A stretch of 64,000 nucleotides of DNA from Oceanibaculum nanhaiense (GTDB lineage Bacteria > Pseudomonadota > Alphaproteobacteria > Oceanibaculales > Oceanibaculaceae): contig NZ_MPOB01000003.1 of NCBI RefSeq assembly GCF_002148795.1, positions 186,001 through 250,000 of the forward strand. The letters are read 5' to 3'. Shown piece by piece: positions 1-64,000 of the stretch; positions within the stretch are counted from its first letter, which is position 1, and the number at the start of each line of letters is the position of its first letter. The position numbers and the translations under genes are program-made. The notes beneath the pieces are model-generated. The model was not told the origin of the DNA and made no database searches. It was given only the letters and a program-made list of their open reading frames with translations.

Positions 1-961
1 CTATCTCGACCTGTCCAGCGCCTCACGCCGCATCGCGGAGCAGCGCCTTGCCGCGCGCGGCCTGACCAACGTGACCTTCCTGAATGGCTCGTTGCTGGAT
101 TTGGCGGCAATGGGCCTCGGCGGCTTCGACTACATCGATTGCTGCGGCGTGCTGCACCATCTCCCCGACCCGGATGCCGGCCTCGTCAGTCTTGCCGGCG
201 CGCTGGCGCCCGGCGGCGGCATCGGGATCATGGTCTATGGCGAATATGGCCGCGCCGGCCTCTACCCGCTTCAGGCGGCCCTGCAGCAGCTGGCCGGCGA
301 CATGCCGCTGAAGGAGCAGGTGACGCTGGCGAAGAAGCTGCTGCCCGCCCTGCCCGTCACCAACGGCTTCCGCAACAACCGCTTCCTCGGCGATCACCAG
401 CGCGGCGATGCGGAGCTGGTCGATCTGCTGCTGCACCGTCAGGACCGCGCTTATACCGTGCCGCAACTGGCCACGCTGGTGGCGGGTGCGGGCCTGCACA
501 TCGCCAGCTTCATCGAGCCGCTGCGCTATGACCCCGGCTTGTACCTCACCGACCCGGCGCTGGCGAAGCGGGCGGCGTCGCTGCCAATGCTGGAACAGGC
601 AGCGCTGGCCGAGCGGCTGGCCGGCAATATGAAGCTGCACATCGCCTATCTGACCCACAAGACCGATACCGTGGCGGTGCCCGTGCCCGATGCGATCCCG
701 CTCTTCATCGAGTGGGAGGCGGAGACCATCGCCAGGGCGGTCCAGCAACAGGGCGGCATCAAAGGCGCGTTCGACGGGCTGCCGGTCACCCTGCCGCTGC
801 CGCGTCAGGCCCCCGCGATCCTGAAACTGATCGACGGCGCACGCACGCTGGACGCCATTCGTCAGCAGGCCGGCTTCGCCGACTGGGAAGGCTTCATCGC
901 AGTGTTCCGCCCCATCTGGCGGGCGCTGAACGGCATCAACCGGCTGGTGCTGCGGTTCTGA
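1..961 (+). CDS. SAM-dependent methyltransferase, 5' truncated by window edge
   Basis: The frame is open to the left edge of the window, so the start is outside it. The visible part begins near the end of motif I/II of a class I methyltransferase fold, continues into a motif resembling DYIDCCGVLHHLPDP (the beta-4 region with the usual HHLPDP signature), then LAPGGGIGIMVYGEYGR. The C-terminal half, from about position 500, has no methyltransferase motif and resembles the regulatory extension found in some family members. The substrate cannot be read from the sequence. Its position at the head of a pseudaminic acid and flagellin glycosylation cluster suggests methylation of a sugar or protein surface, but this is inference. 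A GTG at 71 is in frame but lies inside the conserved domain and is not the start. Confidence 0.8.
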   Translation, partial: YLDLSSASRRIAEQRLAARGLTNVTFLNGSLLDLAAMGLGGFDYIDCCGVLHHLPDPDAGLVSLAGALAPGGGIGIMVYGEYGRAGLYPLQAALQQLAGDMPLKEQVTLAKKLLPALPVTNGFRNNRFLGDHQRGDAELVDLLLHRQDRAYTVPQLATLVAGAGLHIASFIEPLRYDPGLYLTDPALAKRAASLPMLEQAALAERLAGNMKLHIAYLTHKTDTVAVPVPDAIPLFIEWEAETIARAVQQQGGIKGAFDGLPVTLPLPRQAPAILKLIDGARTLDAIRQQAGFADWEGFIAVFRPIWRALNGINRLVLRF

Positions 962-964
962 CCC

Positions 965-1108
965 CCCTCTCCCCTTGCGGGAGAGGGTTGCGCAGCCTTA
1001 TGAGCGAAGCGAATTAGGCGAAGCTGGGTGAGGGGTAATCCCACGGACCGAGCCGCCCCCTCACCCGGTTCGCTGACGCGCACCACCCTCTCCCGCAAAG
1101 GGAGAGGG
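965..1108. repeat. Composite palindromic intergenic repeat (three nested hairpins)
   Basis: Two identical outer hairpins have arms CCCTCTCCC / GGGAGAGGG at 965-987 and 1086-1108. Between them lies a third hairpin with perfect 10-bp arms GGGTGAGGGG (1026-1035) and CCCCTCACCC (1057-1066). The whole 144-bp unit is roughly symmetric, as expected of a REP/BIME-like intergenic element. It separates the convergent methyltransferase and formamidase genes and could also end transcription from both sides, although there is no clear T-run. No other copy is visible in this window. Confidence 0.8.
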
Positions 1109-1116
1109 TTTAGATT

Positions 1117-2064
1117 CTACTTCCCGCCATGCAGCGCTGCCTTCGGCAGCATGGCGTGGATGCCCTTATGCTGGTTCACCAGCTGGCTGACGCGCAGGTC
1201 GCAGGCCAGGCTGCACAGGGTATAGGCGTCCTCGCGGCTGAGATTGGACTTGGCGCAGATCAGCTCGATCATGCCGCGCAGCGCGATCTTCGCCGCCTCG
1301 TCCAGGTCCGGGTCGAGGCCGATGGTGATGTAATGTTTCGCGGTTTCCGCCTGCGGTAGCTTCAGGCTCATATCCTTGCGGACGATGAATTCGAAGGTGC
1401 CGCTGAGCGCGGTCTCGATGGCGGTGATGCAGACCTCGCCATCGCCCTGCACGGCATGGCCGTCGCCGCAGGAGAACAGCCCGCCCTCGTTGAACACCGG
1501 CAGATAGAGCGTGGCGCCGGGGCGCAGCTCCTTGATGTCGAGATTGCCGCCCATGGCGCGCGGGATGATCGAGGTCTGCGCGCCCCAGCCCGGGGGCGGT
1601 GCTACGCCCATCACACCGAAGAACGGGTCGAGCGGCAGATCCACGCCCCAGGGCAGCTTCGCCACCATCTTCTCGAGATCCATGCGGATATGCAGCAGCC
1701 GCGTATCCGGGAACTCGTCCGGCAGCGTGCCGCCCAGCGGCCGGATGATGTTCCAGCCCCAATCGTCGCGCAGCTTCACGTCGATGATGCGCACTTCCAG
1801 CACGTCGCCGGGCATCGCCCCCTTCACCGCCACCGGACCGGTGAGGATATGGCCGGGCAGCAGGCGCGGCGATTTCGCGTGGATTTCCTTCAGTTCCGGG
1901 CGGACGACGATGCCCTCGCCCTGCGTCACCTCCGGCGCGCCGGAAACGGTGTGGATGGTCACCCGGTCGCCCGATTCCACTTCCAGTACCGGCGGGATCT
2001 TCGCGTCGAAGGCGCCCCAATGGCAGGTTTCGGGGCTGGAAGATAGCGTATGGTGCTTGGACAT
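1117..2064 (-). CDS. Acetamidase/formamidase family protein
   Basis: A 315-residue protein of the FmdA/AmdA family, which hydrolyses short-chain amides such as formamide or acetamide to ammonia and the acid in the cytoplasm. Family signatures include WGAFDAKIPPVLEVESGD near the N-terminus, DVLEVRIIDVKLRDDWGWN around residue 100, and the diagnostic GDGHAVQGDGEVCITAIE block around residue 205. Length is normal for the family. The ATG at 2064 begins MSKHHTL. It is transcribed against its neighbours and does not belong functionally to the sugar cluster around it. Substrate is unassigned. Formamide would give formate, which would fit the formate dehydrogenase at 25-35 kb, but that link is only suggestive. 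Confidence 0.9.
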   Translation of the reverse strand: MSKHHTLSSSPETCHWGAFDAKIPPVLEVESGDRVTIHTVSGAPEVTQGEGIVVRPELKEIHAKSPRLLPGHILTGPVAVKGAMPGDVLEVRIIDVKLRDDWGWNIIRPLGGTLPDEFPDTRLLHIRMDLEKMVAKLPWGVDLPLDPFFGVMGVAPPPGWGAQTSIIPRAMGGNLDIKELRPGATLYLPVFNEGGLFSCGDGHAVQGDGEVCITAIETALSGTFEFIVRKDMSLKLPQAETAKHYITIGLDPDLDEAAKIALRGMIELICAKSNLSREDAYTLCSLACDLRVSQLVNQHKGIHAMLPKAALHGGK

Positions 2065-2256
2065 GGGAACCCGCGTGTCTTTCGGAAGGAAGCGGCATTT
2101 GAACAGAGGGAGCGGATAGCCGCCACCTCTTTCCGATGTCCCCGACGTCTTGAGAAGCGGCGCATATCAGCTTCACCATCGGGTCGATGGCGCATTGCCG
2201 CGCCCTTGCCTACACTCAGCTCCATAAACCGAAACACCATCAAGGAAAGACCGAAC

Positions 2257-3021
2257 ATGGATCTGGGATTGAAGGGCAAGAAGGCCGTCATCACCGGCGG
2301 CACGCGCGGTATCGGCCGGGCCATCGTCGATATTCTGGCCGCCGAGGGCTGCGACGTCGCCTTCTGCGCGCGCAAGGAGGATGAGGTGAAGGCGACCGAG
2401 CAGGCGGTATCGGCAACCGGTGCCAAGGCCTATGGCGGCATCGCCGATGTCGGCGACGGCGAGAGCATCCGCGGCTTCATCGCCGATGCGGCGGCGAAGC
2501 TGGGCGGTATCGATATCCTTATCGCCAATGTCAGCGCCATGGGCGGCGGTAATGAGGAGAGCGCCTGGCGCGCCAGTGTCGAGGTGGACATTATGGGCAC
2601 CATGCGCACGGTGGAGGCCGCCCTGCCCTTCCTGGAAAAGGCCGGCAACGGCGCCATCGTCGCCATCTCCAGCGTGTCGGGCATCGAGATTTCCGCCGAT
2701 ACCGTGCGCTCCTACAACACGGTGAAGGCGGCGGTCATCGCCTATATGTCAAACCTTGCCAAGGCGCATGCCGGCAAGGGCATCCGCGCCAACACCGTCT
2801 CCCCCGGCACGATCTATTTCGAGGGCGGCGTGTGGGGCCGCACCAAGATCAACGATCCGGCGCGCTACGAGCATTTCCTGAAGAAGAACCGCGCCGGCCG
2901 CATGGGCACGCCGGAGGAGGTCGCCCGCGCCGCCGTGTTCCTGGCCAGCCCGGCCGCCAGCTTCGTCTCCGGCACCAATCTGGTTGTGGACGGCGCCTAC
3001 ACCAACCGCATCCAGTTCTGA
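2257..3021 (+). CDS. SDR family oxidoreductase
   Basis: A 254-residue classical short-chain dehydrogenase/reductase. The Rossmann motif TGGTRGIG is at residues 13-20 for NAD(P) binding, an NVSA variant of the NNAG motif is at 91-94, the catalytic Ser is at 139, and the YxxxK pair is Tyr153/Lys157 (SYNTVK). The C-terminus has the usual SPGTIYFEGG and SGTNLVVDGAY elements. The frame is open further upstream, but the ATG at 2257 has a good AAGGAAAG ribosome binding site and begins exactly at the conserved N-terminus. The substrate is unknown. It is upstream of pseF by 90 bp and may share a transcript, but no step of pseudaminic acid synthesis requires it. Confidence 0.9.
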   Translation: MDLGLKGKKAVITGGTRGIGRAIVDILAAEGCDVAFCARKEDEVKATEQAVSATGAKAYGGIADVGDGESIRGFIADAAAKLGGIDILIANVSAMGGGNEESAWRASVEVDIMGTMRTVEAALPFLEKAGNGAIVAISSVSGIEISADTVRSYNTVKAAVIAYMSNLAKAHAGKGIRANTVSPGTIYFEGGVWGRTKINDPARYEHFLKKNRAGRMGTPEEVARAAVFLASPAASFVSGTNLVVDGAYTNRIQF

Positions 3022-3111
3022 TCGCCCCAGTTCCTATACGGCCTTGCATCCGCGCCCCGCTTCCGTTGAGGATGGGGCGCGGTAACAGGTGATACGGAAC
3101 GGATAGTGACA

Positions 3112-3807
3112 ATGAAGGTGGCGGTGATCCCGGCGCGGGGCGGCAGCAAGCGTATCCCGCGCAAGAACATCAAGGATTTCTGCGGCCGCCCGATGATCGC
3201 CTGGAGCATCATCGCGGCGCAGAAATCCGGCCTGTTCGACCATATCATCGTCTCCACCGAGGATGCCGAGATCGCGCAGGTGGCGCGCGAATGGCGGGCG
3301 GAAGCGCCGTTCACGCGCCCGGCCGACCTCGCCGACGACCATACCGGCACCACGCCAGTGGTCGCCCATGCGGTGGACTGGATGCAGGCGCAGGGCTGGG
3401 ACCTGGAGGCGGTGTGCTGCCTCTACCCCGCCTCCCCCTTCATCCATGCAGAGGATGTCCGCAAAGGGCTGGAGCTGCTGCAATCGGGCGGCTGGGCCTA
3501 TGCCTTTACCGTCACCGATTTTCCCGCCCCCATCTTCCGCTCCTTCCGGCAATTGCCCGAGGGCGGGGTGGAGATGTTCTTCCCCGAACATGCCCTCACC
3601 CGATCCCAGGACCTGCCGGAGGCGCTGCATGACGCGGCGCAGTTCTACTGGGGCACGCCGGAGGCATGGCGATCCGGCAAGCCGATGTTCGCGCCACACA
3701 CCATTCCGCTGCGCATTCCGCGCTGGCGCGTGCAGGATATCGACACCGAGGATGACTGGGTCCGCGCCACCCACCTCTTCCGATTGCTGGAACTGCACAA
3801 GGGCTGA
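3112..3807 (+). CDS. pseF: Pseudaminic acid cytidylyltransferase (PseF)
   Basis: A 231-residue CMP-nonulosonate synthetase. It activates pseudaminic acid with CTP to give CMP-pseudaminic acid, the donor used by flagellin glycosyltransferases in the cytoplasm. The N-terminus MKVAVIPARGGSKRIPRKNI carries the CTP-binding ARGGSKR loop of the acylneuraminate cytidylyltransferase family, and the C-terminus has the QDIDTEDDW motif typical of PseF/NeuA. The motif FYWGTPEAW in the third quarter is more like PseF than NeuA. A GTG at 3106 is possible, but the ATG at 3112 matches the family start. The next gene follows after 6 bp. The presence of pseB, pseC and pseI nearby supports pseudaminic rather than sialic or legionaminic acid. 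Confidence 0.88.
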   Translation: MKVAVIPARGGSKRIPRKNIKDFCGRPMIAWSIIAAQKSGLFDHIIVSTEDAEIAQVAREWRAEAPFTRPADLADDHTGTTPVVAHAVDWMQAQGWDLEAVCCLYPASPFIHAEDVRKGLELLQSGGWAYAFTVTDFPAPIFRSFRQLPEGGVEMFFPEHALTRSQDLPEALHDAAQFYWGTPEAWRSGKPMFAPHTIPLRIPRWRVQDIDTEDDWVRATHLFRLLELHKG

Positions 3808-3813
3808 CCGGGC

Positions 3814-4701
3814 ATGACGATCAACGATTCCCGCCTCAAGCGCCATCTGCTGGGCTTTCTCCAGGCGGACCCGATGCCAACCGCCCAGGAGCTGAGCGAT
3901 TATTACGCCAGCTATTACCAGCAGGAGCGCAGCAACTACCGGAAATCCTACACAGCGCAAGAGCACGCCTTCTTCGACGCCAAGCTCGCCCAGCGAGCGG
4001 CCCTGGCGGAGAAGCTGCGCGGCACGGGTACGCCCGGCCGGTTCCTCGATGTCGGCTGCGGCGAGGGTTTCGCGCTGGCCTGGTTCAGGCGCGCGGGCTG
4101 GCACGTCGAGGGGATCGACCACAGCCTGGCCGGCATCAAGGCGATGAATCCCGATCTGGCGGACGCCGTCACCGCCGGCGACCTGTTCGGACTGCTGGAT
4201 ACGCGCATCGGTGCCAGCGAAAAATACGACCTCGTCTGGCTGACCAACGTGCTGGAACATGTCATCGATCCGGTCGGCCTGCTGGAAAGGCTGCGCCGGC
4301 TGGTCGCCCCCGGCGGCGTGCTGGCGGTCACCGTGCCGAACGATGGTTCCGCCTATCAGGAAAAGCTGCTGGCCGATGGCCATATTCCGGAGCGGTTCTG
4401 GATCGCGCTGCCCGACCATCTGGCCTATTTCACGCGCGACAGCCTGCGCGCCATCGCCGGGGCAACCGGCTGGGACTGCCAGGAGATCATCGGCGACTTC
4501 CCCATCGACCTGTTCCTGATGCATGACGGTTCCAACTATGTACGCGACCGCGCGCAGGGCGCTTCGGCGCACCGTGCCCGCGTGGAGATGGAACTGCTGT
4601 TGGCCGAACAATCCGCCGAGGCGGTGAACCGCTTCTATGCCGCGCTGGCAGAGGTCGGGCTGGGCCGCAACATTACCGCCTTCCTGACGCCGCACGACTG
4701 A
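3814..4701 (+). CDS. Class I SAM-dependent methyltransferase
   Basis: A 295-residue methyltransferase of the Methyltransf_11/23 type. Motif I is FLDVGCGEGFALAWF at about residues 77-91, followed by the acidic residue of motif II in VEGID; the LTNVLEHVIDPVGLLERL block is the usual post-motif region. About 70 residues precede the fold, with a Tyr-rich stretch (SDYYASYYQQ). It follows pseF by 6 bp and precedes the acetyltransferase gene by 5 bp, so it is very likely co-transcribed with them. A role in methylating a nonulosonic acid or other surface sugar is plausible from context only. Similar genes also methylate lipopolysaccharide sugars. Confidence 0.85.
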   Translation: MTINDSRLKRHLLGFLQADPMPTAQELSDYYASYYQQERSNYRKSYTAQEHAFFDAKLAQRAALAEKLRGTGTPGRFLDVGCGEGFALAWFRRAGWHVEGIDHSLAGIKAMNPDLADAVTAGDLFGLLDTRIGASEKYDLVWLTNVLEHVIDPVGLLERLRRLVAPGGVLAVTVPNDGSAYQEKLLADGHIPERFWIALPDHLAYFTRDSLRAIAGATGWDCQEIIGDFPIDLFLMHDGSNYVRDRAQGASAHRARVEMELLLAEQSAEAVNRFYAALAEVGLGRNITAFLTPHD

Positions 4702-4706
4702 TTCAG

Positions 4707-5303
4707 ATGCAAAGCCCACCCGCCACCTATGCCTGCATGCCGCATCCGGTGCTGGAAGCCGGCAGCCTGTCGGTACGCGCGGTGCAGAAGACGGAGATCG
4801 AGGCGATACGGCAGTGGCGCAATGCGCAGATCGATGTGCTGCGCCAGGCGGAACCGATCACGCCCGAGCAGCAGGAAGCCTATTTCGCCACGCATATCTG
4901 GCCGCAATTCAGCAAAGCCCGGCCGGATACCATCCTGGTCAGCTACCGGGAAGAGGACCGGCTGATCGGCTATGGCGGGCTGGTGCATGTCGCCTGGGCG
5001 CACCGGCGGGCCGAAGTCTCCTTCCTGCTCGACCCGGTTCATATCGGGGACGACAAGGTCGTTGCCCGCTATTTCAGTGCCTTCCTTGGGCTGATGAAAA
5101 GGCTGGCCTTTGCCGATCTCGGGCTCAACCGGCTGTGTACCGAGACCTACGCGATCCGTCCGAACTACGTCGCCATGCTGGAAGAAAACAGGTTCCGGCG
5201 GGAAGGCGTGCTGCGCCAGCATGTATGGATTGATGGACAGCCGGTCGATTCGATCCTGCATGGCTGCCTCGCCGAAAACGGCGAACATCCTGGCAATGGA
5301 TGA
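4707..5303 (+). CDS. GNAT family N-acetyltransferase, candidate PseH
   Basis: A 198-residue acetyltransferase of the GNAT/RimJ-like type. Visible elements are SVRAVQKTEIEAIRQWRNAQ at the N-terminus, the central LIGYGGLVHVAWAHRRAEVSFLL beta-strand region, and LGLNRLCTETYAIRPNYVAMLEENRFRREG near the C-terminus, which is the acetyl-CoA binding and substrate loop arrangement of PseH/FlmH-like enzymes. PseH acetylates the 4-amino group of UDP-4-amino-4,6-dideoxy-AltNAc. The neighbouring pseF, pseI, pseC and pseB make this the best candidate for that step. It overlaps the next gene by 8 bp, implying translational coupling. Assignment as PseH is inferred from context and fold, not proven. Confidence 0.75.
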   Translation: MQSPPATYACMPHPVLEAGSLSVRAVQKTEIEAIRQWRNAQIDVLRQAEPITPEQQEAYFATHIWPQFSKARPDTILVSYREEDRLIGYGGLVHVAWAHRRAEVSFLLDPVHIGDDKVVARYFSAFLGLMKRLAFADLGLNRLCTETYAIRPNYVAMLEENRFRREGVLRQHVWIDGQPVDSILHGCLAENGEHPGNG

Positions 5304-6273
5304 ACGCATGAATGGCAAGCGCCATCTGCTGGTGACCAGCGCCGCGCGCAAGATACCGCTGCTGCGTGCGGCCATCGCGGCGGCGCGCAAGCTGTCGCCC
5401 GAGATGCAGGTGCTGGCCGGCGACATCGACCCGGATGCACCGGCGCAGTATGCCGCCGACGCTTTCTGGGCCATGCCGCGCACAGACGATACGGCGCTGG
5501 ACGCGCTCATCGCCGGCTGCAGAGAACGTGGCATCGGCTTCGTGCTGCCGACCCGCGATAGCGAGCTGGCTTTCTGGGCACGGCACAAGGCACGCTTCGC
5601 CCGCGAAGGAATCGCCGTGCTGGTCTCGCCGGAGGAGAGCGTGACGCGCTGTCTCGACAAGCTGGCGTTCGCACGCTTCGGACAGGAACGCGGCCGGCCC
5701 TTCATCCCGGCCTATGAGGGGCTGGAGGATGCCGGCCCACCTCCCTATGCGGTGAAGGAACGGTTCGGCGCCGGTTCCCGCGCCATCGGCCTGAAGCTCG
5801 ACGCAGCATCCGCACGGGAGCATGCCAAAAGGCTGACCGCGCCGATCTTCCAGCCCTTCATCGAAGGCACGGAAATCAGCGTCGATGCCTGGCTGGACCA
5901 AGATTACCGCTTGAAGGGGCTGGTGCTGCGCCGGCGTGATCGGGTGGTGGACGGCGAATCGCAGGTCACGACGACATTCCGCGACGCCGCTATCGAGGAA
6001 GCCGCCCGGACGGCGCTGGAGGCGTTGCAGCTTTGCGGGCCGGTGGTCATGCAGATATTGATCGACAGGGCCGGCCAGCCGCACATCATCGAATGCAACA
6101 GCCGGTTCGGCGGCGCCTCCACCGCCGGCATCGCCGCCGGGCTGGACTCGCTGTACTGGAGCCTGGCGGAGGTGGCCGGCCACGACGTCGCCGCCCTGCC
6201 TTTCGCCCGCATTTCCGGCGAGGTGCGGCAGGTGCGGCTGCCCGCCGACACACATTTCATTCTGCCCGAATGA
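5296..6273 (+). CDS. ATP-grasp domain protein, probable amide/peptide ligase
   Basis: A 325-residue ATP-grasp enzyme. The N-terminus (LLVTSAARKIPLLRAAIAAAR) is a pre-ATP-grasp Rossmann-like domain. The core shows VKERFGAGSRAIG with the ATP-binding Lys and Gly-rich loop, QPFIEGTEISVDAW, and IIECNSRFGG, whose Glu and Asn bind Mg-ATP as in carbamoyl-phosphate synthase and PylC-like proteins. Such enzymes join a carboxylate to an amine or thiol through an acylphosphate. The open frame extends upstream inside the previous gene, but ATG 5296 overlaps the acetyltransferase stop by 8 bp; ATG 5308 is an alternative. The next gene overlaps by ATGA. The substrate is unknown; an amide modification of a nonulosonic acid is an attractive guess. 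Confidence 0.82.
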   Translation: MDERMNGKRHLLVTSAARKIPLLRAAIAAARKLSPEMQVLAGDIDPDAPAQYAADAFWAMPRTDDTALDALIAGCRERGIGFVLPTRDSELAFWARHKARFAREGIAVLVSPEESVTRCLDKLAFARFGQERGRPFIPAYEGLEDAGPPPYAVKERFGAGSRAIGLKLDAASAREHAKRLTAPIFQPFIEGTEISVDAWLDQDYRLKGLVLRRRDRVVDGESQVTTTFRDAAIEEAARTALEALQLCGPVVMQILIDRAGQPHIIECNSRFGGASTAGIAAGLDSLYWSLAEVAGHDVAALPFARISGEVRQVRLPADTHFILPE

Positions 6274-6941
6274 TTCTCGTCTTCGATCTGGACGACACGC
6301 TTTACGACGAAAGCCGTTTCGTCGAGAGCGGCTTCCGCGCCGTCGCCGGCTTCGGCCATGACCGCTTCGGCTGGGACGAACAGGAGTCGCTGGCGCAGAT
6401 GCGGGAAACGCTGGCGCGCGAGGGGCGTGGTGCGGTGTTCGACCGCTGGCTGGCGGCGCATGGGCGGCACGGCAAGGGGCTGGTCGCGGCCTGTGTGAGA
6501 ACCTACCGCCATCACAAGCCGGCGCTGTCGCTGTTCCCGGCGGCGGCTTCGCTGCTGCCGAAGCTTTCCGCCCGTCCGCTCTATCTCGTCACTGACGGGC
6601 ACAAGATCGTGCAGGCGAACAAGTTGGAAGCGCTGGGCATCGCGCCGCTGTTCCGCAAATGCTTCATCACCCATCGCTATGGCGTGCGGCACGCCAAGCC
6701 ATCGCCCTATTGCTTCGAGCTGATCCGGCGGCGGGAAAAGGCGGACTGGCGGCAGATCGCCTATATCGCCGATGACCCATCCAAGGATTTCGTCGGGCTG
6801 AACCCGCTGGGGGCGCAGACCGTGCGCGTACTGACAGGCCGGCACCGGCATGTCGCCGCGAAGCCGGGCTATGAGGCCCGCCACACTATCCCCGACCTGT
6901 CTTTCTTCCCGGCCCTGCTGGCGGAGATGGAAAGGGGCTAA
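6270..6941 (+). CDS. HAD superfamily hydrolase
   Basis: A 223-residue haloacid-dehalogenase-superfamily phosphatase. Motif I is FDLDDTLYDE at residues 5-14 with the Asp nucleophile and acid, motif II is the Thr of YLVTDGH, motif III is the Lys in HAKPSPY, and motif IV is IADDPSKDF. It starts at an ATG that overlaps the ATP-grasp stop by 4 bp, so the acetyltransferase, ATP-grasp and HAD genes form one overlapping cassette. The HAD would remove a phosphate from a sugar or acylphosphate-derived intermediate. The canonical pseudaminic acid route has no phosphatase step, which makes its role here open. It ends 10 bp before the convergent pseI. Confidence 0.85.
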   Translation: MILVFDLDDTLYDESRFVESGFRAVAGFGHDRFGWDEQESLAQMRETLAREGRGAVFDRWLAAHGRHGKGLVAACVRTYRHHKPALSLFPAAASLLPKLSARPLYLVTDGHKIVQANKLEALGIAPLFRKCFITHRYGVRHAKPSPYCFELIRRREKADWRQIAYIADDPSKDFVGLNPLGAQTVRVLTGRHRHVAAKPGYEARHTIPDLSFFPALLAEMERG

Positions 6942-6951
6942 AGCCCCCTGG

Positions 6952-8019
6952 TTAGGCCCCGGGCACGCCGCCTTCCACCATATCGGCCTTGAAGGCCTCG
7001 CCGCGCTTCAGGTCGCGCGACGCCTTGCGGCCCAGCACAGCATCGAGATATTTCGGCAGAAGCCCGTGCGCCGGGCGGATGGAACGCACCGAGGCCTCGG
7101 TGATCGTCTCGCCCTTCTTCAAATCCGCCACGACATAGAGCGAGCGGCGGAACCGTAATGAGTCCCGTTCCGCCTCGGTCGGCCCATAGACGGGCGTTCC
7201 CAGGGCGGCCTGCGCCGCGCGCGTGTCGGCCACCAGCGTTGCCAGCTCCGCCGGCTCCAGCGAGAAGGCGCTGTCCACGCCGCCATCGGCGCGGGCCAGC
7301 GTGAAGTGCTTCTCGATCAACGCCGCGCCAAGCCCGATTGCAACGGTGGAGGCCAGCGTGCCCATCGAATGGTCGGACAGGCCGACCACCGTGCCCAGCC
7401 GTTCGGCGAGGTCGGGAATGTTTGACAAATTGGCCCGTTCGATCGGCGTCGGGTAGGCGCTGATGCAGTGCAGGATGGCGATCTCCTTCGCCCCGGCATC
7501 GCGCGCGGCGGCCACCGCTTCTTCGATCTCTGCAAAGGTTGCCATGCCGGTGGACAGGATCAGCGGCTTGCCGGTCCGGGCCACGAGCCGGATCAGCGGG
7601 ATATCGACGATCTCCGACGAGGCGATCTTGTAAACGGGCGCATCCAGCGATTCGAGCAGCTCGACCGCCGTCGGATCGAACGGGGCGGAGAAGATGGTGA
7701 TGCCGATCTCCCGCGCGTGGCGGAACAGCGGTTCGTGCCATTCCCACGGCGTATGTGCGTCCCGGTACAGGTCGTACAGGCGCTGGCCCTCCCAAAGACC
7801 CTTGCCGACGCGGAAATCCGGACCGTCATGGTCGATGGTGATGGTGTCGGCGCGGTAGGTCTGCAGCTTCACCGAGTCGGCGCCGGCCGCCTTCGCCGCG
7901 TCCAGGATGGCGAGCGCGCGCTCGATTTCGCCATTATGGTTGCCCGACATCTCCGCCACGATATAGGGCGGATGACCCGGCCCGACCGGCCGGCCATCAA
8001 TGGTCATCATGGGAGGCAT
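6952..8019 (-). CDS. pseI: Pseudaminic acid synthase (PseI)
   Basis: A 355-residue NeuB-family synthase that condenses 2,4-diacetamido-2,4,6-trideoxy-altrose with phosphoenolpyruvate to give pseudaminic acid. The TIM-barrel begins with YIVAEMSGNHNGEIERAL and contains SVKLQTYRADT, IFSAPFDPTAVELLE, YKIASSEI, LILSTGMA and ILHCISAYPTP, all family signatures. A C-terminal SAF (antifreeze-like) domain begins near RSLYVVADLKKGE. The frame is open further upstream, but ATG 8019 has a clear GGAAAGG site and matches the family start MxxMTIDGR. It faces the HAD gene and is divergent from the methyltransferase at 8190. Distinguishing PseI from NeuB or LegI rests partly on the neighbouring pseB, pseC and pseF. 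Confidence 0.9.
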   Translation of the reverse strand: MPPMMTIDGRPVGPGHPPYIVAEMSGNHNGEIERALAILDAAKAAGADSVKLQTYRADTITIDHDGPDFRVGKGLWEGQRLYDLYRDAHTPWEWHEPLFRHAREIGITIFSAPFDPTAVELLESLDAPVYKIASSEIVDIPLIRLVARTGKPLILSTGMATFAEIEEAVAAARDAGAKEIAILHCISAYPTPIERANLSNIPDLAERLGTVVGLSDHSMGTLASTVAIGLGAALIEKHFTLARADGGVDSAFSLEPAELATLVADTRAAQAALGTPVYGPTEAERDSLRFRRSLYVVADLKKGETITEASVRSIRPAHGLLPKYLDAVLGRKASRDLKRGEAFKADMVEGGVPGA

Positions 8020-8189
8020 GGCCGCACCTTTCCGCCTGTGCCGGATGCGACGCCGAAACTGCGCGTTCCCCCTGCACAGCGGCCGCATCTTGTGGTCTAT
8101 TAGGGGTTGGCCCCATGATATACGAAAAGCGGGGGCGCGCCACCGCATGTTGTCGTGACGTGCCGCAGGATCAGCGAAGGAACCGAAGC

Positions 8190-8945
8190 ATGGCCGAAGA
8201 CAAGCCCATCCGCACCCTCGTCGGCTCGACGCAATCCGAAACTGACCGCAAGCTGGACCTTGCCCGCCGGTTGCGCAACTCGCCGGTTCCCGATCAGGAA
8301 CTGCTCGATAATATCGGCCTCTACCTCACCCGGCAGACACTGTCGCGCATCAATTTCATGCAGTCGCTCTACAGGATGATCGTACCGGTGCATGGCGTCA
8401 TCATGGAATTTGGCGTGCGCTGGGGTCAGAACATGGCCCTGTTCTCGGCGCTGCGCGGCATCCACGAGCCGTTCAACTACAACCGCATGGTGATCGGCTT
8501 CGATACCTTCGAAGGCTTCCCGTCAGTGACGCCACAGGATGGTGGGCGCGTACAGGCCGGTGACTATGGCGTTGCCGAGAACTGGACGGACGAGCTGGAA
8601 ACTATTCTGGACTTTCATACCAAGAACGCGCCGATACCCCACAAGACCAAGCATGCGCTGGTCAAGGGCGATGCTACAGAAACTCTGCCCGCCTACCTGC
8701 AGGCGCATCCGGAAACCATCGTGGCGCTGGCCTATTTCGACTTCGATATCTACAAGCCGACGCGGGACTGCCTGGAAGCGATCCTGCCGCATCTGACCAA
8801 GGGCAGCGTGCTGGCGTTCGACGAGCTGAACATGCCCGAATTCCCCGGCGAGACCATCGCCGTGCGCGAGGTCCTGGGACTGTCGCGCTACGCCATTCGC
8901 CGCGATCCGTCGAGTCCGCTGACCTCCTACATGGTGGTCGAATGA
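8190..8945 (+). CDS. TylF/MycF-like SAM-dependent methyltransferase
   Basis: A 251-residue protein with a motif I variant VIMEFGVRWGQNMALFSAL, GFDTFEGFPSVTP, and ALAYFDFDIYKPTRDCLEAILPHLTKGSVLAFDELN. The metal-binding DFDIYKPT ... DEL pattern resembles the macrocin-type (TylF/MycF) sugar O-methyltransferases. ATG 8190 has a GAAGGAA ribosome binding site; an upstream in-frame ATG at 8115 lacks one and the added residues are not conserved-looking. It sits between pseI and the FlmG-like glycosyltransferase gene, so it probably acts on the glycan linked to flagellin or on another surface sugar. Similar proteins have been given misleading names in databases, so the name should rest on the fold. 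Confidence 0.75.
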   Translation: MAEDKPIRTLVGSTQSETDRKLDLARRLRNSPVPDQELLDNIGLYLTRQTLSRINFMQSLYRMIVPVHGVIMEFGVRWGQNMALFSALRGIHEPFNYNRMVIGFDTFEGFPSVTPQDGGRVQAGDYGVAENWTDELETILDFHTKNAPIPHKTKHALVKGDATETLPAYLQAHPETIVALAYFDFDIYKPTRDCLEAILPHLTKGSVLAFDELNMPEFPGETIAVREVLGLSRYAIRRDPSSPLTSYMVVE

Positions 8946-9113
8946 CCCGTGAACGCAGCCGGCCCCAAAGCCGGACCTTCGCCGGTGGCAAGGACATAAA
9001 ATATGGCATCCACTGCCCACTGTTACTACTCTGTCGGAAGACGGTCAGCATGCCAGCGGTCGCACCCGTGATTCGATCCGCTTTGCCCTCTCCCTTTTCT
9101 CCGCAAGCCTGAT

Positions 9114-12100
9114 ATGAACCGCAAGCAACGCCGCGCCTCGCAGAGACACATCGCCGCGTCGAAACCTCTCGTCACCGGCAAGGGCCTGTCACCGACACAG
9201 CGTTTGCAGGTGTTGCAGGCGGCGGTTGCCCATCACAAGGCGGGACGGCTGGCAGAGGCGGAAGCGGGCTATAGCGAGATTCTGGAACGGCAGCCGACTG
9301 ACTCGACCGCGCTGCATCATCTGAGCCTGATCGCCATGGACCGCGGCGAGATCGACGAGGCGCTGAGGCTGGTTGGACTGGCGCTGGAATCCGACCCCAA
9401 ATACGCCGAGGCGTACAACAGCGCCGGCACCTATCACAAGGCGAAGAAGCAGCTGGACGAGGCGGATGCCAGCTTTCGCCAGGCCGCCAGATTCAAGCGG
9501 AACTATGCCGAAGCGCACTACAATCTCGGAACGGTTCTGAGCGATCAGGACAAGCTGGAAGAAGCGGTCGAGCAATACCGCATCGCGCTCCGCATCCAGC
9601 CCAACTATACCGTTGCCCTTAACAATCTCGGCATCGTCCTCAGCAAGCTGCTGCGCCTGGATGAGGCAACGGATTGCTTCCGCCGCGCATTGCACATCGA
9701 TTCGAAGATGGCCTCGCTCTATTCCAATTTCGGCAATGCGCTGAGGCGTCAGGGAAAATACGAGCGCGCCATGCAGGCTTATGCCTGTGCTTCGGCACTC
9801 GCCCCGGACTTGATCGATTCCCGATTCAACTACGGCACACTCGAACTCCAGGTCGGTAAATTGAAGCCCGGCTGGAAATTGTACGAGTTGGGCTTCGCCC
9901 TCGGCGAAAGGCGCCCGCAGCGGCATCTCGAACAGCCCCGGTGGAATGGCGAGGATGCGCGCGACAAGTCGATCCTGGTCTGGCGTGAACAGGGCATCGG
10001 CGACGAAATCATGTTCGGAACCTGCATTCCCGATCTGGTCCGCCAGGTCCGCAAGGTCATCGTCGAATGCGACACCCGCCTGGTCCCGCTGTTTGCCAGA
10101 TCAGTCCCGGACGCGCTGGTAAGGCCATCGGATTCCTTCGCCCGCTCGGTTCCCGATGCGGATGCCCATATCCCGATGGGCAGCCTGCCGGGCCTGTTCC
10201 GGAACGCTATCGGCGATTTCCCGAAGACCCCCGGCTATCTGCGGGCCGACCCCGCCCGGATGGCCTACTGGAAAAAGCGGATCGACGCTCTGGGCGACGG
10301 TATCAAGGTCGGCCTCTGCTGGCGCAGCCAGTTGCGCAGCCGCGACCGTAACCTGGCCTATGCCGAGATCGAGGATTTGAAGCCGCTGTTTTCCATCCCC
10401 GGCATCCGCTTCATCTGCCTGCAATATGATGCGAGCGCCGAGGAAGTGGCGGAGATCAACAAGGCCCACGGCATAGACCTTGTCCATATCGACGGGCTTG
10501 ACCAGCGCAACGACATCGACGGCGCCGCCGCGCTGATGGCCAATCTCGATCTGGTGATCTCGGCGGCAACCTCGGTAGGCGAAATTGCCGGCGCGCTGGG
10601 GATGCCGGTCTGGCGCTTCAGCCTGGAAGCGGACTGGACGCGTCATGGCACCCGCAACCGCCCCTGGTTTCCGAGCATGCGGTGTTTCAGCCGGCACCCG
10701 GATTCGCCCTGGCGAAACCTGTTCGCCGAGGTACACCGCGACCTGGCCGCCATCGCGGCCGACCCGCGGGAGTTGCGGGAACAGGGCAAGCGGGCCTTTA
10801 CCTGGAGTGTGGCGCTGCCGGAAACGGCGCCCGAGACCGATACGCCGCCCGTGCTGGGGCATGACGAGAAGAAGAAGCCTTCCTTCTCGATGATGATGCA
10901 GCAGCAAAAGGGCGACGGCGCGAATCCCGCCCTTGCCGCACAGATCGAGGCCGCCCAGAAAGCCGAACAGGCGCACCAGCATTTCCAGGACGGGGATTAT
11001 GTAACCGCCCTTGGACTCTATCAGGATATCCTGGCGATTAATCCGGTTGACCCGAACGCCCTGTTTGGCGCCGCCAATATCGCGGCGGCGACCGGGCAGC
11101 CGGAAGCGGCCATCGCCCTGTACCAGACCTTGCTGCAGATCGACCCGGACTCGGTTGAGGTCATCAACAATCTCGGATCGACCTTGCGCAAGATGGGCCG
11201 GCATGCGGAATCCATCGACATCGTCCGCGAGGCGATCAACCGCTATCCGCAGGAAGCCCGGCTCTGGCACAATATCGCCGCCACCCTGTCGCAACGCCAC
11301 GAACCCGGCGATATCGACAATGCGATCCTGTTCTATGAGGAGGCGCTGCGCCTCGACCCCTCACTTCCCGAACCGTTCAGCAATTACGCCATGCTGCAAT
11401 GTATCCTCGGCAATGGGGAGAAAGGGCTGAAACTCCACCGCAAGGCCCTGGAACTGGCGCCGGAGAATCCGAAGCTGCAGCTCAACTACGCCGTCGATCT
11501 GCTGGCGACCGGCCATATCCAGGAAGGCTGGCAGCGCTATGAGGCCCGCCTTGAGCGCGGCATGGCGCAGGCCATCGATTACCGTCACGGCCTGCCGCGC
11601 TGGCAGGGCGAGGACCTGTCCGGCAAGACCATCCTGGTGTCAGGCGAACAGGGGCTGGGCGACCAGATATTCTTCGCCAATTGCCTGCCTGACGTGGCGG
11701 CGAAGGCGAAGCAGGTAACCCTCGATGTCGAAGCCCGTCTGGTGCCGCTGTTCCGCCGATCCTTCCCCGGCATCCATGTCCATGCCAGCACCTCGACCGG
11801 TGAGGACGGCAATATCGTCTATACCTATGACTGGCTGACCGAGAAGCATGATTACGCCTGCCCGGTCGGCAGCCTGCCGCTTTACCTGCGGCAAAGGCTG
11901 GAGGATTTCCCGGCGACCGGCGGCTATCTGAAGGCGGATGCCCAGCGTATCGACAGCTGGCGCAAAAGGCTGGGCAAGCTGGGGCCGGAACCGAAGATCG
12001 GCATCTGCTGGCGCAGCGGCCTGCGCACGCCTGACCGGCGGCGATTCTATACCGAGCTCTCCGAATGGGGCCCGATCCTGACCCTGCCGGGCCTGCGCTT

Positions 12101-12434
12101 CGTGAATTTGCAGTATGATGATTGCGCGGAGGAACTGGCCGCCGCCGCGAGGCAATTCGGTGTGACGATCCAGAATTTCACGGATGTCGATCAGCGCAAC
12201 GATCTGGACGAAACGGCGGCGCTGATCACAGCGCTGGATCTGGTGATCACCGCACCGACCGCCGTGCAGGCGATAGCCGGCGCGCTGGGCGTACCGACCC
12301 TGCTGCTGGGGGCGAGCTGGCTAGCCCTTGGCACCGACCACTTCCCGTTCCAGCCCAGCGTGACACCGGTGCATGGCACGCCGGAGGTGCCGATGCTCGA
12401 CCGTGCGGCGGAAATCGTGAAAGAACGCTTCTAG
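9114..12434 (+). CDS. Tandem TPR-glycosyltransferase protein (duplicated FlmG-like module)
   Basis: A 1106-residue protein with an internal duplication. Residues about 25-250 are TPR repeats, about 285-590 a glycosyltransferase-like domain, about 620-820 a second TPR array, and about 835-1106 a second glycosyltransferase-like domain. The two domains align motif by motif: ILVWREQGIGDEIMFG at about 288 versus ILVSGEQGLGDQIFFA at about 839, then GLCWRSQLRSRDR versus GICWRSGLRTPDR, then QYDASAEE versus QYDDCAEE, then DQRNDIDGAAALMANLDLVIS versus DQRNDLDETAALITALDLVIT. The TPR plus GT layout is that of Caulobacter FlmG, which glycosylates flagellin with pseudaminic acid; the TPR recruits flagellin. 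Most FlmG-like proteins have one module. The stop shares CTAG with the convergent pseC. Confidence 0.85.
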   Translation: MNRKQRRASQRHIAASKPLVTGKGLSPTQRLQVLQAAVAHHKAGRLAEAEAGYSEILERQPTDSTALHHLSLIAMDRGEIDEALRLVGLALESDPKYAEAYNSAGTYHKAKKQLDEADASFRQAARFKRNYAEAHYNLGTVLSDQDKLEEAVEQYRIALRIQPNYTVALNNLGIVLSKLLRLDEATDCFRRALHIDSKMASLYSNFGNALRRQGKYERAMQAYACASALAPDLIDSRFNYGTLELQVGKLKPGWKLYELGFALGERRPQRHLEQPRWNGEDARDKSILVWREQGIGDEIMFGTCIPDLVRQVRKVIVECDTRLVPLFARSVPDALVRPSDSFARSVPDADAHIPMGSLPGLFRNAIGDFPKTPGYLRADPARMAYWKKRIDALGDGIKVGLCWRSQLRSRDRNLAYAEIEDLKPLFSIPGIRFICLQYDASAEEVAEINKAHGIDLVHIDGLDQRNDIDGAAALMANLDLVISAATSVGEIAGALGMPVWRFSLEADWTRHGTRNRPWFPSMRCFSRHPDSPWRNLFAEVHRDLAAIAADPRELREQGKRAFTWSVALPETAPETDTPPVLGHDEKKKPSFSMMMQQQKGDGANPALAAQIEAAQKAEQAHQHFQDGDYVTALGLYQDILAINPVDPNALFGAANIAAATGQPEAAIALYQTLLQIDPDSVEVINNLGSTLRKMGRHAESIDIVREAINRYPQEARLWHNIAATLSQRHEPGDIDNAILFYEEALRLDPSLPEPFSNYAMLQCILGNGEKGLKLHRKALELAPENPKLQLNYAVDLLATGHIQEGWQRYEARLERGMAQAIDYRHGLPRWQGEDLSGKTILVSGEQGLGDQIFFANCLPDVAAKAKQVTLDVEARLVPLFRRSFPGIHVHASTSTGEDGNIVYTYDWLTEKHDYACPVGSLPLYLRQRLEDFPATGGYLKADAQRIDSWRKRLGKLGPEPKIGICWRSGLRTPDRRRFYTELSEWGPILTLPGLRFVNLQYDDCAEELAAAARQFGVTIQNFTDVDQRNDLDETAALITALDLVITAPTAVQAIAGALGVPTLLLGASWLALGTDHFPFQPSVTPVHGTPEVPMLDRAAEIVKERF

Positions 12435-13669
12435 CGGTTGCCGATGCCCAGCACGTCGCCCAGCGCTTCGACGGTGCGGTCCACATCAGCCTCCACCATG
12501 CCGGCGAACAGCGGCAGCGACAGGCAGCGCGCGTAATAAGAATCCGCCCCCGGCAAGGACGCCGCGCCATAGCGCTGGCGGTAATAGGGCTGCAGATGCA
12601 CCGGGATGTAATGCACCTGCGTGCCGATGCCCTTGCTGCGCAGCCGGTTCATCACCGCCGCGCGGTCCAGCCCGACACGCTTGAAATCGATCAGTACCGG
12701 GTGCAGATGCAAGGCCGGCTCCAGCCCGTCGCGCTTGCGCAAGCCAGCCACCACCGGCGCCCAGTCGGCCAGCAACTCGTCATAGCGCCGCGACAGCGCC
12801 AGCCTTGTGGCGGCGAAGCGCGCCAGCTTGGCGAGCTGGCTGCGCCCCAGCGCGCACTGCATGTCGGTCGCGCGGTAATTGAAGCCGGGCTCCGGCATCT
12901 CGTAGTACCAGGGGTTGGGCCGCCCATCGGCATCGAAGGCGAGATCGGCCTGCGTGAATTCCTCCGGCGCGCGGGTCATGCCGTGGCTGCGGAAGGCCTG
13001 CAGCCGGGCGGCCAGGCCGGGATCGTTGGTGGTGACCGCCCCGCCCTCGCCCATCGTCACCGTCTTCACCGGATGGAAGGAGAAGGTGGTCATGTCGGCA
13101 TGCGCGCCCGAGCCGACGGCATTCCACGCCCCCGAAGGGTCGCGGTAGCGCGTGCCCAGCGCGTGGCTGGCATCATCGACAATGGCAAGGCCATGCCGGC
13201 GGGCGACCGCGTGGATGCCCTCGACATCGCCGACCGGCCCGCCGAGATGCACATTGAACAGTGCCTTCGCGTTGCCGTCGGCAGGCACGCGCGCCAGCGC
13301 CTGCTCCAGCGCCTCCGGCGTCATCAGGCCGGTTTCCGGATCGACATCGGCGAACACCACCTCCGCCCCGACATAGCGCGCGGCATTGGCGGTGGCGAGG
13401 AAGGTGACCGTCGGCACCACCACCCAGTCGCCGGGGCCAAGACCCAGGGCAAGGGCGGCCATATGCAGTGCCGCCGTGCCATTGGCGCAGGCCACCGCAT
13501 GGCGCGCTTGCACCACCGCCGCGAGGTCGGCCTCGAAGCGATCGACTTCCGGCCCGGTGGTGAGATAATCGCCGCGCAATACGGCGACCACGGCGGCGAT
13601 ATCCTCATCCTCGATGAGCTGGCGGCCATAGGGCAGGAAGCCCCCGGCGCCGGCCCGGTTGCCGGTCAC
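12431..13669 (-). CDS. pseC: UDP-4-amino-4,6-dideoxy-AltNAc aminotransferase (PseC)
   Basis: A 412-residue PLP-dependent aminotransferase of the DegT/DnrJ/EryC1 fold, fold type I. It transfers an amino group to the 4-keto sugar made by PseB. Visible are FLPYGRQLIEDEDIAAVVAVL at the N-terminus, ACANGTAALHMA, PTVTFLATANAARYVGAEVVFADVD, VDDASHALG, and SFHPVKTVTMGEGG, whose Lys forms the Schiff base. The frame extends upstream into pseB, but GTG 13669 overlaps the pseB stop as GTGA and matches the family start, so translational coupling is likely. Order pseB then pseC is the usual one. It ends in the CTAG shared with the glycosyltransferase gene. Confidence 0.92.
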   Translation of the reverse strand: MTGNRAGAGGFLPYGRQLIEDEDIAAVVAVLRGDYLTTGPEVDRFEADLAAVVQARHAVACANGTAALHMAALALGLGPGDWVVVPTVTFLATANAARYVGAEVVFADVDPETGLMTPEALEQALARVPADGNAKALFNVHLGGPVGDVEGIHAVARRHGLAIVDDASHALGTRYRDPSGAWNAVGSGAHADMTTFSFHPVKTVTMGEGGAVTTNDPGLAARLQAFRSHGMTRAPEEFTQADLAFDADGRPNPWYYEMPEPGFNYRATDMQCALGRSQLAKLARFAATRLALSRRYDELLADWAPVVAGLRKRDGLEPALHLHPVLIDFKRVGLDRAAVMNRLRSKGIGTQVHYIPVHLQPYYRQRYGAASLPGADSYYARCLSLPLFAGMVEADVDRTVEALGDVLGIGNR

Positions 13670-14739
13670 GAAACCTGTTCCTTCAGGTAATAGTCCAGAT
13701 TTTCGCGGCCAAGCCACTCGTTGTTCCGGTCGCTGGAATAGACGAAATCCTCCGGAACCTTCTGGGCGTTCTTGTAGCCAGTCGGACGTGACCACCAGGC
13801 GAATGAAGGCTGGATGACGTAACGGTCGCCGATATCCACCGTGGTGCGCGCATCGTCGGAGGAGATCATCACCTCATGAATTTTCTCGCCCGGCCGAATG
13901 CCAACAACCTTGTGCTTCAGCCGCGGCGCCAGTGCGATGGCGAATTCGGTCATCAGCATGCTGGGAATCTTCGGCACGAAAATCTCGCCGCCGCGCATCA
14001 TCGGCAGGCAGGACAGCACGAAATTGACACCCTGGGTCAGGGTGATCCAGAACCGCGTCATCCGCGGATCGGTGATCGGCAGCTCTTCCGCCCCTTCCTC
14101 GATCAGCTTCTGGAAATAGGTCAGCACGCTGCCGCGCGAGCCCACCACATTGCCATAGCGCACCACCGAGAAGCGGCAGCCATTGCCGCCGGACAGATTA
14201 TTGGCGGCAATGAAGATCTTGTCGGAGGCCAGCTTGCTGGCGCCATACAGGTTGATCGGGTTGGCCGCCTTGTCGGTGGACAGCGCGATCACCCGCTTCA
14301 CCCCGGCGCCGATGGCGGCGCGCACCACATTCTCCGCCCCCATGACGTTGGTGTGGATACATTCGAACGGGTTGTATTCGGCAATCGAAACATGCTTCAT
14401 CGCCGCTGCGTGGATCACATAGTCCACGCCGCGCATTGCCATTTCCAGACGTTCGGCATTGCGCACATCGCCGATGAAGTAGCGCATGAAGGGATAGCGG
14501 TCGGTAGGGAATACCTGCGCCATCTCGTACTGCTTCATCTCGTCGCGCGAGAACACGATGAGGCGCTTGGGCGTATAGCGCGAGATGACCTGCTTTACGA
14601 AATGCCGGCCAAAAGAGCCAGTACCGCCGGTCACCAGGATGACCTTGTCGTTGAAGTCGGTTTCCTTGTCCAGGAAGTCGCGATAGAAGCTGGGCGCGCT
14701 GGTCTCGCCCTCGGTAGCGGTCTGCTTTTCGATATCCAT
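13666..14739 (-). CDS. pseB: UDP-N-acetylglucosamine 4,6-dehydratase (PseB)
   Basis: A 357-residue extended SDR of the FlaA1/PseB family that converts UDP-GlcNAc to UDP-2-acetamido-2,6-dideoxy-arabino-hexos-4-ulose, the first step to pseudaminic acid. VILVTGGTGSFG at about 33-44 is the NAD(P) site; HAAAMKHV, LSTDKAANPINLYGASK (YxxxK) and RYGNVVGSRGSV are family signatures. About 25 residues precede the fold (MDIEKQTATEGETS), longer than most PseB proteins. ATG 14739 has a strong GAGGGGG site. The C-terminal tail YSSDRNNEWLGRENL is typical of these flagellar dehydratases. It is co-transcribed with pseC. Confidence 0.93.
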   Translation of the reverse strand: MDIEKQTATEGETSAPSFYRDFLDKETDFNDKVILVTGGTGSFGRHFVKQVISRYTPKRLIVFSRDEMKQYEMAQVFPTDRYPFMRYFIGDVRNAERLEMAMRGVDYVIHAAAMKHVSIAEYNPFECIHTNVMGAENVVRAAIGAGVKRVIALSTDKAANPINLYGASKLASDKIFIAANNLSGGNGCRFSVVRYGNVVGSRGSVLTYFQKLIEEGAEELPITDPRMTRFWITLTQGVNFVLSCLPMMRGGEIFVPKIPSMLMTEFAIALAPRLKHKVVGIRPGEKIHEVMISSDDARTTVDIGDRYVIQPSFAWWSRPTGYKNAQKVPEDFVYSSDRNNEWLGRENLDYYLKEQVS

Positions 14740-14828
14740 ATCCCCCTCAGCCGATTACCGCGTTGAATACGCTAGATTACGGATTCGACACGATTTTCCT
14801 TTTGGCTGCCCCTCAGTAAAGAATCATA

Positions 14829-15215
14829 TCAGTCGCCAAGCGCCGCGTCATCCATGACCCGCGAGACACCGGCGGTGCTCATCTCGGACACCGACTCCAG
14901 TGCGAGACCGAGGCGGTACAGGCTGATTTCGCCAGATGTCTTCAACAGGGCCACGTTCCGGGCAGCGCTGCGGCAGGCCGGATCGACCAGCAGCGCCAGC
15001 CGGTAGCAGCGCGCGGCGGCCTCACCCTGGTCAAGCCGGGCCAGCAGATCGCCCAGCGCGGTCAGCGCCGGCACCGAGCGCGGCGCGTGAAAGATCGCCG
15101 TGCGGTAGCTGTCGATGGCGTCGTCGATTTCGCCGCCGGCCTCCTGCTCCCGGCCGAGGCCGATATAATAGTCCGGGTCCGTCGGGATGATGCGGATCGG
15201 GGAAAGCTCAGTCAT
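14829..15215 (-). CDS. Small TPR protein of the flagellar/glycosylation locus
   Basis: A 128-residue protein with two to three TPR-like helical repeats: DPDYYIGLGREQEAGGEIDDAIDSYRTAIFHAPRSVPALTALGDLLARLDQGEAAARCYRLALLVDP. It begins with ATG 15215 (MTELSPIRI), 7 bp after the stop of the DUF1217 gene; the open frame continues upstream but overlaps that gene out of frame and is not used. The adjacent DUF1217 gene suggests a flagellar function such as a chaperone or scaffold, but the sequence itself only supports a protein-protein interaction role. It is co-transcribed with DUF1217 and followed by 89 bp before pseB. Confidence 0.75.
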   Translation of the reverse strand: MTELSPIRIIPTDPDYYIGLGREQEAGGEIDDAIDSYRTAIFHAPRSVPALTALGDLLARLDQGEAAARCYRLALLVDPACRSAARNVALLKTSGEISLYRLGLALESVSEMSTAGVSRVMDDAALGD

Positions 15216-15222
15216 AACGGCC

Positions 15223-16026
15223 TCACACAAGGATGTTGAGATTGCCGCCCTGCAACAGCTGCAGGGCAATCTGGCCCGAGGAGCCGAAGGAACCGCCGCC
15301 CATATTGGCAAGCTGCGCCTCGGCATCCTTCTGCGTCAGAAAGCGGGCGAGAAACTTGTCCACGAAGGCCGGATCCTTGAAATCCTCCGCCTTGACCTTG
15401 GATTCGATCACCTTGGCCTGGCGTTCCAGGCTCTGATTCACGATCTCTTTCGGGATGCGCAGCGTGTCGGTAATGACCGAGCGCATCACCTTGTCGCCCA
15501 TCAGCTTGTAGATATCGCCATCCTCGGCGACCTCCGCGACCTTGCGGCGGAAATAGGCGGCCTCGCGCAGCGCCTCGTTACCGCCGCCCAGATTCTTCTC
15601 GAACTGGTTGGTCAGGAACTTGTCGGCGATGTCCTTCAGGAACTTGTCGTCCTTCAGATTCTCCACGCCGGAGCCGAAGAAGTCGAAGGCTTCCGAGATC
15701 TGCTTGTAACGCGGTTCGACCATCCGGTTGACCAGCGATTCCTTGGCCTCCGGATCCTGCGTCATCACCGCCTTGATGCGGGCGGTGTAGTTCATTTCCT
15801 GGTCCAGACCGAAGGCGCCCAGGGCCACCTGCATCAGCCGGCGGTCCTTGAAGAAATCCTCCGGCGATTCGATCTTCTTCGCATTCTCCAGGAAATAATC
15901 GATCTCCCGCTGCATCTGCGGCTGCTTGGCGTAGGTCTGTTTCTGCGCCTCGCCGGAATTCTGCAGCGTCCTGAACAGAAGCAGGGAAGACATTCCCCCT
16001 CCGGCGCCCCCGGTCCCGATCTGCAT
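15223..16026 (-). CDS. DUF1217 family flagellar-associated protein
   Basis: A 267-residue protein of the DUF1217 family, which in alphaproteobacteria is often coded within flagellar gene sets. It is mostly helical and charged, with the family pattern SLLLFRTLQNSGEAQKQTYAKQPQMQREIDYFLENAKKI at the N-terminus, LMQVALGAFGLDQEMNYTARIKAVM, and a C-terminal region rich in Gly/Ser. There is no signal peptide and no membrane segment. ATG 16026 has a GAGAAGGA site. The molecular role is not established; its place next to pseB/pseC supports a link to flagellum assembly. The 237-bp gap upstream, shared with the divergent oxidoreductase, holds a CCGGCA/TGCCGG hairpin at 16192-16208. Confidence 0.85.
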   Translation of the reverse strand: MQIGTGGAGGGMSSLLLFRTLQNSGEAQKQTYAKQPQMQREIDYFLENAKKIESPEDFFKDRRLMQVALGAFGLDQEMNYTARIKAVMTQDPEAKESLVNRMVEPRYKQISEAFDFFGSGVENLKDDKFLKDIADKFLTNQFEKNLGGGNEALREAAYFRRKVAEVAEDGDIYKLMGDKVMRSVITDTLRIPKEIVNQSLERQAKVIESKVKAEDFKDPAFVDKFLARFLTQKDAEAQLANMGGGSFGSSGQIALQLLQGGNLNILV

Positions 16027-16263
16027 GGCTTTTCCTTCTCTTGCGGAATCCTGTCGGGCAGACAGGGAAGCAAGAGGCGGGCCAGCCTTCCCCGCTCAGG
16101 TCCCGCCACGGCGAATGGCCGGTTTTCCGGCGATTCCCATTGACCTGCGACCGGCGCTGGCCGATGGTCGGCGCGTCGAACAAAGGGCCGGCCGGCAGTT
16201 TTTGCCGGGCGTTCTTTTCCGGCCCGCACATCCCCTGTCTGCGTATCGAGGCGTTTTCCTGAA

Positions 16264-17403
16264 ATGACTGAAACCTGCGATTTCCTGGTGATCGGCGGCG
16301 GCATCGCCGGCGCGTCCGCCGGCTATGAGCTGGCCAAGCATGGCCGCGTCATCCTGGCCGAGAAGGAAAGCCAGCCCGGCTATCACACGACCGGCCGGTC
16401 GGCGGCGCTGTTCGCGGAAGGTTACGGCAACGCCCCGATCCGCGCGCTGACCCGCGCCAGCCGCGCCTTCTTCGAAAACCCGCCGGAAGGCTTCACCGAG
16501 GCGCCGCTGCTCACCCCGCGCGGGGCGATGATCGTGGCGACCGCCGAGCAGATGCCGATTCTGGAAAAGGCCTATGCCGAAACCACGGCAACGCTGCCCG
16601 ATGTGGAATGGCTGGACGCCGCCGGCGTGCTGCGCCGCGCCCCCGTGCTGCGCGAGGGCTATGCCGTCGCCGGCTTCTATAATGAAGGCGAGCGCGACAT
16701 GGATGTGAATGCCATCCATCAGGGCTATCTGCGCGGTATCCGCGCCGCCGGTGGACAGATCGTCACCGATGCGGAGATCACCGGCCTGACCCGCGAGGGC
16801 GAAGGCTGGCGCGTCGAGACCGCCGCTGGCAGCTTCTCCGCCGCCGTGGTGGTGAACGCGGCCGGTGCCTGGGCGGACGAGGTCGCCGCGCTGGCCGGTG
16901 TCGCCAGGGTCGGGCTGCAGCCGAAGCGCCGCACCGCCTTCACCTTCGATGCGCCGGACGGCATGGATGTGCATGCCCTGCCCGCCGTGGTCGATGCCGA
17001 GGAAAGCTGGTATTTCCGTCCCGAATCCGGCCGGCTGATGGGCAGCCCGGCGGACGAGATCGACTCGCCGCCCTGCGATGCGCAGCCGGACGAGATGGAT
17101 ATCGCCATCGCCGTGGACCGTATCGAACAGGCGACCATCTTCCAGATCCGCCGCCTCGCCTCGCGCTGGGCGGGCCTGCGCAGCTTTGTTGCCGACCGCA
17201 CCATGGTCGCCGGCTTCGCGCCGGACACGAAAGGCTTCTTCTGGCTGGCCGGCCAGGGCGGCTATGGTATCCAGACCGCCCCCGCCATGGGCCGGCTGGC
17301 GGCCAGCCTTGCCACCGGTAGCCCCCTGCCGGACGACATTGCCGGTTTCGGGGTATCGGCGGCCGATCTCGCACCGGACCGGCCGGCGCTGCGCGGTGCA
17401 TAA
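16264..17403 (+). CDS. FAD-dependent oxidoreductase, DauA-like (D-arginine dehydrogenase family)
   Basis: A 379-residue D-amino-acid-oxidase-fold flavoenzyme. The FAD dinucleotide motif is FLVIGGGIAGASAGYELA at the N-terminus, with the E of ILAEKE binding ribose. Shared with Pseudomonas D-arginine dehydrogenase DauA are QPGYHTTGRSAALF, ASRAFFENPPEGF, HQGYLRGIRAAGG, LVNAAGAW-like VVVNAAGAWADEVA, LQPKRR, WAGLRSFVAD and GQGGYGIQTAPAMGR. DauA-type enzymes oxidise D-amino acids to 2-keto acids and pass electrons to quinone or another acceptor. Length matches. Substrate specificity cannot be fixed from sequence. No partner dauB is visible next to it. Confidence 0.85.
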   Translation: MTETCDFLVIGGGIAGASAGYELAKHGRVILAEKESQPGYHTTGRSAALFAEGYGNAPIRALTRASRAFFENPPEGFTEAPLLTPRGAMIVATAEQMPILEKAYAETTATLPDVEWLDAAGVLRRAPVLREGYAVAGFYNEGERDMDVNAIHQGYLRGIRAAGGQIVTDAEITGLTREGEGWRVETAAGSFSAAVVVNAAGAWADEVAALAGVARVGLQPKRRTAFTFDAPDGMDVHALPAVVDAEESWYFRPESGRLMGSPADEIDSPPCDAQPDEMDIAIAVDRIEQATIFQIRRLASRWAGLRSFVADRTMVAGFAPDTKGFFWLAGQGGYGIQTAPAMGRLAASLATGSPLPDDIAGFGVSAADLAPDRPALRGA

Positions 17404-17509
17404 TTTGTCAGATTTTTCCGGCAGCTAAGGAATCGTAAAGGATTAGCGGTTAGCCTCCGTGGATTGAGAGCGCACTGAGCTATCCTTTTTCGAGAATCGC
17501 CGGGTTGCC

Positions 17510-18313
17510 ATGACCGAAAGCACCGTGAACATCCTTCTGGTGGGTGATATCGCCAGCCGGCGGACGACCATCCGCGGGATGCTGGAATCGGGCGATGCCG
17601 GGTTTCGCATCAGCATCGCCGAATCCATCGGTAAGGCCGCCGCGCGCCTGCAGAAGGGCGGAATCGATCTGGTGATCCTTGACAGCCGAGAGGGTACGGC
17701 GATCGACCTCGGCAGCGTTCCGGTGCTGCGCTGCCTGGCGCCAACCCTGCCGATCCTGGCGGTCGTGCCGATGCTGGACGATCGCGACCGCCGCATCGCC
17801 GAATATCACGGCACCAGCGACAGTTTCGTGCTGGAGAATTACGACGCGGCCGGGCTCGCGGCACTTCTGCGCCGGCACCTTGCGCAGCCAGCCTGCGGCG
17901 AGACCAGCCGCGTTCCCCATGTCCTGATCGTGGAAGACGAACCGGCAACGGCGGAAATCCTCACCCGCTTTGTCGCCTGGCACGGTTACCGCGTCAGCGT
18001 CGTCCATAATGGCCGCGAAGCGCTTGACCTGATGCTGGCCGACCCCGCCGATCTGGTCATCACCGATCTCGAAATGCCGGTGCTGGATGGCGAGAGCCTG
18101 ATCGCGGAGCTGCAGGCCTTCGAGAAGCGGCCACACATCATCGTCGTCACCGGTAATCCCGTCAGCGATCTGTCCTGGATGCGGCTGCGCAACAGCGTTG
18201 TGGAACTGTACCAGAAGCCGTTGAATCTTAAGGAAATCGGCCGGACGGTCGAACGGCTGATCGGCATCAGCCTGCGCCCCGCCATAACAGCGCCAACCTG
18301 TGACGCCCTCTGA
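17510..18313 (+). CDS. Tandem receiver-domain protein (pseudo-receiver + functional receiver)
   Basis: A 267-residue response regulator with two receiver domains and no output domain. The C-terminal domain, residues 137-250, is complete: acidic pair E142/D143, phospho-acceptor D186 in DLVITDLEMPVLDG, T214 and K236. The N-terminal domain, residues 7-125, keeps D58 (DLVILDSREG) but lacks the normal acidic pair (only D13) and the conserved Lys, so it is probably a non-phosphorylated dimerisation or sensing module. No histidine kinase gene lies in the window. A CheY-like or stress-signalling role is possible. Downstream is a short gene for an 81-residue protein. Confidence 0.85.
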   Translation: MTESTVNILLVGDIASRRTTIRGMLESGDAGFRISIAESIGKAAARLQKGGIDLVILDSREGTAIDLGSVPVLRCLAPTLPILAVVPMLDDRDRRIAEYHGTSDSFVLENYDAAGLAALLRRHLAQPACGETSRVPHVLIVEDEPATAEILTRFVAWHGYRVSVVHNGREALDLMLADPADLVITDLEMPVLDGESLIAELQAFEKRPHIIVVTGNPVSDLSWMRLRNSVVELYQKPLNLKEIGRTVERLIGISLRPAITAPTCDAL

Positions 18314-18391
18314 TTAATTGAGTGGAGCCGGCCGGCGGCACTTCCTATAGTAGCCGCCTGTTCTCTCCGCTGGCGCCAAGAAGTCTCTGCC

Positions 18392-18637
18392 GTGCCCCGC
18401 TATATCCACCGCATTCCCCGCCCCGACATTCCCAGCTTTCCGACCTTCGGCATCGGCCATAATGGCGGGCCGCCATTGTCCACCGGCTGGCAGGTCACCT
18501 GCTGGAAGAAGGCGAAGGAAAAGGCCTTCGCCGCCCCGCGCGAGGTAGTGCTGATGCGGCTGCGCCGCGCCCGCGAGCTGGGCATGACCTACCAGCAATA
18601 CACCGCCATCCTGCTCGACAAGGGCAAGGTGCCGTGA
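18392..18637 (+). CDS. Small GHNGGPPL-motif protein
   Basis: An 81-residue protein with a GTG start. It carries IGHNGGPPL at residues 21-29, a motif that recurs in short uncharacterised alphaproteobacterial proteins, and a basic C-terminal helix (REVVLMRLRRARELGMTYQQYTAILLDKGKVP) typical of the same group. No signal peptide or transmembrane segment. It lies 78 bp after the receiver protein and is convergent with the D-amino acid dehydrogenase. Function is unknown. The ribosome binding site is weak, so the start is uncertain, but the two conserved segments argue that the frame is real. Confidence 0.65.
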   Translation: MPRYIHRIPRPDIPSFPTFGIGHNGGPPLSTGWQVTCWKKAKEKAFAAPREVVLMRLRRARELGMTYQQYTAILLDKGKVP

Positions 18638-18641
18638 GGCT

Positions 18642-19928
18642 TCACCGGAAGCTGCGGTCCGGGCGGTAAGGCGCTAGGTCGAACTCCGAACCGCGCCCGG
18701 CGACCAGATCGGCGACCACCCGGCCGGTGAGCGGCCCCAGCGACAGCCCCATATGGCCGTGGCCGAAGGCCAGCACCGTGTTGGCATAGCGCGGCGAGCG
18801 CCCCACCACCGGCTTCGAATCCGGCGTCGAGGGGCGATAACCCAGCCATTCGCGCGTTACCTCCGCCTGGCCGATGGCGGGCAGTACGTCCTTCGCCAGA
18901 TCCAGCATACGGCGGATACGGCGGAAATCCGGCGGCGCGTCCAGACCGGCCAGCTCTACGCCGCTGGTCAGGCGCAGCCCCTCCTGCATCGGCGCCAGCA
19001 CATAGGACTGGTCGGCGATCAGCGTCGGCCGACCGACCGACGGCGTGCCATCCGGCAGCTTCAGGTTCAGGTGATAGCCGCGCTCGGTATCCAGCGGCAC
19101 CGGCGCACCGGCCTCTGCCGCCAGCGCCTTCGACCAGGCGCCCGCCGCGATCACCAGCCGGTCCACCGGATGGATGGCAAGGTCGGTCACCACTTTCTCC
19201 GGCCCGGCCGGCCCGATCTCCAGCCGGCGCACAGTTTCCTGCAGGATGGTGCCGCCATTGCGCCGAAAATGCTCGGCATAGGCGGCAATCAGCTTGTGCG
19301 GCAGCGACACGAACCCGGCATCGGGCTGGAAGATGCCTCGGGCGAAACGCTTTTGCAGATGCGGTTCCAGCTGGCGCACCTCGTCGCTGTCCAGCACATC
19401 GAACTTCACGCCGCAGCCCGTCATCAGCTCGCGATCGAAGGCGGTGCCATTGAAGCTGCCCTCACTGCCATAGAGCTTCAGCCAGCCAACGCGGCGGATA
19501 ATGTCTTCCGCCCCGGCCAGCTTCACCAGCTCCTCATGCGCGATCAGCGCCCGGCTGACCAAGGGCAAAAGCTCCCGCGATATCTGCCGCACGCGGGCCG
19601 CGTCGCCGGCCTGCAGGAAGCGGATCAGCCAGGGTGCGATGTGCGGCAGGTAGCGCCAGCGGATGGCGAACGGCCCCGCCGGATCCAGCAGCATCTTCGG
19701 CACCTTCTTCCAAAGTCCCGGCATGGCGGTCGGCGTCACCCCGCCGGTGGCGATCACCCCGGCATTGCCCAGCGAGGTGCCGGTGCCCGGCGGCTTCGGG
19801 TCGATCACCGTGACCTTGTGGCCGTCACGCTGCAGGTAGAGGGCGGCACTCATGCCGACGATACCGGCGCCGATGATCGTGACGTGCCGTGGGGCAACTG
19901 GGGGGGAGACTGTAGGGGCAGAGGACAT
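18642..19928 (-). CDS. D-amino acid dehydrogenase (DadA-like FAD oxidoreductase)
   Basis: A 428-residue FAD-dependent enzyme. VTIIGAGIVGMSAALYLQRDGHKVTVIDP is the FAD-binding motif; GTGTSLGNAGVIATGGVTP is the family start signature of DadA-type enzymes, and REWLGYRPSTPDSKPVVGRSPRYANTVLAFGHGHMGLSLGPLTGRVVADLV is the conserved C-terminal block. It oxidises D-amino acids and feeds electrons to the respiratory chain at the inner membrane. ATG 19928 is chosen because it is just ahead of the conserved region; an ATG at 19973 would add 15 residues and neither has a good ribosome binding site. It is divergent from the MFS gene. Confidence 0.85.
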   Translation of the reverse strand: MSSAPTVSPPVAPRHVTIIGAGIVGMSAALYLQRDGHKVTVIDPKPPGTGTSLGNAGVIATGGVTPTAMPGLWKKVPKMLLDPAGPFAIRWRYLPHIAPWLIRFLQAGDAARVRQISRELLPLVSRALIAHEELVKLAGAEDIIRRVGWLKLYGSEGSFNGTAFDRELMTGCGVKFDVLDSDEVRQLEPHLQKRFARGIFQPDAGFVSLPHKLIAAYAEHFRRNGGTILQETVRRLEIGPAGPEKVVTDLAIHPVDRLVIAAGAWSKALAAEAGAPVPLDTERGYHLNLKLPDGTPSVGRPTLIADQSYVLAPMQEGLRLTSGVELAGLDAPPDFRRIRRMLDLAKDVLPAIGQAEVTREWLGYRPSTPDSKPVVGRSPRYANTVLAFGHGHMGLSLGPLTGRVVADLVAGRGSEFDLAPYRPDRSFR

Positions 19929-20055
19929 GAAAGGAACCGCGCGGCAGGGAAATCTCTCCGGAACCTTAGCCATATCCCGCGTTAATGTTCTAGACTGTAT
20001 CGGTAAAGTCGGCGGCCTCGCCCGTCAGATATCCCCCAGCCTGACGAACGGACCC

Positions 20056-21378
20056 TTGCGACAGACAATCACCACGCTCAGCGCACTTCTGCTGTCAGTC
20101 GGCATTTTGCTGACCGGCTCCGGCCTCCAGGGCACATTGCTGGCCGTCCGCGGCAATCTGGAAGGTTTCCAGCCCTCGATGATCGGCATGATGATGTCCG
20201 GCTATTTCGCCGGCTTCATTGCCGGCTGCGTGGTCGGGCCGCTGATCGTGCGCCGGGTCGGCCATATCCGCGCCTTTTCGGTGTTCGCCGCCATCGCCGC
20301 GTCGGTCTTCCTGCTGCATGCGATTGTCGTCGATCCCTATGTCTGGACGGGTCTGCGCGTCATCTCCGGCATCAGCCTCGCCGGCCTCTACATGATCATC
20401 GAAAGCTGGCTGAACGAGCGCAGCCCGAACGAACTGCGCGGTTCCGTCATCTCGATCTACCGCATCGTCGATCTGACGGCGACCACCGGCGGGCTGCTGC
20501 TGCTGACGCTGGGCGACCCCGAGGATTATCCGCTGTTCTGCCTGGGGGCCATCCTGATCTGCCTGGCGCTGGTGCCGGTCGGCCTGACCCGCAGCGCCGT
20601 TCCCGCCCCCATCAGCACGGTGAAAATCAGGATCGGCCGGCTGTACCGCCTGTCGCCCCTCGGTGTCGTCGGCTGTTTCGGCTTCGGTGTGGTCAGCGGC
20701 GCCTTCTGGGGCATGGGGCCGGTCTTCGCCCAGGCCGGCGGCGTGCCGCTGTCCGGCGTGGCGATCTTCATGGCTGCCGTGATGATCGGCGGCGCGCTGG
20801 CGCAATGGCCGGTCGGCTGGCTGTCGGACCGCTACGACCGACGCACCATCCTGGCCGGCACGGTGTTCCTGGCCAGCCTGTCCGGGCTGATTCTGATCGG
20901 TCTCTACGGCATGCCGCCGCAATTTCTGCTGGTCGGCTCCGCCCTGTTCGGCGCGCTGATGATCCCGGTCTATTCGCTGTGCATCTCGCACGCCAACGAT
21001 TACATGGAACCGGGCGATTTCGTCGAGGCCTCCTCCGGCCTGCTGCTGCTGAACGGGGCCGGCGCGGTGATCGGGCCGCTTTTCGCCTCGATCCTGATGG
21101 AGGCGACGGATGCCCGCGCGCTGTTTGCCTTCACCGCACTCGTGCATGCGGCGATGGGCGGTTTCGCGCTCTATCGCATGACCCGCCGGCCGCCGAAACC
21201 GGCCGAGGAACAGGGCGATTTCATCGCCGTGCCGCGCAGCACCCCGGCGGTGTTCCAGCTTGATCCGCGCGCTGAGGAGGAACAGCCGGAAGGCGAGACG
21301 ATGGCCTCCGCGCCAGCCTCGGCGCCTGGGGCCTCGTCGCCGGACGAGTCCGACCCGTCAGACGAAACACAGCGCTGA
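20056..21378 (+). CDS. MFS transporter (YcaD-like)
   Basis: A 440-residue major facilitator with about 12 hydrophobic segments. Visible motifs are ILLTGSGLQGTLLAVRGNLEGFQPSMIGMMMSGYFAGFIAGCVVGPLIVRRVGHIRAFS in the first two helices, WLNERSPNELRGSVISIYRIVDL, and WPVGWLSDRYDRRTILAG, the DRxxRR-type loop. This pattern matches the YcaD-like subgroup, whose substrates are not established. A TTG at 20056 gives the natural family N-terminus; an ATG at 19927 is in frame but would add 43 unlikely residues overlapping the divergent gene. The C-terminal tail of about 60 residues is Pro/Glu/Ser/Ala-rich and cytoplasmic. Confidence 0.83.
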   Translation: MRQTITTLSALLLSVGILLTGSGLQGTLLAVRGNLEGFQPSMIGMMMSGYFAGFIAGCVVGPLIVRRVGHIRAFSVFAAIAASVFLLHAIVVDPYVWTGLRVISGISLAGLYMIIESWLNERSPNELRGSVISIYRIVDLTATTGGLLLLTLGDPEDYPLFCLGAILICLALVPVGLTRSAVPAPISTVKIRIGRLYRLSPLGVVGCFGFGVVSGAFWGMGPVFAQAGGVPLSGVAIFMAAVMIGGALAQWPVGWLSDRYDRRTILAGTVFLASLSGLILIGLYGMPPQFLLVGSALFGALMIPVYSLCISHANDYMEPGDFVEASSGLLLLNGAGAVIGPLFASILMEATDARALFAFTALVHAAMGGFALYRMTRRPPKPAEEQGDFIAVPRSTPAVFQLDPRAEEEQPEGETMASAPASAPGASSPDESDPSDETQR

Positions 21379-21436
21379 TTGCCAACGGCCCTGAAACGGT
21401 CCAGAAGGAGATATCCTTCCTTTCAGGCACCCCCGC

Positions 21437-22684
21437 ATGACCGGCACTGTCGATTTCGGCCTGATCCTGACGGTCTTCGTCGCGACCTATATCGGCATGG
21501 CGCTGGGGCGCTTCCCCGGCCTCAGCATCGACCGCGCCGGCATTGCCCTGCTGGCCGCCATCGTGCTGGCGGTGACAGGCGCGGTAACGCCTGCCGGCAT
21601 CCTGGACTCCATCGACTTCCCGACGTTGTTCGTGCTGTTCGGCCTGATGATCCTGTCGGCGCAATTCGACGCCAGCGGCTTCTACGACTGGTGCTCGCTG
21701 CGCATCGCCGGTCTGGAACGCTCCCCGGTCTGGCTGCTGGGCGCGGTGGTGGCCACATCCGGCCTGCTGTCGGCGGTGCTGGCGAACGATGTGGTGGTGT
21801 TCGCGATGACGCCGCTGCTGTGCGCCGGGCTGCTGGCGCGCGGGCTTGACCCCCGCCCCTATCTGATCGGGCTGGCCGGCGGCGCCAATGCCGGATCGGC
21901 GGCCACACTGATCGGCAACCCGCAGAACATCCTGATCGGCCAGACCGGCGCACTCGATTTCTGGAACTTCCTGGCCGCCTGCGCGGTGCCGGCGCTGATC
22001 GGGCTGGGCTGCGTGTTCCTCGTCACCTGCCTCGTCTGGCGCGGCCGCTTCGAGAGAGTTACCCCGCCGGTCCCGGCGCTGCCGATGCAGAAGCTGGACC
22101 GCACGCATCTGCTGAAAGCCATTGCCGCGATCTGCGCCCTGCTGGCGCTGTTCGCCACGCCGCTGCCGCATGCGGTCAGCGCGCTGATTATCGGCGGCGC
22201 GCTGCTGGTCAGCCGGCGGCTCGAGACCCGTACCCTGTTCGGCAAGGTGGACTGGCCGCTGCTGGTGCTGTTCGCCGGCCTGTTCGTGGTGACCGAGGCG
22301 CTGGCCACGACCGGCCTGCCGGGCCGGGCCGTTGATCTGCTGGCGGCAAGCGGCCTGACACCGGACAAGCTGTCAGTGCTGGCGCCGGTGGCGATCCTCG
22401 GCAGCAACAGCATCGGGAATGTACCGGCGGTCATCCTGCTGCTCGCGGTCTGGCCGGATCTGGCGGCGGAAACGCTCTACGGGCTGGCAATCCTGTCCAC
22501 GCTGGCCGGCAATCTGCTGATTGTCGGCAGCCTGGCCAACATCATCACGGTGGAACGCGCAAAGAGCGCCGGGGTGCGGCTGGGCTTCATCGAGCATGCC
22601 CGTTGCGGCGTGCCCATGACCCTGCTGTCGCTGGCCGGCGCCGGCCTCTGGCTGTGGCTCAGCGGGCTGATGCCGCTGGTCTAG
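21437..22684 (+). CDS. SLC13/ArsB-type anion permease
   Basis: A 415-residue membrane protein with about 11 hydrophobic segments. The two repeats characteristic of the divalent-anion:Na symporter / ion transporter superfamily are visible: TLFVLFGLMILSAQFDASGFYDW, the hairpin motif AGGANAGSAATLIGNPQNILIG, and ILGSNSIGNVPAVILLLAVWPD in the second half. Substrate could be a dicarboxylate, sulfate or arsenite; no ars gene is nearby. It follows the MFS gene by 58 bp, which contain a short GAAGGA/TCCTTC hairpin around 21400-21418. Its TAG stop shares CTAG with the convergent dehalogenase gene. Confidence 0.82.
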   Translation: MTGTVDFGLILTVFVATYIGMALGRFPGLSIDRAGIALLAAIVLAVTGAVTPAGILDSIDFPTLFVLFGLMILSAQFDASGFYDWCSLRIAGLERSPVWLLGAVVATSGLLSAVLANDVVVFAMTPLLCAGLLARGLDPRPYLIGLAGGANAGSAATLIGNPQNILIGQTGALDFWNFLAACAVPALIGLGCVFLVTCLVWRGRFERVTPPVPALPMQKLDRTHLLKAIAAICALLALFATPLPHAVSALIIGGALLVSRRLETRTLFGKVDWPLLVLFAGLFVVTEALATTGLPGRAVDLLAASGLTPDKLSVLAPVAILGSNSIGNVPAVILLLAVWPDLAAETLYGLAILSTLAGNLLIVGSLANIITVERAKSAGVRLGFIEHARCGVPMTLLSLAGAGLWLWLSGLMPLV

Positions 22685-23343
22685 AGCAGCCCCGGGATAT
22701 CGGTGAGGAAGCGGATGGCATGTCGCGGCTGTATGCCCAGCTCCTCCATCTGGCCGGTGCTGCGCTGGATCCAGACACTCTCGAAGCCGTAATAACTGGC
22801 GCCCGCCACATCGAAACCGTTGGAGGAGACGAACAGGATGTCCTTCGCCGGCAGGTCCAGCGTTTCGGTGACGATCTTGTAGGCCGCGTCATGTGGCTTG
22901 AACAGGCGCACCGGATCGACGCTGATGACCGCCTCCAGCAGCGTCTCGAAACCGGCATTGCGGACCACCGCGTCCAGCATGGCAGGGCTGCCGTTCGACG
23001 CGATGGAAAGCCGGATGCCCATCGACTTCAGCCGATGCAGCGCCTCGCCCGCCTCCGTGTGCGGCTGCAAGCGGAGATATTCGTCCATCAGCCGGTCGAG
23101 CACCACTGTGGTCGGCGCTATGCCCTGGCTTTTCAGCGCATAGACCAGCGCATCGCGGGTCACCGCCCAGAAATCCTCATAGCGGCCCATCAGGCTGCGC
23201 AGCCAGGTATATTCCAGCTGCTTCTGCCGCCAGATCTGCGACAGCGCCGGCCCCTTTCCGGGAAACAGTTCCTCGCTGAGCGCGCGCACCGAATGCACAT
23301 CGAACAGCGTACCGTAAGCATCGAAGGCGATGGCCTTGGCCAC
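22681..23343 (-). CDS. Haloacid dehalogenase, type II
   Basis: A 220-residue L-2-haloacid dehalogenase. Nucleophile Asp8 is in AIAFDAYGTLFDVHSV, LSIASNGSPAMLDAVV is the second motif, Lys is in RLFKPHDAAY, and FVSSNGFDVAGASYYGF is the SSNxxDxxGA block diagnostic for type II haloacid dehalogenases. It hydrolyses the C-halogen bond of L-2-haloalkanoates, though some family members act on other substrates. The start is GTG 23343, 4 bp downstream of the stop of a 42-residue peptide gene, which suggests coupled translation. It ends in a CTAG shared with the permease. Confidence 0.88.
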   Translation of the reverse strand: MAKAIAFDAYGTLFDVHSVRALSEELFPGKGPALSQIWRQKQLEYTWLRSLMGRYEDFWAVTRDALVYALKSQGIAPTTVVLDRLMDEYLRLQPHTEAGEALHRLKSMGIRLSIASNGSPAMLDAVVRNAGFETLLEAVISVDPVRLFKPHDAAYKIVTETLDLPAKDILFVSSNGFDVAGASYYGFESVWIQRSTGQMEELGIQPRHAIRFLTDIPGLL

Positions 23344-23347
23344 CGGA

Positions 23348-23476
23348 TTACAGCCTTACCGAACCGTGCGTCGATTGATAGACCTGCCCGACGCCCGGAT
23401 TCACGCTCACCAGCAGCACGCCGACGCCGATGGAGATAACCAGCACTGCGATGACACTCGCCAGAAACGCTTTCAT
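23348..23476 (-). CDS. 42-residue single-pass membrane peptide
   Basis: A very short gene reading MKAFLASVIAVLVISIGVG at the start and ending HGSVRL. Residues 4-25 form one hydrophobic membrane segment and the C-terminal part is polar and probably periplasmic. It has a strong GAGGGGAG ribosome binding site ahead of ATG 23476 and sits 4 bp upstream of the dehalogenase start. The strong site, coherent membrane segment and tight spacing argue that it is real. Function unknown; short membrane peptides of this shape occur in other alphaproteobacteria. Confidence 0.7.
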   Translation of the reverse strand: MKAFLASVIAVLVISIGVGVLLVSVNPGVGQVYQSTHGSVRL

Positions 23477-23544
23477 CAGACTCCCCTCTTTTTATAAATC
23501 CGGCCTTGTCCGGGCAATCTTAGCACCGTTCGGCCGATTGTGTC

Positions 23545-24867
23545 TTACGGACCGGTTACCCGCCGCAAATACTCGATGAGCGCTTCCCGGTCTTCCTGCC
23601 GGACCAGCTTCTGCAGCGGCATTTTGCTGCCCGGAGTCACAACATCCGGCCCTTGTGTGAACAGATCACCAATGGTTTCGGCCGTCCAGACAATGTCGCT
23701 GTCGCGCAGCGCCGGCGAATAGGGATAGCCTTCCAGCGTGCCGGCCTTGCGGCCGAAGATGCCATGCAGCGTTGGCCCGGCCCGGTTGCCGCCATCGGCC
23801 GTGACCGTATGGCATGGCCCGCAGCGGCGGAAGATCGCCGCCCCCTTATCCTGCGGCGCGGTGCTGGCGCCCGCTGTCGCTGCCACCGGATCGCCGAGCG
23901 CCTCCCCGGTCGCCGCGTCCCACAGCCGGACCACCGAATCATTGCCGGCCGCCAGCACGCGGCCACTATCCGGCGTATAGGCAACCGCCCAGACCGGCCC
24001 GCCACGCCCGGCCAGCGCATGGACCGGCCTTTCCTCGCCAACCTTCCAGAGCCGTACCATGCCGTCGATGCCGCCGCTGGCGAAGCTTTTGCCATCCGGC
24101 GACACCGCGATGTCGAGCACCGGCCCCTTATGCGCCAGGCGGCGGCTCATTTCCTGCCCGGTTGCCGGGTTCCAGCGCCGGATCGTCTCGTCCGTACCGG
24201 CGCTGAGCAGCGCGCCGCCATCCGGCAGAAAGGCGAGCGCGTTCACGCTGAATTCATGCCCGGTCAGGTCGCGCAGCAGGCGGCCATCCGCGATATTCCA
24301 CAGCCGGATGACGCCGTCATAGGCCGCCGTGGCAAGCATCGTTCCGTCGGGGGAGAAGACCGCGTCGTTCACATTGCTCTGATGGCCATCGAACCGCCGG
24401 ATCAGCGCACCGCTGCCGGCATCCCACAGCGCAGCATCGCCATCCCAGCCGGCACTGGCGATGGCCTTTCCGTCCGGGCTGAGGTTCAGCGCCACGATAC
24501 GCCCGTCATGGGCCGCGACCACGCGAACCGGTTCCGTCTCGCCAAAACGCCAGAAGACCAGCTTGCCATCGTCGCCCGCCGTCACCGCGCCCGTGCCGTC
24601 GGGCAACATGGCGACCGCGTTCACCGCCGCCTCATGCCCGTGCAGGATCGCCGTCGCCTCGGACGAGTCCAGCGACCAGAGAATGACCGAATAATCGAAG
24701 CTGGTGGTAACCGCCCGGCTGCCATCGGGCGAAACGGCGACGCCGCGCACCGGCCCGCCATGGCCGGACAGATGGGCGCTGGCCTGCGGGGCGGTCAGCA
24801 AAACAGGAAGCAGGCACGCAATGACCAGCGTCAACCGCCGGATCCTCACGCGGGCCTGCGCGTTCAT
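23545..24867 (-). CDS. Secreted WD40 beta-propeller fused to cytochrome c
   Basis: A 440-residue exported protein. A signal peptide (residues 1-31, VIACLLPVLLTAPQASA) is followed by seven WD40 repeats from about 32 to 320 with GH...SPDG...W-type blades, for example GHQSNVNDAVFSPDGTMLATAAYDGVIRLW. This is followed by a class I cytochrome c domain from about 335: heme-binding CGPCH at 349-353, axial Met416 in PGSKMPLQKL. The propeller may dock a partner redox protein and the cytochrome carry electrons in the periplasm. It lies 16 bp downstream of the PepSY-like gene and in line with the formate dehydrogenase genes, so an electron acceptor role for that enzyme is possible but unproven. Confidence 0.85.
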   Translation of the reverse strand: MNAQARVRIRRLTLVIACLLPVLLTAPQASAHLSGHGGPVRGVAVSPDGSRAVTTSFDYSVILWSLDSSEATAILHGHEAAVNAVAMLPDGTGAVTAGDDGKLVFWRFGETEPVRVVAAHDGRIVALNLSPDGKAIASAGWDGDAALWDAGSGALIRRFDGHQSNVNDAVFSPDGTMLATAAYDGVIRLWNIADGRLLRDLTGHEFSVNALAFLPDGGALLSAGTDETIRRWNPATGQEMSRRLAHKGPVLDIAVSPDGKSFASGGIDGMVRLWKVGEERPVHALAGRGGPVWAVAYTPDSGRVLAAGNDSVVRLWDAATGEALGDPVAATAGASTAPQDKGAAIFRRCGPCHTVTADGGNRAGPTLHGIFGRKAGTLEGYPYSPALRDSDIVWTAETIGDLFTQGPDVVTPGSKMPLQKLVRQEDREALIEYLRRVTGP

Positions 24868-24883
24868 GCGGTGCGGCCCCCGC

Positions 24884-25294
24884 TCAATTGCGCGGGGTGG
24901 GCCGATTGGTCATGCGCCGCATTTCTCTGCCCGAGGAATCGAGTCGGGGCTCGTGCGAATCGGTCACGGAGGTCGAATAGCCGGTCGTGCCATGCTCGAA
25001 GGTCGAGACCAGCTCACCGGTCATCGGATCCACCAGCAGGGTCGTCACCATGAAGGCGCCGTTGCCGGCACCCTCTCCGGTGCGCATCACCTTCGCGGCA
25101 TAGACAGGGCGCCCGTCATGCCGGGCCAGGCGAACGTCCAGCACGCGGACATTATAGGTCTCGGCCAGTTTCTTGCCGGCCTCATCGGTGCTGAGCTGCG
25201 CCGAAGCCGGGGAAGCCGAAACCGCCGCCACCAGGCACAGCAAGGCAAGGCCCGTCGCGGCGGCAAGAGGATTTCGGCGCTTGGAACACGGCAC
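24884..25294 (-). CDS. Secreted PepSY-like small protein
   Basis: A 136-residue exported protein. A signal peptide occupies residues 1-32 (AAATGLALLCLVAAVSASPASAQ). The mature part has a PepSY-like pattern: AGKKLAETYNVRVLDVRLARHDGRPVYAAKVMR, then VDPMTGELVSTFEHG. PepSY domains commonly inhibit or regulate periplasmic enzymes. The GTG start at 25294 has a GGAG site 8 bp away. The gene sits 50 bp downstream of fdhC and 16 bp upstream of the WD40-cytochrome gene, so all may be one transcript. Specific role unknown. Confidence 0.72.
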   Translation of the reverse strand: MPCSKRRNPLAAATGLALLCLVAAVSASPASAQLSTDEAGKKLAETYNVRVLDVRLARHDGRPVYAAKVMRTGEGAGNGAFMVTTLLVDPMTGELVSTFEHGTTGYSTSVTDSHEPRLDSSGREMRRMTNRPTPRN

Positions 25295-25344
25295 GTCGGT
25301 TACTCCATCGGTTCCGGAAGGCTGGGGCGGAAACGGGGCGGCGA

Positions 25345-26448
25345 TCAGTCGTCGTCGCCCGGAGCCGGAGCGCCACGCCCGCCGAGACGGGCCTTGCGCT
25401 CCTCCTCCTTAACTTCCTCGACCCAGAGCGAATGATGCTCTTTCGCCCAATTCTCGTCCACCATACCGCTGCCCATGGCATCGAACGCACCTTCCATGCC
25501 GATGGTGCCGATATAGATGTGCGCGATGATCAGGATCAGCAGCACCAGCGCGACGATGGCGTGCCACAGCTGCGACAGCTGCATCTCCTGCATCATCGTC
25601 AGATTCTCCGGCAGACCGAAGCCGAAGATATTCAGCGCGGCGAAAGTCTTGCCGAAGAAGGCGAACTCGAACGGGAACATCAGCGCGATCCCGGACAGGC
25701 TGACCGAGAAACCGCCCAGCACCACGGCCCAGAAGATGATCTTCTGGCCGGCATTGAACTTCTTTGCCGGCGGATGCTTGTGCTTGGAGAAGATGCCGCC
25801 GCCCTGGGCGAACCAGGTAAGGTCCAGCCGGCTGGGGATATTGTCCTTGATCCACAGCACGAGGATCAGCACCAGCCCCAGCATGAAGGCGAAGGCGATG
25901 TAATTATGCATGTACTTGCCGGCGAGGCTGATGACGGAAAACGCGTCTGGCCCAATCACCGGCAGCAGCACATAGCGGCCATACAGGATGTTGAGGCCAG
26001 TGAGCCCCAGCACGATGAAGCTGACCGCCGTGAGCCAGTGCGAAAACCGCTCCAGCCCGTTGAAGCGCTCGATCAGCCGGCCGCTTCGGCCATGCTCGAT
26101 GCGGATGCGCCCGCGGATAATGAAGAACAGCGCCAGCAGGCCAAGAATACCGACCATGCCCCACACGCCCCAGGTGGAAAGCGGGCCGTTGCGGAAGGCG
26201 CGCCAGTTCTCGCCCTCGGACTGGACCAGCACGCCGGCCTTCTTGTCGGGGATCGAGACATAGCCCTGCTCGCCCTGGCGGATGGAGCGCCAGACATCGG
26301 ACTTGCCGGCTTCGGCAGGAGCGGCCTGCTGCGCATGGGCGCCAGCGGAGATACCCGCCAGCCGCTCGGCTGCGGGCATGCCGCCCAGTAGCAGCACGGC
26401 CAGCGACAGGACGGCGACAATGCGCGGGACAAAATTCCTGACGTTCAT
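25345..26448 (-). CDS. fdhC: Formate dehydrogenase cytochrome b subunit (FdhC/FdoI type)
   Basis: A 367-residue membrane subunit that takes electrons from the iron-sulfur subunit through two b hemes to the quinone pool. The core, from about residue 110, has FNGLERFSHWLTAVSFIVLGLTGL (heme His), KYMHNYIAFAFMLGLVLILVLW (His), and LWHAIVALVLLILIIAHIYIGTIG (His). It is longer than E. coli FdoI (211 residues): a signal-like segment at 1-37 and an extra periplasmic and membrane region precede the core. ATG 26448 has a GGAGG site. The C-terminus is charged and acidic. It is the third formate dehydrogenase structural gene. Confidence 0.92.
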   Translation of the reverse strand: MNVRNFVPRIVAVLSLAVLLLGGMPAAERLAGISAGAHAQQAAPAEAGKSDVWRSIRQGEQGYVSIPDKKAGVLVQSEGENWRAFRNGPLSTWGVWGMVGILGLLALFFIIRGRIRIEHGRSGRLIERFNGLERFSHWLTAVSFIVLGLTGLNILYGRYVLLPVIGPDAFSVISLAGKYMHNYIAFAFMLGLVLILVLWIKDNIPSRLDLTWFAQGGGIFSKHKHPPAKKFNAGQKIIFWAVVLGGFSVSLSGIALMFPFEFAFFGKTFAALNIFGFGLPENLTMMQEMQLSQLWHAIVALVLLILIIAHIYIGTIGMEGAFDAMGSGMVDENWAKEHHSLWVEEVKEEERKARLGGRGAPAPGDDD

Positions 26449-26467
26449 ATCTTCGCCTCCCCTGACC

Positions 26468-26713
26468 TTACATCCACTGCTTTTCGGCGCGCTTGTTCAG
26501 CTGCTCGACGGTCGCGGGATCCAGCTTCTTGCCATCGACGACCTTGCCGATATAGGTCCCCTTGTCGAACAGCAGAATGCGGCCCTGTTCTTCCTCGCGG
26601 CAGCCCTGAAGCAGAAAACCCGCCGCAAGCAACAGGCCAACAGCCATGACGCCGGAAGCCTTGCGGGCCTTCCCGCGCCGGGCACCTTCGTTCCCCGTCA
26701 GCGCCTTTAGCAT
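26468..26713 (-). CDS. Small lipoprotein between fdhB and fdhC
   Basis: An 81-residue protein with a lipoprotein signal: positive N-terminus, hydrophobic VMAVGLLLAAGFL and lipobox LLQGC near residue 38, so the acylated Cys would anchor a 44-residue mature peptide. The mature part is REEEQGRILLFDKGTYIGKVVDGKKLDPATVEQLNKRAEKQ. It sits 19 bp upstream of fdhC and 136 bp downstream of fdhB in the same direction. This location suggests a formate dehydrogenase accessory. No named family is recognised. The start ATG 26713 has a GGGGA site; a later start is possible. Confidence 0.65.
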   Translation of the reverse strand: MLKALTGNEGARRGKARKASGVMAVGLLLAAGFLLQGCREEEQGRILLFDKGTYIGKVVDGKKLDPATVEQLNKRAEKQWM

Positions 26714-26773
26714 GGATCTATCCCCATTCTCGTTCTTGCTTCTTTACGTCCGGCTGGAATGGCGGGTCCGCCC

Positions 26774-26829
26774 GCCTGTACACGCTCGCCTGTGCACATT
26801 GGCCTGTTCACACCGGCCTGCGCGCGGAC
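26774..26829. repeat. 14-bp tandem repeat (GCCTGTNCACNNNN) between fdhB and lipoprotein gene
   Basis: Three units start at 26774, 26788 and 26802 (GCCTGTACACGCTC, GCCTGTGCACATTG, GCCTGTTCACACCG), followed by a degenerate fourth, GCCTGCGCGCGGAC, at 26816. Each unit centres on a palindromic TGTNCA core. The array lies in a 136-bp non-coding gap within the formate dehydrogenase operon, just downstream of the fdhB stop. Confidence 0.75.
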
Positions 26830-26849
26830 CCGTTCACTCCTATGACAGA

Positions 26850-27449
26850 TCAGCCGCCGGCCTTCGCCTCGTAGGCGGTGCCCCAGCCCCAGGCGCCCGA
26901 ACCGAAGCCGCGGGCAACCACACGCTCGCGGTAGATGTCGGACACCACATCGCCGTCACCGGCCAGCAGCGCCTTGGTCGAGCACATCTCGGCGCACAGC
27001 GGCAGCTTGCCTTCGGCGATACGGTTGCGGCCGTATTTGTGGAACTCCGCCTCGGAACTCGCGGCTTCTTCCGGGCCACCGGCGCAGAAGGTGCACTTGT
27101 CCATCTTGCCGCGGGTGCCGAAATTGCCGGCCTGCGGATACTGCGGCGCGCCGAACGGGCAGGCATAGAAGCAGTAGCCGCAGCCGATGCAGGTGTCCTT
27201 GTTGTGCAGGACGATGCCCTCGGCCGTGGTCACGAAGCAATCGACCGGGCAGACCGCCTGGCAGGGCGCGTCCGAGCAATGCATGCAGGCGACCGAGATC
27301 GACTTCTCGCCGGGCTTGCCGTCATTGATGGTGACGACTCGCCGGCGATTGATGCCCCAGGGCACCTCGTGCTCGTTCTTGCAGGCGGTGACGCAGGCAT
27401 TGCATTCGATGCAGCGCTCGGCGTCGCAGAGAAATTTCATGCGGGCCAT
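26850..27449 (-). CDS. fdhB: Formate dehydrogenase iron-sulfur subunit (FdhB)
   Basis: A 199-residue ferredoxin-type subunit passing electrons from FdhA to FdhC. Four Cys clusters for four [4Fe-4S] centres are visible: CIECNACVTACKNEHE at the N-terminus, CMHCSDAPCQAVCPVDC, CIGCGYCFYACPFGAPQ, and CTFCAGG with C...EMC near residue 165. There is no C-terminal membrane helix, unlike E. coli FdoH (about 300 residues); its size and order fdhA-fdhB-fdhC resemble the epsilonproteobacterial type. ATG 27449 (or ATG 27440) follows a GGGGAG site. It is co-transcribed with fdhA, 18 bp away. Confidence 0.93.
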   Translation of the reverse strand: MARMKFLCDAERCIECNACVTACKNEHEVPWGINRRRVVTINDGKPGEKSISVACMHCSDAPCQAVCPVDCFVTTAEGIVLHNKDTCIGCGYCFYACPFGAPQYPQAGNFGTRGKMDKCTFCAGGPEEAASSEAEFHKYGRNRIAEGKLPLCAEMCSTKALLAGDGDVVSDIYRERVVARGFGSGAWGWGTAYEAKAGG

Positions 27450-27467
27450 ATCTTACGTCTCCCCTTC

Positions 27468-30350
27468 TTATGCGCGCTCGATGCGGCAGAGCGTGGTCTT
27501 GGTTTCCTGCATCTGCGTCACCGAGTCATAGCCATAGGTCTGTGCGGTGTTGGTCGATTCACCCAACACATACGGATCGGCACCCTGCGGATATTTGGCC
27601 CGCTGGTCCTTACCCTGGAACTTGCCGCCGAAATGGAACGGCATGAAAGCCACGCCGCGTCCCACACGCTCGGTCAGCATCGCCATGACATGGACCTTGC
27701 CGCCTTCCGGACCGTGCACCCAGACCATCTGGCCGTCCTTGATGCCCAGACCATTGGCATCGAACGGGTTGATCTCGACGAACATGTCCTGCTGCAGCTC
27801 GGCCAGCCAGGGGTTCGCCCGGCTCTCATCGCCGCCACCCTCATATTCGACCAGGCGGCCGGAGGTGAGGATGATCGGATACTCCTTCGAGAAATCCTGC
27901 TTCTGGATCGACTCGAAGAGTGTCGGCAGGCGATGCAGCTTGCGGTCCTTGTAGGTCGGATAGTCGGCCACAAGGTCCCGGCGCGGCGTGTAGAGCGGCT
28001 CGCGGTGCAGCGGGATCGGATCCGGGAAGTTCCAGACCTCGCAGCGGGCCTTGGCATTACCATAGGGCGCGCAGCCATGCTTGATCGCCACACGCTGGAT
28101 GCCGCCCGACAGGTCAGTCTTCCAGTTCACCCCGCCGATCTTGTCACCGCCGACCTTCTGGATGGCAGCCATTTCATCGGCCGTCAGATCCTTGTCCCAG
28201 CCGAGCTTCTGCAGCATCGCCATGGTGAATTCGGGATAGCCATCCTCGATCTCCGAACCGACCGGCCAGGACCCTTCGGCCAGCAGCGTCTCGCCATTGC
28301 GCTCCACGCCATAGCGGGCGCGGAAACCCATGCCGCCTTCGGCGACCGGCAGAGAGATGTCGTAAAGGTTGGCCGACCCCGGATGCCCCATCTCCGGCGT
28401 ACCCCAGCACGGCCAGGGCAGACCATAGAACTCGCCATCAGCCGGTCCGCCAACAGCGCGTAGCGATACCTTGTCGAAGGTGTGCTGATTTTCCATGTGC
28501 ATCTTCAGCCGTTCCGGCGACTGGCCGGTATAGCCGATGGTCCACATGCCCTTGTTCCATTCGCGGGTGATGTCCTCGATGTTCGGCTCGTTGCCGTCCA
28601 CCTTGATGTGCTTGAACATCTCCTTGTCGAAGCCGAACTTCTTGGCGAACAGATACATGATCTCGTGATCGACCTTCGCCTCGAAGATCGGATCGACCAC
28701 CTTCTCGCGCCACTGCAGCGAGCGGTTCGACGCGGTAACGGAGCCGGAGGTTTCCATCTGCGTCGCCGCCGGCAGCAGATAGCAGCCATCCTTGCGGTCA
28801 TGCAGCACGGCGGAAACCGTCGGCACCGGATCGATGACGACGAGAAGGTCGAGCTTCTCCATCGCCTTCTTCATGTCCGGCAGGCGGGTCTGCGAGTTCG
28901 GCGCATGGCCCCAGAACACCATGGCGCGGACATTGTCCGGCTGGTCCATATTGGCCTTGTCTTCCAGCACGCCATCGAACCAGCGCGACACCGGAATGCC
29001 GGACCGCTCCATCAGTTCCTTCGACTTGAACTTCCCGAGCAGATAGTCGTAGTCCACATCCCAGACGCGCGCCCAGTGCTTCCAGGAGCCGGTCGCCAGG
29101 CCGTAATAGCCGGGCAGCGAATCCATCAACACGCCGAAATCCGTGGCGCCCTGGACGTTGTCATGGCCGCGGAAGATGTTCGTGCCGCCGCCGGCAACGC
29201 CGACATTGCCCAGCGCCAGCTGCAGGATGCAGTAGGCGCGGGTGTTGTTGTTGCCGTTGGTGTGCTGCGTGCCGCCCATGCACCAGACCAGCGTGCCGGG
29301 CTTGTTGGTCGCCATCAGGCGCGCCACACGCTGCAGCTGCGAGCCGGGAACGCCGGTCACGCGCTCAACCTCTTCCGGGGTCCATTTCGCGACTTCCGGC
29401 CGGATCTTGTCCATGCCATAGACGCGCTTGGAGATATAGTCCTTGTCCTCCCAGCCATTCTCGAAGATGTGCCAGAGGATGCCCCAGATCAGGGCGACGT
29501 CGGTGCCCGGCCGGAAGCGCACGAACTCGTCGGCATGCGCGGCCGTGCGGGTGAAGCGCGGGTCACACACGATCAGCGGTGCGCCGTTCTGCTCCTTCGA
29601 CTTCAGAATGTGCTGCAACGACACCGGATGGGCTTCCGCCGGGTTGCCGCCGATGAAGAACATCAGCCGGCTGTTCATCATGTCGTTGTAGCTGTTGGTC
29701 ATCGCGCCATAGCCCCAGGTGTTCGCGACACCGGCGACCGTGGTGGAATGGCAGATGCGGGCCTGATGATCGATGTTGTTCGTGCCCCAGAAGGCCGCGA
29801 ACTTGCGCATCAGATAGGCCTGCTCGTTGCTGTGCTTCGCCGAGCCCAGCCAATAGACCGAATCGGGGCCAGACTGCTCGCTGATCTGGAGCATCTTGTC
29901 GCCGATCTCGCTGATCGCCTGCTCCCAGCTCACACGGGTCCATTTGCCATCGACCAGCTTCACCGGATATTTCAGCCGGCGCTCGCCATGGGTCAGCTCA
30001 CGGATCGCAGCGCCCTTGGCACAGTGCGAGCCCATGTTGAACGGACTGTCGAAGCCGGGTTCCTGCCCGGTCCACACGCCATTCTGCACTTCGGCCATCA
30101 CGGTACAGCCAACCGAGCAGTGGGTGCACACCGTCTTGGCGAGCTTGATCTCGCCGCCAAAGGCCGGGCTGGCCGCCGGGGCCTTGCGCACCATGCCGCC
30201 GCTCAGCGTGCCGGCAATCGCCACGCCGCCAGCCGCGAGGCCGGAGCGCTTCAGGAAAGTACGGCGATCGATGGCGCCGCCGGTGAGGCTTGCCAGCGCC
30301 TGACTGAGGCGCGGACGGGCCGCTACTGCATCCGATTTTTTCTTGAGCAT
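27468..30350 (-). CDS. fdhA: Formate dehydrogenase catalytic subunit, Mo/W-bisPGD, cysteine type (FdhA)
   Basis: A 960-residue molybdopterin oxidoreductase that oxidises formate to CO2 in the periplasm. A Tat signal (RRTFLKRSGLAAGGVAIAG at 29-47) exports it folded. The [4Fe-4S] ligands are C75, C78, C82 and C110. The active-site ligand is Cys200 followed by His201 in HQARICHSTTVAGVANTWGYGAMTN, where E. coli FdnG has selenocysteine, so this enzyme does not need Sec. Later molybdopterin signatures include GGNPAEAHPV and NGNNNTRAYCILQLALGNVG. C-terminal MopB binding follows. The start ATG 30350 has a GGGAGAAG site. TorD, the Tat-target peptide, fdhB and fdhC lie in the same operon. Confidence 0.96.
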   Translation of the reverse strand: MLKKKSDAVAARPRLSQALASLTGGAIDRRTFLKRSGLAAGGVAIAGTLSGGMVRKAPAASPAFGGEIKLAKTVCTHCSVGCTVMAEVQNGVWTGQEPGFDSPFNMGSHCAKGAAIRELTHGERRLKYPVKLVDGKWTRVSWEQAISEIGDKMLQISEQSGPDSVYWLGSAKHSNEQAYLMRKFAAFWGTNNIDHQARICHSTTVAGVANTWGYGAMTNSYNDMMNSRLMFFIGGNPAEAHPVSLQHILKSKEQNGAPLIVCDPRFTRTAAHADEFVRFRPGTDVALIWGILWHIFENGWEDKDYISKRVYGMDKIRPEVAKWTPEEVERVTGVPGSQLQRVARLMATNKPGTLVWCMGGTQHTNGNNNTRAYCILQLALGNVGVAGGGTNIFRGHDNVQGATDFGVLMDSLPGYYGLATGSWKHWARVWDVDYDYLLGKFKSKELMERSGIPVSRWFDGVLEDKANMDQPDNVRAMVFWGHAPNSQTRLPDMKKAMEKLDLLVVIDPVPTVSAVLHDRKDGCYLLPAATQMETSGSVTASNRSLQWREKVVDPIFEAKVDHEIMYLFAKKFGFDKEMFKHIKVDGNEPNIEDITREWNKGMWTIGYTGQSPERLKMHMENQHTFDKVSLRAVGGPADGEFYGLPWPCWGTPEMGHPGSANLYDISLPVAEGGMGFRARYGVERNGETLLAEGSWPVGSEIEDGYPEFTMAMLQKLGWDKDLTADEMAAIQKVGGDKIGGVNWKTDLSGGIQRVAIKHGCAPYGNAKARCEVWNFPDPIPLHREPLYTPRRDLVADYPTYKDRKLHRLPTLFESIQKQDFSKEYPIILTSGRLVEYEGGGDESRANPWLAELQQDMFVEINPFDANGLGIKDGQMVWVHGPEGGKVHVMAMLTERVGRGVAFMPFHFGGKFQGKDQRAKYPQGADPYVLGESTNTAQTYGYDSVTQMQETKTTLCRIERA

Positions 30351-30383
30351 TGTCTTCTCCCGCTCCCTACTGGCTGCCGGCGC

Positions 30384-30587
30384 TTAATAGCGGGCCAGCT
30401 TGTAGAAGGTCTTCACATGCTGCGTTTCGCGGTACCCCGCGTGCTCGCCGCCCGTATCAGTCACTTCGGCGGCCTCGGCTTCACTGCCGCCCGCAACGGC
30501 CATGGCGGCACCCGCCACCGCGCCGACGCTGGCGACGCGCAGGAAGTCGCGGCGATGGGCCGAAACCGGCTTGTCTTGCTGCTTCAT
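30384..30587 (-). CDS. Formate dehydrogenase region Tat-target peptide
   Basis: A 67-residue protein with twin-arginine signal HRRDFLRVASVGAVAGAAMAVAGG followed by a short mature part ending HVKTFYKLARY. It matches the small family described as formate dehydrogenase region TAT target, always found beside fdhA. ATG 30587 has a GAGGAGG site; the longer frame from 30602 lacks one. It lies between the TorD-type chaperone gene and fdhA. Its function is not established; it may help load or escort FdhA. Confidence 0.82.
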   Translation of the reverse strand: MKQQDKPVSAHRRDFLRVASVGAVAGAAMAVAGGSEAEAAEVTDTGGEHAGYRETQHVKTFYKLARY

Positions 30588-30679
30588 GGTGCGCCTCCTC
30601 AAGCTTCACAAAAACGAACAAACATCAGAACTCTCGTCACAATTCGGGGCCGGCTTGCGCCAGTCACCCGTCAATCCGG

Positions 30680-31357
30680 TCACGCGTCCATCCCGTAGGC
30701 GGCGCGGTCGATATCGATCAGCAGCCGGCCAATGGTGCCAACCGGCTGGTAGAGCCGCGCGTGACGCGCCCGCTCCAGATCCCCGAAGAAACGCCCGGCC
30801 CAGGGGGACAGGTGCCGCTGGAAAAACTCATGCTGGGTTTCCAGCGTGGCCGGCGCGCCGAAGCTGCCGGTGATCAGCCCGGCCATCATGTCGCACAGCG
30901 CGGCGATGTGATCCTCCGGCTCCTTGACGTCCTCAGCACGGGACATGCCGAGCCGCGCCATGTCACGGCGCAGATGGGCCAGCGGCTTTTCATTCAGGAA
31001 ACCGGTCAGGTAATAGGAGCCATAGGGCATCAGTTCGCCCCGCCCCACCCCTATAAACAGATTGAAATATTCTTCTTCCGCCTCTTGCGGCGTGGTCTGG
31101 CGGGCAAGGCGCGCCAGAATGCCGAGCGCAGTTCCCAGATCGCTGCCATCACCCTGACTGTCGCGCTGGGTATCGTCTCCCTTGGAATCGAAGCCGGCGG
31201 CAAGCGACAGGGCAGACTGGTCGGGCGGCGCCGCAAGAAAGCGCGCCACGAAGCCGTACCAGTTGGCCCGCAGAAGATCTTCTTCCGCTATCATGTGATG
31301 AGATATCGCAGCCGCGTCAGGCATCTGCGTCGTTTCGCTCCCTCTAACCAAATCCAT
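30680..31357 (-). CDS. TorD/DmsD family molybdoenzyme chaperone
   Basis: A 225-residue all-helical chaperone of the TorD family, which binds the Tat signal and protects the apo-molybdoenzyme until cofactor insertion. Family marks are EEEYFNLFIGVGRGELMPYGSYYLTGFLNEKPLAHLRRDM and EPEDHIAALCDMMAGLI, with the E/xDH motif. ATG 31357 has a GGGA-type site. It is the first gene of the fdh operon, followed by the Tat-target peptide and fdhA. The promoter region, 31358-31553, holds several operator-like elements described separately. Confidence 0.88.
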   Translation of the reverse strand: MDLVRGSETTQMPDAAAISHHMIAEEDLLRANWYGFVARFLAAPPDQSALSLAAGFDSKGDDTQRDSQGDGSDLGTALGILARLARQTTPQEAEEEYFNLFIGVGRGELMPYGSYYLTGFLNEKPLAHLRRDMARLGMSRAEDVKEPEDHIAALCDMMAGLITGSFGAPATLETQHEFFQRHLSPWAGRFFGDLERARHARLYQPVGTIGRLLIDIDRAAYGMDA

Positions 31358-31374
31358 GTGGCATCCCTGATTTT

Positions 31375-31395
31375 TACCCCCTTGCGGGGTGGGTA
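31375..31395. promoter_or_regulatory. C/G-tract inverted repeat before the torD-fdh operon (CsoR-like)
   Basis: TACCCCC - TTGC - GGGGTGGGTA forms an imperfect inverted repeat with TA ends, 18 bp upstream of the torD start. The layout, a C/G tract flanked by TA, resembles operators of CsoR/FrmR-type repressors. Could also be a structural hairpin in the leader. Assignment is tentative. Confidence 0.3.
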
Positions 31396-31402
31396 TGCCG
31401 TT

Positions 31403-31417
31403 ATTGGTCTTACCAGT
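31403..31417. promoter_or_regulatory. GntR/FCD-type operator box, copy 1 (fdh operon)
   Basis: ATTGGTCTTACCAGT contains the palindrome TGGTCNNACCA-like core typical of FCD-subfamily GntR regulators (FadR, PdhR). The identical 13-mer ATTGGTCTTACCA recurs at 32877 in the promoter of the DUF3305 / Fe-S protein genes. No other copy was seen in the window, so the two operons may share a regulator, which is not coded in this window. Confidence 0.55.
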
Positions 31418-31511
31418 AGCCTAGGCCAATCAAATTCGCAGGTCTAGCAGAAACGATAAAGCAGATGTTTCGCACGGGAAGTCCGGGCAATGCAGAAAAC
31501 AGAATAACGCA

Positions 31512-31582
31512 AGTGATAATCGTTCTTATTTAAGATCAGGATGCCGGCACCATTTAAGAGTGATTATCATTCTTATTTTTGG
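31512..31582. promoter_or_regulatory. Duplicated Fur-like box upstream of torD-fdh operon
   Basis: Two nearly identical 20-bp elements in direct orientation, GTGATAATCGTTCTTATTT at 31513 and GTGATTATCATTCTTATTT at 31560, are 47 bp apart. Each resembles the Fur consensus TGATAATNATTATCA in its left half and centre. The second copy overlaps the last codons of the DUF3306 gene; the first is a free copy beyond the stop. This fits an iron-responsive operator for the Fe-S-rich formate dehydrogenase operon, but could also be a sequence duplication without regulatory use. Confidence 0.45.
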
Positions 31583-32315
31583 CATCTGGCACCAACTGGA
31601 TTGCTGCAGCCTCCGTGGCGTTTTCAGAATCACCCGATTCCGTCCCTGGCTCGGCCCTCTCCAAATCCTCTGCGGCGCTCTCCGGCAGCTGTTCCGGCTC
31701 CGCACCCTCCGCAATACTGGCCGTATCTTCTGCCGTATCCTCTGCCGGGCCGGTCTCGGCCGTGGCTGTCTCTTCCGCCTCGGCCTTTTCATCCGCCTCG
31801 ATCAGCGCCTTCCGGGAGGCGTCATAGACAGAATGATTTTCCGCCAGTTCCGCGTCCGTCAGGAATCCGCGCCCGACCTGATAGGAGCTTTTCATGCCCT
31901 CGATCACCGTTGCGGCGTCGGTGAAATCCTCTTCATAATCATTGAGGCCGTCCAGGCAGGCGAGCACCGGATCGGACGCCCAGAGCTTGCGCAACGCCTT
32001 GCGCTGCAGCGTCTTCGGCACGCCCTTGCGCATGAAGGCCGTAAAGTCCGACTCCGCCGTCAGGCTGTCGATATCGGGCAGTTCTGATGGATCGACGGCC
32101 GCATCCTGCTCCCGCACCCGCTCCTGCCCTGGCTGCGACGGCTGTGCCGGCACGGAATGGTCCGGATCCCCGGCCTCAGGCGGCAGAGTCGCCTGCCGGG
32201 CGGGTTCCTCCAGCACCGGCGCGGCACCGCCCCTTCCCCCCGTTTGCCGTCCCCCGCTTTGCCGGGATTCCTGCTTCAACCGCGCCCAGCGCGACAGGAA
32301 AGGTCGGTCAGCCAT
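31554..32315 (-). CDS. DUF3306 domain protein (formate dehydrogenase accessory)
   Basis: A 253-residue protein that begins MADRPFLSRWARLKQ, the typical DUF3306 start. The middle has PDIDSLTAESDFTAFMRKGVPKTLQRKALRKLWASDPVLACLDGLNDYEEDFTDA, the family core; the last about 80 residues are an acidic, Ala/Glu-rich low-complexity tail. ATG 32315 has an AAGGGGG site and overlaps the DUF3305 stop by 8 bp. DUF3305 and DUF3306 pairs accompany formate dehydrogenases in many proteobacteria; their biochemical role is not known. The stop lies inside the second Fur-like box. Confidence 0.87.
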   Translation of the reverse strand: MADRPFLSRWARLKQESRQSGGRQTGGRGGAAPVLEEPARQATLPPEAGDPDHSVPAQPSQPGQERVREQDAAVDPSELPDIDSLTAESDFTAFMRKGVPKTLQRKALRKLWASDPVLACLDGLNDYEEDFTDAATVIEGMKSSYQVGRGFLTDAELAENHSVYDASRKALIEADEKAEAEETATAETGPAEDTAEDTASIAEGAEPEQLPESAAEDLERAEPGTESGDSENATEAAAIQLVPDAKNKNDNHS

Positions 32316-32862
32316 GATTGCCCCCTTGCCGCACCGGCTTGCCATAGGCATCCAGCGGCAGCGGCGACTCCGACCGCTTCTCCTTGTGCTTGTCGCGCTG
32401 CCGCTTCACGAAGGGCTGATCGACATGGTTGCTGTCGATGAAGTCCTGCATCCAGCCCATCACCACATCGGGCATCGCCACCGGCTCGACGATCTCGTCG
32501 CCGCTGATGAGATATTCCTCCGCCTCATAGGGCGAGACGGTCACCAGCAGGGGCTGGAAGGCGAATTCCTCCGGCTGGTCCGGATCGCGGCGCAGCACGA
32601 TGTACACGACCGGCTGTTCCATCGACAGATTGTGCAGATAGGCCGGGGTCTGCGTCCTGTAGAGCCAGACCGGCAGCGTCGCCGCATGATAGCGCACCCA
32701 GCCCTCGCCGCGCAGCATCTCGCTCCAGCCCGCCACAGCCGGCGCGCCGGGTATGACGGCAACCGGCTGGAACCGCCAGTCCTGCCAGCGGTTCGCCGAT
32801 TTGTGGCGTTCGATGACGATGCCCAACGGCATCGACGCGTCCTTGCTCATCGCTCCTGCCAT
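32308..32862 (-). CDS. DUF3305 domain protein (formate dehydrogenase accessory)
   Basis: A 184-residue DUF3305 protein. Conserved blocks are PLGIVIERHKSANRWQDWRFQPVAVIPG near the N-terminus, RYHAATLPVWLYRTQTPAYLHNL, and ITVSPYEAEEYL-like VTVSPYEAEEYLISGDEIVEPVAMPDVVMGWMQDFID. It forms a translationally coupled pair with the DUF3306 gene. ATG 32862 is given; ATG 32850 is an alternative and neither has an ideal ribosome binding site. It is divergent from the Fe-S protein gene and both start next to the GntR-type box at 32877. Confidence 0.87.
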   Translation of the reverse strand: MAGAMSKDASMPLGIVIERHKSANRWQDWRFQPVAVIPGAPAVAGWSEMLRGEGWVRYHAATLPVWLYRTQTPAYLHNLSMEQPVVYIVLRRDPDQPEEFAFQPLLVTVSPYEAEEYLISGDEIVEPVAMPDVVMGWMQDFIDSNHVDQPFVKRQRDKHKEKRSESPLPLDAYGKPVRQGGNHG

Positions 32863-32876
32863 CCCTATTGCCGAGG

Positions 32877-32889
32877 ATTGGTCTTACCA
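32877..32889. promoter_or_regulatory. GntR/FCD-type operator box, copy 2 (DUF3305 / Fe-S gene)
   Basis: ATTGGTCTTACCA, identical to the box at 31403, lies 15 bp upstream of DUF3305 and 92 bp upstream of the Fe-S protein start at 32981, in the divergent promoter. Its position could repress or activate both genes. Confidence 0.55.
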
Positions 32890-32980
32890 CCAGTATATAG
32901 CGCAAGAAGGCGGAATGCTGTATCCGCCCTTCAAAATGAAAAACGATAACGCAAAACGACCGATGACCGAGGAACGCTTC

Positions 32981-35035
32981 ATGACGGACGCCCAGCGCCG
33001 GATCCTTGCCTGCACCTGCCGGGGCACCATGCCGCTCGACGGCAAGGCCCTGAACGCCGCCTGCGGTCAGGCCGTCGGCGAGCTGCATGAGGAACTGTGC
33101 CGTGCCGGGGTCGACAGTTTCCGCCGCGCCGCCGCGCAGGGCCATCCCTTCACCGTCGCCTGCACCCAGGAAGCGCCGCTGTTTGCCGAGGTGATGGAGG
33201 AGGATGGCAGCGATGCCGCCGTCACTTACGTCAATATCCGCGAACAGGCCGGCTGGGCCGAACAGGCCAGAAGCACCACACCGAAGATGGCGGCGCTGCT
33301 GGCCGAGGCGATGGTGGAGATCGAACATGCCACCAGCGTGACGATGAAGTCGGAGGGCGTGTGCCTGATCTATGGCCATGACGAACAGGCCATCGAGGCG
33401 GCGCGCCAGATTGCCGGGCGGCTCGACGTCACGGTGCTGCTGACGAAGCCGGGCGACATCATCCCGCCGCGCCTGATGGACATCCCGATCTTCAAGGGCA
33501 GCATCGCGCGGGCCGCCGGCCATCTCGGCGCGTTCGAGATCGTGGTGGACGATTACGCGCCGCTCATCCCCTCCTCACGCGCGGCGCTGGCGTTCGAGGC
33601 CGGCAAGAATGGCGCCTCCTCGCGCTGCGACATGATTCTGGACCTGACTGGCGGCGCACCGCTGTTCCCCTCGCATGAGCGGCGCGACGGCTATTTCCGG
33701 CCCGACCCCGGCAATCCGGCGGCGGTACAGAAGGCGCTGTTCGACATGACCGATCTGGTCGGCGAATTCACCAAGCCGCGCTATGTGAATTTCCACGCCG
33801 ATCTGTGCGCGCATGGCCGCAACCAAAAGACCGGCTGCACGCGCTGCCTGGATGTCTGCCCGGCCTCGGCGATCAGTTCGGCCGGCGATGTGGTTGCCAT
33901 CGACCCCTATCTCTGCGGCGGCTGCGGCGCCTGCCACAGCGTCTGCCCGACCGGCGCCGCCAGCTATGCCATGCCGCCCAGCGCCTCGCTGCTGGCCCGG
34001 TTGCGCACCCTGCTCTCCGCCTACCGCGAGGCGGGCGGCAAAAAACCGGTCATCCTGGTGCATGACGAGCGCCACGGCGCGGAGATGATCTCGCTGATGG
34101 CGCGTTTCGGGCGCGGCCTGCCAGCCAATGTCATCCCCTTCGCGGTCAATGAGGCGACGCAGACCGGCCTCGACCTGCTGTCCGGCGCGCTGGCCTATGG
34201 TGCCAGCCATGTCGCCGTTCTGGTCTCGCCCACAAAGCGCGGCGAACTGACGGGCCTGGCCCAGCAGGCGGGCCTCACGGAAACCATCATGGCCGGGCTC
34301 GGCTATGACAGCGGCCGCGTCTCGGTGCTGGTGGAGGAAGATCCCGACGCGCTGGAGGCCCAGCTCTTCGCCCTGCCCGGCATGGAACCGGCACCCGCCG
34401 GCGACTTCCTGCCGATGGGCGGCAAGCGCGCCGTGCTGTCGCTGGCGCTGACCCATCTGCACGATGCCGCCCCGGCGCCGGTCGATACAATCCAACTGCC
34501 CGCCGGCGCGCCGTTCGGCACCCTGAAGGTCGATACCGAGGGCTGCACGCTGTGCCTGTCCTGTGTCAGCGCCTGCCCGACCGGCGCCCTGACCGACGAT
34601 CCCGACCGGCCCTTCCTGGGCTTCCAGGAGGATGCCTGCGTGCAGTGCGGCCTGTGCAAGGCGACCTGCCCAGAACAGGTGATCGCGCTGGAGCCGCGCC
34701 TGAACTTCACCGCCGAGGCGCGCGCGGTCCAGTCGATCAAGCAGGAGGAGCCGTTCGAGTGCGTGCGCTGCGGCAAACCCTTCGGCACCAAGGGATCGGT
34801 CGAGCGTATCGTCGCCAAGCTGCAGGATCACCCGATGTTCAGCGACCCCGCCGCCCTGGAGCGCATCAAGATGTGCGAGGATTGCCGAGTCATCGTGCAG
34901 TTCGAGAACGGCAACAACCCGTTCGCCGGCAAGGCGCGGCCGCTGACCCGCACCACCGATGATTATCTGCGCGAGCGTGAGGAAGGCCTTGCCGAAGGCA
35001 GCCTCACCAGCAAGGACGGTCCGAAAAAGACCTAG
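32981..35035 (+). CDS. Large poly-[4Fe-4S] protein, formate dehydrogenase associated
   Basis: A 684-residue iron-sulfur protein. Two pairs of ferredoxin motifs are visible: residues about 285-330 (CTRCLDVCPASAI, CGGCGACHSVCPTGA), and about 525-580 (CTLCLSCVSACPTGAL, CVQCGLCKATCPEQVI). Additional CxxC/CxxxC pairs lie at the N-terminus (CTCRG, CGQ, C) and the C-terminus (CVRCGKPFG ... CEDC). No signal peptide or membrane segment, so it is cytoplasmic. It resembles the 4Fe-4S proteins found next to DUF3305/DUF3306. It might carry electrons for molybdenum cofactor maturation or link cytosolic redox carriers. ATG 32981 has a GAGGA site; ATG 32963 is an alternative. Confidence 0.85.
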   Translation: MTDAQRRILACTCRGTMPLDGKALNAACGQAVGELHEELCRAGVDSFRRAAAQGHPFTVACTQEAPLFAEVMEEDGSDAAVTYVNIREQAGWAEQARSTTPKMAALLAEAMVEIEHATSVTMKSEGVCLIYGHDEQAIEAARQIAGRLDVTVLLTKPGDIIPPRLMDIPIFKGSIARAAGHLGAFEIVVDDYAPLIPSSRAALAFEAGKNGASSRCDMILDLTGGAPLFPSHERRDGYFRPDPGNPAAVQKALFDMTDLVGEFTKPRYVNFHADLCAHGRNQKTGCTRCLDVCPASAISSAGDVVAIDPYLCGGCGACHSVCPTGAASYAMPPSASLLARLRTLLSAYREAGGKKPVILVHDERHGAEMISLMARFGRGLPANVIPFAVNEATQTGLDLLSGALAYGASHVAVLVSPTKRGELTGLAQQAGLTETIMAGLGYDSGRVSVLVEEDPDALEAQLFALPGMEPAPAGDFLPMGGKRAVLSLALTHLHDAAPAPVDTIQLPAGAPFGTLKVDTEGCTLCLSCVSACPTGALTDDPDRPFLGFQEDACVQCGLCKATCPEQVIALEPRLNFTAEARAVQSIKQEEPFECVRCGKPFGTKGSVERIVAKLQDHPMFSDPAALERIKMCEDCRVIVQFENGNNPFAGKARPLTRTTDDYLREREEGLAEGSLTSKDGPKKT

Positions 35036-35102
35036 CCCCGGTTCTGGCAGACGCGGGCGCGGCATTCGGACGCGCGACGGGCGGAATCCGCAATGCGGCC
35101 TT

Positions 35103-35140
35103 TTACCTGTAAATATTCAAATATATATTAATGATGTGAG
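35103..35140. promoter_or_regulatory. AT-rich promoter/operator block of the sulfur operon
   Basis: A run rich in A and T, including ATATTCAAATATATATTAATG, stands out from the surrounding GC-rich DNA and lies 49-86 bp upstream of the DUF2892 start. AT-rich inverted elements of this sort are bound by ArsR-type sulfur regulators such as BigR/SqrR, but no full inverted repeat was established. Confidence 0.3.
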
Positions 35141-35188
35141 ACAGCCGCCGGAACAGCCGGACGGCATTGCAACGCGAAGAGGTTCATC

Positions 35189-35392
35189 ATGACCCAGAAT
35201 GTTGGCGGCATCGACCGCATCCTCCGCATCGTCGCCGGTCTGGCGATCCTGTCCCTGCTGGTCCTGCTCGACGGCAATGCGCGCTGGTGGGGGCTGATCG
35301 GCCTGGTGCCGCTTGGCACCGCCCTGCTGCGCTGGTGCCCGGCCTATACGCTGATCGGCGTGAACACCTGCCCGACCAAACAGGCCGACTGA
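35189..35392 (+). CDS. DUF2892 (YgaP-like) membrane protein
   Basis: A 67-residue two-pass membrane protein with the DUF2892 pattern NVGGIDRILRIVAGLAILSLLVLL, then LIGLVPLGTALLRWCPAYTLIGVNTCPTK. The paired Cys near the C-terminus (CPAYTLIGVNTC) are conserved in the family and may bind or carry sulfane sulfur. ATG 35189 follows GAAGAGG. It begins an operon with two YeeE/YedE genes. The short gap 35036-35188 has an AT-rich block (35103-35140) unusual for this genome. Confidence 0.9.
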   Translation: MTQNVGGIDRILRIVAGLAILSLLVLLDGNARWWGLIGLVPLGTALLRWCPAYTLIGVNTCPTKQAD

Positions 35393-35402
35393 GGAGGCTG
35401 TT

Positions 35403-35921
35403 ATGGACATATTGAGGCAGAAGGCCTGGTCGCCCTACGCGGCCGGGATCGTCATCGGCTTGCTGCAGATTCCTGCCTTTCTCCTGATCAACACCGCGCT
35501 CGGTGCCTCCTCCTCCTTCGTCACCGTCGGGGTTAGCATCGCCGAATGGGTCGATCCCGCAATCCGCGAGATCGGCTATGCCGCCAAGCATCTGGACGGG
35601 GCAAAGAACTGGTGGCAGGTCGCACTGGTCGTCGGCATCGCGCTGGGCGCGCTGCTCTCGGCCAGCTTGTCAGGCATGCGCCGCAGCGGGATATCCCCGA
35701 TCTGGGCGAAGGCGACTGGCGGCATATCGCCCGCCGGCCGCTTCGCCATGGCCTTCGCCGGCGGGTTCATCCTGCTGCTCGGCGCGCGCATCGCCGATGG
35801 CTGCACCAGCGGTCATGGCATTTCCGGTACGGCGCAGCTGGCACTCGGCTCGATGATCGCGGTCGCCGCCATGTTCGCCGGTGGCATCGCCACCGCCTTC
35901 CTGTTCAAGCGCATCCGCTAG
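35403..35921 (+). CDS. YeeE/YedE (DUF395) transporter, half 1
   Basis: A 172-residue membrane protein of the thiosulfate/sulfur-compound transporter family. Four to five hydrophobic segments are visible. The signature GARIADGCTSGHGISGTAQLALGSMIAVAAMFAGG carries the conserved Cys of the channel. In enterobacteria TsuA is one chain; here two genes encode the halves and likely assemble as a heteromer. It follows DUF2892 by 10 bp with a strong GAGGAGG site and precedes the second half by 9 bp. Confidence 0.88.
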   Translation: MDILRQKAWSPYAAGIVIGLLQIPAFLLINTALGASSSFVTVGVSIAEWVDPAIREIGYAAKHLDGAKNWWQVALVVGIALGALLSASLSGMRRSGISPIWAKATGGISPAGRFAMAFAGGFILLLGARIADGCTSGHGISGTAQLALGSMIAVAAMFAGGIATAFLFKRIR

Positions 35922-35930
35922 GAAGTTGCC

Positions 35931-36509
35931 ATGAGCCTGTTCACTGCCATCCTCACCGGCCTCGCCATGGGCGTGGTGTTCGGTTTCGCGCTGGAGAAAT
36001 CGCGGGTGTTCGAGCCCGGCATGATCGTCGGGCAGATGCAGCTGCGCAATTTCGTGATGCTGAAGATCTTCCTCAGCGCCGTGGTCACCGGGCTGGTCAT
36101 CCTGGCCGTGCTGTACGGCTTCGGAATCGTGAAGCTGCACCCCAAGGGCACGCTGTTCATCGCCGATATCGCCGGCGGGCTGCTGCTGGGTGCCGGCATC
36201 ACACTGGCCGGCGCCTGCCCCGGCACGGTAGCCGCGCAGATCGGCGCCGGCTACAAGGACAGCTGGTTCACCCTGGCCGGCGGCATCCTGGGTGCGCTGG
36301 TCTTCGCCTATCTGGAGCCGGCGCTGGCGCCGCTGCTGAAACTGGCCGACGCCGGCAAGCTGACGCTGGACATCGTCACCGGCCTGCCTTTCTGGCTGCT
36401 GGCCCTGGGCTTTGCCGCCCTGCTGGCCGGCTTCCTGGTCTGGCTGGAACGCAAGACCGCCTGGCGCGACGAGATGGGCCCGAACGGCGACGGCCTGCCC
36501 GCCGCCTGA
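35931..36509 (+). CDS. YeeE/YedE (DUF395) transporter, half 2
   Basis: A 192-residue partner of the preceding transporter half. Five hydrophobic segments; conserved block GGLLLGAGITLAGACPGTVAAQIGAGYKDSWFTLAGGILGALVF contains the Cys-Pro-Gly motif of the permeation path. ATG 35931 has GGAA upstream. It ends just before a terminator at 36531. The three-gene order DUF2892, YedE, YedE is common in sulfur-oxidising and sulfur-scavenging proteobacteria. The substrate may be thiosulfate or another reduced sulfur compound. Confidence 0.88.
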   Translation: MSLFTAILTGLAMGVVFGFALEKSRVFEPGMIVGQMQLRNFVMLKIFLSAVVTGLVILAVLYGFGIVKLHPKGTLFIADIAGGLLLGAGITLAGACPGTVAAQIGAGYKDSWFTLAGGILGALVFAYLEPALAPLLKLADAGKLTLDIVTGLPFWLLALGFAALLAGFLVWLERKTAWRDEMGPNGDGLPAA

Positions 36510-36530
36510 CCGGCCCAATACCGGCATAAG

Positions 36531-36561
36531 AAAAAGCCCGGGTCACAAGCCCCGGGCTTTT
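36531..36561. terminator. Bidirectional intrinsic terminator
   Basis: AAAAGCCCGGG (36532-36542), an 8-nt loop, and CCCGGGCTTTT (36551-36561) form a perfect 11-bp stem with A-run on the left and T-run on the right, so it works on both strands. It separates the convergent YeeE/YedE and ccoP genes. Confidence 0.9.
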
Positions 36562-36586
36562 CTCGTTCTGGTGATCGGTAAGCGGG

Positions 36587-37462
36587 CTACTCGCCGCCGC
36601 CCAACGCGTGGACATAGACGGTGAGCTGCTTGATCGTCGATTCGTCCAGCCGCCCGGTCCAGCCCGGCATCACGCCGAAGCGGGCATTGGTGATCGATTC
36701 GACCACGGTCGCCTTGCTGCCACCATAGAGCCAGATATCGTCGGCGAGGTTGGGCGCGCCAAGCTCGCGCATGCCCTCGCCCTTCTCGCCATGACAGGCG
36801 ACGCACTGCGCGACGAAGATTTCCTCGCCCCGCCCGGCTGCCGCCGCGTTCGTGGCGTTGCCGCTCAGCGACAGGACATATTCCGCCACGTCGTTGATCT
36901 CCTCGCGGTTCAGGATGCCGTCGCGGCCAAAGCGCGGCATTTCGGAATAGCGCGCATCCGCGCTGCTGTTCCGGATGCCGTGCAGGATGGTGTACTGGAT
37001 ATCCTCCAGCGTGCCACCCCACAGCCATTCATCATCGACCAGCACCGGAAAGCCGGTATTGCCCGACCCGCCGGCGCCATGGCAGCCCGCGCAATTATCG
37101 GCGAAGGCAACGCGGCCGCCGGCCAGCGCGAAGGACAGCAGATCGGCATCGCCGCGGATTTCCTGCAGCGAGGCGTTGGCGATGTTGTCACGCATGCCCG
37201 ACTGCTCGGCGCGCTTGGCGGCAATCTGTTCCTCGATCTCGACGCGTTGCACATAGCCCAGCACGCCCTTGGTGTAGCCGCTGCCGAACAGATCCGGCCA
37301 GGCCGGATACAGCACCCAGTAGCCGATCGCCCAAATGATCGTGGCGTAGAAGGTGTACATCAGCCATTTCGGGGCCGGGTTATCCAACTCGCGGATGCCG
37401 TCCCATTCATGGCCCGTGGTTTCGGTGTCGGTCACCGGATCCTTGATACGGTTGGTCGCCAT
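36587..37462 (-). CDS. ccoP: cbb3 cytochrome oxidase diheme subunit CcoP
   Basis: A 291-residue subunit III with two c-type hemes. An N-terminal membrane helix (WLMYTFYATIIWAIGYWVLYPAWP) is followed by two cytochrome c domains: CAGCH in VAFADNCAGCHGAGGSGNTGFP, and CVACH in FVAQCVACHGEKGEGM. Met ligands lie in SEMPRFG and GVMPGW. The open frame begins upstream, but ATG 37462 (MATNRIKD) has an AAGGAG site and overlaps neither ccoQ nor its stop. It passes electrons from periplasmic cytochromes to CcoO/CcoN. Last gene of the ccoNOQP operon. Confidence 0.95.
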   Translation of the reverse strand: MATNRIKDPVTDTETTGHEWDGIRELDNPAPKWLMYTFYATIIWAIGYWVLYPAWPDLFGSGYTKGVLGYVQRVEIEEQIAAKRAEQSGMRDNIANASLQEIRGDADLLSFALAGGRVAFADNCAGCHGAGGSGNTGFPVLVDDEWLWGGTLEDIQYTILHGIRNSSADARYSEMPRFGRDGILNREEINDVAEYVLSLSGNATNAAAAGRGEEIFVAQCVACHGEKGEGMRELGAPNLADDIWLYGGSKATVVESITNARFGVMPGWTGRLDESTIKQLTVYVHALGGGE

Positions 37463-37466
37463 CGCC

Positions 37467-37643
37467 TCACTCCTTCCCGCTGCCGTTGCCGTTTTCGTCA
37501 CGCAACGGGATCTGGCTTGCATCGTCATATTTCTTGCGGCCGCCGGGGCGCAGTGTCCACAGCACCAGGCCGACGAACAGCAGCATCAGCCAAAGGCCCC
37601 AATAGCCACGCAGAAAGCCGGCAATTTCCTGAAGGATTTCCAT
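37467..37643 (-). CDS. ccoQ: cbb3 oxidase subunit CcoQ
   Basis: A 58-residue single-pass protein, MEILQEIAGFLRGYWG at the start, one hydrophobic segment (LWLMLLFVGLVLWTL), then a polar tail rich in Asp/Gly ending GSGKE. Size, position between ccoO and ccoP and the topology are those of CcoQ, which stabilises the complex. The stop is 4 bp from the ccoP start. The gene is short and would be easily missed. Confidence 0.9.
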   Translation of the reverse strand: MEILQEIAGFLRGYWGLWLMLLFVGLVLWTLRPGGRKKYDDASQIPLRDENGNGSGKE

Positions 37644-37651
37644 AGCCGCCC

Positions 37652-38389
37652 CTACTGCCGCAGATCGTCGAGATCGTGGGCGCTGAAATCCACCAGCGTA
37701 CCCAGCATCTGCATATAGGCGATCAGCGCATCCATCTCGGTCAGCCGCTGCGGATCGCCGTCGAAATCCCCGACCACGGCCTTGGGATAGCGGGCCTGCA
37801 GCGCCTCATGGTCGCCCTCAGGATCGGCCTGGGCCAGGAGGTCGGCCTTCGCCTCGGCAACCATCTCGTCGGTATAGGGCACGCCGACCCGGCGCAACGC
37901 CACCAGATGATCGGCGATATCGTCGGTGCGGATCAGCTTTTCCGCCAGGAACGGATAGGCCGGCATCACCGATTCCGGCACCACGGCGCGCGGATCAATC
38001 ATGTGCACCACATGCCAGTCGTTGGAATATTTGCCACCGACACGCGCGAGGTCCGGCCCGGTGCGCTTGGAGCCCCACTGGAACGGATGATCGTACATGC
38101 TCTCCGCCGCCAGACTGTAATGGCCATAGCGTTCGACCTCGTCGCGAAACGGACGGATCTGCTGGCTGTGGCAAGTATAGCAGCCTTCGCGGATGTAGAT
38201 GTTACGGCCAACCTGCTCCAGCGGGGTATAGGGGCGCACGCCCTTCACCCGCTCGATGGTGGTTTCGATCGTATAGAGCGGCACGATCTCCACGATGCCG
38301 CCGATCGAGATCGTCAGCAGCACCAGGACCAGCATCAGCAGGCCGTTCTTCTCGATCCGCTCATGGCTGAAGAATGCGGTTTTCGCCAT
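37652..38389 (-). CDS. ccoO: cbb3 cytochrome oxidase monoheme subunit CcoO
   Basis: A 245-residue subunit II anchored by an N-terminal helix ([23 protein letters not shown]). The heme c motif is [23 protein letters not shown], with Met ligand in VMPAYPFL. Length is normal. ATG 38389 has a GAGG site. It sits directly downstream of ccoN in the ccoNOQP operon. Confidence 0.95.
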
Positions 38390-38404
38390 TGGTCTGATCC
38401 TCGC

Positions 38405-39880
38405 TTACTCGGCCGGACGCAGCGCGCCGCTGCGCGGTGTGGCGGCCATCGGCAGCTCGGCGCGGGTATCGCCGCGCACCGTGCGCACCAGGTTGTAAAC
38501 CATGATCAGTGCACCCAGCAGGAACAGCACCCCGCCCAGCGCCCGGATCACATAGAAGGGATGCATCGCCGCCACGGTCTCGACGAAGGAGTATTGCAGG
38601 AAGCCGAGATGGTCGTAGGCGCGCCACATCAGCCCCTGCATGATGCCCGACACCCACATCGCGGTGATGTAGAGCACGATGCCCAGCGTCGCGATCCAGA
38701 AATGCCAGCCGACCAGCCGCAGCGAATACAGCTCCTCGCGCTTCCACAGCTTGGGCACCAGGTAATAGACCGCGCCGAAGCTGATGAAGGCGACCCAGCC
38801 GAGCGCGCCGGAATGCACATGGCCAACCGTCCAGTCGGTGTAGTGCGACAGCGCGTTCACCGCCTTGATCGACATGACCGGTCCCTCGAAGGTGGACATG
38901 CCGTAGAAGGCGACGGAGGTGACCAGAAAGCGCATCACCGGATCGGTGCGCAGTTTGTCCCATGCCCCCGACAGGGTCATGATGCCGTTCACCATGCCGC
39001 CCCAGGACGGCACCCAAAGCATGATCGAGAAGGTCATGCCCAGCGTCTGCGCCCAGTCCGGCAGCGCCGTATAGTGCAGGTGATGCGGGCCGGCCCAGAT
39101 GTAGAGGAAGATCAGCGCCCAGAAATGGATGATCGACAGCCGGTAGGAATAGACCGGCCGATTGGCGCGTTTCGGCACGAAATAATACATCATGCCCAGG
39201 AAGCCGGCGGTCAGGAAGAAGCCCACCGCATTATGGCCGTACCACCATTGCAGCAGCGCATCCTGCACGCCCGATGCCGCCGAATAGCTCTTCAGCCCGA
39301 GGAACGAGACCGGCATCGCCAGGTTGTTGAAGATGTGCAGCACCGCGATGGTGATGATGAAGGCCATGTAGAACCAGTTGGCCACATAGATGTGCGTCTC
39401 CCTGCGGGTCAGCACGGTGCCCATGAAGATCACCAGATAGACGACCCAGACCAGCGTCAGCCATAGATCGACATACCATTCCGGCTCGGCATATTCGCGG
39501 CCCTGCGTCACGCCCATGACGTAGCCCAGCGCCGCCATGACGATGAAGAACTGGTAGCCCCAGAACACGAAGCGCGCCAGCGACGGCCCGCCGAACAGGG
39601 CGACGCGGCAGGTACGCTGCACGACATAGAAGGAGGTGCCCAGCAGCGCGCTGCCGCCGAAGGCGAAGACCGCCGCCGAGGTGTGCAGCGGGCGCAGCCG
39701 GCCGAAGGTGGTGAACTCGATGCCCAGATTGAGGGCCGGGAAGGCCAGCTGGAAAGCGATATAGGTGCCTGCCAGGAAGGCGACCACCCCCCAGAAGACG
39801 GTGGCGATCACGAACAGCCTTACGACATCCTCGTCATAGGCCGGGCTCATGTCGTCCGGTTTCATGGCGACAGTGCTCAT
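38405..39880 (-). CDS. ccoN: cbb3 cytochrome c oxidase catalytic subunit CcoN
   Basis: A 491-residue heme-copper oxidase catalytic subunit with 12 membrane helices. Conserved His residues are present in [77 protein letters not shown], and [19 protein letters not shown]. The WYGHNAVGF and GPHHLHY segments bind heme b3 and CuB. It reduces O2 at low concentrations and pumps protons. The start ATG overlaps the stop of the 74-residue upstream gene as ATGA, so it is translationally coupled. Confidence 0.97.
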
Positions 39881-40104
39881 TGCATGGATTCCCCTATCTT
39901 GTCGGCAGGCTGCTCCGCAGGCGTCTTCTTCGCCGCGTCGAAGCTGCGCCGCATCAGGTCGAAAATGTACAGACAGGCAAAGCCCAGCAGCCCCAGGCCG
40001 AAAATATAGAGGGCGCTATCGCGCGCGCCGGCGGCCAGGAACAATCCCAGCACGCCCAGCACCGCAACCACGGCGCCCAGCGGCCACATCAGCGGATCCT
40101 TCAT
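39877..40104 (-). CDS. Two-pass membrane protein coupled to ccoN
   Basis: A 75-residue protein, [26 protein letters not shown] with two hydrophobic segments (residues 7-26 and 30-48), then a polar C-terminus with [30 protein letters not shown] 40104 has a GGGAG site. Its TGA stop overlaps the ccoN ATG, so it is transcribed and translated with the oxidase. No named family was recognised. It might be an additional oxidase assembly factor or subunit, but that is inference from position only. Confidence 0.75.
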
Positions 40105-40156
40105 CGGAATGCACTCCCGCAATTCGTGCGTTTGAATAGGCGATTGAAAGGTTTGG

Positions 40157-40945
40157 TCACGCTTCCTCGATCTCGACCAGGTCGCGATAGGCATGCCAGC
40201 TCGCGAAGCCGATCAGCGGAAAGGTGATGAGAAGCCCGACATAGGCGACCGCGATGCCGGCGCCGATGAACAGCGTCACCAGCGCGCCCCAGCCGATCAT
40301 CATCAGCGGGTTGCGCGCGACAGCCTTCAGGCTGGCCAGCACCGCCGTGACGGCGTTCACGTCGCGGTCCAGCAGCAGCGGAATGGAGATCACGCTGATC
40401 GCCAGGGTCAGGGCGGCCAGCACACCGCCGACCAGCGTGCCGACGATCAGGAAAGGCAGCCCCTCGGCCGACAGCAGCGTGCTGGAGATCAGCAGCTCCC
40501 AGCTTGGCGGCTGGGTGCCGAAGAACAGCGCAAAGATCAGGAAAGCCAGCCGGATCCAGGCCAGCAGCAACAGCATCAGCACCACGCCGACGCCCATGAT
40601 CTGCCCCGGATTGGCGCGCCAGGCAGTCATCGCATCGCCCAGCGTTGGCTTGATGCCGTAGGACAGCTTGCGGCTGACCTCGTACAGCCCCACCGCCAGC
40701 ACCGGCCCCACCAGCATGAAGCCGGCCCCCAGCGGCAGCACCAGATAGAACAGGCCCATCAGCCAGAGGCCGAGCGTCAGCAGAAAGCTGCCGACCACGA
40801 ACAGCGCGCCATAGGCCAGGGCGACACCCGGCACTGCCTGGAAGTCACGCCAGCCGGCCGATAGCCATGCCCATGGGCGGTCCGGTGCGATCTGCCGGAT
40901 GGTAACCCGCAACGCACCACTTCCCGATGAAACTGCCTCGCTCAT
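40157..40945 (-). CDS. DUF2189 domain membrane protein
   Basis: A 262-residue integral membrane protein of the DUF2189 family with about six hydrophobic segments. Family signatures are ALAYGALFVVGSFLLTLGLWLMGLFYLVLPLGAGFMLVGPVLAVGLYEVSR in the first half and PLLLDRDVNAVTAVLASLKAVARNPLMMIGWGALVTLFIGAGIAVAYVGLLITFPLIGFASWHAYRD in the second. It has a strong GGAGGGGG site and is the first gene leftward of the FNR box at 41000. Its link to cbb3 oxidase is inferred from position, the function is unknown. Confidence 0.85.
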   Translation of the reverse strand: MSEAVSSGSGALRVTIRQIAPDRPWAWLSAGWRDFQAVPGVALAYGALFVVGSFLLTLGLWLMGLFYLVLPLGAGFMLVGPVLAVGLYEVSRKLSYGIKPTLGDAMTAWRANPGQIMGVGVVLMLLLLAWIRLAFLIFALFFGTQPPSWELLISSTLLSAEGLPFLIVGTLVGGVLAALTLAISVISIPLLLDRDVNAVTAVLASLKAVARNPLMMIGWGALVTLFIGAGIAVAYVGLLITFPLIGFASWHAYRDLVEIEEA

Positions 40946-40999
40946 GAAATTCCCCCTCCACGATTTTCCGTACTATCGGTCAGGGAGCAGGCCGTTGCC

Positions 41000-41013
41000 T
41001 TGATCTGGATCAA
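41000..41013. promoter_or_regulatory. Perfect FNR/FixK (anaerobox) operator
   Basis: TTGATCTGGATCAA matches the FNR/FixK consensus TTGAT-N4-ATCAA. It is centred between the divergent DUF2189 and TauE/SafE genes. On the minus strand a GATAGT -10-like element lies at 40978-40973, about 31 bp from the box centre, the spacing of a class II FNR promoter. On the plus strand a CATGAT element near 41038 lies at the same distance. The single box could drive both the ccoNOQP side and the ccoGHIS side at low oxygen. Confidence 0.88.
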
Positions 41014-41085
41014 TGAGTTTTCGCACTGCAACAACGCATGATCGTGCTGTCCCCTGACCATCTGGGTACGTTACATTAGGGTAGC

Positions 41086-41859
41086 ATGGATATAGATAAT
41101 AATCCGCTCATCCTGGAACTGCTTGCAGCGGGCTACGCGCATTGCGCCGGCATCGTCTCGACCCAGGGCGGTCTGTTCGGCGGTTTGTTCCTGGCCGGCA
41201 TCGTGGGCAGCGCCGCGCATTGCGCCGGCATGTGCGGCCCCTTCGTGCTGCAGCAGGCGGCGGCCCGCGCGCAATCGGTTCCGGCCGCGCGGATGAGCGA
41301 ATTCACCCGGATATCCGGCGCCATGCTGCTGCCTTATCATCTTGGCCGGCTGACCACCTATGCGGCGATCGGCGCCGGTGTCGCGGCGCTGACCGGCAGT
41401 CTGGCGCAGCTCTCCTGGTTCGGCTGGCTGCCTTCCCTGCTGCTGGGGCTGGCCGCGCTGCTGTTTCTGGCGGTGGCGCTGGAGCGGCTCGGCACGCTCG
41501 TGCAACTGCCAGTCCCGGCGATCCGGATTCCCTGGTCTGGCTGGGTCAGCCGTACCGCCGCGCCCTTGCTGCACGGTGGCGGTGCGCTGCGCGGTTATCT
41601 GCTGGGGCTCGTCCTCGGATTCATTCCCTGCGGCCTGCTGTACGGCGCCTTCGCCGCTGCCGCCGGCAGTGCTGACCCCGTGGCCGGCGCGCTGGCCCTC
41701 GCCGCCTTCGGCCTTGGCACCATGCCGGCGCTGATCGGCGTGGCCTTAGCTGGCGGCCTTGCCTGGCGGCGCTGGCAGACACACCTCACCCCGGTTTTGC
41801 CGCTGCTGATGCTGGCCAATGCCGGCATGCTCGGCTACCTCGCCTGGAGCATGGCCTGA
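41086..41859 (+). CDS. Sulfite exporter TauE/SafE family protein (cbb3 assembly locus)
   Basis: A 257-residue membrane protein with about six helices. The motif GIVGSAAHCAGMCGPFVLQQAA (HCxGMCGP) occurs in TauE/SafE-type proteins near ccoGHIS, and LGLVLGFIPCGLLYGAFAAAAGS is the second signature. Cys and Met residues suggest metal, possibly copper, handling for oxidase assembly. It overlaps ccoG start as TGATG. Transcription probably begins in the FNR-box promoter at 41000. Confidence 0.82.
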   Translation: MDIDNNPLILELLAAGYAHCAGIVSTQGGLFGGLFLAGIVGSAAHCAGMCGPFVLQQAAARAQSVPAARMSEFTRISGAMLLPYHLGRLTTYAAIGAGVAALTGSLAQLSWFGWLPSLLLGLAALLFLAVALERLGTLVQLPVPAIRIPWSGWVSRTAAPLLHGGGALRGYLLGLVLGFIPCGLLYGAFAAAAGSADPVAGALALAAFGLGTMPALIGVALAGGLAWRRWQTHLTPVLPLLMLANAGMLGYLAWSMA

Positions 41860-43334
41860 TGAACACCCATAATGTCAGCGCCGACACGCATGAACTGCCG
41901 CATCCGCCGGAACAGGAAAAGCCGCGCAAGGCGCTGTTCGCCAACCGGCCGAAGGCCTATCCGAAATGGATCGTCGGCCGCTTCCGCCGAATGAAATGGG
42001 CGGTCATGGCCCTGCTTCTGGGCCTGTATTATTTCGCGCCCTGGTTGCGCTGGGACCGTGGCCCCAACGCGCCGGACCAGGCGATCCTGGTCGATATGCC
42101 GGGCCGCCGGTTGTATTTCTTCTTCCTCGAGATCTGGCCGCAGGAAGTCTATTACCTGACTGGCGTGCTGATCCTGGCCGCCGTCGGGCTGTTCCTGGCG
42201 ACCTCCCTGCTCGGCCGGGTCTGGTGCGGCTTCACCTGCCCGCAGACCGTGTGGACCGACCTGTTCATGATGGTGGAGCGCTTCGTCGAGGGCGACCGCG
42301 CCCAGCGCATCCGCCTGGACAATGGTCCGCTGACCTTCAAGAAGATCACAAAAAAAGTCACCAAGCATTTGATATGGCTGGCGATTGCGGTCGCAACCGG
42401 CGGTGCCTGGATTTTCTATTTCAACGATGCGCCGACCCTGATGGGCGAGATTTTTCGGCTCCAGGTCTCGCCCACCATCCTGTTCTTCGTCGGTCTGTTC
42501 ACCGCCACCACCTATCTGCTGGCTGGAATCGTGCGCGAACAGGTCTGCGTCTATATGTGCCCCTGGCCGCGCTTCCAGGCGGCAATGCTGGACGAGCATT
42601 CGACCACCGTCACCTATCAGGCCTGGCGCGGCGAACAGCGTGGCCCGAAGCGCAAGACAGAGAGCTGGGAGGGGCGCGGCGACTGCATCGACTGCAACCA
42701 GTGTGTCCAGGTCTGCCCGACCGGCATCGACATCCGCGACGGCCAGCAGATAGACTGTATCGGCTGCGGCCTGTGCATCGACGCCTGCAACGAGGTCATG
42801 GTGAAGATCGGCCGTCCCGGCGAGCTGATCACCTTCGACACCCAGACCAACCAGGAGGCCCGCGCCGCCGGCCAGCCGACCGGCGGGCTGCACATCTTCC
42901 GCCCGCGCACGCTGATCTACCTCGCCGTGCTGGCCATCGTCGGCGGCATCATGCTGTTCAGCCTGATGAGCCGCAGCGACACCGACCTGTCGGTACAGCG
43001 CGACCGCGTGCCGCTGTTCGTGCAGCTTGGCAACGGCCGCATCCAGAACAGTTATACCCTGAAGATCCTGAATAAGGAGCGCGAGGCGCGCACCTACATA
43101 CTGAGCATGCCGGGCCTGCCACAGGCGGAGCTTTCCATCGTCGGCCATGAGGATGAGGCTGGCGAAAGCACAAGCCTGCCGATCAAATCGGATGCGGTCA
43201 GCAGCTACCGGCTGCATGTCCGGGTGCCGCGCGAGGCGCTGCAGGGTGCCAGCACACCCGTCACCCTGCTGCTGCGTGACGAGACGCACGAAGCGTCCTA
43301 TTCTATAGACACCGTATTCCTGGGGCCGAAATGA
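41859..43334 (+). CDS. ccoG: cbb3 oxidase accessory protein CcoG (FixG)
   Basis: A 491-residue membrane protein of the FixG/CcoG family with polyferredoxin motifs. An N-terminal part with several helices (MALLLGLYYFAPWLRWDRG, VYYLTGVLILAAVGLFLATSLLGRVWCGFTCPQTVWTDLF) is followed by Fe-S motifs CIDCNQCVQVCPTGIDI and CIGCGLCIDACNEVM, then an Ig-like C-terminal domain. CcoG is linked to copper reduction during oxidase biogenesis. It overlaps the previous stop by TGATG and the next gene by ATGA. Confidence 0.95.
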   Translation: MNTHNVSADTHELPHPPEQEKPRKALFANRPKAYPKWIVGRFRRMKWAVMALLLGLYYFAPWLRWDRGPNAPDQAILVDMPGRRLYFFFLEIWPQEVYYLTGVLILAAVGLFLATSLLGRVWCGFTCPQTVWTDLFMMVERFVEGDRAQRIRLDNGPLTFKKITKKVTKHLIWLAIAVATGGAWIFYFNDAPTLMGEIFRLQVSPTILFFVGLFTATTYLLAGIVREQVCVYMCPWPRFQAAMLDEHSTTVTYQAWRGEQRGPKRKTESWEGRGDCIDCNQCVQVCPTGIDIRDGQQIDCIGCGLCIDACNEVMVKIGRPGELITFDTQTNQEARAAGQPTGGLHIFRPRTLIYLAVLAIVGGIMLFSLMSRSDTDLSVQRDRVPLFVQLGNGRIQNSYTLKILNKEREARTYILSMPGLPQAELSIVGHEDEAGESTSLPIKSDAVSSYRLHVRVPREALQGASTPVTLLLRDETHEASYSIDTVFLGPK

Positions 43335-43867
43335 GCATGATCGACCGCCGTAGCGACACTGCCGTTAGCACCGGCGCCGGCATGACCGGCGAGCACCGGC
43401 GCGGACACTGGTATCCCTGGCTGTTCGTCGGCTTCTTCGGATTGGTGTTCGCCGTCAACGCCGTCATGATCGGCATTGCGCTCTCGACCTGGACCGGGCT
43501 GGAAACCCGCGATCATTACCGCAAGGGCGTTGCCTATAACGAGGTCATCGACAAGCAGGCAGCGCAGCAGACGCGTGGCTGGCAGGCGGCGCTCGGCTGG
43601 ACCGCGCTGGAAGGAACGCGCGGCGAGATCGCGGTGACCCTGCACGACCGCAATGGCGACCCGATCACCGGCGCCGGCGTGGTGGTGGAGCTGCGCCGCC
43701 CGACCCAGGCCAGCCTGGACAGGCTGGTGCCGCTGGTCGCGCGTGGCGACGGCCGTTATGTGGCGCGCGAGACGCTGCCCGCCGCCGGCAACTGGGATGC
43801 AAGGCTGGTGATCCGCAACGGCGATGACAGCCATATCCAGATGGAACGGCTCTGGGTCGCCGAATAG
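43331..43867 (+). CDS. ccoH: cbb3 oxidase accessory protein CcoH (FixH)
   Basis: A 178-residue FixH-type protein. An N-terminal helix (YPWLFVGFFGLVFAVNAVMIGIALS) anchors it, followed by WTGLETRDHYRKGVAYNEVIDKQAAQQTRGWQAALGW, the signature, and a beta-rich periplasmic domain. It is needed for stable assembly of the cbb3 oxidase. ATG 43331 overlaps the ccoG stop. The ccoI gene follows after 16 bp. Confidence 0.93.
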   Translation: MSMIDRRSDTAVSTGAGMTGEHRRGHWYPWLFVGFFGLVFAVNAVMIGIALSTWTGLETRDHYRKGVAYNEVIDKQAAQQTRGWQAALGWTALEGTRGEIAVTLHDRNGDPITGAGVVVELRRPTQASLDRLVPLVARGDGRYVARETLPAAGNWDARLVIRNGDDSHIQMERLWVAE

Positions 43868-43883
43868 GCATACCAAGTCCACC

Positions 43884-46238
43884 ATGACCGCCGCCTGCCT
43901 GCATTGCGAACAGCCTGTACCCGCACACCTGCCGGCGGCAGCCAGATTCTGCTGCGCCGGCTGCGAGGCGGCCTACCACACCATTCAGGGTCTCGGGCTG
44001 GACACCTATTACGCCCGGCGCAGCATCGACCCCGCCCTGGCCCCGCCGCAACCGGAGCAAGATGCCCCGGCGCGCGATTATTCCGCCCTCGTCCAGCAGG
44101 GCGATGACGGCATCGGTCGGCTCTACCTCATGGTCGACGGGCTGCATTGCGCCGCCTGCGTCTGGCTGATCGAAAGCGTGCTGGCGCGCCATCCCGGCGT
44201 GGTCGCGGCGCGCCTCAACATGACGACGCGGCGCCTGCGCCTGGAATGGCGGGCGGCTGAAGCGGACGCCAATGATCTGGTCGCCGCCATCACGTCGCTC
44301 GGCTACAAGGTCGCGCCCTTCGATCCGGCCCGGCTGGCCGACACGCAGTCCCGCACCGAGCGCGACCTGTTGCGCGCGCTCGCCGTCGCCGGCTTCGCCG
44401 CCGGCAATGTGATGCTGCTGTCGGTCGCCATCTGGGCCGGCCATTTCCAGGATATGGGGCCGGCGACGCGCGACCTCATGCACTGGGTCTCGGCGCTGAT
44501 CGCCCTGCCCGCCATCGCCTATGCCGGCCAGCCCTTCTTCCGCTCCGCCATCGCCGCACTTGCCGCCCGGCGCACCAACATGGATGTACCGATCTCCATC
44601 GGCGTCGTGCTGACGGCGGGCGTCAGCCTGCTGGAGACCATGCGCGGCGGGCCGCACGCCTATTTCGACAGCGCCATCACGCTGCTGTTCTTCCTGCTGA
44701 TCGGCCGCTATCTCGACGCCCGCGCGCGCGGCAAGGTGCGCGGCACGGCGGAACATCTGCTGGCGCTGAACGCCACCGCCGTCACCGTGCTGCAGGAGGA
44801 TGGCGGCACGAAGCTGCTGCCGGTTGAACGCATCGCCCCCGGCATGATGGTGCTGGTGGCGGCGGGCGCGCGCGTGCCGGTGGACGGGCGGATCACCGAT
44901 GGCCGCTCCGACATCGATACCAGCCTGATCACCGGCGAGAGCCTGCCGGGTGCGGCCGGTCCCGGCGATGCCGTCCATGCCGGCACGCTGAACCTGACCG
45001 CGCCTTTGAAGCTGACCGTCACGGCGGTTGGCGAAGGCACGCTGCTGGCGGAGATCGTGCGCCTGACGGAGACCGCCGAGCAGGGTCGCGCGCGTCATGT
45101 GGCGCTGGCCGACCGGGTGTCGCGGCTTTACGCGCCGGTGGTGCATCTGCTGGCCCTCATCGCCTTCATCGGCTGGATCGCGCTGGGCGGCCTCGCCTGG
45201 CAGCCGGCGCTGATGATCGCGGTTGCCGTCCTCATCATCACCTGCCCCTGCGCGCTGGCGCTGGCCGTACCCTCGGTGCAGGTGCTGGCGACCGGGCGGC
45301 TGATGCGGCGCGGCATCCTGCTGAAATCCGCGACCGCGCTGGAGCGACTGGTGCAGATTGACCGGGTGGTGTTCGACAAGACCGGCACGCTGACGCTTGG
45401 ACGGCCGGAACTGCTTGCAGAGGACATTCCGCCGGCAGCGCTGGAACTGGCCGCCCGGATCGCCGCCGCCAGCCGGCATCCGCTGGCCCAGGCGCTTGTG
45501 AAGGCGGTACCGGGCGCAACCGCGCCGGATGGCGTGCGGGAAGAGCCGGGCGCCGGCCTTGCCTGGGGCGATATAAGGCTGGGCAGCCGGCGCTGGACCG
45601 GCGTACCCGGCGACGCGGCAGCCGATTCGGATGGCCCGGAACTCTGGCTGACTCGGCCCGGCGAGCCGCCGGTGCGCTTCCGCTTTCGCGATACGCTGCG
45701 CACGGATGCCGCCGAGGTTGTCGCGGCCTTGAAGGCGCGCGGCGCGAAACTCTCGCTGCTGTCGGGCGACCGGCCGGGCAGCGTCGAAGCGACGGCGCAG
45801 GCCGCCGGCATAGCGGACTGGCAGGCCGAATGCCTGCCGGCGGATAAGGTGGCGGCGATCCAGGCCTGGGTCGATGCCGGCGAGAAGGTGCTGATGGTGG
45901 GCGACGGGCTGAACGACGCGCCGGCGCTGGCGGCGGCCACCGTCTCGCTGTCGCCGACCAGCGCCGCCGAGATCAGCCAGAACGCCGCCGATGCGGTGTT
46001 CCAGGGCGACCGGCTGGGGCCGATCCTGGAGATATTGTCGGTCGCGACCAGGGCCGACCGTCTGGTGCGGCAGAATTTTGCCATCGCGCTCGGCTATAAT
46101 ATGCTGGCGGTACCGCTGGCGATGGCGGGCTATGTGACGCCGCTGATCGCCGCGATTGCCATGTCCACCTCCTCCATCCTGGTCATCGGCAATGCGCTCC
46201 GCTTGAACTGGGGACCAAAGGACGGAAACCGCGCATGA
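43884..46238 (+). CDS. ccoI: Copper-translocating P-type ATPase CcoI (FixI)
   Basis: A 784-residue P1B-ATPase delivering copper for the CuB site of cbb3 oxidase. The N-terminus has CLHCEQPVP and CCAGCEAAYHTIQ (metal-binding, FixI type), followed by an HMA domain with GLHCAACVWLIE. The transmembrane CPC is in VLIITCPCALALAVPS, the phosphorylation motif is VVFDKTGTLTLG, and the hinge is MVGDGLNDAPALAAATV. ATG 43884 is chosen because the upstream extension does not match the family. The ccoS start overlaps the stop as ATGA. Confidence 0.95.
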   Translation: MTAACLHCEQPVPAHLPAAARFCCAGCEAAYHTIQGLGLDTYYARRSIDPALAPPQPEQDAPARDYSALVQQGDDGIGRLYLMVDGLHCAACVWLIESVLARHPGVVAARLNMTTRRLRLEWRAAEADANDLVAAITSLGYKVAPFDPARLADTQSRTERDLLRALAVAGFAAGNVMLLSVAIWAGHFQDMGPATRDLMHWVSALIALPAIAYAGQPFFRSAIAALAARRTNMDVPISIGVVLTAGVSLLETMRGGPHAYFDSAITLLFFLLIGRYLDARARGKVRGTAEHLLALNATAVTVLQEDGGTKLLPVERIAPGMMVLVAAGARVPVDGRITDGRSDIDTSLITGESLPGAAGPGDAVHAGTLNLTAPLKLTVTAVGEGTLLAEIVRLTETAEQGRARHVALADRVSRLYAPVVHLLALIAFIGWIALGGLAWQPALMIAVAVLIITCPCALALAVPSVQVLATGRLMRRGILLKSATALERLVQIDRVVFDKTGTLTLGRPELLAEDIPPAALELAARIAAASRHPLAQALVKAVPGATAPDGVREEPGAGLAWGDIRLGSRRWTGVPGDAAADSDGPELWLTRPGEPPVRFRFRDTLRTDAAEVVAALKARGAKLSLLSGDRPGSVEATAQAAGIADWQAECLPADKVAAIQAWVDAGEKVLMVGDGLNDAPALAAATVSLSPTSAAEISQNAADAVFQGDRLGPILEILSVATRADRLVRQNFAIALGYNMLAVPLAMAGYVTPLIAAIAMSTSSILVIGNALRLNWGPKDGNRA

Positions 46239-46423
46239 GCGTCCTGCTCTACCTCATCCCGATCGCGCTGGCGCTGGGCCTTGCAGGGCTGGTCGCCTTC
46301 CTGTGGGCGCTGCGCAACGGCCAGTTCGAGGATCTGGACGGGGCCGGCAGCCGCATCCTGTTCGACGAGGATGAAAAGCCCGCGAGACGCAAGGGGCCGG
46401 AGGACAAGCCCCCAGCCCCCTGA
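46235..46423 (+). CDS. ccoS: cbb3 oxidase maturation protein CcoS
   Basis: A 62-residue single-pass protein: MSVLLYLIPIALALGLAGLVAFLWALRNGQFEDLDGAGSRILFDED. The membrane helix followed by NGQFEDLxGxxxRILFDED is the CcoS signature. It completes ccoGHIS. A 14-bp tandem duplication at 46415-46442 overlaps its stop, and a hairpin at 46440-46453 follows. Confidence 0.93.
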   Translation: MSVLLYLIPIALALGLAGLVAFLWALRNGQFEDLDGAGSRILFDEDEKPARRKGPEDKPPAP

Positions 46424-46442
46424 TAACGGCCCCCTGATAACC
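46415..46442. repeat. 14-bp tandem duplication at the ccoS stop
   Basis: GCCCCCTGATAACG (46415-46428) is repeated as GCCCCCTGATAACC (46429-46442). The first copy includes the ccoS stop codon. It is followed by a small inverted repeat ACCGTC-GT-GACGGT at 46440-46453 between convergent genes, perhaps part of a termination signal. Confidence 0.7.
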
Positions 46443-46456
46443 GTCGTGACGGTCCG

Positions 46457-47017
46457 TCAGGCCGCCGCGGTATGGTCGATCACCTCGCCGCGTGCCGGAT
46501 AGTCGTTCTTGATGACGAAATCGAGCGCACCCAGGATTTCCTGAAAGTTCGGCCGCGCGAAGGGCATGGTCTGCACCGTGCCGAAATAGAGCGTCCCGTC
46601 CGGGCGTACCAGGAACAGGCCGGGCTCACTGAACAGCGCCGGCTCCACCACCCCGGTCGAGGTCTTACCCTTGCTGGTGGAGACATAGAGGCCCCAGGCG
46701 CGCGCCGCGTCGAGCGAGAGACTGTAGGCGACACGCAGCCGGTCCAGCTTCCAGACCGCCTTTGCCTCGTCCGCACGCTCCCCGCTGTCGGAGGAAATCG
46801 CCACGACATCCACGCCGCGTTCGGCGAAGGCATCCAGCTTGCTCTGCAGATCGGCGAGATAGCGCCCGCAGATCGGGCAATGCAGCCCGCGATAGAACAC
46901 CACCAGGGTGAAGTTGGTGGGCTTCTCCTCGCCCAGCTTGAAGTGGCCGCCGCCGGCGAGCGGCAACTCAAGCGCCGGCACCTTCTGGCGCGGCATGAGA
47001 GGCGTGATGGCAGACAT
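46457..47017 (-). CDS. Peroxiredoxin-like (AhpC/TSA) protein
   Basis: A 186-residue thioredoxin-fold protein. FTLVVFYRGLHCPICGRYLADLQSKLDAF contains the peroxidatic Cys with a second Cys three residues on (CPIC), as in the peroxiredoxin-like 2 group. VDVVAISSDSGERADEAK and a C-terminal GTLYFGTVQTMPFARPNF follow. It probably reduces hydroperoxides in the cytoplasm. ATG 47017 has a GGGAG site; a TTG at 47023 is in frame but less likely. It is divergent from the Usp gene. Confidence 0.85.
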   Translation of the reverse strand: MSAITPLMPRQKVPALELPLAGGGHFKLGEEKPTNFTLVVFYRGLHCPICGRYLADLQSKLDAFAERGVDVVAISSDSGERADEAKAVWKLDRLRVAYSLSLDAARAWGLYVSTSKGKTSTGVVEPALFSEPGLFLVRPDGTLYFGTVQTMPFARPNFQEILGALDFVIKNDYPARGEVIDHTAAA

Positions 47018-47154
47018 TGTCAAATACTCCCGATGATGAAAATGGATAAGCCTAGATAGTCACCATCCCTGGGCGATCGCCATAAGACTTGGCTTCACTT
47101 CTCCGTGAGAAGAATGGCAGTCAGCGGGCGAAATATCCGGCAATTGACCGAATA

Positions 47155-47168
47155 TTGACGCATATCAA
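47155..47168. promoter_or_regulatory. FNR/FixK-like box upstream of usp
   Basis: TTGACGCATATCAA differs from the FNR consensus TTGAT-N4-ATCAA at one position. A TATTGA -10-like element lies about 30 bp downstream, class II spacing. A second inverted pair TTGAT-N5-ATCAA at 47194-47208 has a 5-bp spacer. Universal stress genes of alphaproteobacteria are often induced at low oxygen. Confidence 0.65.
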
Positions 47169-47227
47169 GGACCATGTGCGGCCAGAAACGCTATTGATGG
47201 GGTATCAACAGCCACGCCCGCAGGCCC

Positions 47228-48130
47228 ATGATCGGCAACATCCTTATCGCCACAGACTTGAGCGAACGCTCGGAAGCCGCCCTTGAGCGCGCCCTGATGC
47301 TGAAACGGCAACATGCCAGCGGCCTTGTCATTGCCCATATCATCGATCAGCCGAAATCCTCGCTCGATGTCGAGCGCCGCTCGAAGGCGGCGCACAAGGC
47401 CATCAATAGCTGGTTGCTGTCGCTGCCCCCCGCCGACCGCGCGGACATCACGATCAAGGTGACCACCGGCACGCCGCAATGGGAGCTTGGCCGGCTGGCC
47501 CATATCCATAATTGCGATCTGATCGTGCTTGGCGCGCACCAGTACAAAGGCGGGCACGATCTGCTGATCGGCAGCACGATGGAAGGGCTGGCGCGCAGCG
47601 GCAACTGCGCGCTGCTGGTGGTGACCGGCAAACGACCGGGCGCTTACGACAAGCTGCTGCTCGGCATCGACCTGTCGCTCTATGCGCGGTTTGCCGTGCG
47701 GATGGCGATGAGCCTGGCGCCGCAGGCCGATTTCACCGGCGTCCATGTCCTGCCGACCACACCGGGGCCAGACAGTGCCCCGGACAACAGCGCCCCGGAG
47801 GACAGCAACGCGGAGACAGAGCCGACAGCCCTGTCGAGCGAAAAGCAGATCGCGGCGGCCCGCGCCGCGCTCGCCGACTTCATGGCCGACACGCTGGGCA
47901 GAAGCCTGCCGCCGGAGGTGCAGGCGGATGTCGGCGGCCGGATGACACTCACCGTCCGCAGCGGAGACCCCTATGCCCAGATCTGCACCGAGGCCGGAGA
48001 GACCGGTGCGGGCCTGCTCGTCATCGGCACACGCGGCCGGATGGGCCTGCCGCACACAAGGCTGGGCACCACCGCCGAGAAGCTGCTGAACGAACCGCCC
48101 TGCGACGTGCTGGCGGTCAACAGCTGGTAG
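47228..48130 (+). CDS. Universal stress protein, tandem Usp domains
   Basis: A 300-residue protein with two Usp folds. The first (1-150) begins MIGNILIATDLSERSEAALERALML and has VLGAHQYKGGHDLLIGSTMEGLARSGNCALLVV; the second (from about 158) begins LLLGIDLSLYARFAVRMAMSL and ends VIGTRGRMGLPHTRLGTTAEKLLNEPPCDVLAVN. The G-x2-G-x9-G(S/T)-type ATP-binding motif is clear in the second half. The low-oxygen box just upstream suggests induction when cbb3 oxidase is also made. Confidence 0.92.
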   Translation: MIGNILIATDLSERSEAALERALMLKRQHASGLVIAHIIDQPKSSLDVERRSKAAHKAINSWLLSLPPADRADITIKVTTGTPQWELGRLAHIHNCDLIVLGAHQYKGGHDLLIGSTMEGLARSGNCALLVVTGKRPGAYDKLLLGIDLSLYARFAVRMAMSLAPQADFTGVHVLPTTPGPDSAPDNSAPEDSNAETEPTALSSEKQIAAARAALADFMADTLGRSLPPEVQADVGGRMTLTVRSGDPYAQICTEAGETGAGLLVIGTRGRMGLPHTRLGTTAEKLLNEPPCDVLAVNSW

Positions 48131-48239
48131 CACCAGTCGCGCTAATCATTTGTCCTGATCGGCACCGGCATCCTATAACGCCTGATCGATCAATCCTGCC
48201 GCCGCCGCGCGGCCGTAAAAAAGGACAGTGGAGAAACGC

Positions 48240-48677
48240 ATGCTGGACATGACCCTGGAAACCGCCTCGCTGATCGCCGACGAGACCCTGCGCAAGGGCC
48301 GCGAGATGAAGTTCGCCCCGTTGACCGTTGTCGTGCTGGACGCCGGCGGGCACATGAAGGTGCTGAAGCGCGAGGATGGCTGCAGCCTGCTTCGCCCGCA
48401 AGTCGCCATGGGCAAGGCGGCGGCCACGCTGGGCTTCGGCTTCGGCGGCCGGGAGCTGGCGCGCCGCGCGGCCAAGATGCCGGCTCTGTTCAACTCGCTG
48501 ACCGCCATGTCGGAGGGCAATTTCGTGCCGCTGCCCGGCGGCGTCATCGTGAAGAACAAGGAGGGCCGTATCCTGGGCGCGGTCGGCGTCACCGGCGACG
48601 TGTCGGAGAATGACGAGCTGTGTGCCGTCCATGCCATCGAGAAGGCCGGTCTGGTCGCCGATACCGGCGGCGAATAA
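48240..48677 (+). CDS. GlcG/HbpS family heme-binding-type protein
   Basis: A 145-residue protein of the GlcG/HbpS fold. MTLETASLIADETLRKGREMKFAPLTVVVLDAGGHMKVLKREDG and GKAAATLGFGFGGRELARRA, PLPGGVIVKNKEGRILGAVGVTGDVSENDELCAVHAIE are family signatures. Some members bind heme or cobalamin or assist glycolate oxidase, others are uncharacterised. ATG 48240 has a GGAG site; GTG 48228 and ATG 48249 are alternatives. No glycolate genes are near. Confidence 0.85.
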   Translation: MLDMTLETASLIADETLRKGREMKFAPLTVVVLDAGGHMKVLKREDGCSLLRPQVAMGKAAATLGFGFGGRELARRAAKMPALFNSLTAMSEGNFVPLPGGVIVKNKEGRILGAVGVTGDVSENDELCAVHAIEKAGLVADTGGE

Positions 48678-48687
48678 GCCTCTCCTA

Positions 48688-50313
48688 TTACGCTGCGTCG
48701 AGCGCCGGGCGCGTCCCGGCCTCGAACGGCGCCTTCAGCGCCATCTCGCGCAGCAGCCAGACCAGCCGCTCGAACAGGCCGGTCAGCTGCAGCAGCCCCA
48801 TCTTCTCGTCGCGGTCGAGTTCCAATGCGGCATCGTTGAAGAAGTTGCGCCGCACCCCTTCCATCAGCTCGCCCCGGTCGCCGGTGATCCGCTCGATCAG
48901 CGCCATATCGTCGGGGTCGTCGCCGGCCATCGCCTCGACATAGGACAGCAGCAGCGCGTCCAGCCCCTCGGTCAGCGCCTCGCGGATCGCCGCCAGCGCC
49001 GTGCTGCCTTCCAGCAGTGGCGCGGCCGCCGCGAAGTCGTGCAGCACCGCTTCTATTGATCCCAGCCGGTCATGCCGGTCCACGATGCGATAGACGCGTT
49101 CATGGCTGTCCGCCGTCAGATCACCCTCCGCCAGGCCGACGATATAGGGCTTCGTCTGGCCATGCACCGAGACGAACGCCTTGTGCAGCGCCTCCAGCCG
49201 CGCCTTGCGGGCCGGCGTATCGGCCTGCCGCAACAGATCGGCATAGCGCGGCAAGCGCTCCAGCAGGCGCAGTTGCTCCTTCTCGGTCAGCAGGATGGCG
49301 GTCGCGGAATCGCGCGCCGTCTCCGGGCTGAGATAGGCAAGCTGGCTGTCACTCTCCTGCGGCGAAGCCGGGTAGCGCCTGGCAAGCAACCGTTCCACCC
49401 CGCCGATCAGCGGGAACAGGAACAGCGCCGTTACACTGTTGAAGACGAGGTAGCTGAGCGCCAGCTGCTGCGGCACATCGGAGGACGCGGCGCGCAGCAG
49501 CGCCATCACCAGCGGCACGCCGAACGCATGTTCGGCGACGAACAGCGCCAGCAGCAGGGCGCAGCCCGTCAGGTTGAAGCAAAGCTGGAACAGCGCCACC
49601 CGCCGCGCCGTCCCCTGCACACCGCCGGCCATCAGGTAGGTCACGATACCGCTGCCGAGATTGGTGCCATAGATGACCAGCATCGCCTGCTCGAAACTGA
49701 ACAGCCCGCTGCCCAGGAAGCCGATGCCGAGCAGCGCCACGGTGATGGAGGACTGGCAGGCCGCCGACAGTGCGGCGCCAATCAGGAAGGCCGCCGCCAG
49801 CGAGCCGTCGAGGCCGGCCATCAGCGCCATCACACCGTCGGACTGGGCGAACGGCACCGTGCCGGACTTCAGCAGCACCAGCCCGTAATAGAGCAGGCAC
49901 AGGCCGAAGATGGCGCTCAGCGCCGCCTTCCAGTGCTGCAGCCGCCCCTGCGTCATCAGGATGCCGGTCAATCCCAGCGCCAGCATGACGACGATGCGGA
50001 TATCCAGCGTAACCAGAAGCAGGATGAGCGCGCTGCCGATATTGCCGCCCATCAGGATCGGCAGGGCACGGCGCGGCTCGATCATCCGTGCCGTCAGCAG
50101 ACCGACCAGGATGAAGGTGACGATGGCGGTGCTCTGGATCATCGCCCCCAGCACCGCGCCCCAGAACAGGCCAAGCAGGGGGAAGGCGGCAACGCGCGAC
50201 AGGATGAGCTGCACGCTGCGTCCGACCATGTTGCGAAGGTTGGAGGTCAGCAACTCCTTGCCGACAAAGAACAGCCCCAGGCCAGCCAGAATGCTGGCAA
50301 GAGTGAACGCCAT
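48688..50313 (-). CDS. Na/Pi cotransporter family protein with PhoU-like tail
   Basis: A 541-residue membrane protein. The N-terminal about 310 residues hold the two Na/Pi-cotransporter repeats with GAVLGAMIQSTAIVTFILVGLL, GNIGSALILLLVTLD, GAALSAACQSSITVALLGIGFLG and GTNLGSGIVTYLMAGG; the QSS and QST motifs are typical. The C-terminal third (from about 340) is helical and PhoU-like, SATAILLTEKEQLRLLERL ... ALHDFAAAAPLLEGSTALAAIREALTEG. It probably imports phosphate with sodium. It is convergent with the GlcG gene and divergent from the ABC transporter operon. Confidence 0.88.
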   Translation of the reverse strand: MAFTLASILAGLGLFFVGKELLTSNLRNMVGRSVQLILSRVAAFPLLGLFWGAVLGAMIQSTAIVTFILVGLLTARMIEPRRALPILMGGNIGSALILLLVTLDIRIVVMLALGLTGILMTQGRLQHWKAALSAIFGLCLLYYGLVLLKSGTVPFAQSDGVMALMAGLDGSLAAAFLIGAALSAACQSSITVALLGIGFLGSGLFSFEQAMLVIYGTNLGSGIVTYLMAGGVQGTARRVALFQLCFNLTGCALLLALFVAEHAFGVPLVMALLRAASSDVPQQLALSYLVFNSVTALFLFPLIGGVERLLARRYPASPQESDSQLAYLSPETARDSATAILLTEKEQLRLLERLPRYADLLRQADTPARKARLEALHKAFVSVHGQTKPYIVGLAEGDLTADSHERVYRIVDRHDRLGSIEAVLHDFAAAAPLLEGSTALAAIREALTEGLDALLLSYVEAMAGDDPDDMALIERITGDRGELMEGVRRNFFNDAALELDRDEKMGLLQLTGLFERLVWLLREMALKAPFEAGTRPALDAA

Positions 50314-50433
50314 GGACAGCCCGCCCTTCCCACATGCCCCGTGCGGATCAGCGGCGGATAGTGTCGCAGCGTCCGGCGCCGCGCAATGAAGCGGACGATG
50401 AATTTTTCATGACAGGATAAGGGCTGGAGCACA

Positions 50434-50467
50434 CAAGAAAAGACCGGGAACCCGAAGATTCCCGGTC
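50434..50467 (-). terminator. Intrinsic terminator of a minus-strand transcript
   Basis: On the minus strand GACCGGGAA, an 8-nt loop TCTTCGGG, and TTCCCGGTC form a perfect 9-bp stem at 50467-50442, followed by TTTTCTT. No protein gene on that strand ends here, so it is the terminator of an otherwise unseen RNA. Confidence 0.85.
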
Positions 50468-50608
50468 GATCCCGCGGACCGCCCATTGGCGACAAAACCA
50501 AACGGCCCGCGAAGCCCGATGACGATTCGGAATTTCGAGTGCCGCCCTCACGATGCGAGGTACGCGACGGGTGGACACAGAAGAAGACTAGCCACCTGCC
50601 GGGCATAC
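50434..50608 (-). ncRNA. Candidate small RNA
   Basis: A possible 175-nt RNA on the minus strand. A promoter-like pair TTGCGA (50642-50637) and TATCAA (50620-50615), 16 bp apart, would start it near 50608. A second stem-loop has arms CGCGGGCCG (50511-50503) and CGGTCCGCG (50481-50473), 9 bp with one G:U pair that exists only in the minus-strand RNA (the other strand would have A:C), and an inner TTGG/CCAA stem. A short CCTC/GAGG hairpin lies at 50560-50546. The terminator described separately closes it. No known RNA family was recognised. Confidence 0.55.
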
Positions 50609-50807
50609 AGGAAATTGATAGTTTTCATTGTGTCGATCGCAAAAACCGATTGCCGGCTGCATCCATCGCGTCGAGAGGACTGGTAACCGGTGCTGTCAAC
50701 TTTTTGGCCTTCTGCGCAAGAATTGGTCAGGACAGGCGGCGGAAATGCTCCTACGGTAGGCGGATTAGGTTAGGTGAATGTACATAACGCCAGCGTTGGG
50801 CTGACCT

Positions 50808-50824
50808 GCCGTGCATGGCACGGC
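50808..50824. promoter_or_regulatory. Palindrome upstream of the ABC transporter operon
   Basis: GCCGTGC-ATG-GCACGGC has perfect 7-bp arms and lies 90 bp upstream of the substrate-binding protein start at 50914. It could be an operator or a leader hairpin. The remainder of 50610-50913 shows no gene. Confidence 0.4.
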
Positions 50825-50913
50825 GATTGCTGACAGATGAACGCCGCCTCCGTTCGCGTGGGCACCGTTATTCCTTCAAATCTGGCATTCAGGTAAATCT
50901 GGGAGATTAGGAC

Positions 50914-51741
50914 ATGAAGATTCTGGCTGGCGCGACCTGCGCCCTGCTGCTTGCCACTGCCGTCGCGCAGGCCGAGCCGCTGAAGACCGGCGTGGACGGC
51001 ACCTTCGCCCCGCACGCCATGCCGAAGCTGAGCGGCGGCGTGGAGGGTTTCAACATCGACCTCGCCAACGAGATCGGCAAGCGCACCAAGCGCGGCGTCA
51101 CCATCGAGGCGACGCAGTTTTCCGGCCTGCTGCCGGGCCTGCAGGCCGGCACCTACGATTTCATCGCCGCGCCGACCACGGTAACGCAGGAGCGCGCGGA
51201 GAATTTGCTGTTCACCGAAGGCTACCTGAACACCGACTTCCAGTTCGTGGTGAAGGCCGGCACGCCGGATATCAAGGATCTGGCCGAGCTGAAGGACAAG
51301 GTGATCGCGGTCAATCGCGGCTCCGCCTATGACAGCTGGGTGCGCGCGCAGGCCGACAAGATCGGCTGGAAGGTCGAGACCTTCGGCACCAACACCGATG
51401 CGCTCCAGGCCGTCATCTCCGGCCGCGCCTATGCCAATGTCGCCGGCAACACGGTGTCCGCCTGGGCAGTGAAGAAGAATCCGCAGATCAAGCTGTCCTA
51501 CCTGCACTCGACCGGCCTGGTCTGGGCCGCGCCGATCCGCAAGGGCAATGAGGAGATGCGCAAGCTGGTGGAAACCGCCATCGAGTGCATGAAGCTGGAT
51601 GGCACCATGGCGGCGATGCACGAGAAATGGTTCGGCACCAAGCCGGCAGCCGGTTCCGCGGCGGTCACCGTCTATCCGGGCTATGGCGTACCGGGGATGC
51701 CGGGCTACGACGCGACCGAGCACACGCCGGCCTGCAGCTGA
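50914..51741 (+). CDS. Polar amino acid ABC transporter substrate-binding protein
   Basis: A 275-residue periplasmic protein of the SBP_bac_3 family. Signal peptide residues 1-20 ([20 protein letters not shown]). The fold has [69 protein letters not shown], then [18 protein letters not shown] near the hinge. ATG 50914 follows GGGAG. The genes for an ATPase and two permeases follow within 70 bp, one complete uptake system. The ligand is unknown. Confidence 0.92.
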
Positions 51742-51809
51742 TAGGTTTGCGCGCATAGAACGGGCGGGGTTGACCATGACCCCGCCCTTCCGTTTCTGGA
51801 GTAACAATC

Positions 51810-52553
51810 TTGTCCCACCCCGCCGCCATGCTGGACATCGCCGGCCTGCGGAAAAACTACAACGCGCTGGAGGTGCTGAAGGGCATCGACCTTGAGGTGG
51901 CGCCGCAGGAGCTGGTCTTCGTCATCGGCCCCTCCGGTTCCGGCAAGAGCACGCTGCTGCGCTGCTGCAACCTGCTGGAAGTACCGGACGAGGGTTCGAT
52001 CCGCGTCGATGGCGTGGAGCTGCTGGACCCGCGCACCGACATCAACCGCATGCGCCAGCGCATCGGCATGGTGTTCCAGTCCTTCAACCTCTACCCGCAT
52101 ATGAGTGTGCTGGCCAACGTCATGCTGGCACTGCGCAAGGTACTGAAGAAGAACCGGGCGGAGGCGCGTGAGATCGCCGAGGCGGCGCTGGCCCGGGTCG
52201 GGCTTGGCGACAAACTGGAGGCTTATCCCGCGCAGCTTTCCGGCGGCCAGCAGCAGCGCGCGGCGATTGCCCGCGCCATGGCGCTGGAGCCGAAGATCAT
52301 GCTGTTTGACGAGCCGACCTCGGCGCTGGACCCGGAGCTGGTCGGCAGCGTGCTGCAGGTGATGCATGAGCTGCGCGACGCCGGCATGACGATGATGGTG
52401 GTCAGCCACGAGATGCGCTTCGCCCGCGACGCCGCCGACCGCGTGGTGTTCATGGATGCCGGGGTGATCGTGGAACAGGGCACGCCGGCCGCGATATTCG
52501 GATCGCCCGAGCAGGAGCGCACCCGCGCCTTCCTCGCCAACTTCCAGGCATAA
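51810..52553 (+). CDS. Amino acid ABC transporter ATP-binding protein
   Basis: A 247-residue ATPase of the GlnQ/HisP family. Walker [20 protein letters not shown]-loop [25 protein letters not shown] signature [17 protein letters not shown], Walker [17 protein letters not shown] and switch His VSHEM are all present. The start is TTG 51810 with a GGAG site 9 bp upstream; ATG 51828 is the alternative, close to the first beta strand. It sits between the SBP and the permease genes. Confidence 0.94.
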
Positions 52554-52557
52554 CCCC

Positions 52558-53241
52558 ATGAACGGGCTGGATATCTTCCTCGACGCCTTCTTCAACCAGA
52601 AGGTCATCGACAAATATTTGCCGGACATTCTCTGGGGCATGGTGGTGACCGTGCAGGTGGCACTGGCGGTCGTCGCCACCGGCATCGTGCTCGGCCTGGG
52701 GCTGGCGGCGATCCGCAGCTTCCACATCAGGCCTGTGAACTGGCTGATCGTCGGCTTCGTCGATATCTTCCGCGCGCTGCCGCCGCTGGTGGTCATCCTG
52801 ATCGTCTATTTCGGCCTGCCCAATGTTGGCATCAGCCTGTCCAGCTTCGCCGTGCTGTGGCTGGTGCTCTCCCTGGTGCTGGCGGCGTTTTCCGAGGAAA
52901 TCTTCTGGGCCGGCATCGCCTCCATCCGCAAGGGCCAGTGGGAAGCGGCGCGCTCCACCGGGCTGACGCTCGCCCAGACGCTGGGCTACATCATCCTGCC
53001 GCAGGCGGTGCGCATTACCGTGCCGCCGCTGACCAACCGCACCATCGCCATCACCAAGAACACGGCGCTGGGTGCGGTCATCGGCGTCCCGGAAATCCTG
53101 ATGCAGGCGCAGACCGCACAGAGCTTTTCCGGCAATGCCACACCGCTGCTGCTGGGCTCGCTCGCCTATGTCGCGCTGTTCGTGCCGGTGGTGATCCTCG
53201 GGCGCTGGCTGGAAACCCGCTTCGCCTGGGACCGGGCATAG
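52558..53241 (+). CDS. Amino acid ABC transporter permease 1
   Basis: A 227-residue HisM/GlnP-type permease with five helices. WGMVVTVQVALAVVATGIVLGLGLAAIRS, FRALPPLVVILIVYFGLP, and the EAA loop WEAARSTGLTLAQTLGYIILPQAVRITVPPLTN are present. It is 4 bp after the ATPase gene and 9 bp before the second permease; the pair makes a heterodimeric pore. Confidence 0.93.
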   Translation: MNGLDIFLDAFFNQKVIDKYLPDILWGMVVTVQVALAVVATGIVLGLGLAAIRSFHIRPVNWLIVGFVDIFRALPPLVVILIVYFGLPNVGISLSSFAVLWLVLSLVLAAFSEEIFWAGIASIRKGQWEAARSTGLTLAQTLGYIILPQAVRITVPPLTNRTIAITKNTALGAVIGVPEILMQAQTAQSFSGNATPLLLGSLAYVALFVPVVILGRWLETRFAWDRA

Positions 53242-53250
53242 GAGCCGCGC

Positions 53251-53916
53251 ATGGATTTGCTGCTCGACCAGTTCTTCAATCTCGACATCATGCGCCAGGT
53301 GCTGCCGCTGCTGCTGCGCGGCCTCGGCATGACGCTGCTGCTGTGCCTCGCCGTGATCCCGCTGGGCCTTGTCGGCGGCCTCGCCATCGCGCTGATCTGC
53401 ACCAGCCGCAATAAGCCGCTGCGCTGGGCCGCCTTCGTGCTGGTCGATTTCTTCCGTGCCGTGCCGCCGCTGGTGCTGCTGATCTTCCTCTATGCCGGCC
53501 TGCCCTTCATCGGCATTCGCCTGTCGCCTTTCCTGGCGGTGTGCCTCGCCTTCTTCCTGAACACCGGCGCCTATTACGGCGAGATCTACCGCGCCGGCAT
53601 CGACAGCATCGGCAAGGGCCAGTGGGAGGCGGCACGCTCGACCGGCCTCAGCGCGCCGCAGACGCTGGCCTACATCATCATCCCGCAGGCCGTGCGCAAC
53701 GTGCTGCCGGACCTCGTCTCCAACACGGTGGAGGTGGTGAAGCTGACCTCCATCGCCAGCGTGGTGGCCCTGCCGGAGCTGCTCTACGCCGCCGACATGG
53801 CACGCTCCGTCACCTACAACCCATCCAGCCTGGTGCTGGCGGCGGCGATCTATCTGGCACTGCTGTGGCCCTGCGTCAGGCTGCTGAGCCGGCTGGAGCA
53901 TCGCGCCGGGCGTTAG
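53251..53916 (+). CDS. Amino acid ABC transporter permease 2
   Basis: A 221-residue permease with the same layout as the first: LLLRGLGMTLLLCLAVIPLGLVGGLAIALI, FRAVPPLVLLIFLYAGLP, and the EAA loop WEAARSTGLSAPQTLAYIIIPQAVRNVLPDLVSN. Last gene of the transporter operon. Its TAG stop overlaps the convergent YcaQ-type gene in the four bases TTAG. Confidence 0.93.
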   Translation: MDLLLDQFFNLDIMRQVLPLLLRGLGMTLLLCLAVIPLGLVGGLAIALICTSRNKPLRWAAFVLVDFFRAVPPLVLLIFLYAGLPFIGIRLSPFLAVCLAFFLNTGAYYGEIYRAGIDSIGKGQWEAARSTGLSAPQTLAYIIIPQAVRNVLPDLVSNTVEVVKLTSIASVVALPELLYAADMARSVTYNPSSLVLAAAIYLALLWPCVRLLSRLEHRAGR

Positions 53917-55127
53917 AGGGCGTGCCGTAACGGCCCGGCCAGATCGCCGTCGGCGCCGGCCTCCACCCGCTCCAGACCCAGCCAGCGCGCCATCCGGTGC
54001 AGTTCCTCCGCCAGCGGGCCGGCGATCTTGCGGTGGTCCTGCCCGGCCTCGGCATGGGCGGCATGGACGCGCAAGGTATGCGCGGCGCGGTCCGCCTTGG
54101 CATCCACCCGCGCCACCAGCCGGTCGCCCAGCAGGAAGGGCAGTACGTAATAGCCATATTGGCGCTTTTCCTGCGGCGTGTAGAATTCCAGCCGGTAGCG
54201 GAAGCCGAAGAGGCGTTCCGTGCGGTCGCGCTCCCACACCAGCGAATCGAAGGGCGAGAGCAGCGCCTGCGCCTTCACCCGGCCCGGCAGGCGTGCATCC
54301 CGGTGCAGATAGGCCTGGTGCTTCCAGCCGGAAACCGTGACCGGCAGCAGATCGCCCGCCTCCACCAGCTCGGCCAGCCGGCCCCGGGCATCGGCGACGT
54401 CGAGGCGGAAATAGTCGCGCAGGTCGCGTTCGGTCGCCACGCCCATCGCCTGTGCCGAAATCCGCATCAGCTCGCGCTGCGCATCGGCCTCCGACGGGGT
54501 CGGGATATCGACGATGGCGTGCGGCAGCACGCGTTCCGTCAGATCATAGACGCGCTCGAAATTACGCCGCGTGGCGGTGGTGACGATGCCGGCCCAGAAC
54601 AGCCATTCCATGGCGATCTTGCCGTCGCTCCAGCCCCACCAGGCGCCGCGCGATTCGCCGGCCATACTGAGTTCCGAGGCGCCAAGCGGCCCGCGGTCGC
54701 GCAGTTCCGCCAGCACCTCGCCAATATAGGGTTGCCGCTCCCGGCCAAACCGCGCGAGGCTCTTGTACAGCCCCTCGCCGCGTTCCGCCCGCGCCATGCG
54801 CCAGCGCATCAGCGGCTGCAGTTCCAGCGGCAGGAGCGAGGCTTCATGCCCCCAATATTCGAACAGGCCGCGCCGCTTGCCGCGATAGGCGTGGCGGTCC
54901 AGCAAATCGTGCTCGTAATGGCCCAGGCGGGAAAACATCGGCAGATAGTGCGAACGCACCAGCACATTCACCGAATCCATCTGCAGCAGACCGATGCGCT
55001 CGAAGGTGCCGCGCAGATGGCGCAGCGCCACGGCGGCGGGCTGACGGCCCCCAAAACCCTGCGCCGCCAGTGCGATGCGCCGCGCCTCCGCCGGCGTCAG
55101 CCGGCCGGCATCCTTCCAGACAGCCAT
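53913..55127 (-). CDS. YcaQ/AlkX-type DNA glycosylase (HTH_42 family)
   Basis: A 404-residue winged-helix protein of the HTH_42 (formerly DUF1006) family, which in E. coli (YcaQ) unhooks DNA interstrand crosslinks. The catalytic Q-x-D motif is in FERIGLLQMDSVNVLVRSHYLPMFSRLG (Gln49, Asp51). LEYWGHEASLLPLELQPLMRWRM and AFWAGIVTTATRRNFERVYDLTERVLP-like blocks follow, and a C-terminal KRQYGYYVLPFLLGDRLVARVDAKADR. The frame extends upstream, but ATG 55127 has a GGGGGAGAGG site and the natural N-terminus. Confidence 0.85.
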   Translation of the reverse strand: MAVWKDAGRLTPAEARRIALAAQGFGGRQPAAVALRHLRGTFERIGLLQMDSVNVLVRSHYLPMFSRLGHYEHDLLDRHAYRGKRRGLFEYWGHEASLLPLELQPLMRWRMARAERGEGLYKSLARFGRERQPYIGEVLAELRDRGPLGASELSMAGESRGAWWGWSDGKIAMEWLFWAGIVTTATRRNFERVYDLTERVLPHAIVDIPTPSEADAQRELMRISAQAMGVATERDLRDYFRLDVADARGRLAELVEAGDLLPVTVSGWKHQAYLHRDARLPGRVKAQALLSPFDSLVWERDRTERLFGFRYRLEFYTPQEKRQYGYYVLPFLLGDRLVARVDAKADRAAHTLRVHAAHAEAGQDHRKIAGPLAEELHRMARWLGLERVEAGADGDLAGPLRHAL

Positions 55128-55188
55128 ATCCTCTCCCCCTGCATATCGCCTGCGGGAGTTTGGAACAAAAAAGGAACTTTGAGAAGAC

Positions 55189-56919
55189 TCAGCTGGCGGA
55201 ACGCAGACCTGGGTCGTTATCCACATAGAGGACGCTGCGGTTGCGGCCGCCACGCTTGGCCATGTAGAGCGCCTCATCTGCCCGCGCGATCGCCGTCATC
55301 AGGTCGTCGTCAGACTCATCGACACCCGCGACCCCGATGCTGACGGTAACGCTCACCAGCACCGACTCGACCGATATCGGGTTGCTTTCGACCCGCTTGC
55401 GCAGCCGCTCGGCCAGCTTCATGCCGCCGCTCAGCGAGCTGCAGGACAGGATGGCGATTTCCTCTCCGCCCAACCGGCAGATCACATCATCGCCGCGCGC
55501 CACGGCCAGGCATTGCCAGGCGATGGCCTGGATCACCTTGTCGCCGACCAGATGGCCATGCAGGTCGTTCACTACTTTGAAATGATCGATGTCCAGCAGC
55601 AGGACCGACAGGTCGCCGCCGGTCTCCTGTATCTGCTTCATCAGGCCCTGACCACGCGCTTCCAGCCCGCGCCGGTTCAGCAGCCCGGTCAACGCGTCGC
55701 GCTCCGCCAGCTCGATCAGGCTCTGATTGACCGCCTGCAGTTCAGAGGTTTTTTCGGCGATCTGGCTTTCCACTTGGCTGTGCATCTGTTCGACCGCACC
55801 CTCGGCCCGCTGCAGGCGCCGCACCAGGGCGCGCAGCGATTGCGAGAGTGCCACCAGCTCGCGGTTGCCGAACAGCCTCGGCAGATTAACCTCGCGCGGA
55901 TCATGACCCAGCATCTCGGCTGTTTCGCGCAGCTTATTCAGCGGCGCCGCCAGGCGGCGGGCCGTGAACCAGCCCAGGATCATCGCGAGAATGGTCAGCG
56001 CCAGGCCGATGACAGCAATGAGCATCTGCAGCCGGACGACCGGTTCCAGCACATTATCCGTTGGCTGCACCGACAGGACCACCCAGCCGAGGCCCGGATA
56101 ATCGCGGAACCCCTCTGTCGCATGAAAGCCGACGATGCTGTCATGCCCGTTCACCACCTCACGCAGAAACCCGTTCTTGCCCTGGCGTGCCCGTTTCAGG
56201 GCCTCCAGCCCGGAGTAATCCTCGCCAAACGGGCCGCCGACCAGAACCCGCCCCTCCATATCCAGAACCTTGAAGGAGCGCTGCGACTCCAGATCCTCGG
56301 CCGATTGCGTCGCATCGCGAACGTCACGCAGCCAGTTCGCCGACAGGTGCGCGCCCAGCACCCCAAGCACCGAACCGTCGCGCGCCAGAATCGGGGCGGA
56401 AACATCGATAAAGCGCAGCGGCTCCAGCTCCGTTGCCCCCATCAGCCGGGCCAGAAGCATGGCGTCATGGACGTCGCCGACATAGGGGCCCTTCAGCGCC
56501 TCCTGAAACCAGCCCCTGCTGCTGACATCCTGGCCAACCAGCATGTCGCCGGTCGCCGCCTTCACCGTGCCATCGGTTTTTACAATGCCAATCCAGTTGT
56601 AAAGCGGATAAGAGAGTTTCATGCGGTCCAGCAGCGAGGCAAGCTGCCGGTCCGATGCCTGCTCCAGATTCAAGATGAAATGCATGTTCGCGAGATTGGC
56701 AATGTCGCGGAAGCGCTCGTACATGCCATGATCCAGCGCCTTCTGCATGATCGTGGCGCGCACAGCAAGATCGTTACCGATCCGCTGCTGCAGCCGGTGC
56801 GATGCATAGAAATTCACGGCCAGCGCCGACAGGAAGATAAGCAGCGCCATCAACGCACCGATGGCGATGCCGAGCTGCGTCGACAGTGAGAGACGGTCCA
56901 GGAAATTCTTTGTTCGCAT
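55189..56919 (-). CDS. Membrane diguanylate cyclase (dCache-HAMP-GGDEF)
   Basis: A 576-residue signalling protein. Two membrane helices flank a periplasmic sensor of the dCache type: TQLGIAIGALMALLIFLSALAVNFYA and LQMLIAVIGLALTILAMILGWFT. A HAMP-like and coiled segment follows (LAAPLNKLRETAEM), then the GGDEF domain. The active site is GGEEI in VICRLGGEEIAIL, and RGDD directly before it forms a complete RxxD I-site for product inhibition. It makes c-di-GMP, which controls motility and attachment. ATG 56919 is preferred to TTG 56934. No EAL domain is present. Confidence 0.92.
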   Translation of the reverse strand: MRTKNFLDRLSLSTQLGIAIGALMALLIFLSALAVNFYASHRLQQRIGNDLAVRATIMQKALDHGMYERFRDIANLANMHFILNLEQASDRQLASLLDRMKLSYPLYNWIGIVKTDGTVKAATGDMLVGQDVSSRGWFQEALKGPYVGDVHDAMLLARLMGATELEPLRFIDVSAPILARDGSVLGVLGAHLSANWLRDVRDATQSAEDLESQRSFKVLDMEGRVLVGGPFGEDYSGLEALKRARQGKNGFLREVVNGHDSIVGFHATEGFRDYPGLGWVVLSVQPTDNVLEPVVRLQMLIAVIGLALTILAMILGWFTARRLAAPLNKLRETAEMLGHDPREVNLPRLFGNRELVALSQSLRALVRRLQRAEGAVEQMHSQVESQIAEKTSELQAVNQSLIELAERDALTGLLNRRGLEARGQGLMKQIQETGGDLSVLLLDIDHFKVVNDLHGHLVGDKVIQAIAWQCLAVARGDDVICRLGGEEIAILSCSSLSGGMKLAERLRKRVESNPISVESVLVSVTVSIGVAGVDESDDDLMTAIARADEALYMAKRGGRNRSVLYVDNDPGLRSAS

Positions 56920-57037
56920 AAGGGCTGTCCGCAAAAAATTCCCTGAGAGCCTAACGCCTACATATTAACAAATACATAAGCATGTATTCGCGGGAAACCT
57001 TAAAACGAAAAACACCGTCGATAAAAGGCCCCTAAGT

Positions 57038-57637
57038 CTAGCGAATCTTTCCCAACGCCGCGGTAAATCCTTTCAGCGAGACCGGCAGATCGACCGACTT
57101 GCCGCCATGGTCGTTCACGGAGACGGTCAGGGTCGTGCCGGCACGCAGGGCGCCAAGATCCACCTCAGTCATCTGCCAGGGCGCGATGCAGCCCTGCGGC
57201 TCGCAATGCCGGTACGGGATCGTCTTGGGCGCGCCCTGGTCGATCTTCAGCGATACGCCAGCAGGCAGCAGTACGCCCAGCGGCAGCACGAGCACCGCCT
57301 GCGGCGGCGTTTTCTCGCCCGTGTAGCCGACGACCATCACCAGCACCTCGCGCTTGCTGTTGCGGTCGGACAGCACCTGCACCATCTCGCAGCGCTTCGG
57401 CTGGTTCGCCTGAGCTTCGAGGCAGCGCACTACCCAGTCCTGCACCTGTTCGCGGGTCTGGTTCGGGGCCGGCTGACCACCCTGGCCCTGGCGGTTTTGC
57501 GCCGGCGCCGGCGCCGTTTGGCCTTGCGCGGTCTGCGCGTGCACCGTCTGGGTGAGAGCAGGAACACAAAGCGACGCCGCCAGAACGGCCGTCAGGACCG
57601 CAAGCTGGCGGGTAAAAAGAACGGAGGACAAGATCAT
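57038..57637 (-). CDS. Invasion-associated locus B (IalB) family protein
   Basis: A 199-residue exported protein. A signal peptide (residues 1-35, AVLTAVLAASLCVPALTQTVHA) is followed by a Gln/Pro-rich linker and the IalB domain: VQDWVVRCLEAQANQPKRCEMVQVL, VLVMVVGYTGE, VLLPAGVSLKIDQG, YRHCEPQGCIAPWQMTEVDLGALRAGTTLTV. Four Cys probably form two disulfides. IalB proteins were named from Bartonella, but most homologues in free-living alphaproteobacteria have no known virulence role. Confidence 0.9.
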   Translation of the reverse strand: MILSSVLFTRQLAVLTAVLAASLCVPALTQTVHAQTAQGQTAPAPAQNRQGQGGQPAPNQTREQVQDWVVRCLEAQANQPKRCEMVQVLSDRNSKREVLVMVVGYTGEKTPPQAVLVLPLGVLLPAGVSLKIDQGAPKTIPYRHCEPQGCIAPWQMTEVDLGALRAGTTLTVSVNDHGGKSVDLPVSLKGFTAALGKIR

Positions 57638-57749
57638 TTCTCCATGGACTATACCGAACCCCGGCGCATCCCTAACACGCCGGAACCCGACAACGCTATC
57701 GCGGCATTGTGGCGGCCACTAGGCAGCCAGCTTATTGTCCGGCGCCAGC

Positions 57750-58520
57750 CTATTGTTCGACGAAGGCCTTCTCGACGACATAATGGCCCGGTTCCGACTG
57801 GCTGCCCTCGACGAAGCCCTTGCCTTCGAGGATCACCCGCAGATCGGCCAGCATGGCGGGACTGCCGCACAGCATGACGCGGTCATTCTCCTTGTCCAGT
57901 GGCGGCAGGCCAAGGTCGCTGAACAGCTTGCCATTCTCGACCAGCGTGCTGATGCGGCCGGTATTGCGGAACGCCTCGCGGGTGACGGTCGGGTAATAGA
58001 GCAGCCTGCCCGCCACCATCTCGCCGAAGAATTCGTTGTTCGGCAGGTCGGCGATGACATCCATATAGGCCAGTTCCGCCACTTCGCGGCAGCCATGGGC
58101 CAGGATCACCTTCTCATAGCGCTCATAGGCTTCCGGATCCTTGATGATGCTCATGAAGGGCGCCAGACCGGTACCGGTGCCCAGCAGATAGAGCCGCTTG
58201 CCCGGCAGCAGATTGTCCTGCAGCAGGGTACCGGTCGCCTTGCGCCCGACCAGCACCGTGTCGCCGGGCTGGATATCCTTCAGGCGGGAGGTCAAGGCAC
58301 CGTCCGGCACCTTGATGCTGAGGAATTCCAGCTGCTCCTCGTAATTGGCGCTGACCATGCTGTAGGCGCGCAGCAGCGGCTTGCCGTTCAGTTCCAGCCC
58401 GATCATGGCGAACTGGCCGTTCAGGAAACGGAAAGATTGGTCGCGGGTGGTGGTGAAGCTGAACAGCGTGTCGGTCCAGTGATGCACGCTGGTCACGGTT
58501 GCCTTCATCAGATTGCTCAT
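57750..58520 (-). CDS. fpr: Ferredoxin-NADP reductase (Fpr)
   Basis: A 256-residue flavoprotein of the bacterial FNR type. FAD binding RAYSMVSANYEEQLEFLSIKVPDGALTSRLKDIQPGD, the GTGLAPFMSIIKDPE loop for NADPH, and the C-terminal VMLCGSPAML ... YVVEKAFVEQ, typical of proteobacterial Fpr, are present. It exchanges electrons between NADPH and ferredoxin or flavodoxin. Start ATG 58520. Monocistronic as far as seen. Confidence 0.93.
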   Translation of the reverse strand: MSNLMKATVTSVHHWTDTLFSFTTTRDQSFRFLNGQFAMIGLELNGKPLLRAYSMVSANYEEQLEFLSIKVPDGALTSRLKDIQPGDTVLVGRKATGTLLQDNLLPGKRLYLLGTGTGLAPFMSIIKDPEAYERYEKVILAHGCREVAELAYMDVIADLPNNEFFGEMVAGRLLYYPTVTREAFRNTGRISTLVENGKLFSDLGLPPLDKENDRVMLCGSPAMLADLRVILEGKGFVEGSQSEPGHYVVEKAFVEQ

Positions 58521-58674
58521 CCCGCCAGTCCGCCTTCCTTGCTTATAATCATACGTACACGAACAAGTTGTTAAGACCTATTCTTAGATAAAACAACCCC
58601 TTCTTAGCAAGGGCTGTATGCCGCAATTTGTGAATAGGGTCCATGCGGCGTGATGGCATGGCCCCATGCAGGCT

Positions 58675-59205
58675 TTAATTCGGCTTGAAGGCCATGACGG
58701 CGATTATGGCCTCGACCCGCCCATCCTCACCGGCAAGCGGGAGCAGCAGACGCTCATACGGAATGAAATCGCGGCCCGGAACCGGCATCTGAAGCTGGGC
58801 ATAGGCTGGCCGGCAGTTCAGGGCGACATCGGAAAAGGCCGCCATCATCCTCGGATAGGTGGCGCTGTCATAGACATCTTCGAAGTATTTTCCGGTCGAG
58901 TCGCGAGCATAACGCTGGACGACGCTGGTGCCGACAAGCCGGAACTGGAAACGCGGCCGGTCAGAACCCTTCTGGTCCGAAACCCAGTGGACTGTATAGA
59001 GAACCAACCAGGGCAGGATGGCCGGCGGGATATCGATCGGGTCGATTGCGGCGCGCGGCGGCGGAACGGAGCCCACAAACTTGCCCAGCCAGTATTCGAA
59101 CATCTGGCGATGATGCGGATGCGTCAGCTGCGCGGAAAAGCTGGCGATGGAAGGATTGGGCTTTGCGGTGTCGCGTCCCTTCGACGATCTGTCACCATTT
59201 ACCAT
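58675..59205 (-). CDS. PAS_5 domain protein
   Basis: A 176-residue PAS_5 family protein, common in Rhodospirillales. Blocks are PHHRQMFEYWLGKFVGSVPPPRAAIDPIDIPPAILPWLVLYTVH, FRLVGTSVVQRYARDSTGKYFEDVYDS, and PVPGRDFIPYERLLLPLAGEDGRVEAIIAVMAFK. The YERLLLPL motif is typical. No output domain, so it may be a stand-alone sensor or regulator of a partner. The ligand is unknown. Confidence 0.82.
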   Translation of the reverse strand: MVNGDRSSKGRDTAKPNPSIASFSAQLTHPHHRQMFEYWLGKFVGSVPPPRAAIDPIDIPPAILPWLVLYTVHWVSDQKGSDRPRFQFRLVGTSVVQRYARDSTGKYFEDVYDSATYPRMMAAFSDVALNCRPAYAQLQMPVPGRDFIPYERLLLPLAGEDGRVEAIIAVMAFKPN

Positions 59206-59293
59206 CGTGCCCTATCCCTGCCCGGCATCACCCTTACCAGCGTATATTAGATAGTTTTCTTTTTAGACAAAAGCAAAGCCAGCCCGATCCCGC

Positions 59294-60703
59294 TCACCCC
59301 CAGCCGGGTGCTGTCTGCCGGTGCCAGTCCGTGGCCGACTGAAAGGCATGGCCGATGCGCAACGCCAGCGCGTCGCCGTGCGGCCGGCAGACGATCTGCA
59401 ACGAGACCGGCAGCCCGGCCCCATCCAGCCCGGCCGGTACGGATAGCGCGCACCAGCCGAAATAGCTGACCATACGGGTGAAGCGACCGAGGATCAGGCT
59501 GGCTTCATCCACCTCATCGACCGGAATGGCGCTGATCGGCAATGTCGGGGTCAGCAGCGCGTCCATCCCGTCGATACTGACCTGCCAGCGCCGCGAGCTG
59601 TCGATGCGGTCCTGCAGCAGGGCGATGTAATCGGCGGCCAGCAGTGGCTTGCCGGTCAGGATGCGCTGCTTGGTGTGCTGGCCGATGGGCAGTCTCTCAT
59701 CCTCCAGAAGATGACGCAGATTGCTGTAGCCCTCCGACATGATGGTGAGGAAGCTGCGCGGCTGCACATCCTCGCAGCGCTCCGGCGGGGTGATCTCGTG
59801 GATACTGGCTCCCTGCTTCTCCAGCGCCGTCAGGGCAGCGCGATAGGCCGCCAGCACGCCCTCGGCCACGCCGTCCAGATGCGATTCCGGCAGCACGCCA
59901 AAGCGCATGCCAGCGATGCCGAGGCCGATCCCCGCCAGCGGATCTTCCGCCGTCGGCAGGCCAAGCGTCGCCGGGTCCAGCGGATCGGGGCCAGCGATCG
60001 CCGCATGGATCAGCGCCGCATCCTGTGCAGTGCGAACCATCGGCCCCAGCGAATCCTGATTATGCGCCAGCGGCATGGTGTTGGCGTTGCTGACCCGGCC
60101 ATGGGTCGGCTTCAGCCCGGTCAGCCCGCACAGGGCGGCGGGAATACGGATCGAGCCGCTGGTGTCGCTGCCGATGGCCGCCGGCGCCAGGGCTGCCGCC
60201 ACGGTAACGCCGGAGCCGCTGGAGGAGCCGCCCGGCACGCGGTGCACCTCCCGGTCCCACGGGTTGCGCGGCGTACCGAGATACTGGTTGGTGCCCCAGC
60301 CGCCGCAGGCGAACTCCACCATATGCGCGCGGCCGATCAGCACCATGCCGGCGGCGCGCAGCCGCTTCACCACGGTCGCGGTCTGCGCCGGACGCCGGTC
60401 CTTCAACGCCAGCGAGCCGCCGGTGCCGGGCTGGCCGGCCACGTCGCACAGATCCTTCACCGCGATGGGAATGCCATGCAGCGGCCCGGCGACCGCCCCG
60501 GCCCGGCGCAGCGCATCGGCGGCATCCGCCTCGGCGCGGGCGGCCTCGGCATCGACATGGATCAGCGCGTTCAGCGCCGCATTGTGGCGTGCGATGCGGT
60601 CCAGATAGAGCTCTGTCAGGTCGCGGGCCGTGACAGCGCCATCGGACAGCGCCTGCGAGAGGGTGGATAGGTCGGCGTGCGCAAGATCGGCAGGCAGCTT
60701 CAT
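59294..60703 (-). CDS. Amidase signature family protein
   Basis: A 469-residue amidase. The catalytic triad is Lys83 (PIAVKDLCDVAG), Ser160 in GGSSSGSG and Ser184 in GSDTSGSIRIPA, with the family order and spacing. It hydrolyses an amide bond in a small substrate; AS enzymes vary widely (aminoacyl-tRNA, arylamides, nitrile-derived amides). ATG 60703. It is divergent from the threonine aldolase gene. Confidence 0.92.
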   Translation of the reverse strand: MKLPADLAHADLSTLSQALSDGAVTARDLTELYLDRIARHNAALNALIHVDAEAARAEADAADALRRAGAVAGPLHGIPIAVKDLCDVAGQPGTGGSLALKDRRPAQTATVVKRLRAAGMVLIGRAHMVEFACGGWGTNQYLGTPRNPWDREVHRVPGGSSSGSGVTVAAALAPAAIGSDTSGSIRIPAALCGLTGLKPTHGRVSNANTMPLAHNQDSLGPMVRTAQDAALIHAAIAGPDPLDPATLGLPTAEDPLAGIGLGIAGMRFGVLPESHLDGVAEGVLAAYRAALTALEKQGASIHEITPPERCEDVQPRSFLTIMSEGYSNLRHLLEDERLPIGQHTKQRILTGKPLLAADYIALLQDRIDSSRRWQVSIDGMDALLTPTLPISAIPVDEVDEASLILGRFTRMVSYFGWCALSVPAGLDGAGLPVSLQIVCRPHGDALALRIGHAFQSATDWHRQTAPGWG

Positions 60704-60871
60704 CGGTCAGGCTTTCCGCAAATTATGGTTTCCTGCCGGAAGCCTAGCCTGCCGAGCCGGCTTTAGCGATACGCCGGTGAAACGGGCTGCCATGCGCCTG
60801 AAGCCTTGTTCCGGCCGCGCGCGCAATGCTCTACTGCCCACCCCGCCCGCAACAAAGAACGGACCCCCGCC

Positions 60872-61936
60872 ATGGCCGCCAACTCCGTCACCGCATCCCC
60901 CCGCATCGATCTCTACAGCGATACGGTCACCCGCCCCACGCCGGGCATGCGCAAGGCGATTTCCGAGGCCGAGGTCGGTAATGAACAGGCGCGCGAAGAC
61001 CCGACCGTGAACAAGCTGTGCGAGATGGTCGCCAAATTGCTGGGCAAGGAGGCGGCGATCTTCCTGCCGTCGGGCACCATGTGCAATGAGATCGCCTACC
61101 GGGTCTGGGTCGATCATGGCGAGGAGATCGTGCTGGAGGAGAACTCGCACGCGCTGCATTACGAGACCGGCGGGCCAGCCGCCCTGTCCGGCGCTATGTG
61201 CCGCACCATCCGCGGCAAGCGCGGCATGTTCACCGGCGCCGAACTGGAGGCGGTGATCCGCGTGCCGCAGGGCTGGCACGGCCAGCGCCAGCGGCTGGTC
61301 AGCATCGAGAACACCGCCAATCTGGGCGGTGGCGCGATCTGGCCGCTGGAGCAGATCGAGGATGTGGCAGGCGTCGCGCGCAAGCATGGGCTGAAGCTGC
61401 ATCTGGATGGTGCGCGGCTGCTGAACGCCGTGGTCGCCAGCGGCATTCCAGCGTCAGCCTATGCCGCCCCTGCCGATTCCGCCTGGATCGACCTGTCCAA
61501 GGGGCTGGGCTGCCCGGTCGGCGGCGTGCTGGCGGGATCGAAGGAGTTCATCGAGCAGGCCTGGCGCTTCAAGCACCAGTTCGGCGGCGCCATGCGGCAG
61601 GCCGGCATCATCGCCGCCGCCGGTGTCTATGCGCTGGAGAACCATGTCGAGCGCATGGCGGAGGACCATGCCAATGCCCGCCTGCTGGCCGAAGGGCTGG
61701 CCGGCATCAAGGGCATCGGCATCAACCCGAACGAGATCGACACCAACATGGTGTATTTCACGGTCGGCGGCACCGGCCTGAGCGAGCAGGAATTCGCCCG
61801 CCGCCTGCGGACCGATCACGGTGTCCGCATCGGCCCGCAGGGCAAGGACCTCATGCGCGCCGTCACCCATCTGGATGTCAGCCGCGCCGATATTGAGGAG
61901 GCGATCCGCGCCTGCGCCGCCGTGGTGCAGGGCTGA
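60872..61936 (+). CDS. Low-specificity L-threonine aldolase
   Basis: A 354-residue PLP enzyme that cleaves threonine to glycine and acetaldehyde. IDLYSDTVTRPTPGMRKAISEAEVGNEQAREDPTVN at the N-terminus, FLPSGTMCNEIA, LHLDGARLLNA with Asp179, and Lys210 in WIDLSKGLGCPVGG (Schiff base) match the family. The frame is open upstream, but ATG 60872 begins just before the conserved start. It ends 4 bp before a convergent hypothetical gene. Confidence 0.93.
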   Translation: MAANSVTASPRIDLYSDTVTRPTPGMRKAISEAEVGNEQAREDPTVNKLCEMVAKLLGKEAAIFLPSGTMCNEIAYRVWVDHGEEIVLEENSHALHYETGGPAALSGAMCRTIRGKRGMFTGAELEAVIRVPQGWHGQRQRLVSIENTANLGGGAIWPLEQIEDVAGVARKHGLKLHLDGARLLNAVVASGIPASAYAAPADSAWIDLSKGLGCPVGGVLAGSKEFIEQAWRFKHQFGGAMRQAGIIAAAGVYALENHVERMAEDHANARLLAEGLAGIKGIGINPNEIDTNMVYFTVGGTGLSEQEFARRLRTDHGVRIGPQGKDLMRAVTHLDVSRADIEEAIRACAAVVQG

Positions 61937-61940
61937 ACCG

Positions 61941-62297
61941 TCAGGAAACCTCGACCACCTTGAAGGTGTGGGAATCGCCGTCCGGCTCCGCCACGGTGAC
62001 ATATTCACCCGGCTTGAAGAGATGGCGGTCGAGCTTGTAGAGCGTCTCGTCATCCTCCTCCCCCTTTTCGTAGGAGAAGGCCCAGCCCTTGCGGGTATGG
62101 ATCAGCAGCCCCTGGCGGATCGGCTCGCCCGGCCAGAACCGTGCGATCCGGCACTCGGCCTTGTGCTGCTTGTAGGCCTCGGCATCAAGGTGCCCGTCCG
62201 CCGTCAGCGGCGCGGTGATCTCGTAGCGATGATCGCCGCTGCCCTCCGGAAATTCGGCGCTGCGCCCCAGTTCCATGCGAATTTTCTTCAAAGCCAT
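61941..62297 (-). CDS. Conserved hypothetical protein, 118 residues
   Basis: A cytoplasmic 118-residue protein without recognised domains. It has RMELGRSAEFPEGSGDHRYEITAPLTADGHLDAEAYKQHKAECRIARFWPGEPIRQGLLIHTRKGWAFSYEKGEEDDE, then EYVTVAEPDGDSHTFKVVEVS. The order of charged and aromatic residues suggests a small beta-rich fold. ATG 62297 follows a GGAGTAA site. It is 22 bp downstream of the CBS gene and may be co-transcribed. Confidence 0.75.
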   Translation of the reverse strand: MALKKIRMELGRSAEFPEGSGDHRYEITAPLTADGHLDAEAYKQHKAECRIARFWPGEPIRQGLLIHTRKGWAFSYEKGEEDDETLYKLDRHLFKPGEYVTVAEPDGDSHTFKVVEVS

Positions 62298-62319
62298 TCC
62301 GTTTACTCCGTTTCCGGCC

Positions 62320-62742
62320 TCAGATGCGTTCCCAATAGCCGGTTTCCTCGTCCAGTCTTACCTGATCCATCAGCCGGAAATCGCCACGCGAAACCAGGCC
62401 GACGATCTTCCCATCCTGCACCACCGGCAGGTGCCGATAGCCGCAATCGCTCATCTGCCGCAGCGCGTCCAGCGTAACCCAGTCGGGCGACACGCAATCC
62501 GGCTTTTCCGTCATCACCTCGCGCAACAGCGTCCGTTTGCCGTCCAGCCCGTTCGCCAGCACACGGTTCACCGCGTCACGCCCGGTGAAGATGCCAACCG
62601 GCCGCTTCTGCTCATCGACAACGATGATGGCACCGACACGATGCTGATGCATGATTTTGCACGCCTCCTGCACCGTCGCACTATCCCGCATCACAACAGG
62701 ACTGCGGTGCAGGATCAGCTCGGAAATCGCAGATTTCGACAC
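62320..62742 (-). CDS. CBS-pair protein
   Basis: A 140-residue protein with two CBS domains. ILHRSPVVMRDSATVQEACKIMHQHRVGAIIVVDEQKRPVGIFTGRDAVNRVLANG forms the first, and LREVMTEKPDCVSPDWVTLDALRQMSDCGYRHLPVVQDGKIVGLVSRGDFRLMD the second. CBS pairs sense adenine nucleotides. GTG 62742 with an AGGAGG site is preferred; a longer open frame reaches 62844 but lacks one and includes non-conserved residues. Confidence 0.86.
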   Translation of the reverse strand: MSKSAISELILHRSPVVMRDSATVQEACKIMHQHRVGAIIVVDEQKRPVGIFTGRDAVNRVLANGLDGKRTLLREVMTEKPDCVSPDWVTLDALRQMSDCGYRHLPVVQDGKIVGLVSRGDFRLMDQVRLDEETGYWERI

Positions 62743-62883
62743 CGCATCCTCCTCTCGCCGCCGTTCGGCCACTGCCCCCCGATCATCCGTAATAATTCTG
62801 ACATGATAGGGGCCGGCCGGTGCAGTGTCTTTGACCTGCATCAATGGGGCGGCAGGGCGAAGGGAGAACGGGACTATCCGGGT

Positions 62884-64000
62884 TTAACGCCGCCGCAGAT
62901 ATATTTCGTACCGATCATATTCGAGGAGCGGCTCATAGTCGAGGAAACGCTCGGCGAACAGCGGATTGCGGTTGAAATAGTCGAGGTAGCTGAACGGCAT
63001 GTCCGCGATACATTCGGGAATACCGGCGATCTTGTCGACGACCAGTATCGACGGCCGGCCCTTGTTGAAATCCTCGGCGACACTGCGGAACACCATCGCC
63101 TCATTCTCCGACATGCGCGCGGGGTCATTATAGAGTGCGCCATTATCGTTGCATTCGGCATAGACACCCTGCAGCAGCCACATGCTCTCGAACCGCATGG
63201 TCATCTTCATACCAGTATAGTTCAGCAGGGGGAAATGCGGATAGATGCCCGGCGACAGGATCAGGATGCGGTTGTCCAGGCGCTGCGGCGTGATGATGTC
63301 GGCCAGCTTCTTCACTTCCGAATCGGCATAGGCCAGCTGCTGCGCGAACGGCACGCGCGCCAGCCCGTGCTGGTAGAACACCAGCAGCATCAGGGCACTG
63401 GCAAACCAGCGCGCCGGGCGCCGGTCGCCACGTCGCATCCAGGCCGTGTTGTCGAGCACCGAGGCGATCGCCGTGCCGGCCAGGAACAGGGTGAAGGCGC
63501 GTGCCGGCAGGGCGTGATAAGGCCAGCCCTTGCCCTGCGCATAGGCGGAGATCAGCCCCGCCACCCCGGCCAGGAAGATCACCCGGGACAAATGCGAGCG
63601 CACCCCCCAGAAGGCAACGATGCCGAGCAGCGGCAGGATGATCGTCGGCGCCGCCAGATTGGTGCCGGTTGCCAGGTCGAACAGGTCGGTATCCGCCACC
63701 CGGCTGTAGAAATCCTGCGCCATCGGCAGCACTTGCGTGAAATATTCCGGCGTCACCAGCACCGCGAACAGCGCATGCGCGATGCAGACCGCCAGCACCG
63801 ACCAGGGCGCGGCATCGGTCGCCGTGCTGCGGAAACCGCGCCGCGACAGCACATAGAGTTCAACCAGCAAAGGGAAGGCGAGAAAATAGGGCTTCATGGC
63901 GAAGCCCAGCCCCGCCATCAGACCGGTCGCGATGCGCAGGCGTCGCGGCATGTCGGTGCCGCCGGCACGCGCGCTGGCGACCAGCAGATAGGGCATGCCC
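62884..64000 (-). CDS. Membrane glycosyltransferase-like protein, 5' truncated by window edge
   Basis: At least 371 residues with about eight hydrophobic segments, open to the right edge of the window, so the N-terminus is missing. The segments are ArnT/GtrII-like in arrangement but no catalytic motif is clear; the soluble C-terminal part (DRRPARWFASALMLLVFYQHGLARVPFAQQ ... DNRILILSPGIYPHFPLLNYTGMKMTMRFESMWLLQGVY) resembles a periplasmic domain of polytopic sugar-transfer proteins. The final ATG-like codon at 63996 is internal. Lipid-linked sugar transfer is only a possibility. Confidence 0.7.
   Translation of the reverse strand, partial: GMPYLLVASARAGGTDMPRRLRIATGLMAGLGFAMKPYFLAFPLLVELYVLSRRGFRSTATDAAPWSVLAVCIAHALFAVLVTPEYFTQVLPMAQDFYSRVADTDLFDLATGTNLAAPTIILPLLGIVAFWGVRSHLSRVIFLAGVAGLISAYAQGKGWPYHALPARAFTLFLAGTAIASVLDNTAWMRRGDRRPARWFASALMLLVFYQHGLARVPFAQQLAYADSEVKKLADIITPQRLDNRILILSPGIYPHFPLLNYTGMKMTMRFESMWLLQGVYAECNDNGALYNDPARMSENEAMVFRSVAEDFNKGRPSILVVDKIAGIPECIADMPFSYLDYFNRNPLFAERFLDYEPLLEYDRYEIYLRRR

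Follow-up and report, generated by a model that had tools for sequence, protein, structure and literature searches.

The intergenic region between a Na/Pi cotransporter gene and an SBP_bac_3 gene of Oceanibaculum nanhaiense (positions 50314-50913 of the window, i.e. of the whole 64,000-nucleotide stretch that was analysed) carries an element that genome comparison well supports as the remnant of a katA transcription unit, namely its 3'UTR and terminator. The reading that we favour, with a probability of roughly 0.55, is that this collapsed unit specifies an OxyR-driven RNA of ~145 nt, kept as a peroxide-inducible small RNA with ahpC as a candidate target. A function as small RNA is plausible from the sequence comparisons, and the main rival is that the element is a relic. 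We found no paper on the locus itself in the literature, and a plasmid search gave no match. The features of the locus are collected in Table 1.

Table 1. Features of the katA remnant and its surroundings (positions in the window)
Feature	Position	Strand	Remarks
Na/Pi cotransporter gene	48688-50313	minus	PF02690
T-run TTTTCTT	50435..50441	minus	directly 3' of the terminator hairpin
Predicted short RNA, ~145 nt	50435..50578	minus	ends predicted from the -10 and the T-run
Intrinsic terminator stem-loop of katA	50442..50467	minus	11 pairs, UUCG loop (terminator scan); G001 and G002 have the same terminator past the stop codon of katA
Hairpin 1 (katA 3'UTR hairpin)	50471..50513	minus	compensatory changes over four species
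Conserved loop and adjoining inner-stem bases, UUGUCGCCAAUGG	50483..50495	minus	complementary to ahpC codons 3-7 over 13 bases
Variable stretch at the place of the missing katA coding region	50521..50584	minus	69% identity plus 20 gap columns versus G003
Candidate -10, TAGTCT	50585..50590	minus	TANNNT exactly 23 nt past the operator in 4/4 species
katA operator left behind, ATCG-N7-CGAT-N7-ATGA-N7-CAAT	50614..50650	minus	OxyR-type spacing, 11/16 consensus bases
Leader, with a TTGACA, of the TAXI-type solute-binding gene that was lost	50677..50720	minus	93% identity to the G003 sequence preceding that gene
SBP_bac_3 gene	50914-51741	plus	PF00497

Origin of the element and probable loss of katA

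We compared four Oceanibaculum genomes, those of the window (G000), of G001, of O. pacificum (G002) and of the sister species (G003), and a DNA search with the gap as query found the terminator region in all three relatives. In G001 and O. pacificum a catalase gene (PF00199, E below 1e-190; product of 487-488 aa) has its stop codon directly 5' of the element, and this gene is itself located downstream of a TAXI-type solute-binding gene (NMT1_3, PF16868). The sister species, whose Na/Pi gene is 92% identical to that of the window, has the TAXI-type gene and lacks the catalase at the locus; the window has neither gene at this place, the window species having also lost the neighbouring TAXI-type gene. 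Positions 50612-50654 match the katA promoter region, between the TAXI-type gene and katA. The element thus has its sequence in common with the 3'UTR of an mRNA (katA in G001 and O. pacificum), as is expected of a 3'UTR-derived sRNA. The preliminary description had remarked that no protein gene ends at the terminator, which is true in the window; katA is the gene that probably ended there ancestrally, and it does so today in two of the relatives.

A family search for PF00199 catalases came up empty in the window genome and the sister species and gave two each in G001 and O. pacificum, whereas KatG (PF00141) is encoded in the first pair and absent from the second. The katG gene is divergent to a gene whose closest solved relatives are OxyR proteins. 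We observed in this way a catalase swap within one genus (L141:864-3038 and L142 versus L143 and L144), with katG plus a divergent oxyR on one side and katA plus a large-subunit catalase on the other.

We infer that katA was lost in the lineage of the window and sister species rather than gained by the other two, because a gene-fitting promoter and terminator stand there without the gene; this polarity is drawn from the four species of the one genus. It might be argued instead that the OxyR-driven small RNA gene is ancestral and that it received katA by insertion in G001 and O. pacificum, as the promoter, hairpin and terminator are common to all four species regardless of katA. We consider this improbable, since the insertion would have had to hit the precise interval between a terminator and a suitable promoter of the peroxide type, and losing katA while acquiring katG is the simpler course.

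The gap also has features that belong to its neighbours. The Na/Pi cotransporter gene, downstream of the element, is the nearest minus-strand gene to the terminator, and its leader (50314-50433) is the most conserved noncoding part of the gap, with 115 of 120 positions identical between the window and the sister species (82% at fourfold sites). It contains, at 50398-50426 on the minus strand, Pho-box-like repeats (CAGCCCT-TATC-CTGTCAT-GAAA-AATTCAT) that the sister species also has, and that by their sequence suggest phosphate control of the cotransporter gene. In G001 two tandem Na/Pi cotransporter paralogues adjoin katA (L057:2123-5448), and in the window genome a second paralogue sits on a different contig. 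A strong terminator-like hairpin was seen on the plus strand at 51762-51787, just past the SBP_bac_3 gene and ahead of an ABC ATPase gene that seems to share its operon.

Operator, candidate promoter and RNA structure

The same operator is found 5' of katA in G001 and O. pacificum and 3' of the TAXI-type gene in the sister species. It has the spacing of the OxyR sites, ATAG-N7-CTAT-N7-ATAG-N7-CTAT, with 11 of the 16 bases matching, and the background for a match of at least 11/16 was 4.9e-5 per position in 0.8 Mb of the window genome. The OxyR-type sites at ahpC-oxyR and katG-oxyR each also reach 11/16; the sites of known Pseudomonas OxyR genes have 12-13 bases matching the canonical sequence (PMC5720770). 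At ahpC a second oxyR-like gene is divergently oriented (L216:356-1916 in the window genome, L217 in G001 and L218 in the sister species) and the site between the two, ATTG-N7-CGAT-N7-ATCG-N7-TCAT, is identical in these three species. The element had been credited with a plausible promoter. No sigma-70 consensus promoter was found there, and the promoter is likely an activator-type site (50650-50585, judged from the motifs) that extends upstream of the interval first described. Transcription of a ~145-nt RNA from the minus strand is likely.

An intrinsic terminator is present on the own strand of the predicted RNA and is conserved in all four species. In the preliminary description it was called perfect; the hairpin (50467-50442) followed by TTTTCTT is real, with one U-G pair, so that it is not strictly perfect. 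The 175-nt RNA of the minus strand folded better than all of 200 shuffles (z -4.5), but the plus strand of the same region also did so (z -3.7), so folding energy alone cannot choose the strand. For hairpin plus terminator (85 nt) z was -5.0, and the three relatives ranged from -3.6 to -5.0.

The two-hairpin element is common to all four Oceanibaculum genomes. Its consensus structure has 26 pairs, with 96% of the cells paired and 4 pairs changed on both sides; upon sliding the 3' partners by 1-3 columns pairing fell to 34-55% and double changes to zero, a control that is flattering because the structure was derived from the same four sequences. Among 500 shuffles the double changes were less striking (212/500), and the fraction of cells paired and the covariation score were strong (3/500 each). 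The polarised stem substitutions between the window and the sister species settle the strand: none of the four disrupts its pair on the minus strand, and three would do so on the plus strand. The upstream stem that had been pointed out before, with its minus-strand G:U pair that the plus strand would carry as A:C, is real, and the compensatory and wobble changes that covariation analysis over the four species brought out, as the preliminary description had proposed, fit the minus strand as well. The RNA structure thus appears from the alignment to be under selection, as is expected of a bacterial trans-acting sRNA gene. The loop UUUGUCGCCAA is almost invariant while the sequence of the stem varies.

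The search against Rfam covariance models that had been proposed alongside matched nothing: at gathering thresholds no match, no riboswitch and no OxyS were found in the window, and permissive thresholds gave a chance match at E 9 only. A covariance model of the element itself found precisely one copy per genome in the four Oceanibaculum genomes and, among 138 further genomes of the class, a single weak match (30.9 bits). The weak matches to the model (plus strand; L072; G067) were treated as terminator-like chance matches. Catalase 3'UTRs elsewhere in the class contain neither the loop motif nor the element.

Two other readings of the region bear on these results. That the element acts on the Na/Pi cotransporter gene, as an attenuator or riboswitch within its leader, would be in line with the common strand, with the terminator ~120 nt 5' of the start codon and with the strong conservation of the leader (115/120). 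We hold it to be very unlikely, as the element is located 3' of katA in two other species, no Rfam riboswitch matches, and the leader has its own Pho-box-like repeats past the terminator. A small protein gene on the minus strand is more unlikely still: a frame of 119 aa (50606-50247) spans the element, but it reads through the terminator, has no Pfam match, and the frames are not conserved in the sister species. A 76-aa frame was rejected as a protein gene for lack of a Pfam match and of conserved frames in the sister species.

Conservation after the probable loss of katA

Between the window and the sister species 60 of 326 fourfold sites of the Na/Pi gene differ (18%). In the hairpin-terminator only 7 of 89 positions differ (8%; 92% identity; p 0.015 versus the fourfold sites), whereas in the stretch that lacks katA 27 of 87 aligned positions differ, with 20 gap columns in addition. 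The latter stretch is still homologous in the two species (none of 500 shuffles scored as well), which suggests a single katA deletion before the two species split, with independent loss as the alternative. At the operator positions common to the katA-bearing species, 22 of 23 are identical between the two katA-less species versus 5 of 14 elsewhere (p 1.4e-4). The operator of the sister species cannot serve the TAXI-type gene, since it sits just 3' of the stop codon of that gene. The terminator there can still serve the TAXI-type gene, so that its conservation in that species needs no sRNA. By these counts, which are small and come from four genomes of which only two are katA-less, the comparison suggests that operator, hairpin and terminator have remained under selection, and their retention after the loss of katA supports a functional small RNA.

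The same observations have to be weighed against the possibility of an inert relic, in which the promoter and terminator of the deleted katA have merely not yet decayed, or the terminator insulates the Na/Pi gene, and any transcript is functionless. We think this less probable than not, and still a serious possibility: the origin as a remnant is clear, the terminator of the sister species is still 3' of a gene, and the adjacent Na/Pi leader is very conserved too (115/120), so the whole neighbourhood may evolve slowly. Yet the interval between operator and hairpin diverged by 31%, plus gaps, and the operator core and hairpin-terminator did not, and this decay restricted to the intervening sequence argues against a dead relic. 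Moreover, the loop is conserved, though a plain terminator needs none. The minus-strand small RNA of the preliminary description stands as far as a transcription unit, a selected RNA structure and the absence of a protein gene are concerned; its origin as a katA remnant had been missed.

For the retained small RNA that we favour we infer the following course, from the direction of change (loss versus gain) through OxyR binding and transcription to regulation and target. The katA coding region would have been deleted, most simply before the window and sister species split, and the deletion would have left only ~65 nt between the OxyR-type operator and -10 of katA on the upstream side and the 3'UTR hairpin with its terminator on the other. 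Once activated by peroxide, OxyR would then drive a minus-strand RNA that spans about 50578-50435. While the sequence between them decayed, selection probably kept operator core, hairpin and terminator, so that the RNA would most likely act as a small RNA inducible by peroxide. The conserved loop is probably the active part of the RNA, which would pair over codons 3-7 of ahpC, its best candidate target, and hinder the start of translation.

Candidate target and known systems

A genome search for the complement of the loop core placed it on ahpC codons 3-7 in the window genome and G001; by inspection the site of the sister species (L218) has it at codons 3-7 as well. This comparison covers the window genome, G001 and the sister species. 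In these genomes ahpC adjoins the second oxyR-like gene. The ahpC site was the only 12- or 13-base match to the loop on both strands of 0.8 Mb (two 400-kb stretches of the window genome), and none of the other loop-complement matches examined reaches the same CCATTGGCGACAAG. Ranking of targets by duplex energy alone was abandoned as unselective in a GC-rich genome, with ~50 other places ranking equally well as ahpC; contiguous complementarity was selective. We propose ahpC mRNA as target as a hypothesis only, because the match is weaker in the relatives (11 contiguous bases in the sister species and 10 in G001, versus 13 in the window genome), codons 3-7 are fixed by the protein sequence, duplex energy is unselective, opening costs ~4 to 7 kcal/mol for each partner, no compensatory change was found between loop and target, and ahpC was chosen after the fact. 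It is conceivable, if rather doubtful, that the katA 3'UTR already was an ahpC-pairing RNA in katA-bearing ancestors, where it would have coordinated two peroxide-removing enzymes, and that, when katG replaced katA, the removal of nothing but the coding region made it an independent sRNA gene under OxyR, with the repression of ahpC retained.

The origin of small-RNA genes is a long-standing question, and the relatives appear to show the state before (operator, katA, hairpin, terminator) and after (operator, hairpin, terminator) for one route, the deletion of the coding region from an mRNA whose 3'UTR holds a conserved structure. The locus makes it possible to test concretely whether an RNA from a 3'UTR can live on as its own gene, in a peroxide-response circuit and with a named candidate target. 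The katA unit of O. pacificum and G001 has the same operator, hairpin 1, loop and terminator in identical order and at the identical locus, but with the gene of a 487-488-aa catalase between the operator and the hairpin, which the window does not have.

Among described systems the RNA functionally resembles, by analogy, OxyS and sRNAs of the UdsC type, and it belongs to no described RNA family that was tested. OxyS is a short OxyR-controlled RNA with hairpins and an intrinsic terminator that acts by base pairing near a start codon. This sRNA of Escherichia coli is induced by oxidative stress (PMC5793797). The predicted likeness of the window RNA lies in the OxyR control, the hairpins with terminator and the pairing near a start codon; it differs in that it has no sequence or Rfam match to OxyS, does not adjoin oxyR, originates from a catalase 3'UTR and has another candidate target. 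UdsC of Rhodobacter sphaeroides is a 3'UTR-derived sRNA that affects peroxide resistance (PMC9779115), and further 3'UTR-derived sRNAs of Alphaproteobacteria have been described (PMC8625941). In these, too, a structured 3'UTR that ends in a terminator is the source of the RNA, but UdsC derives from another gene than katA, and in the window the coding region is gone, so that the RNA would be a primary transcript.
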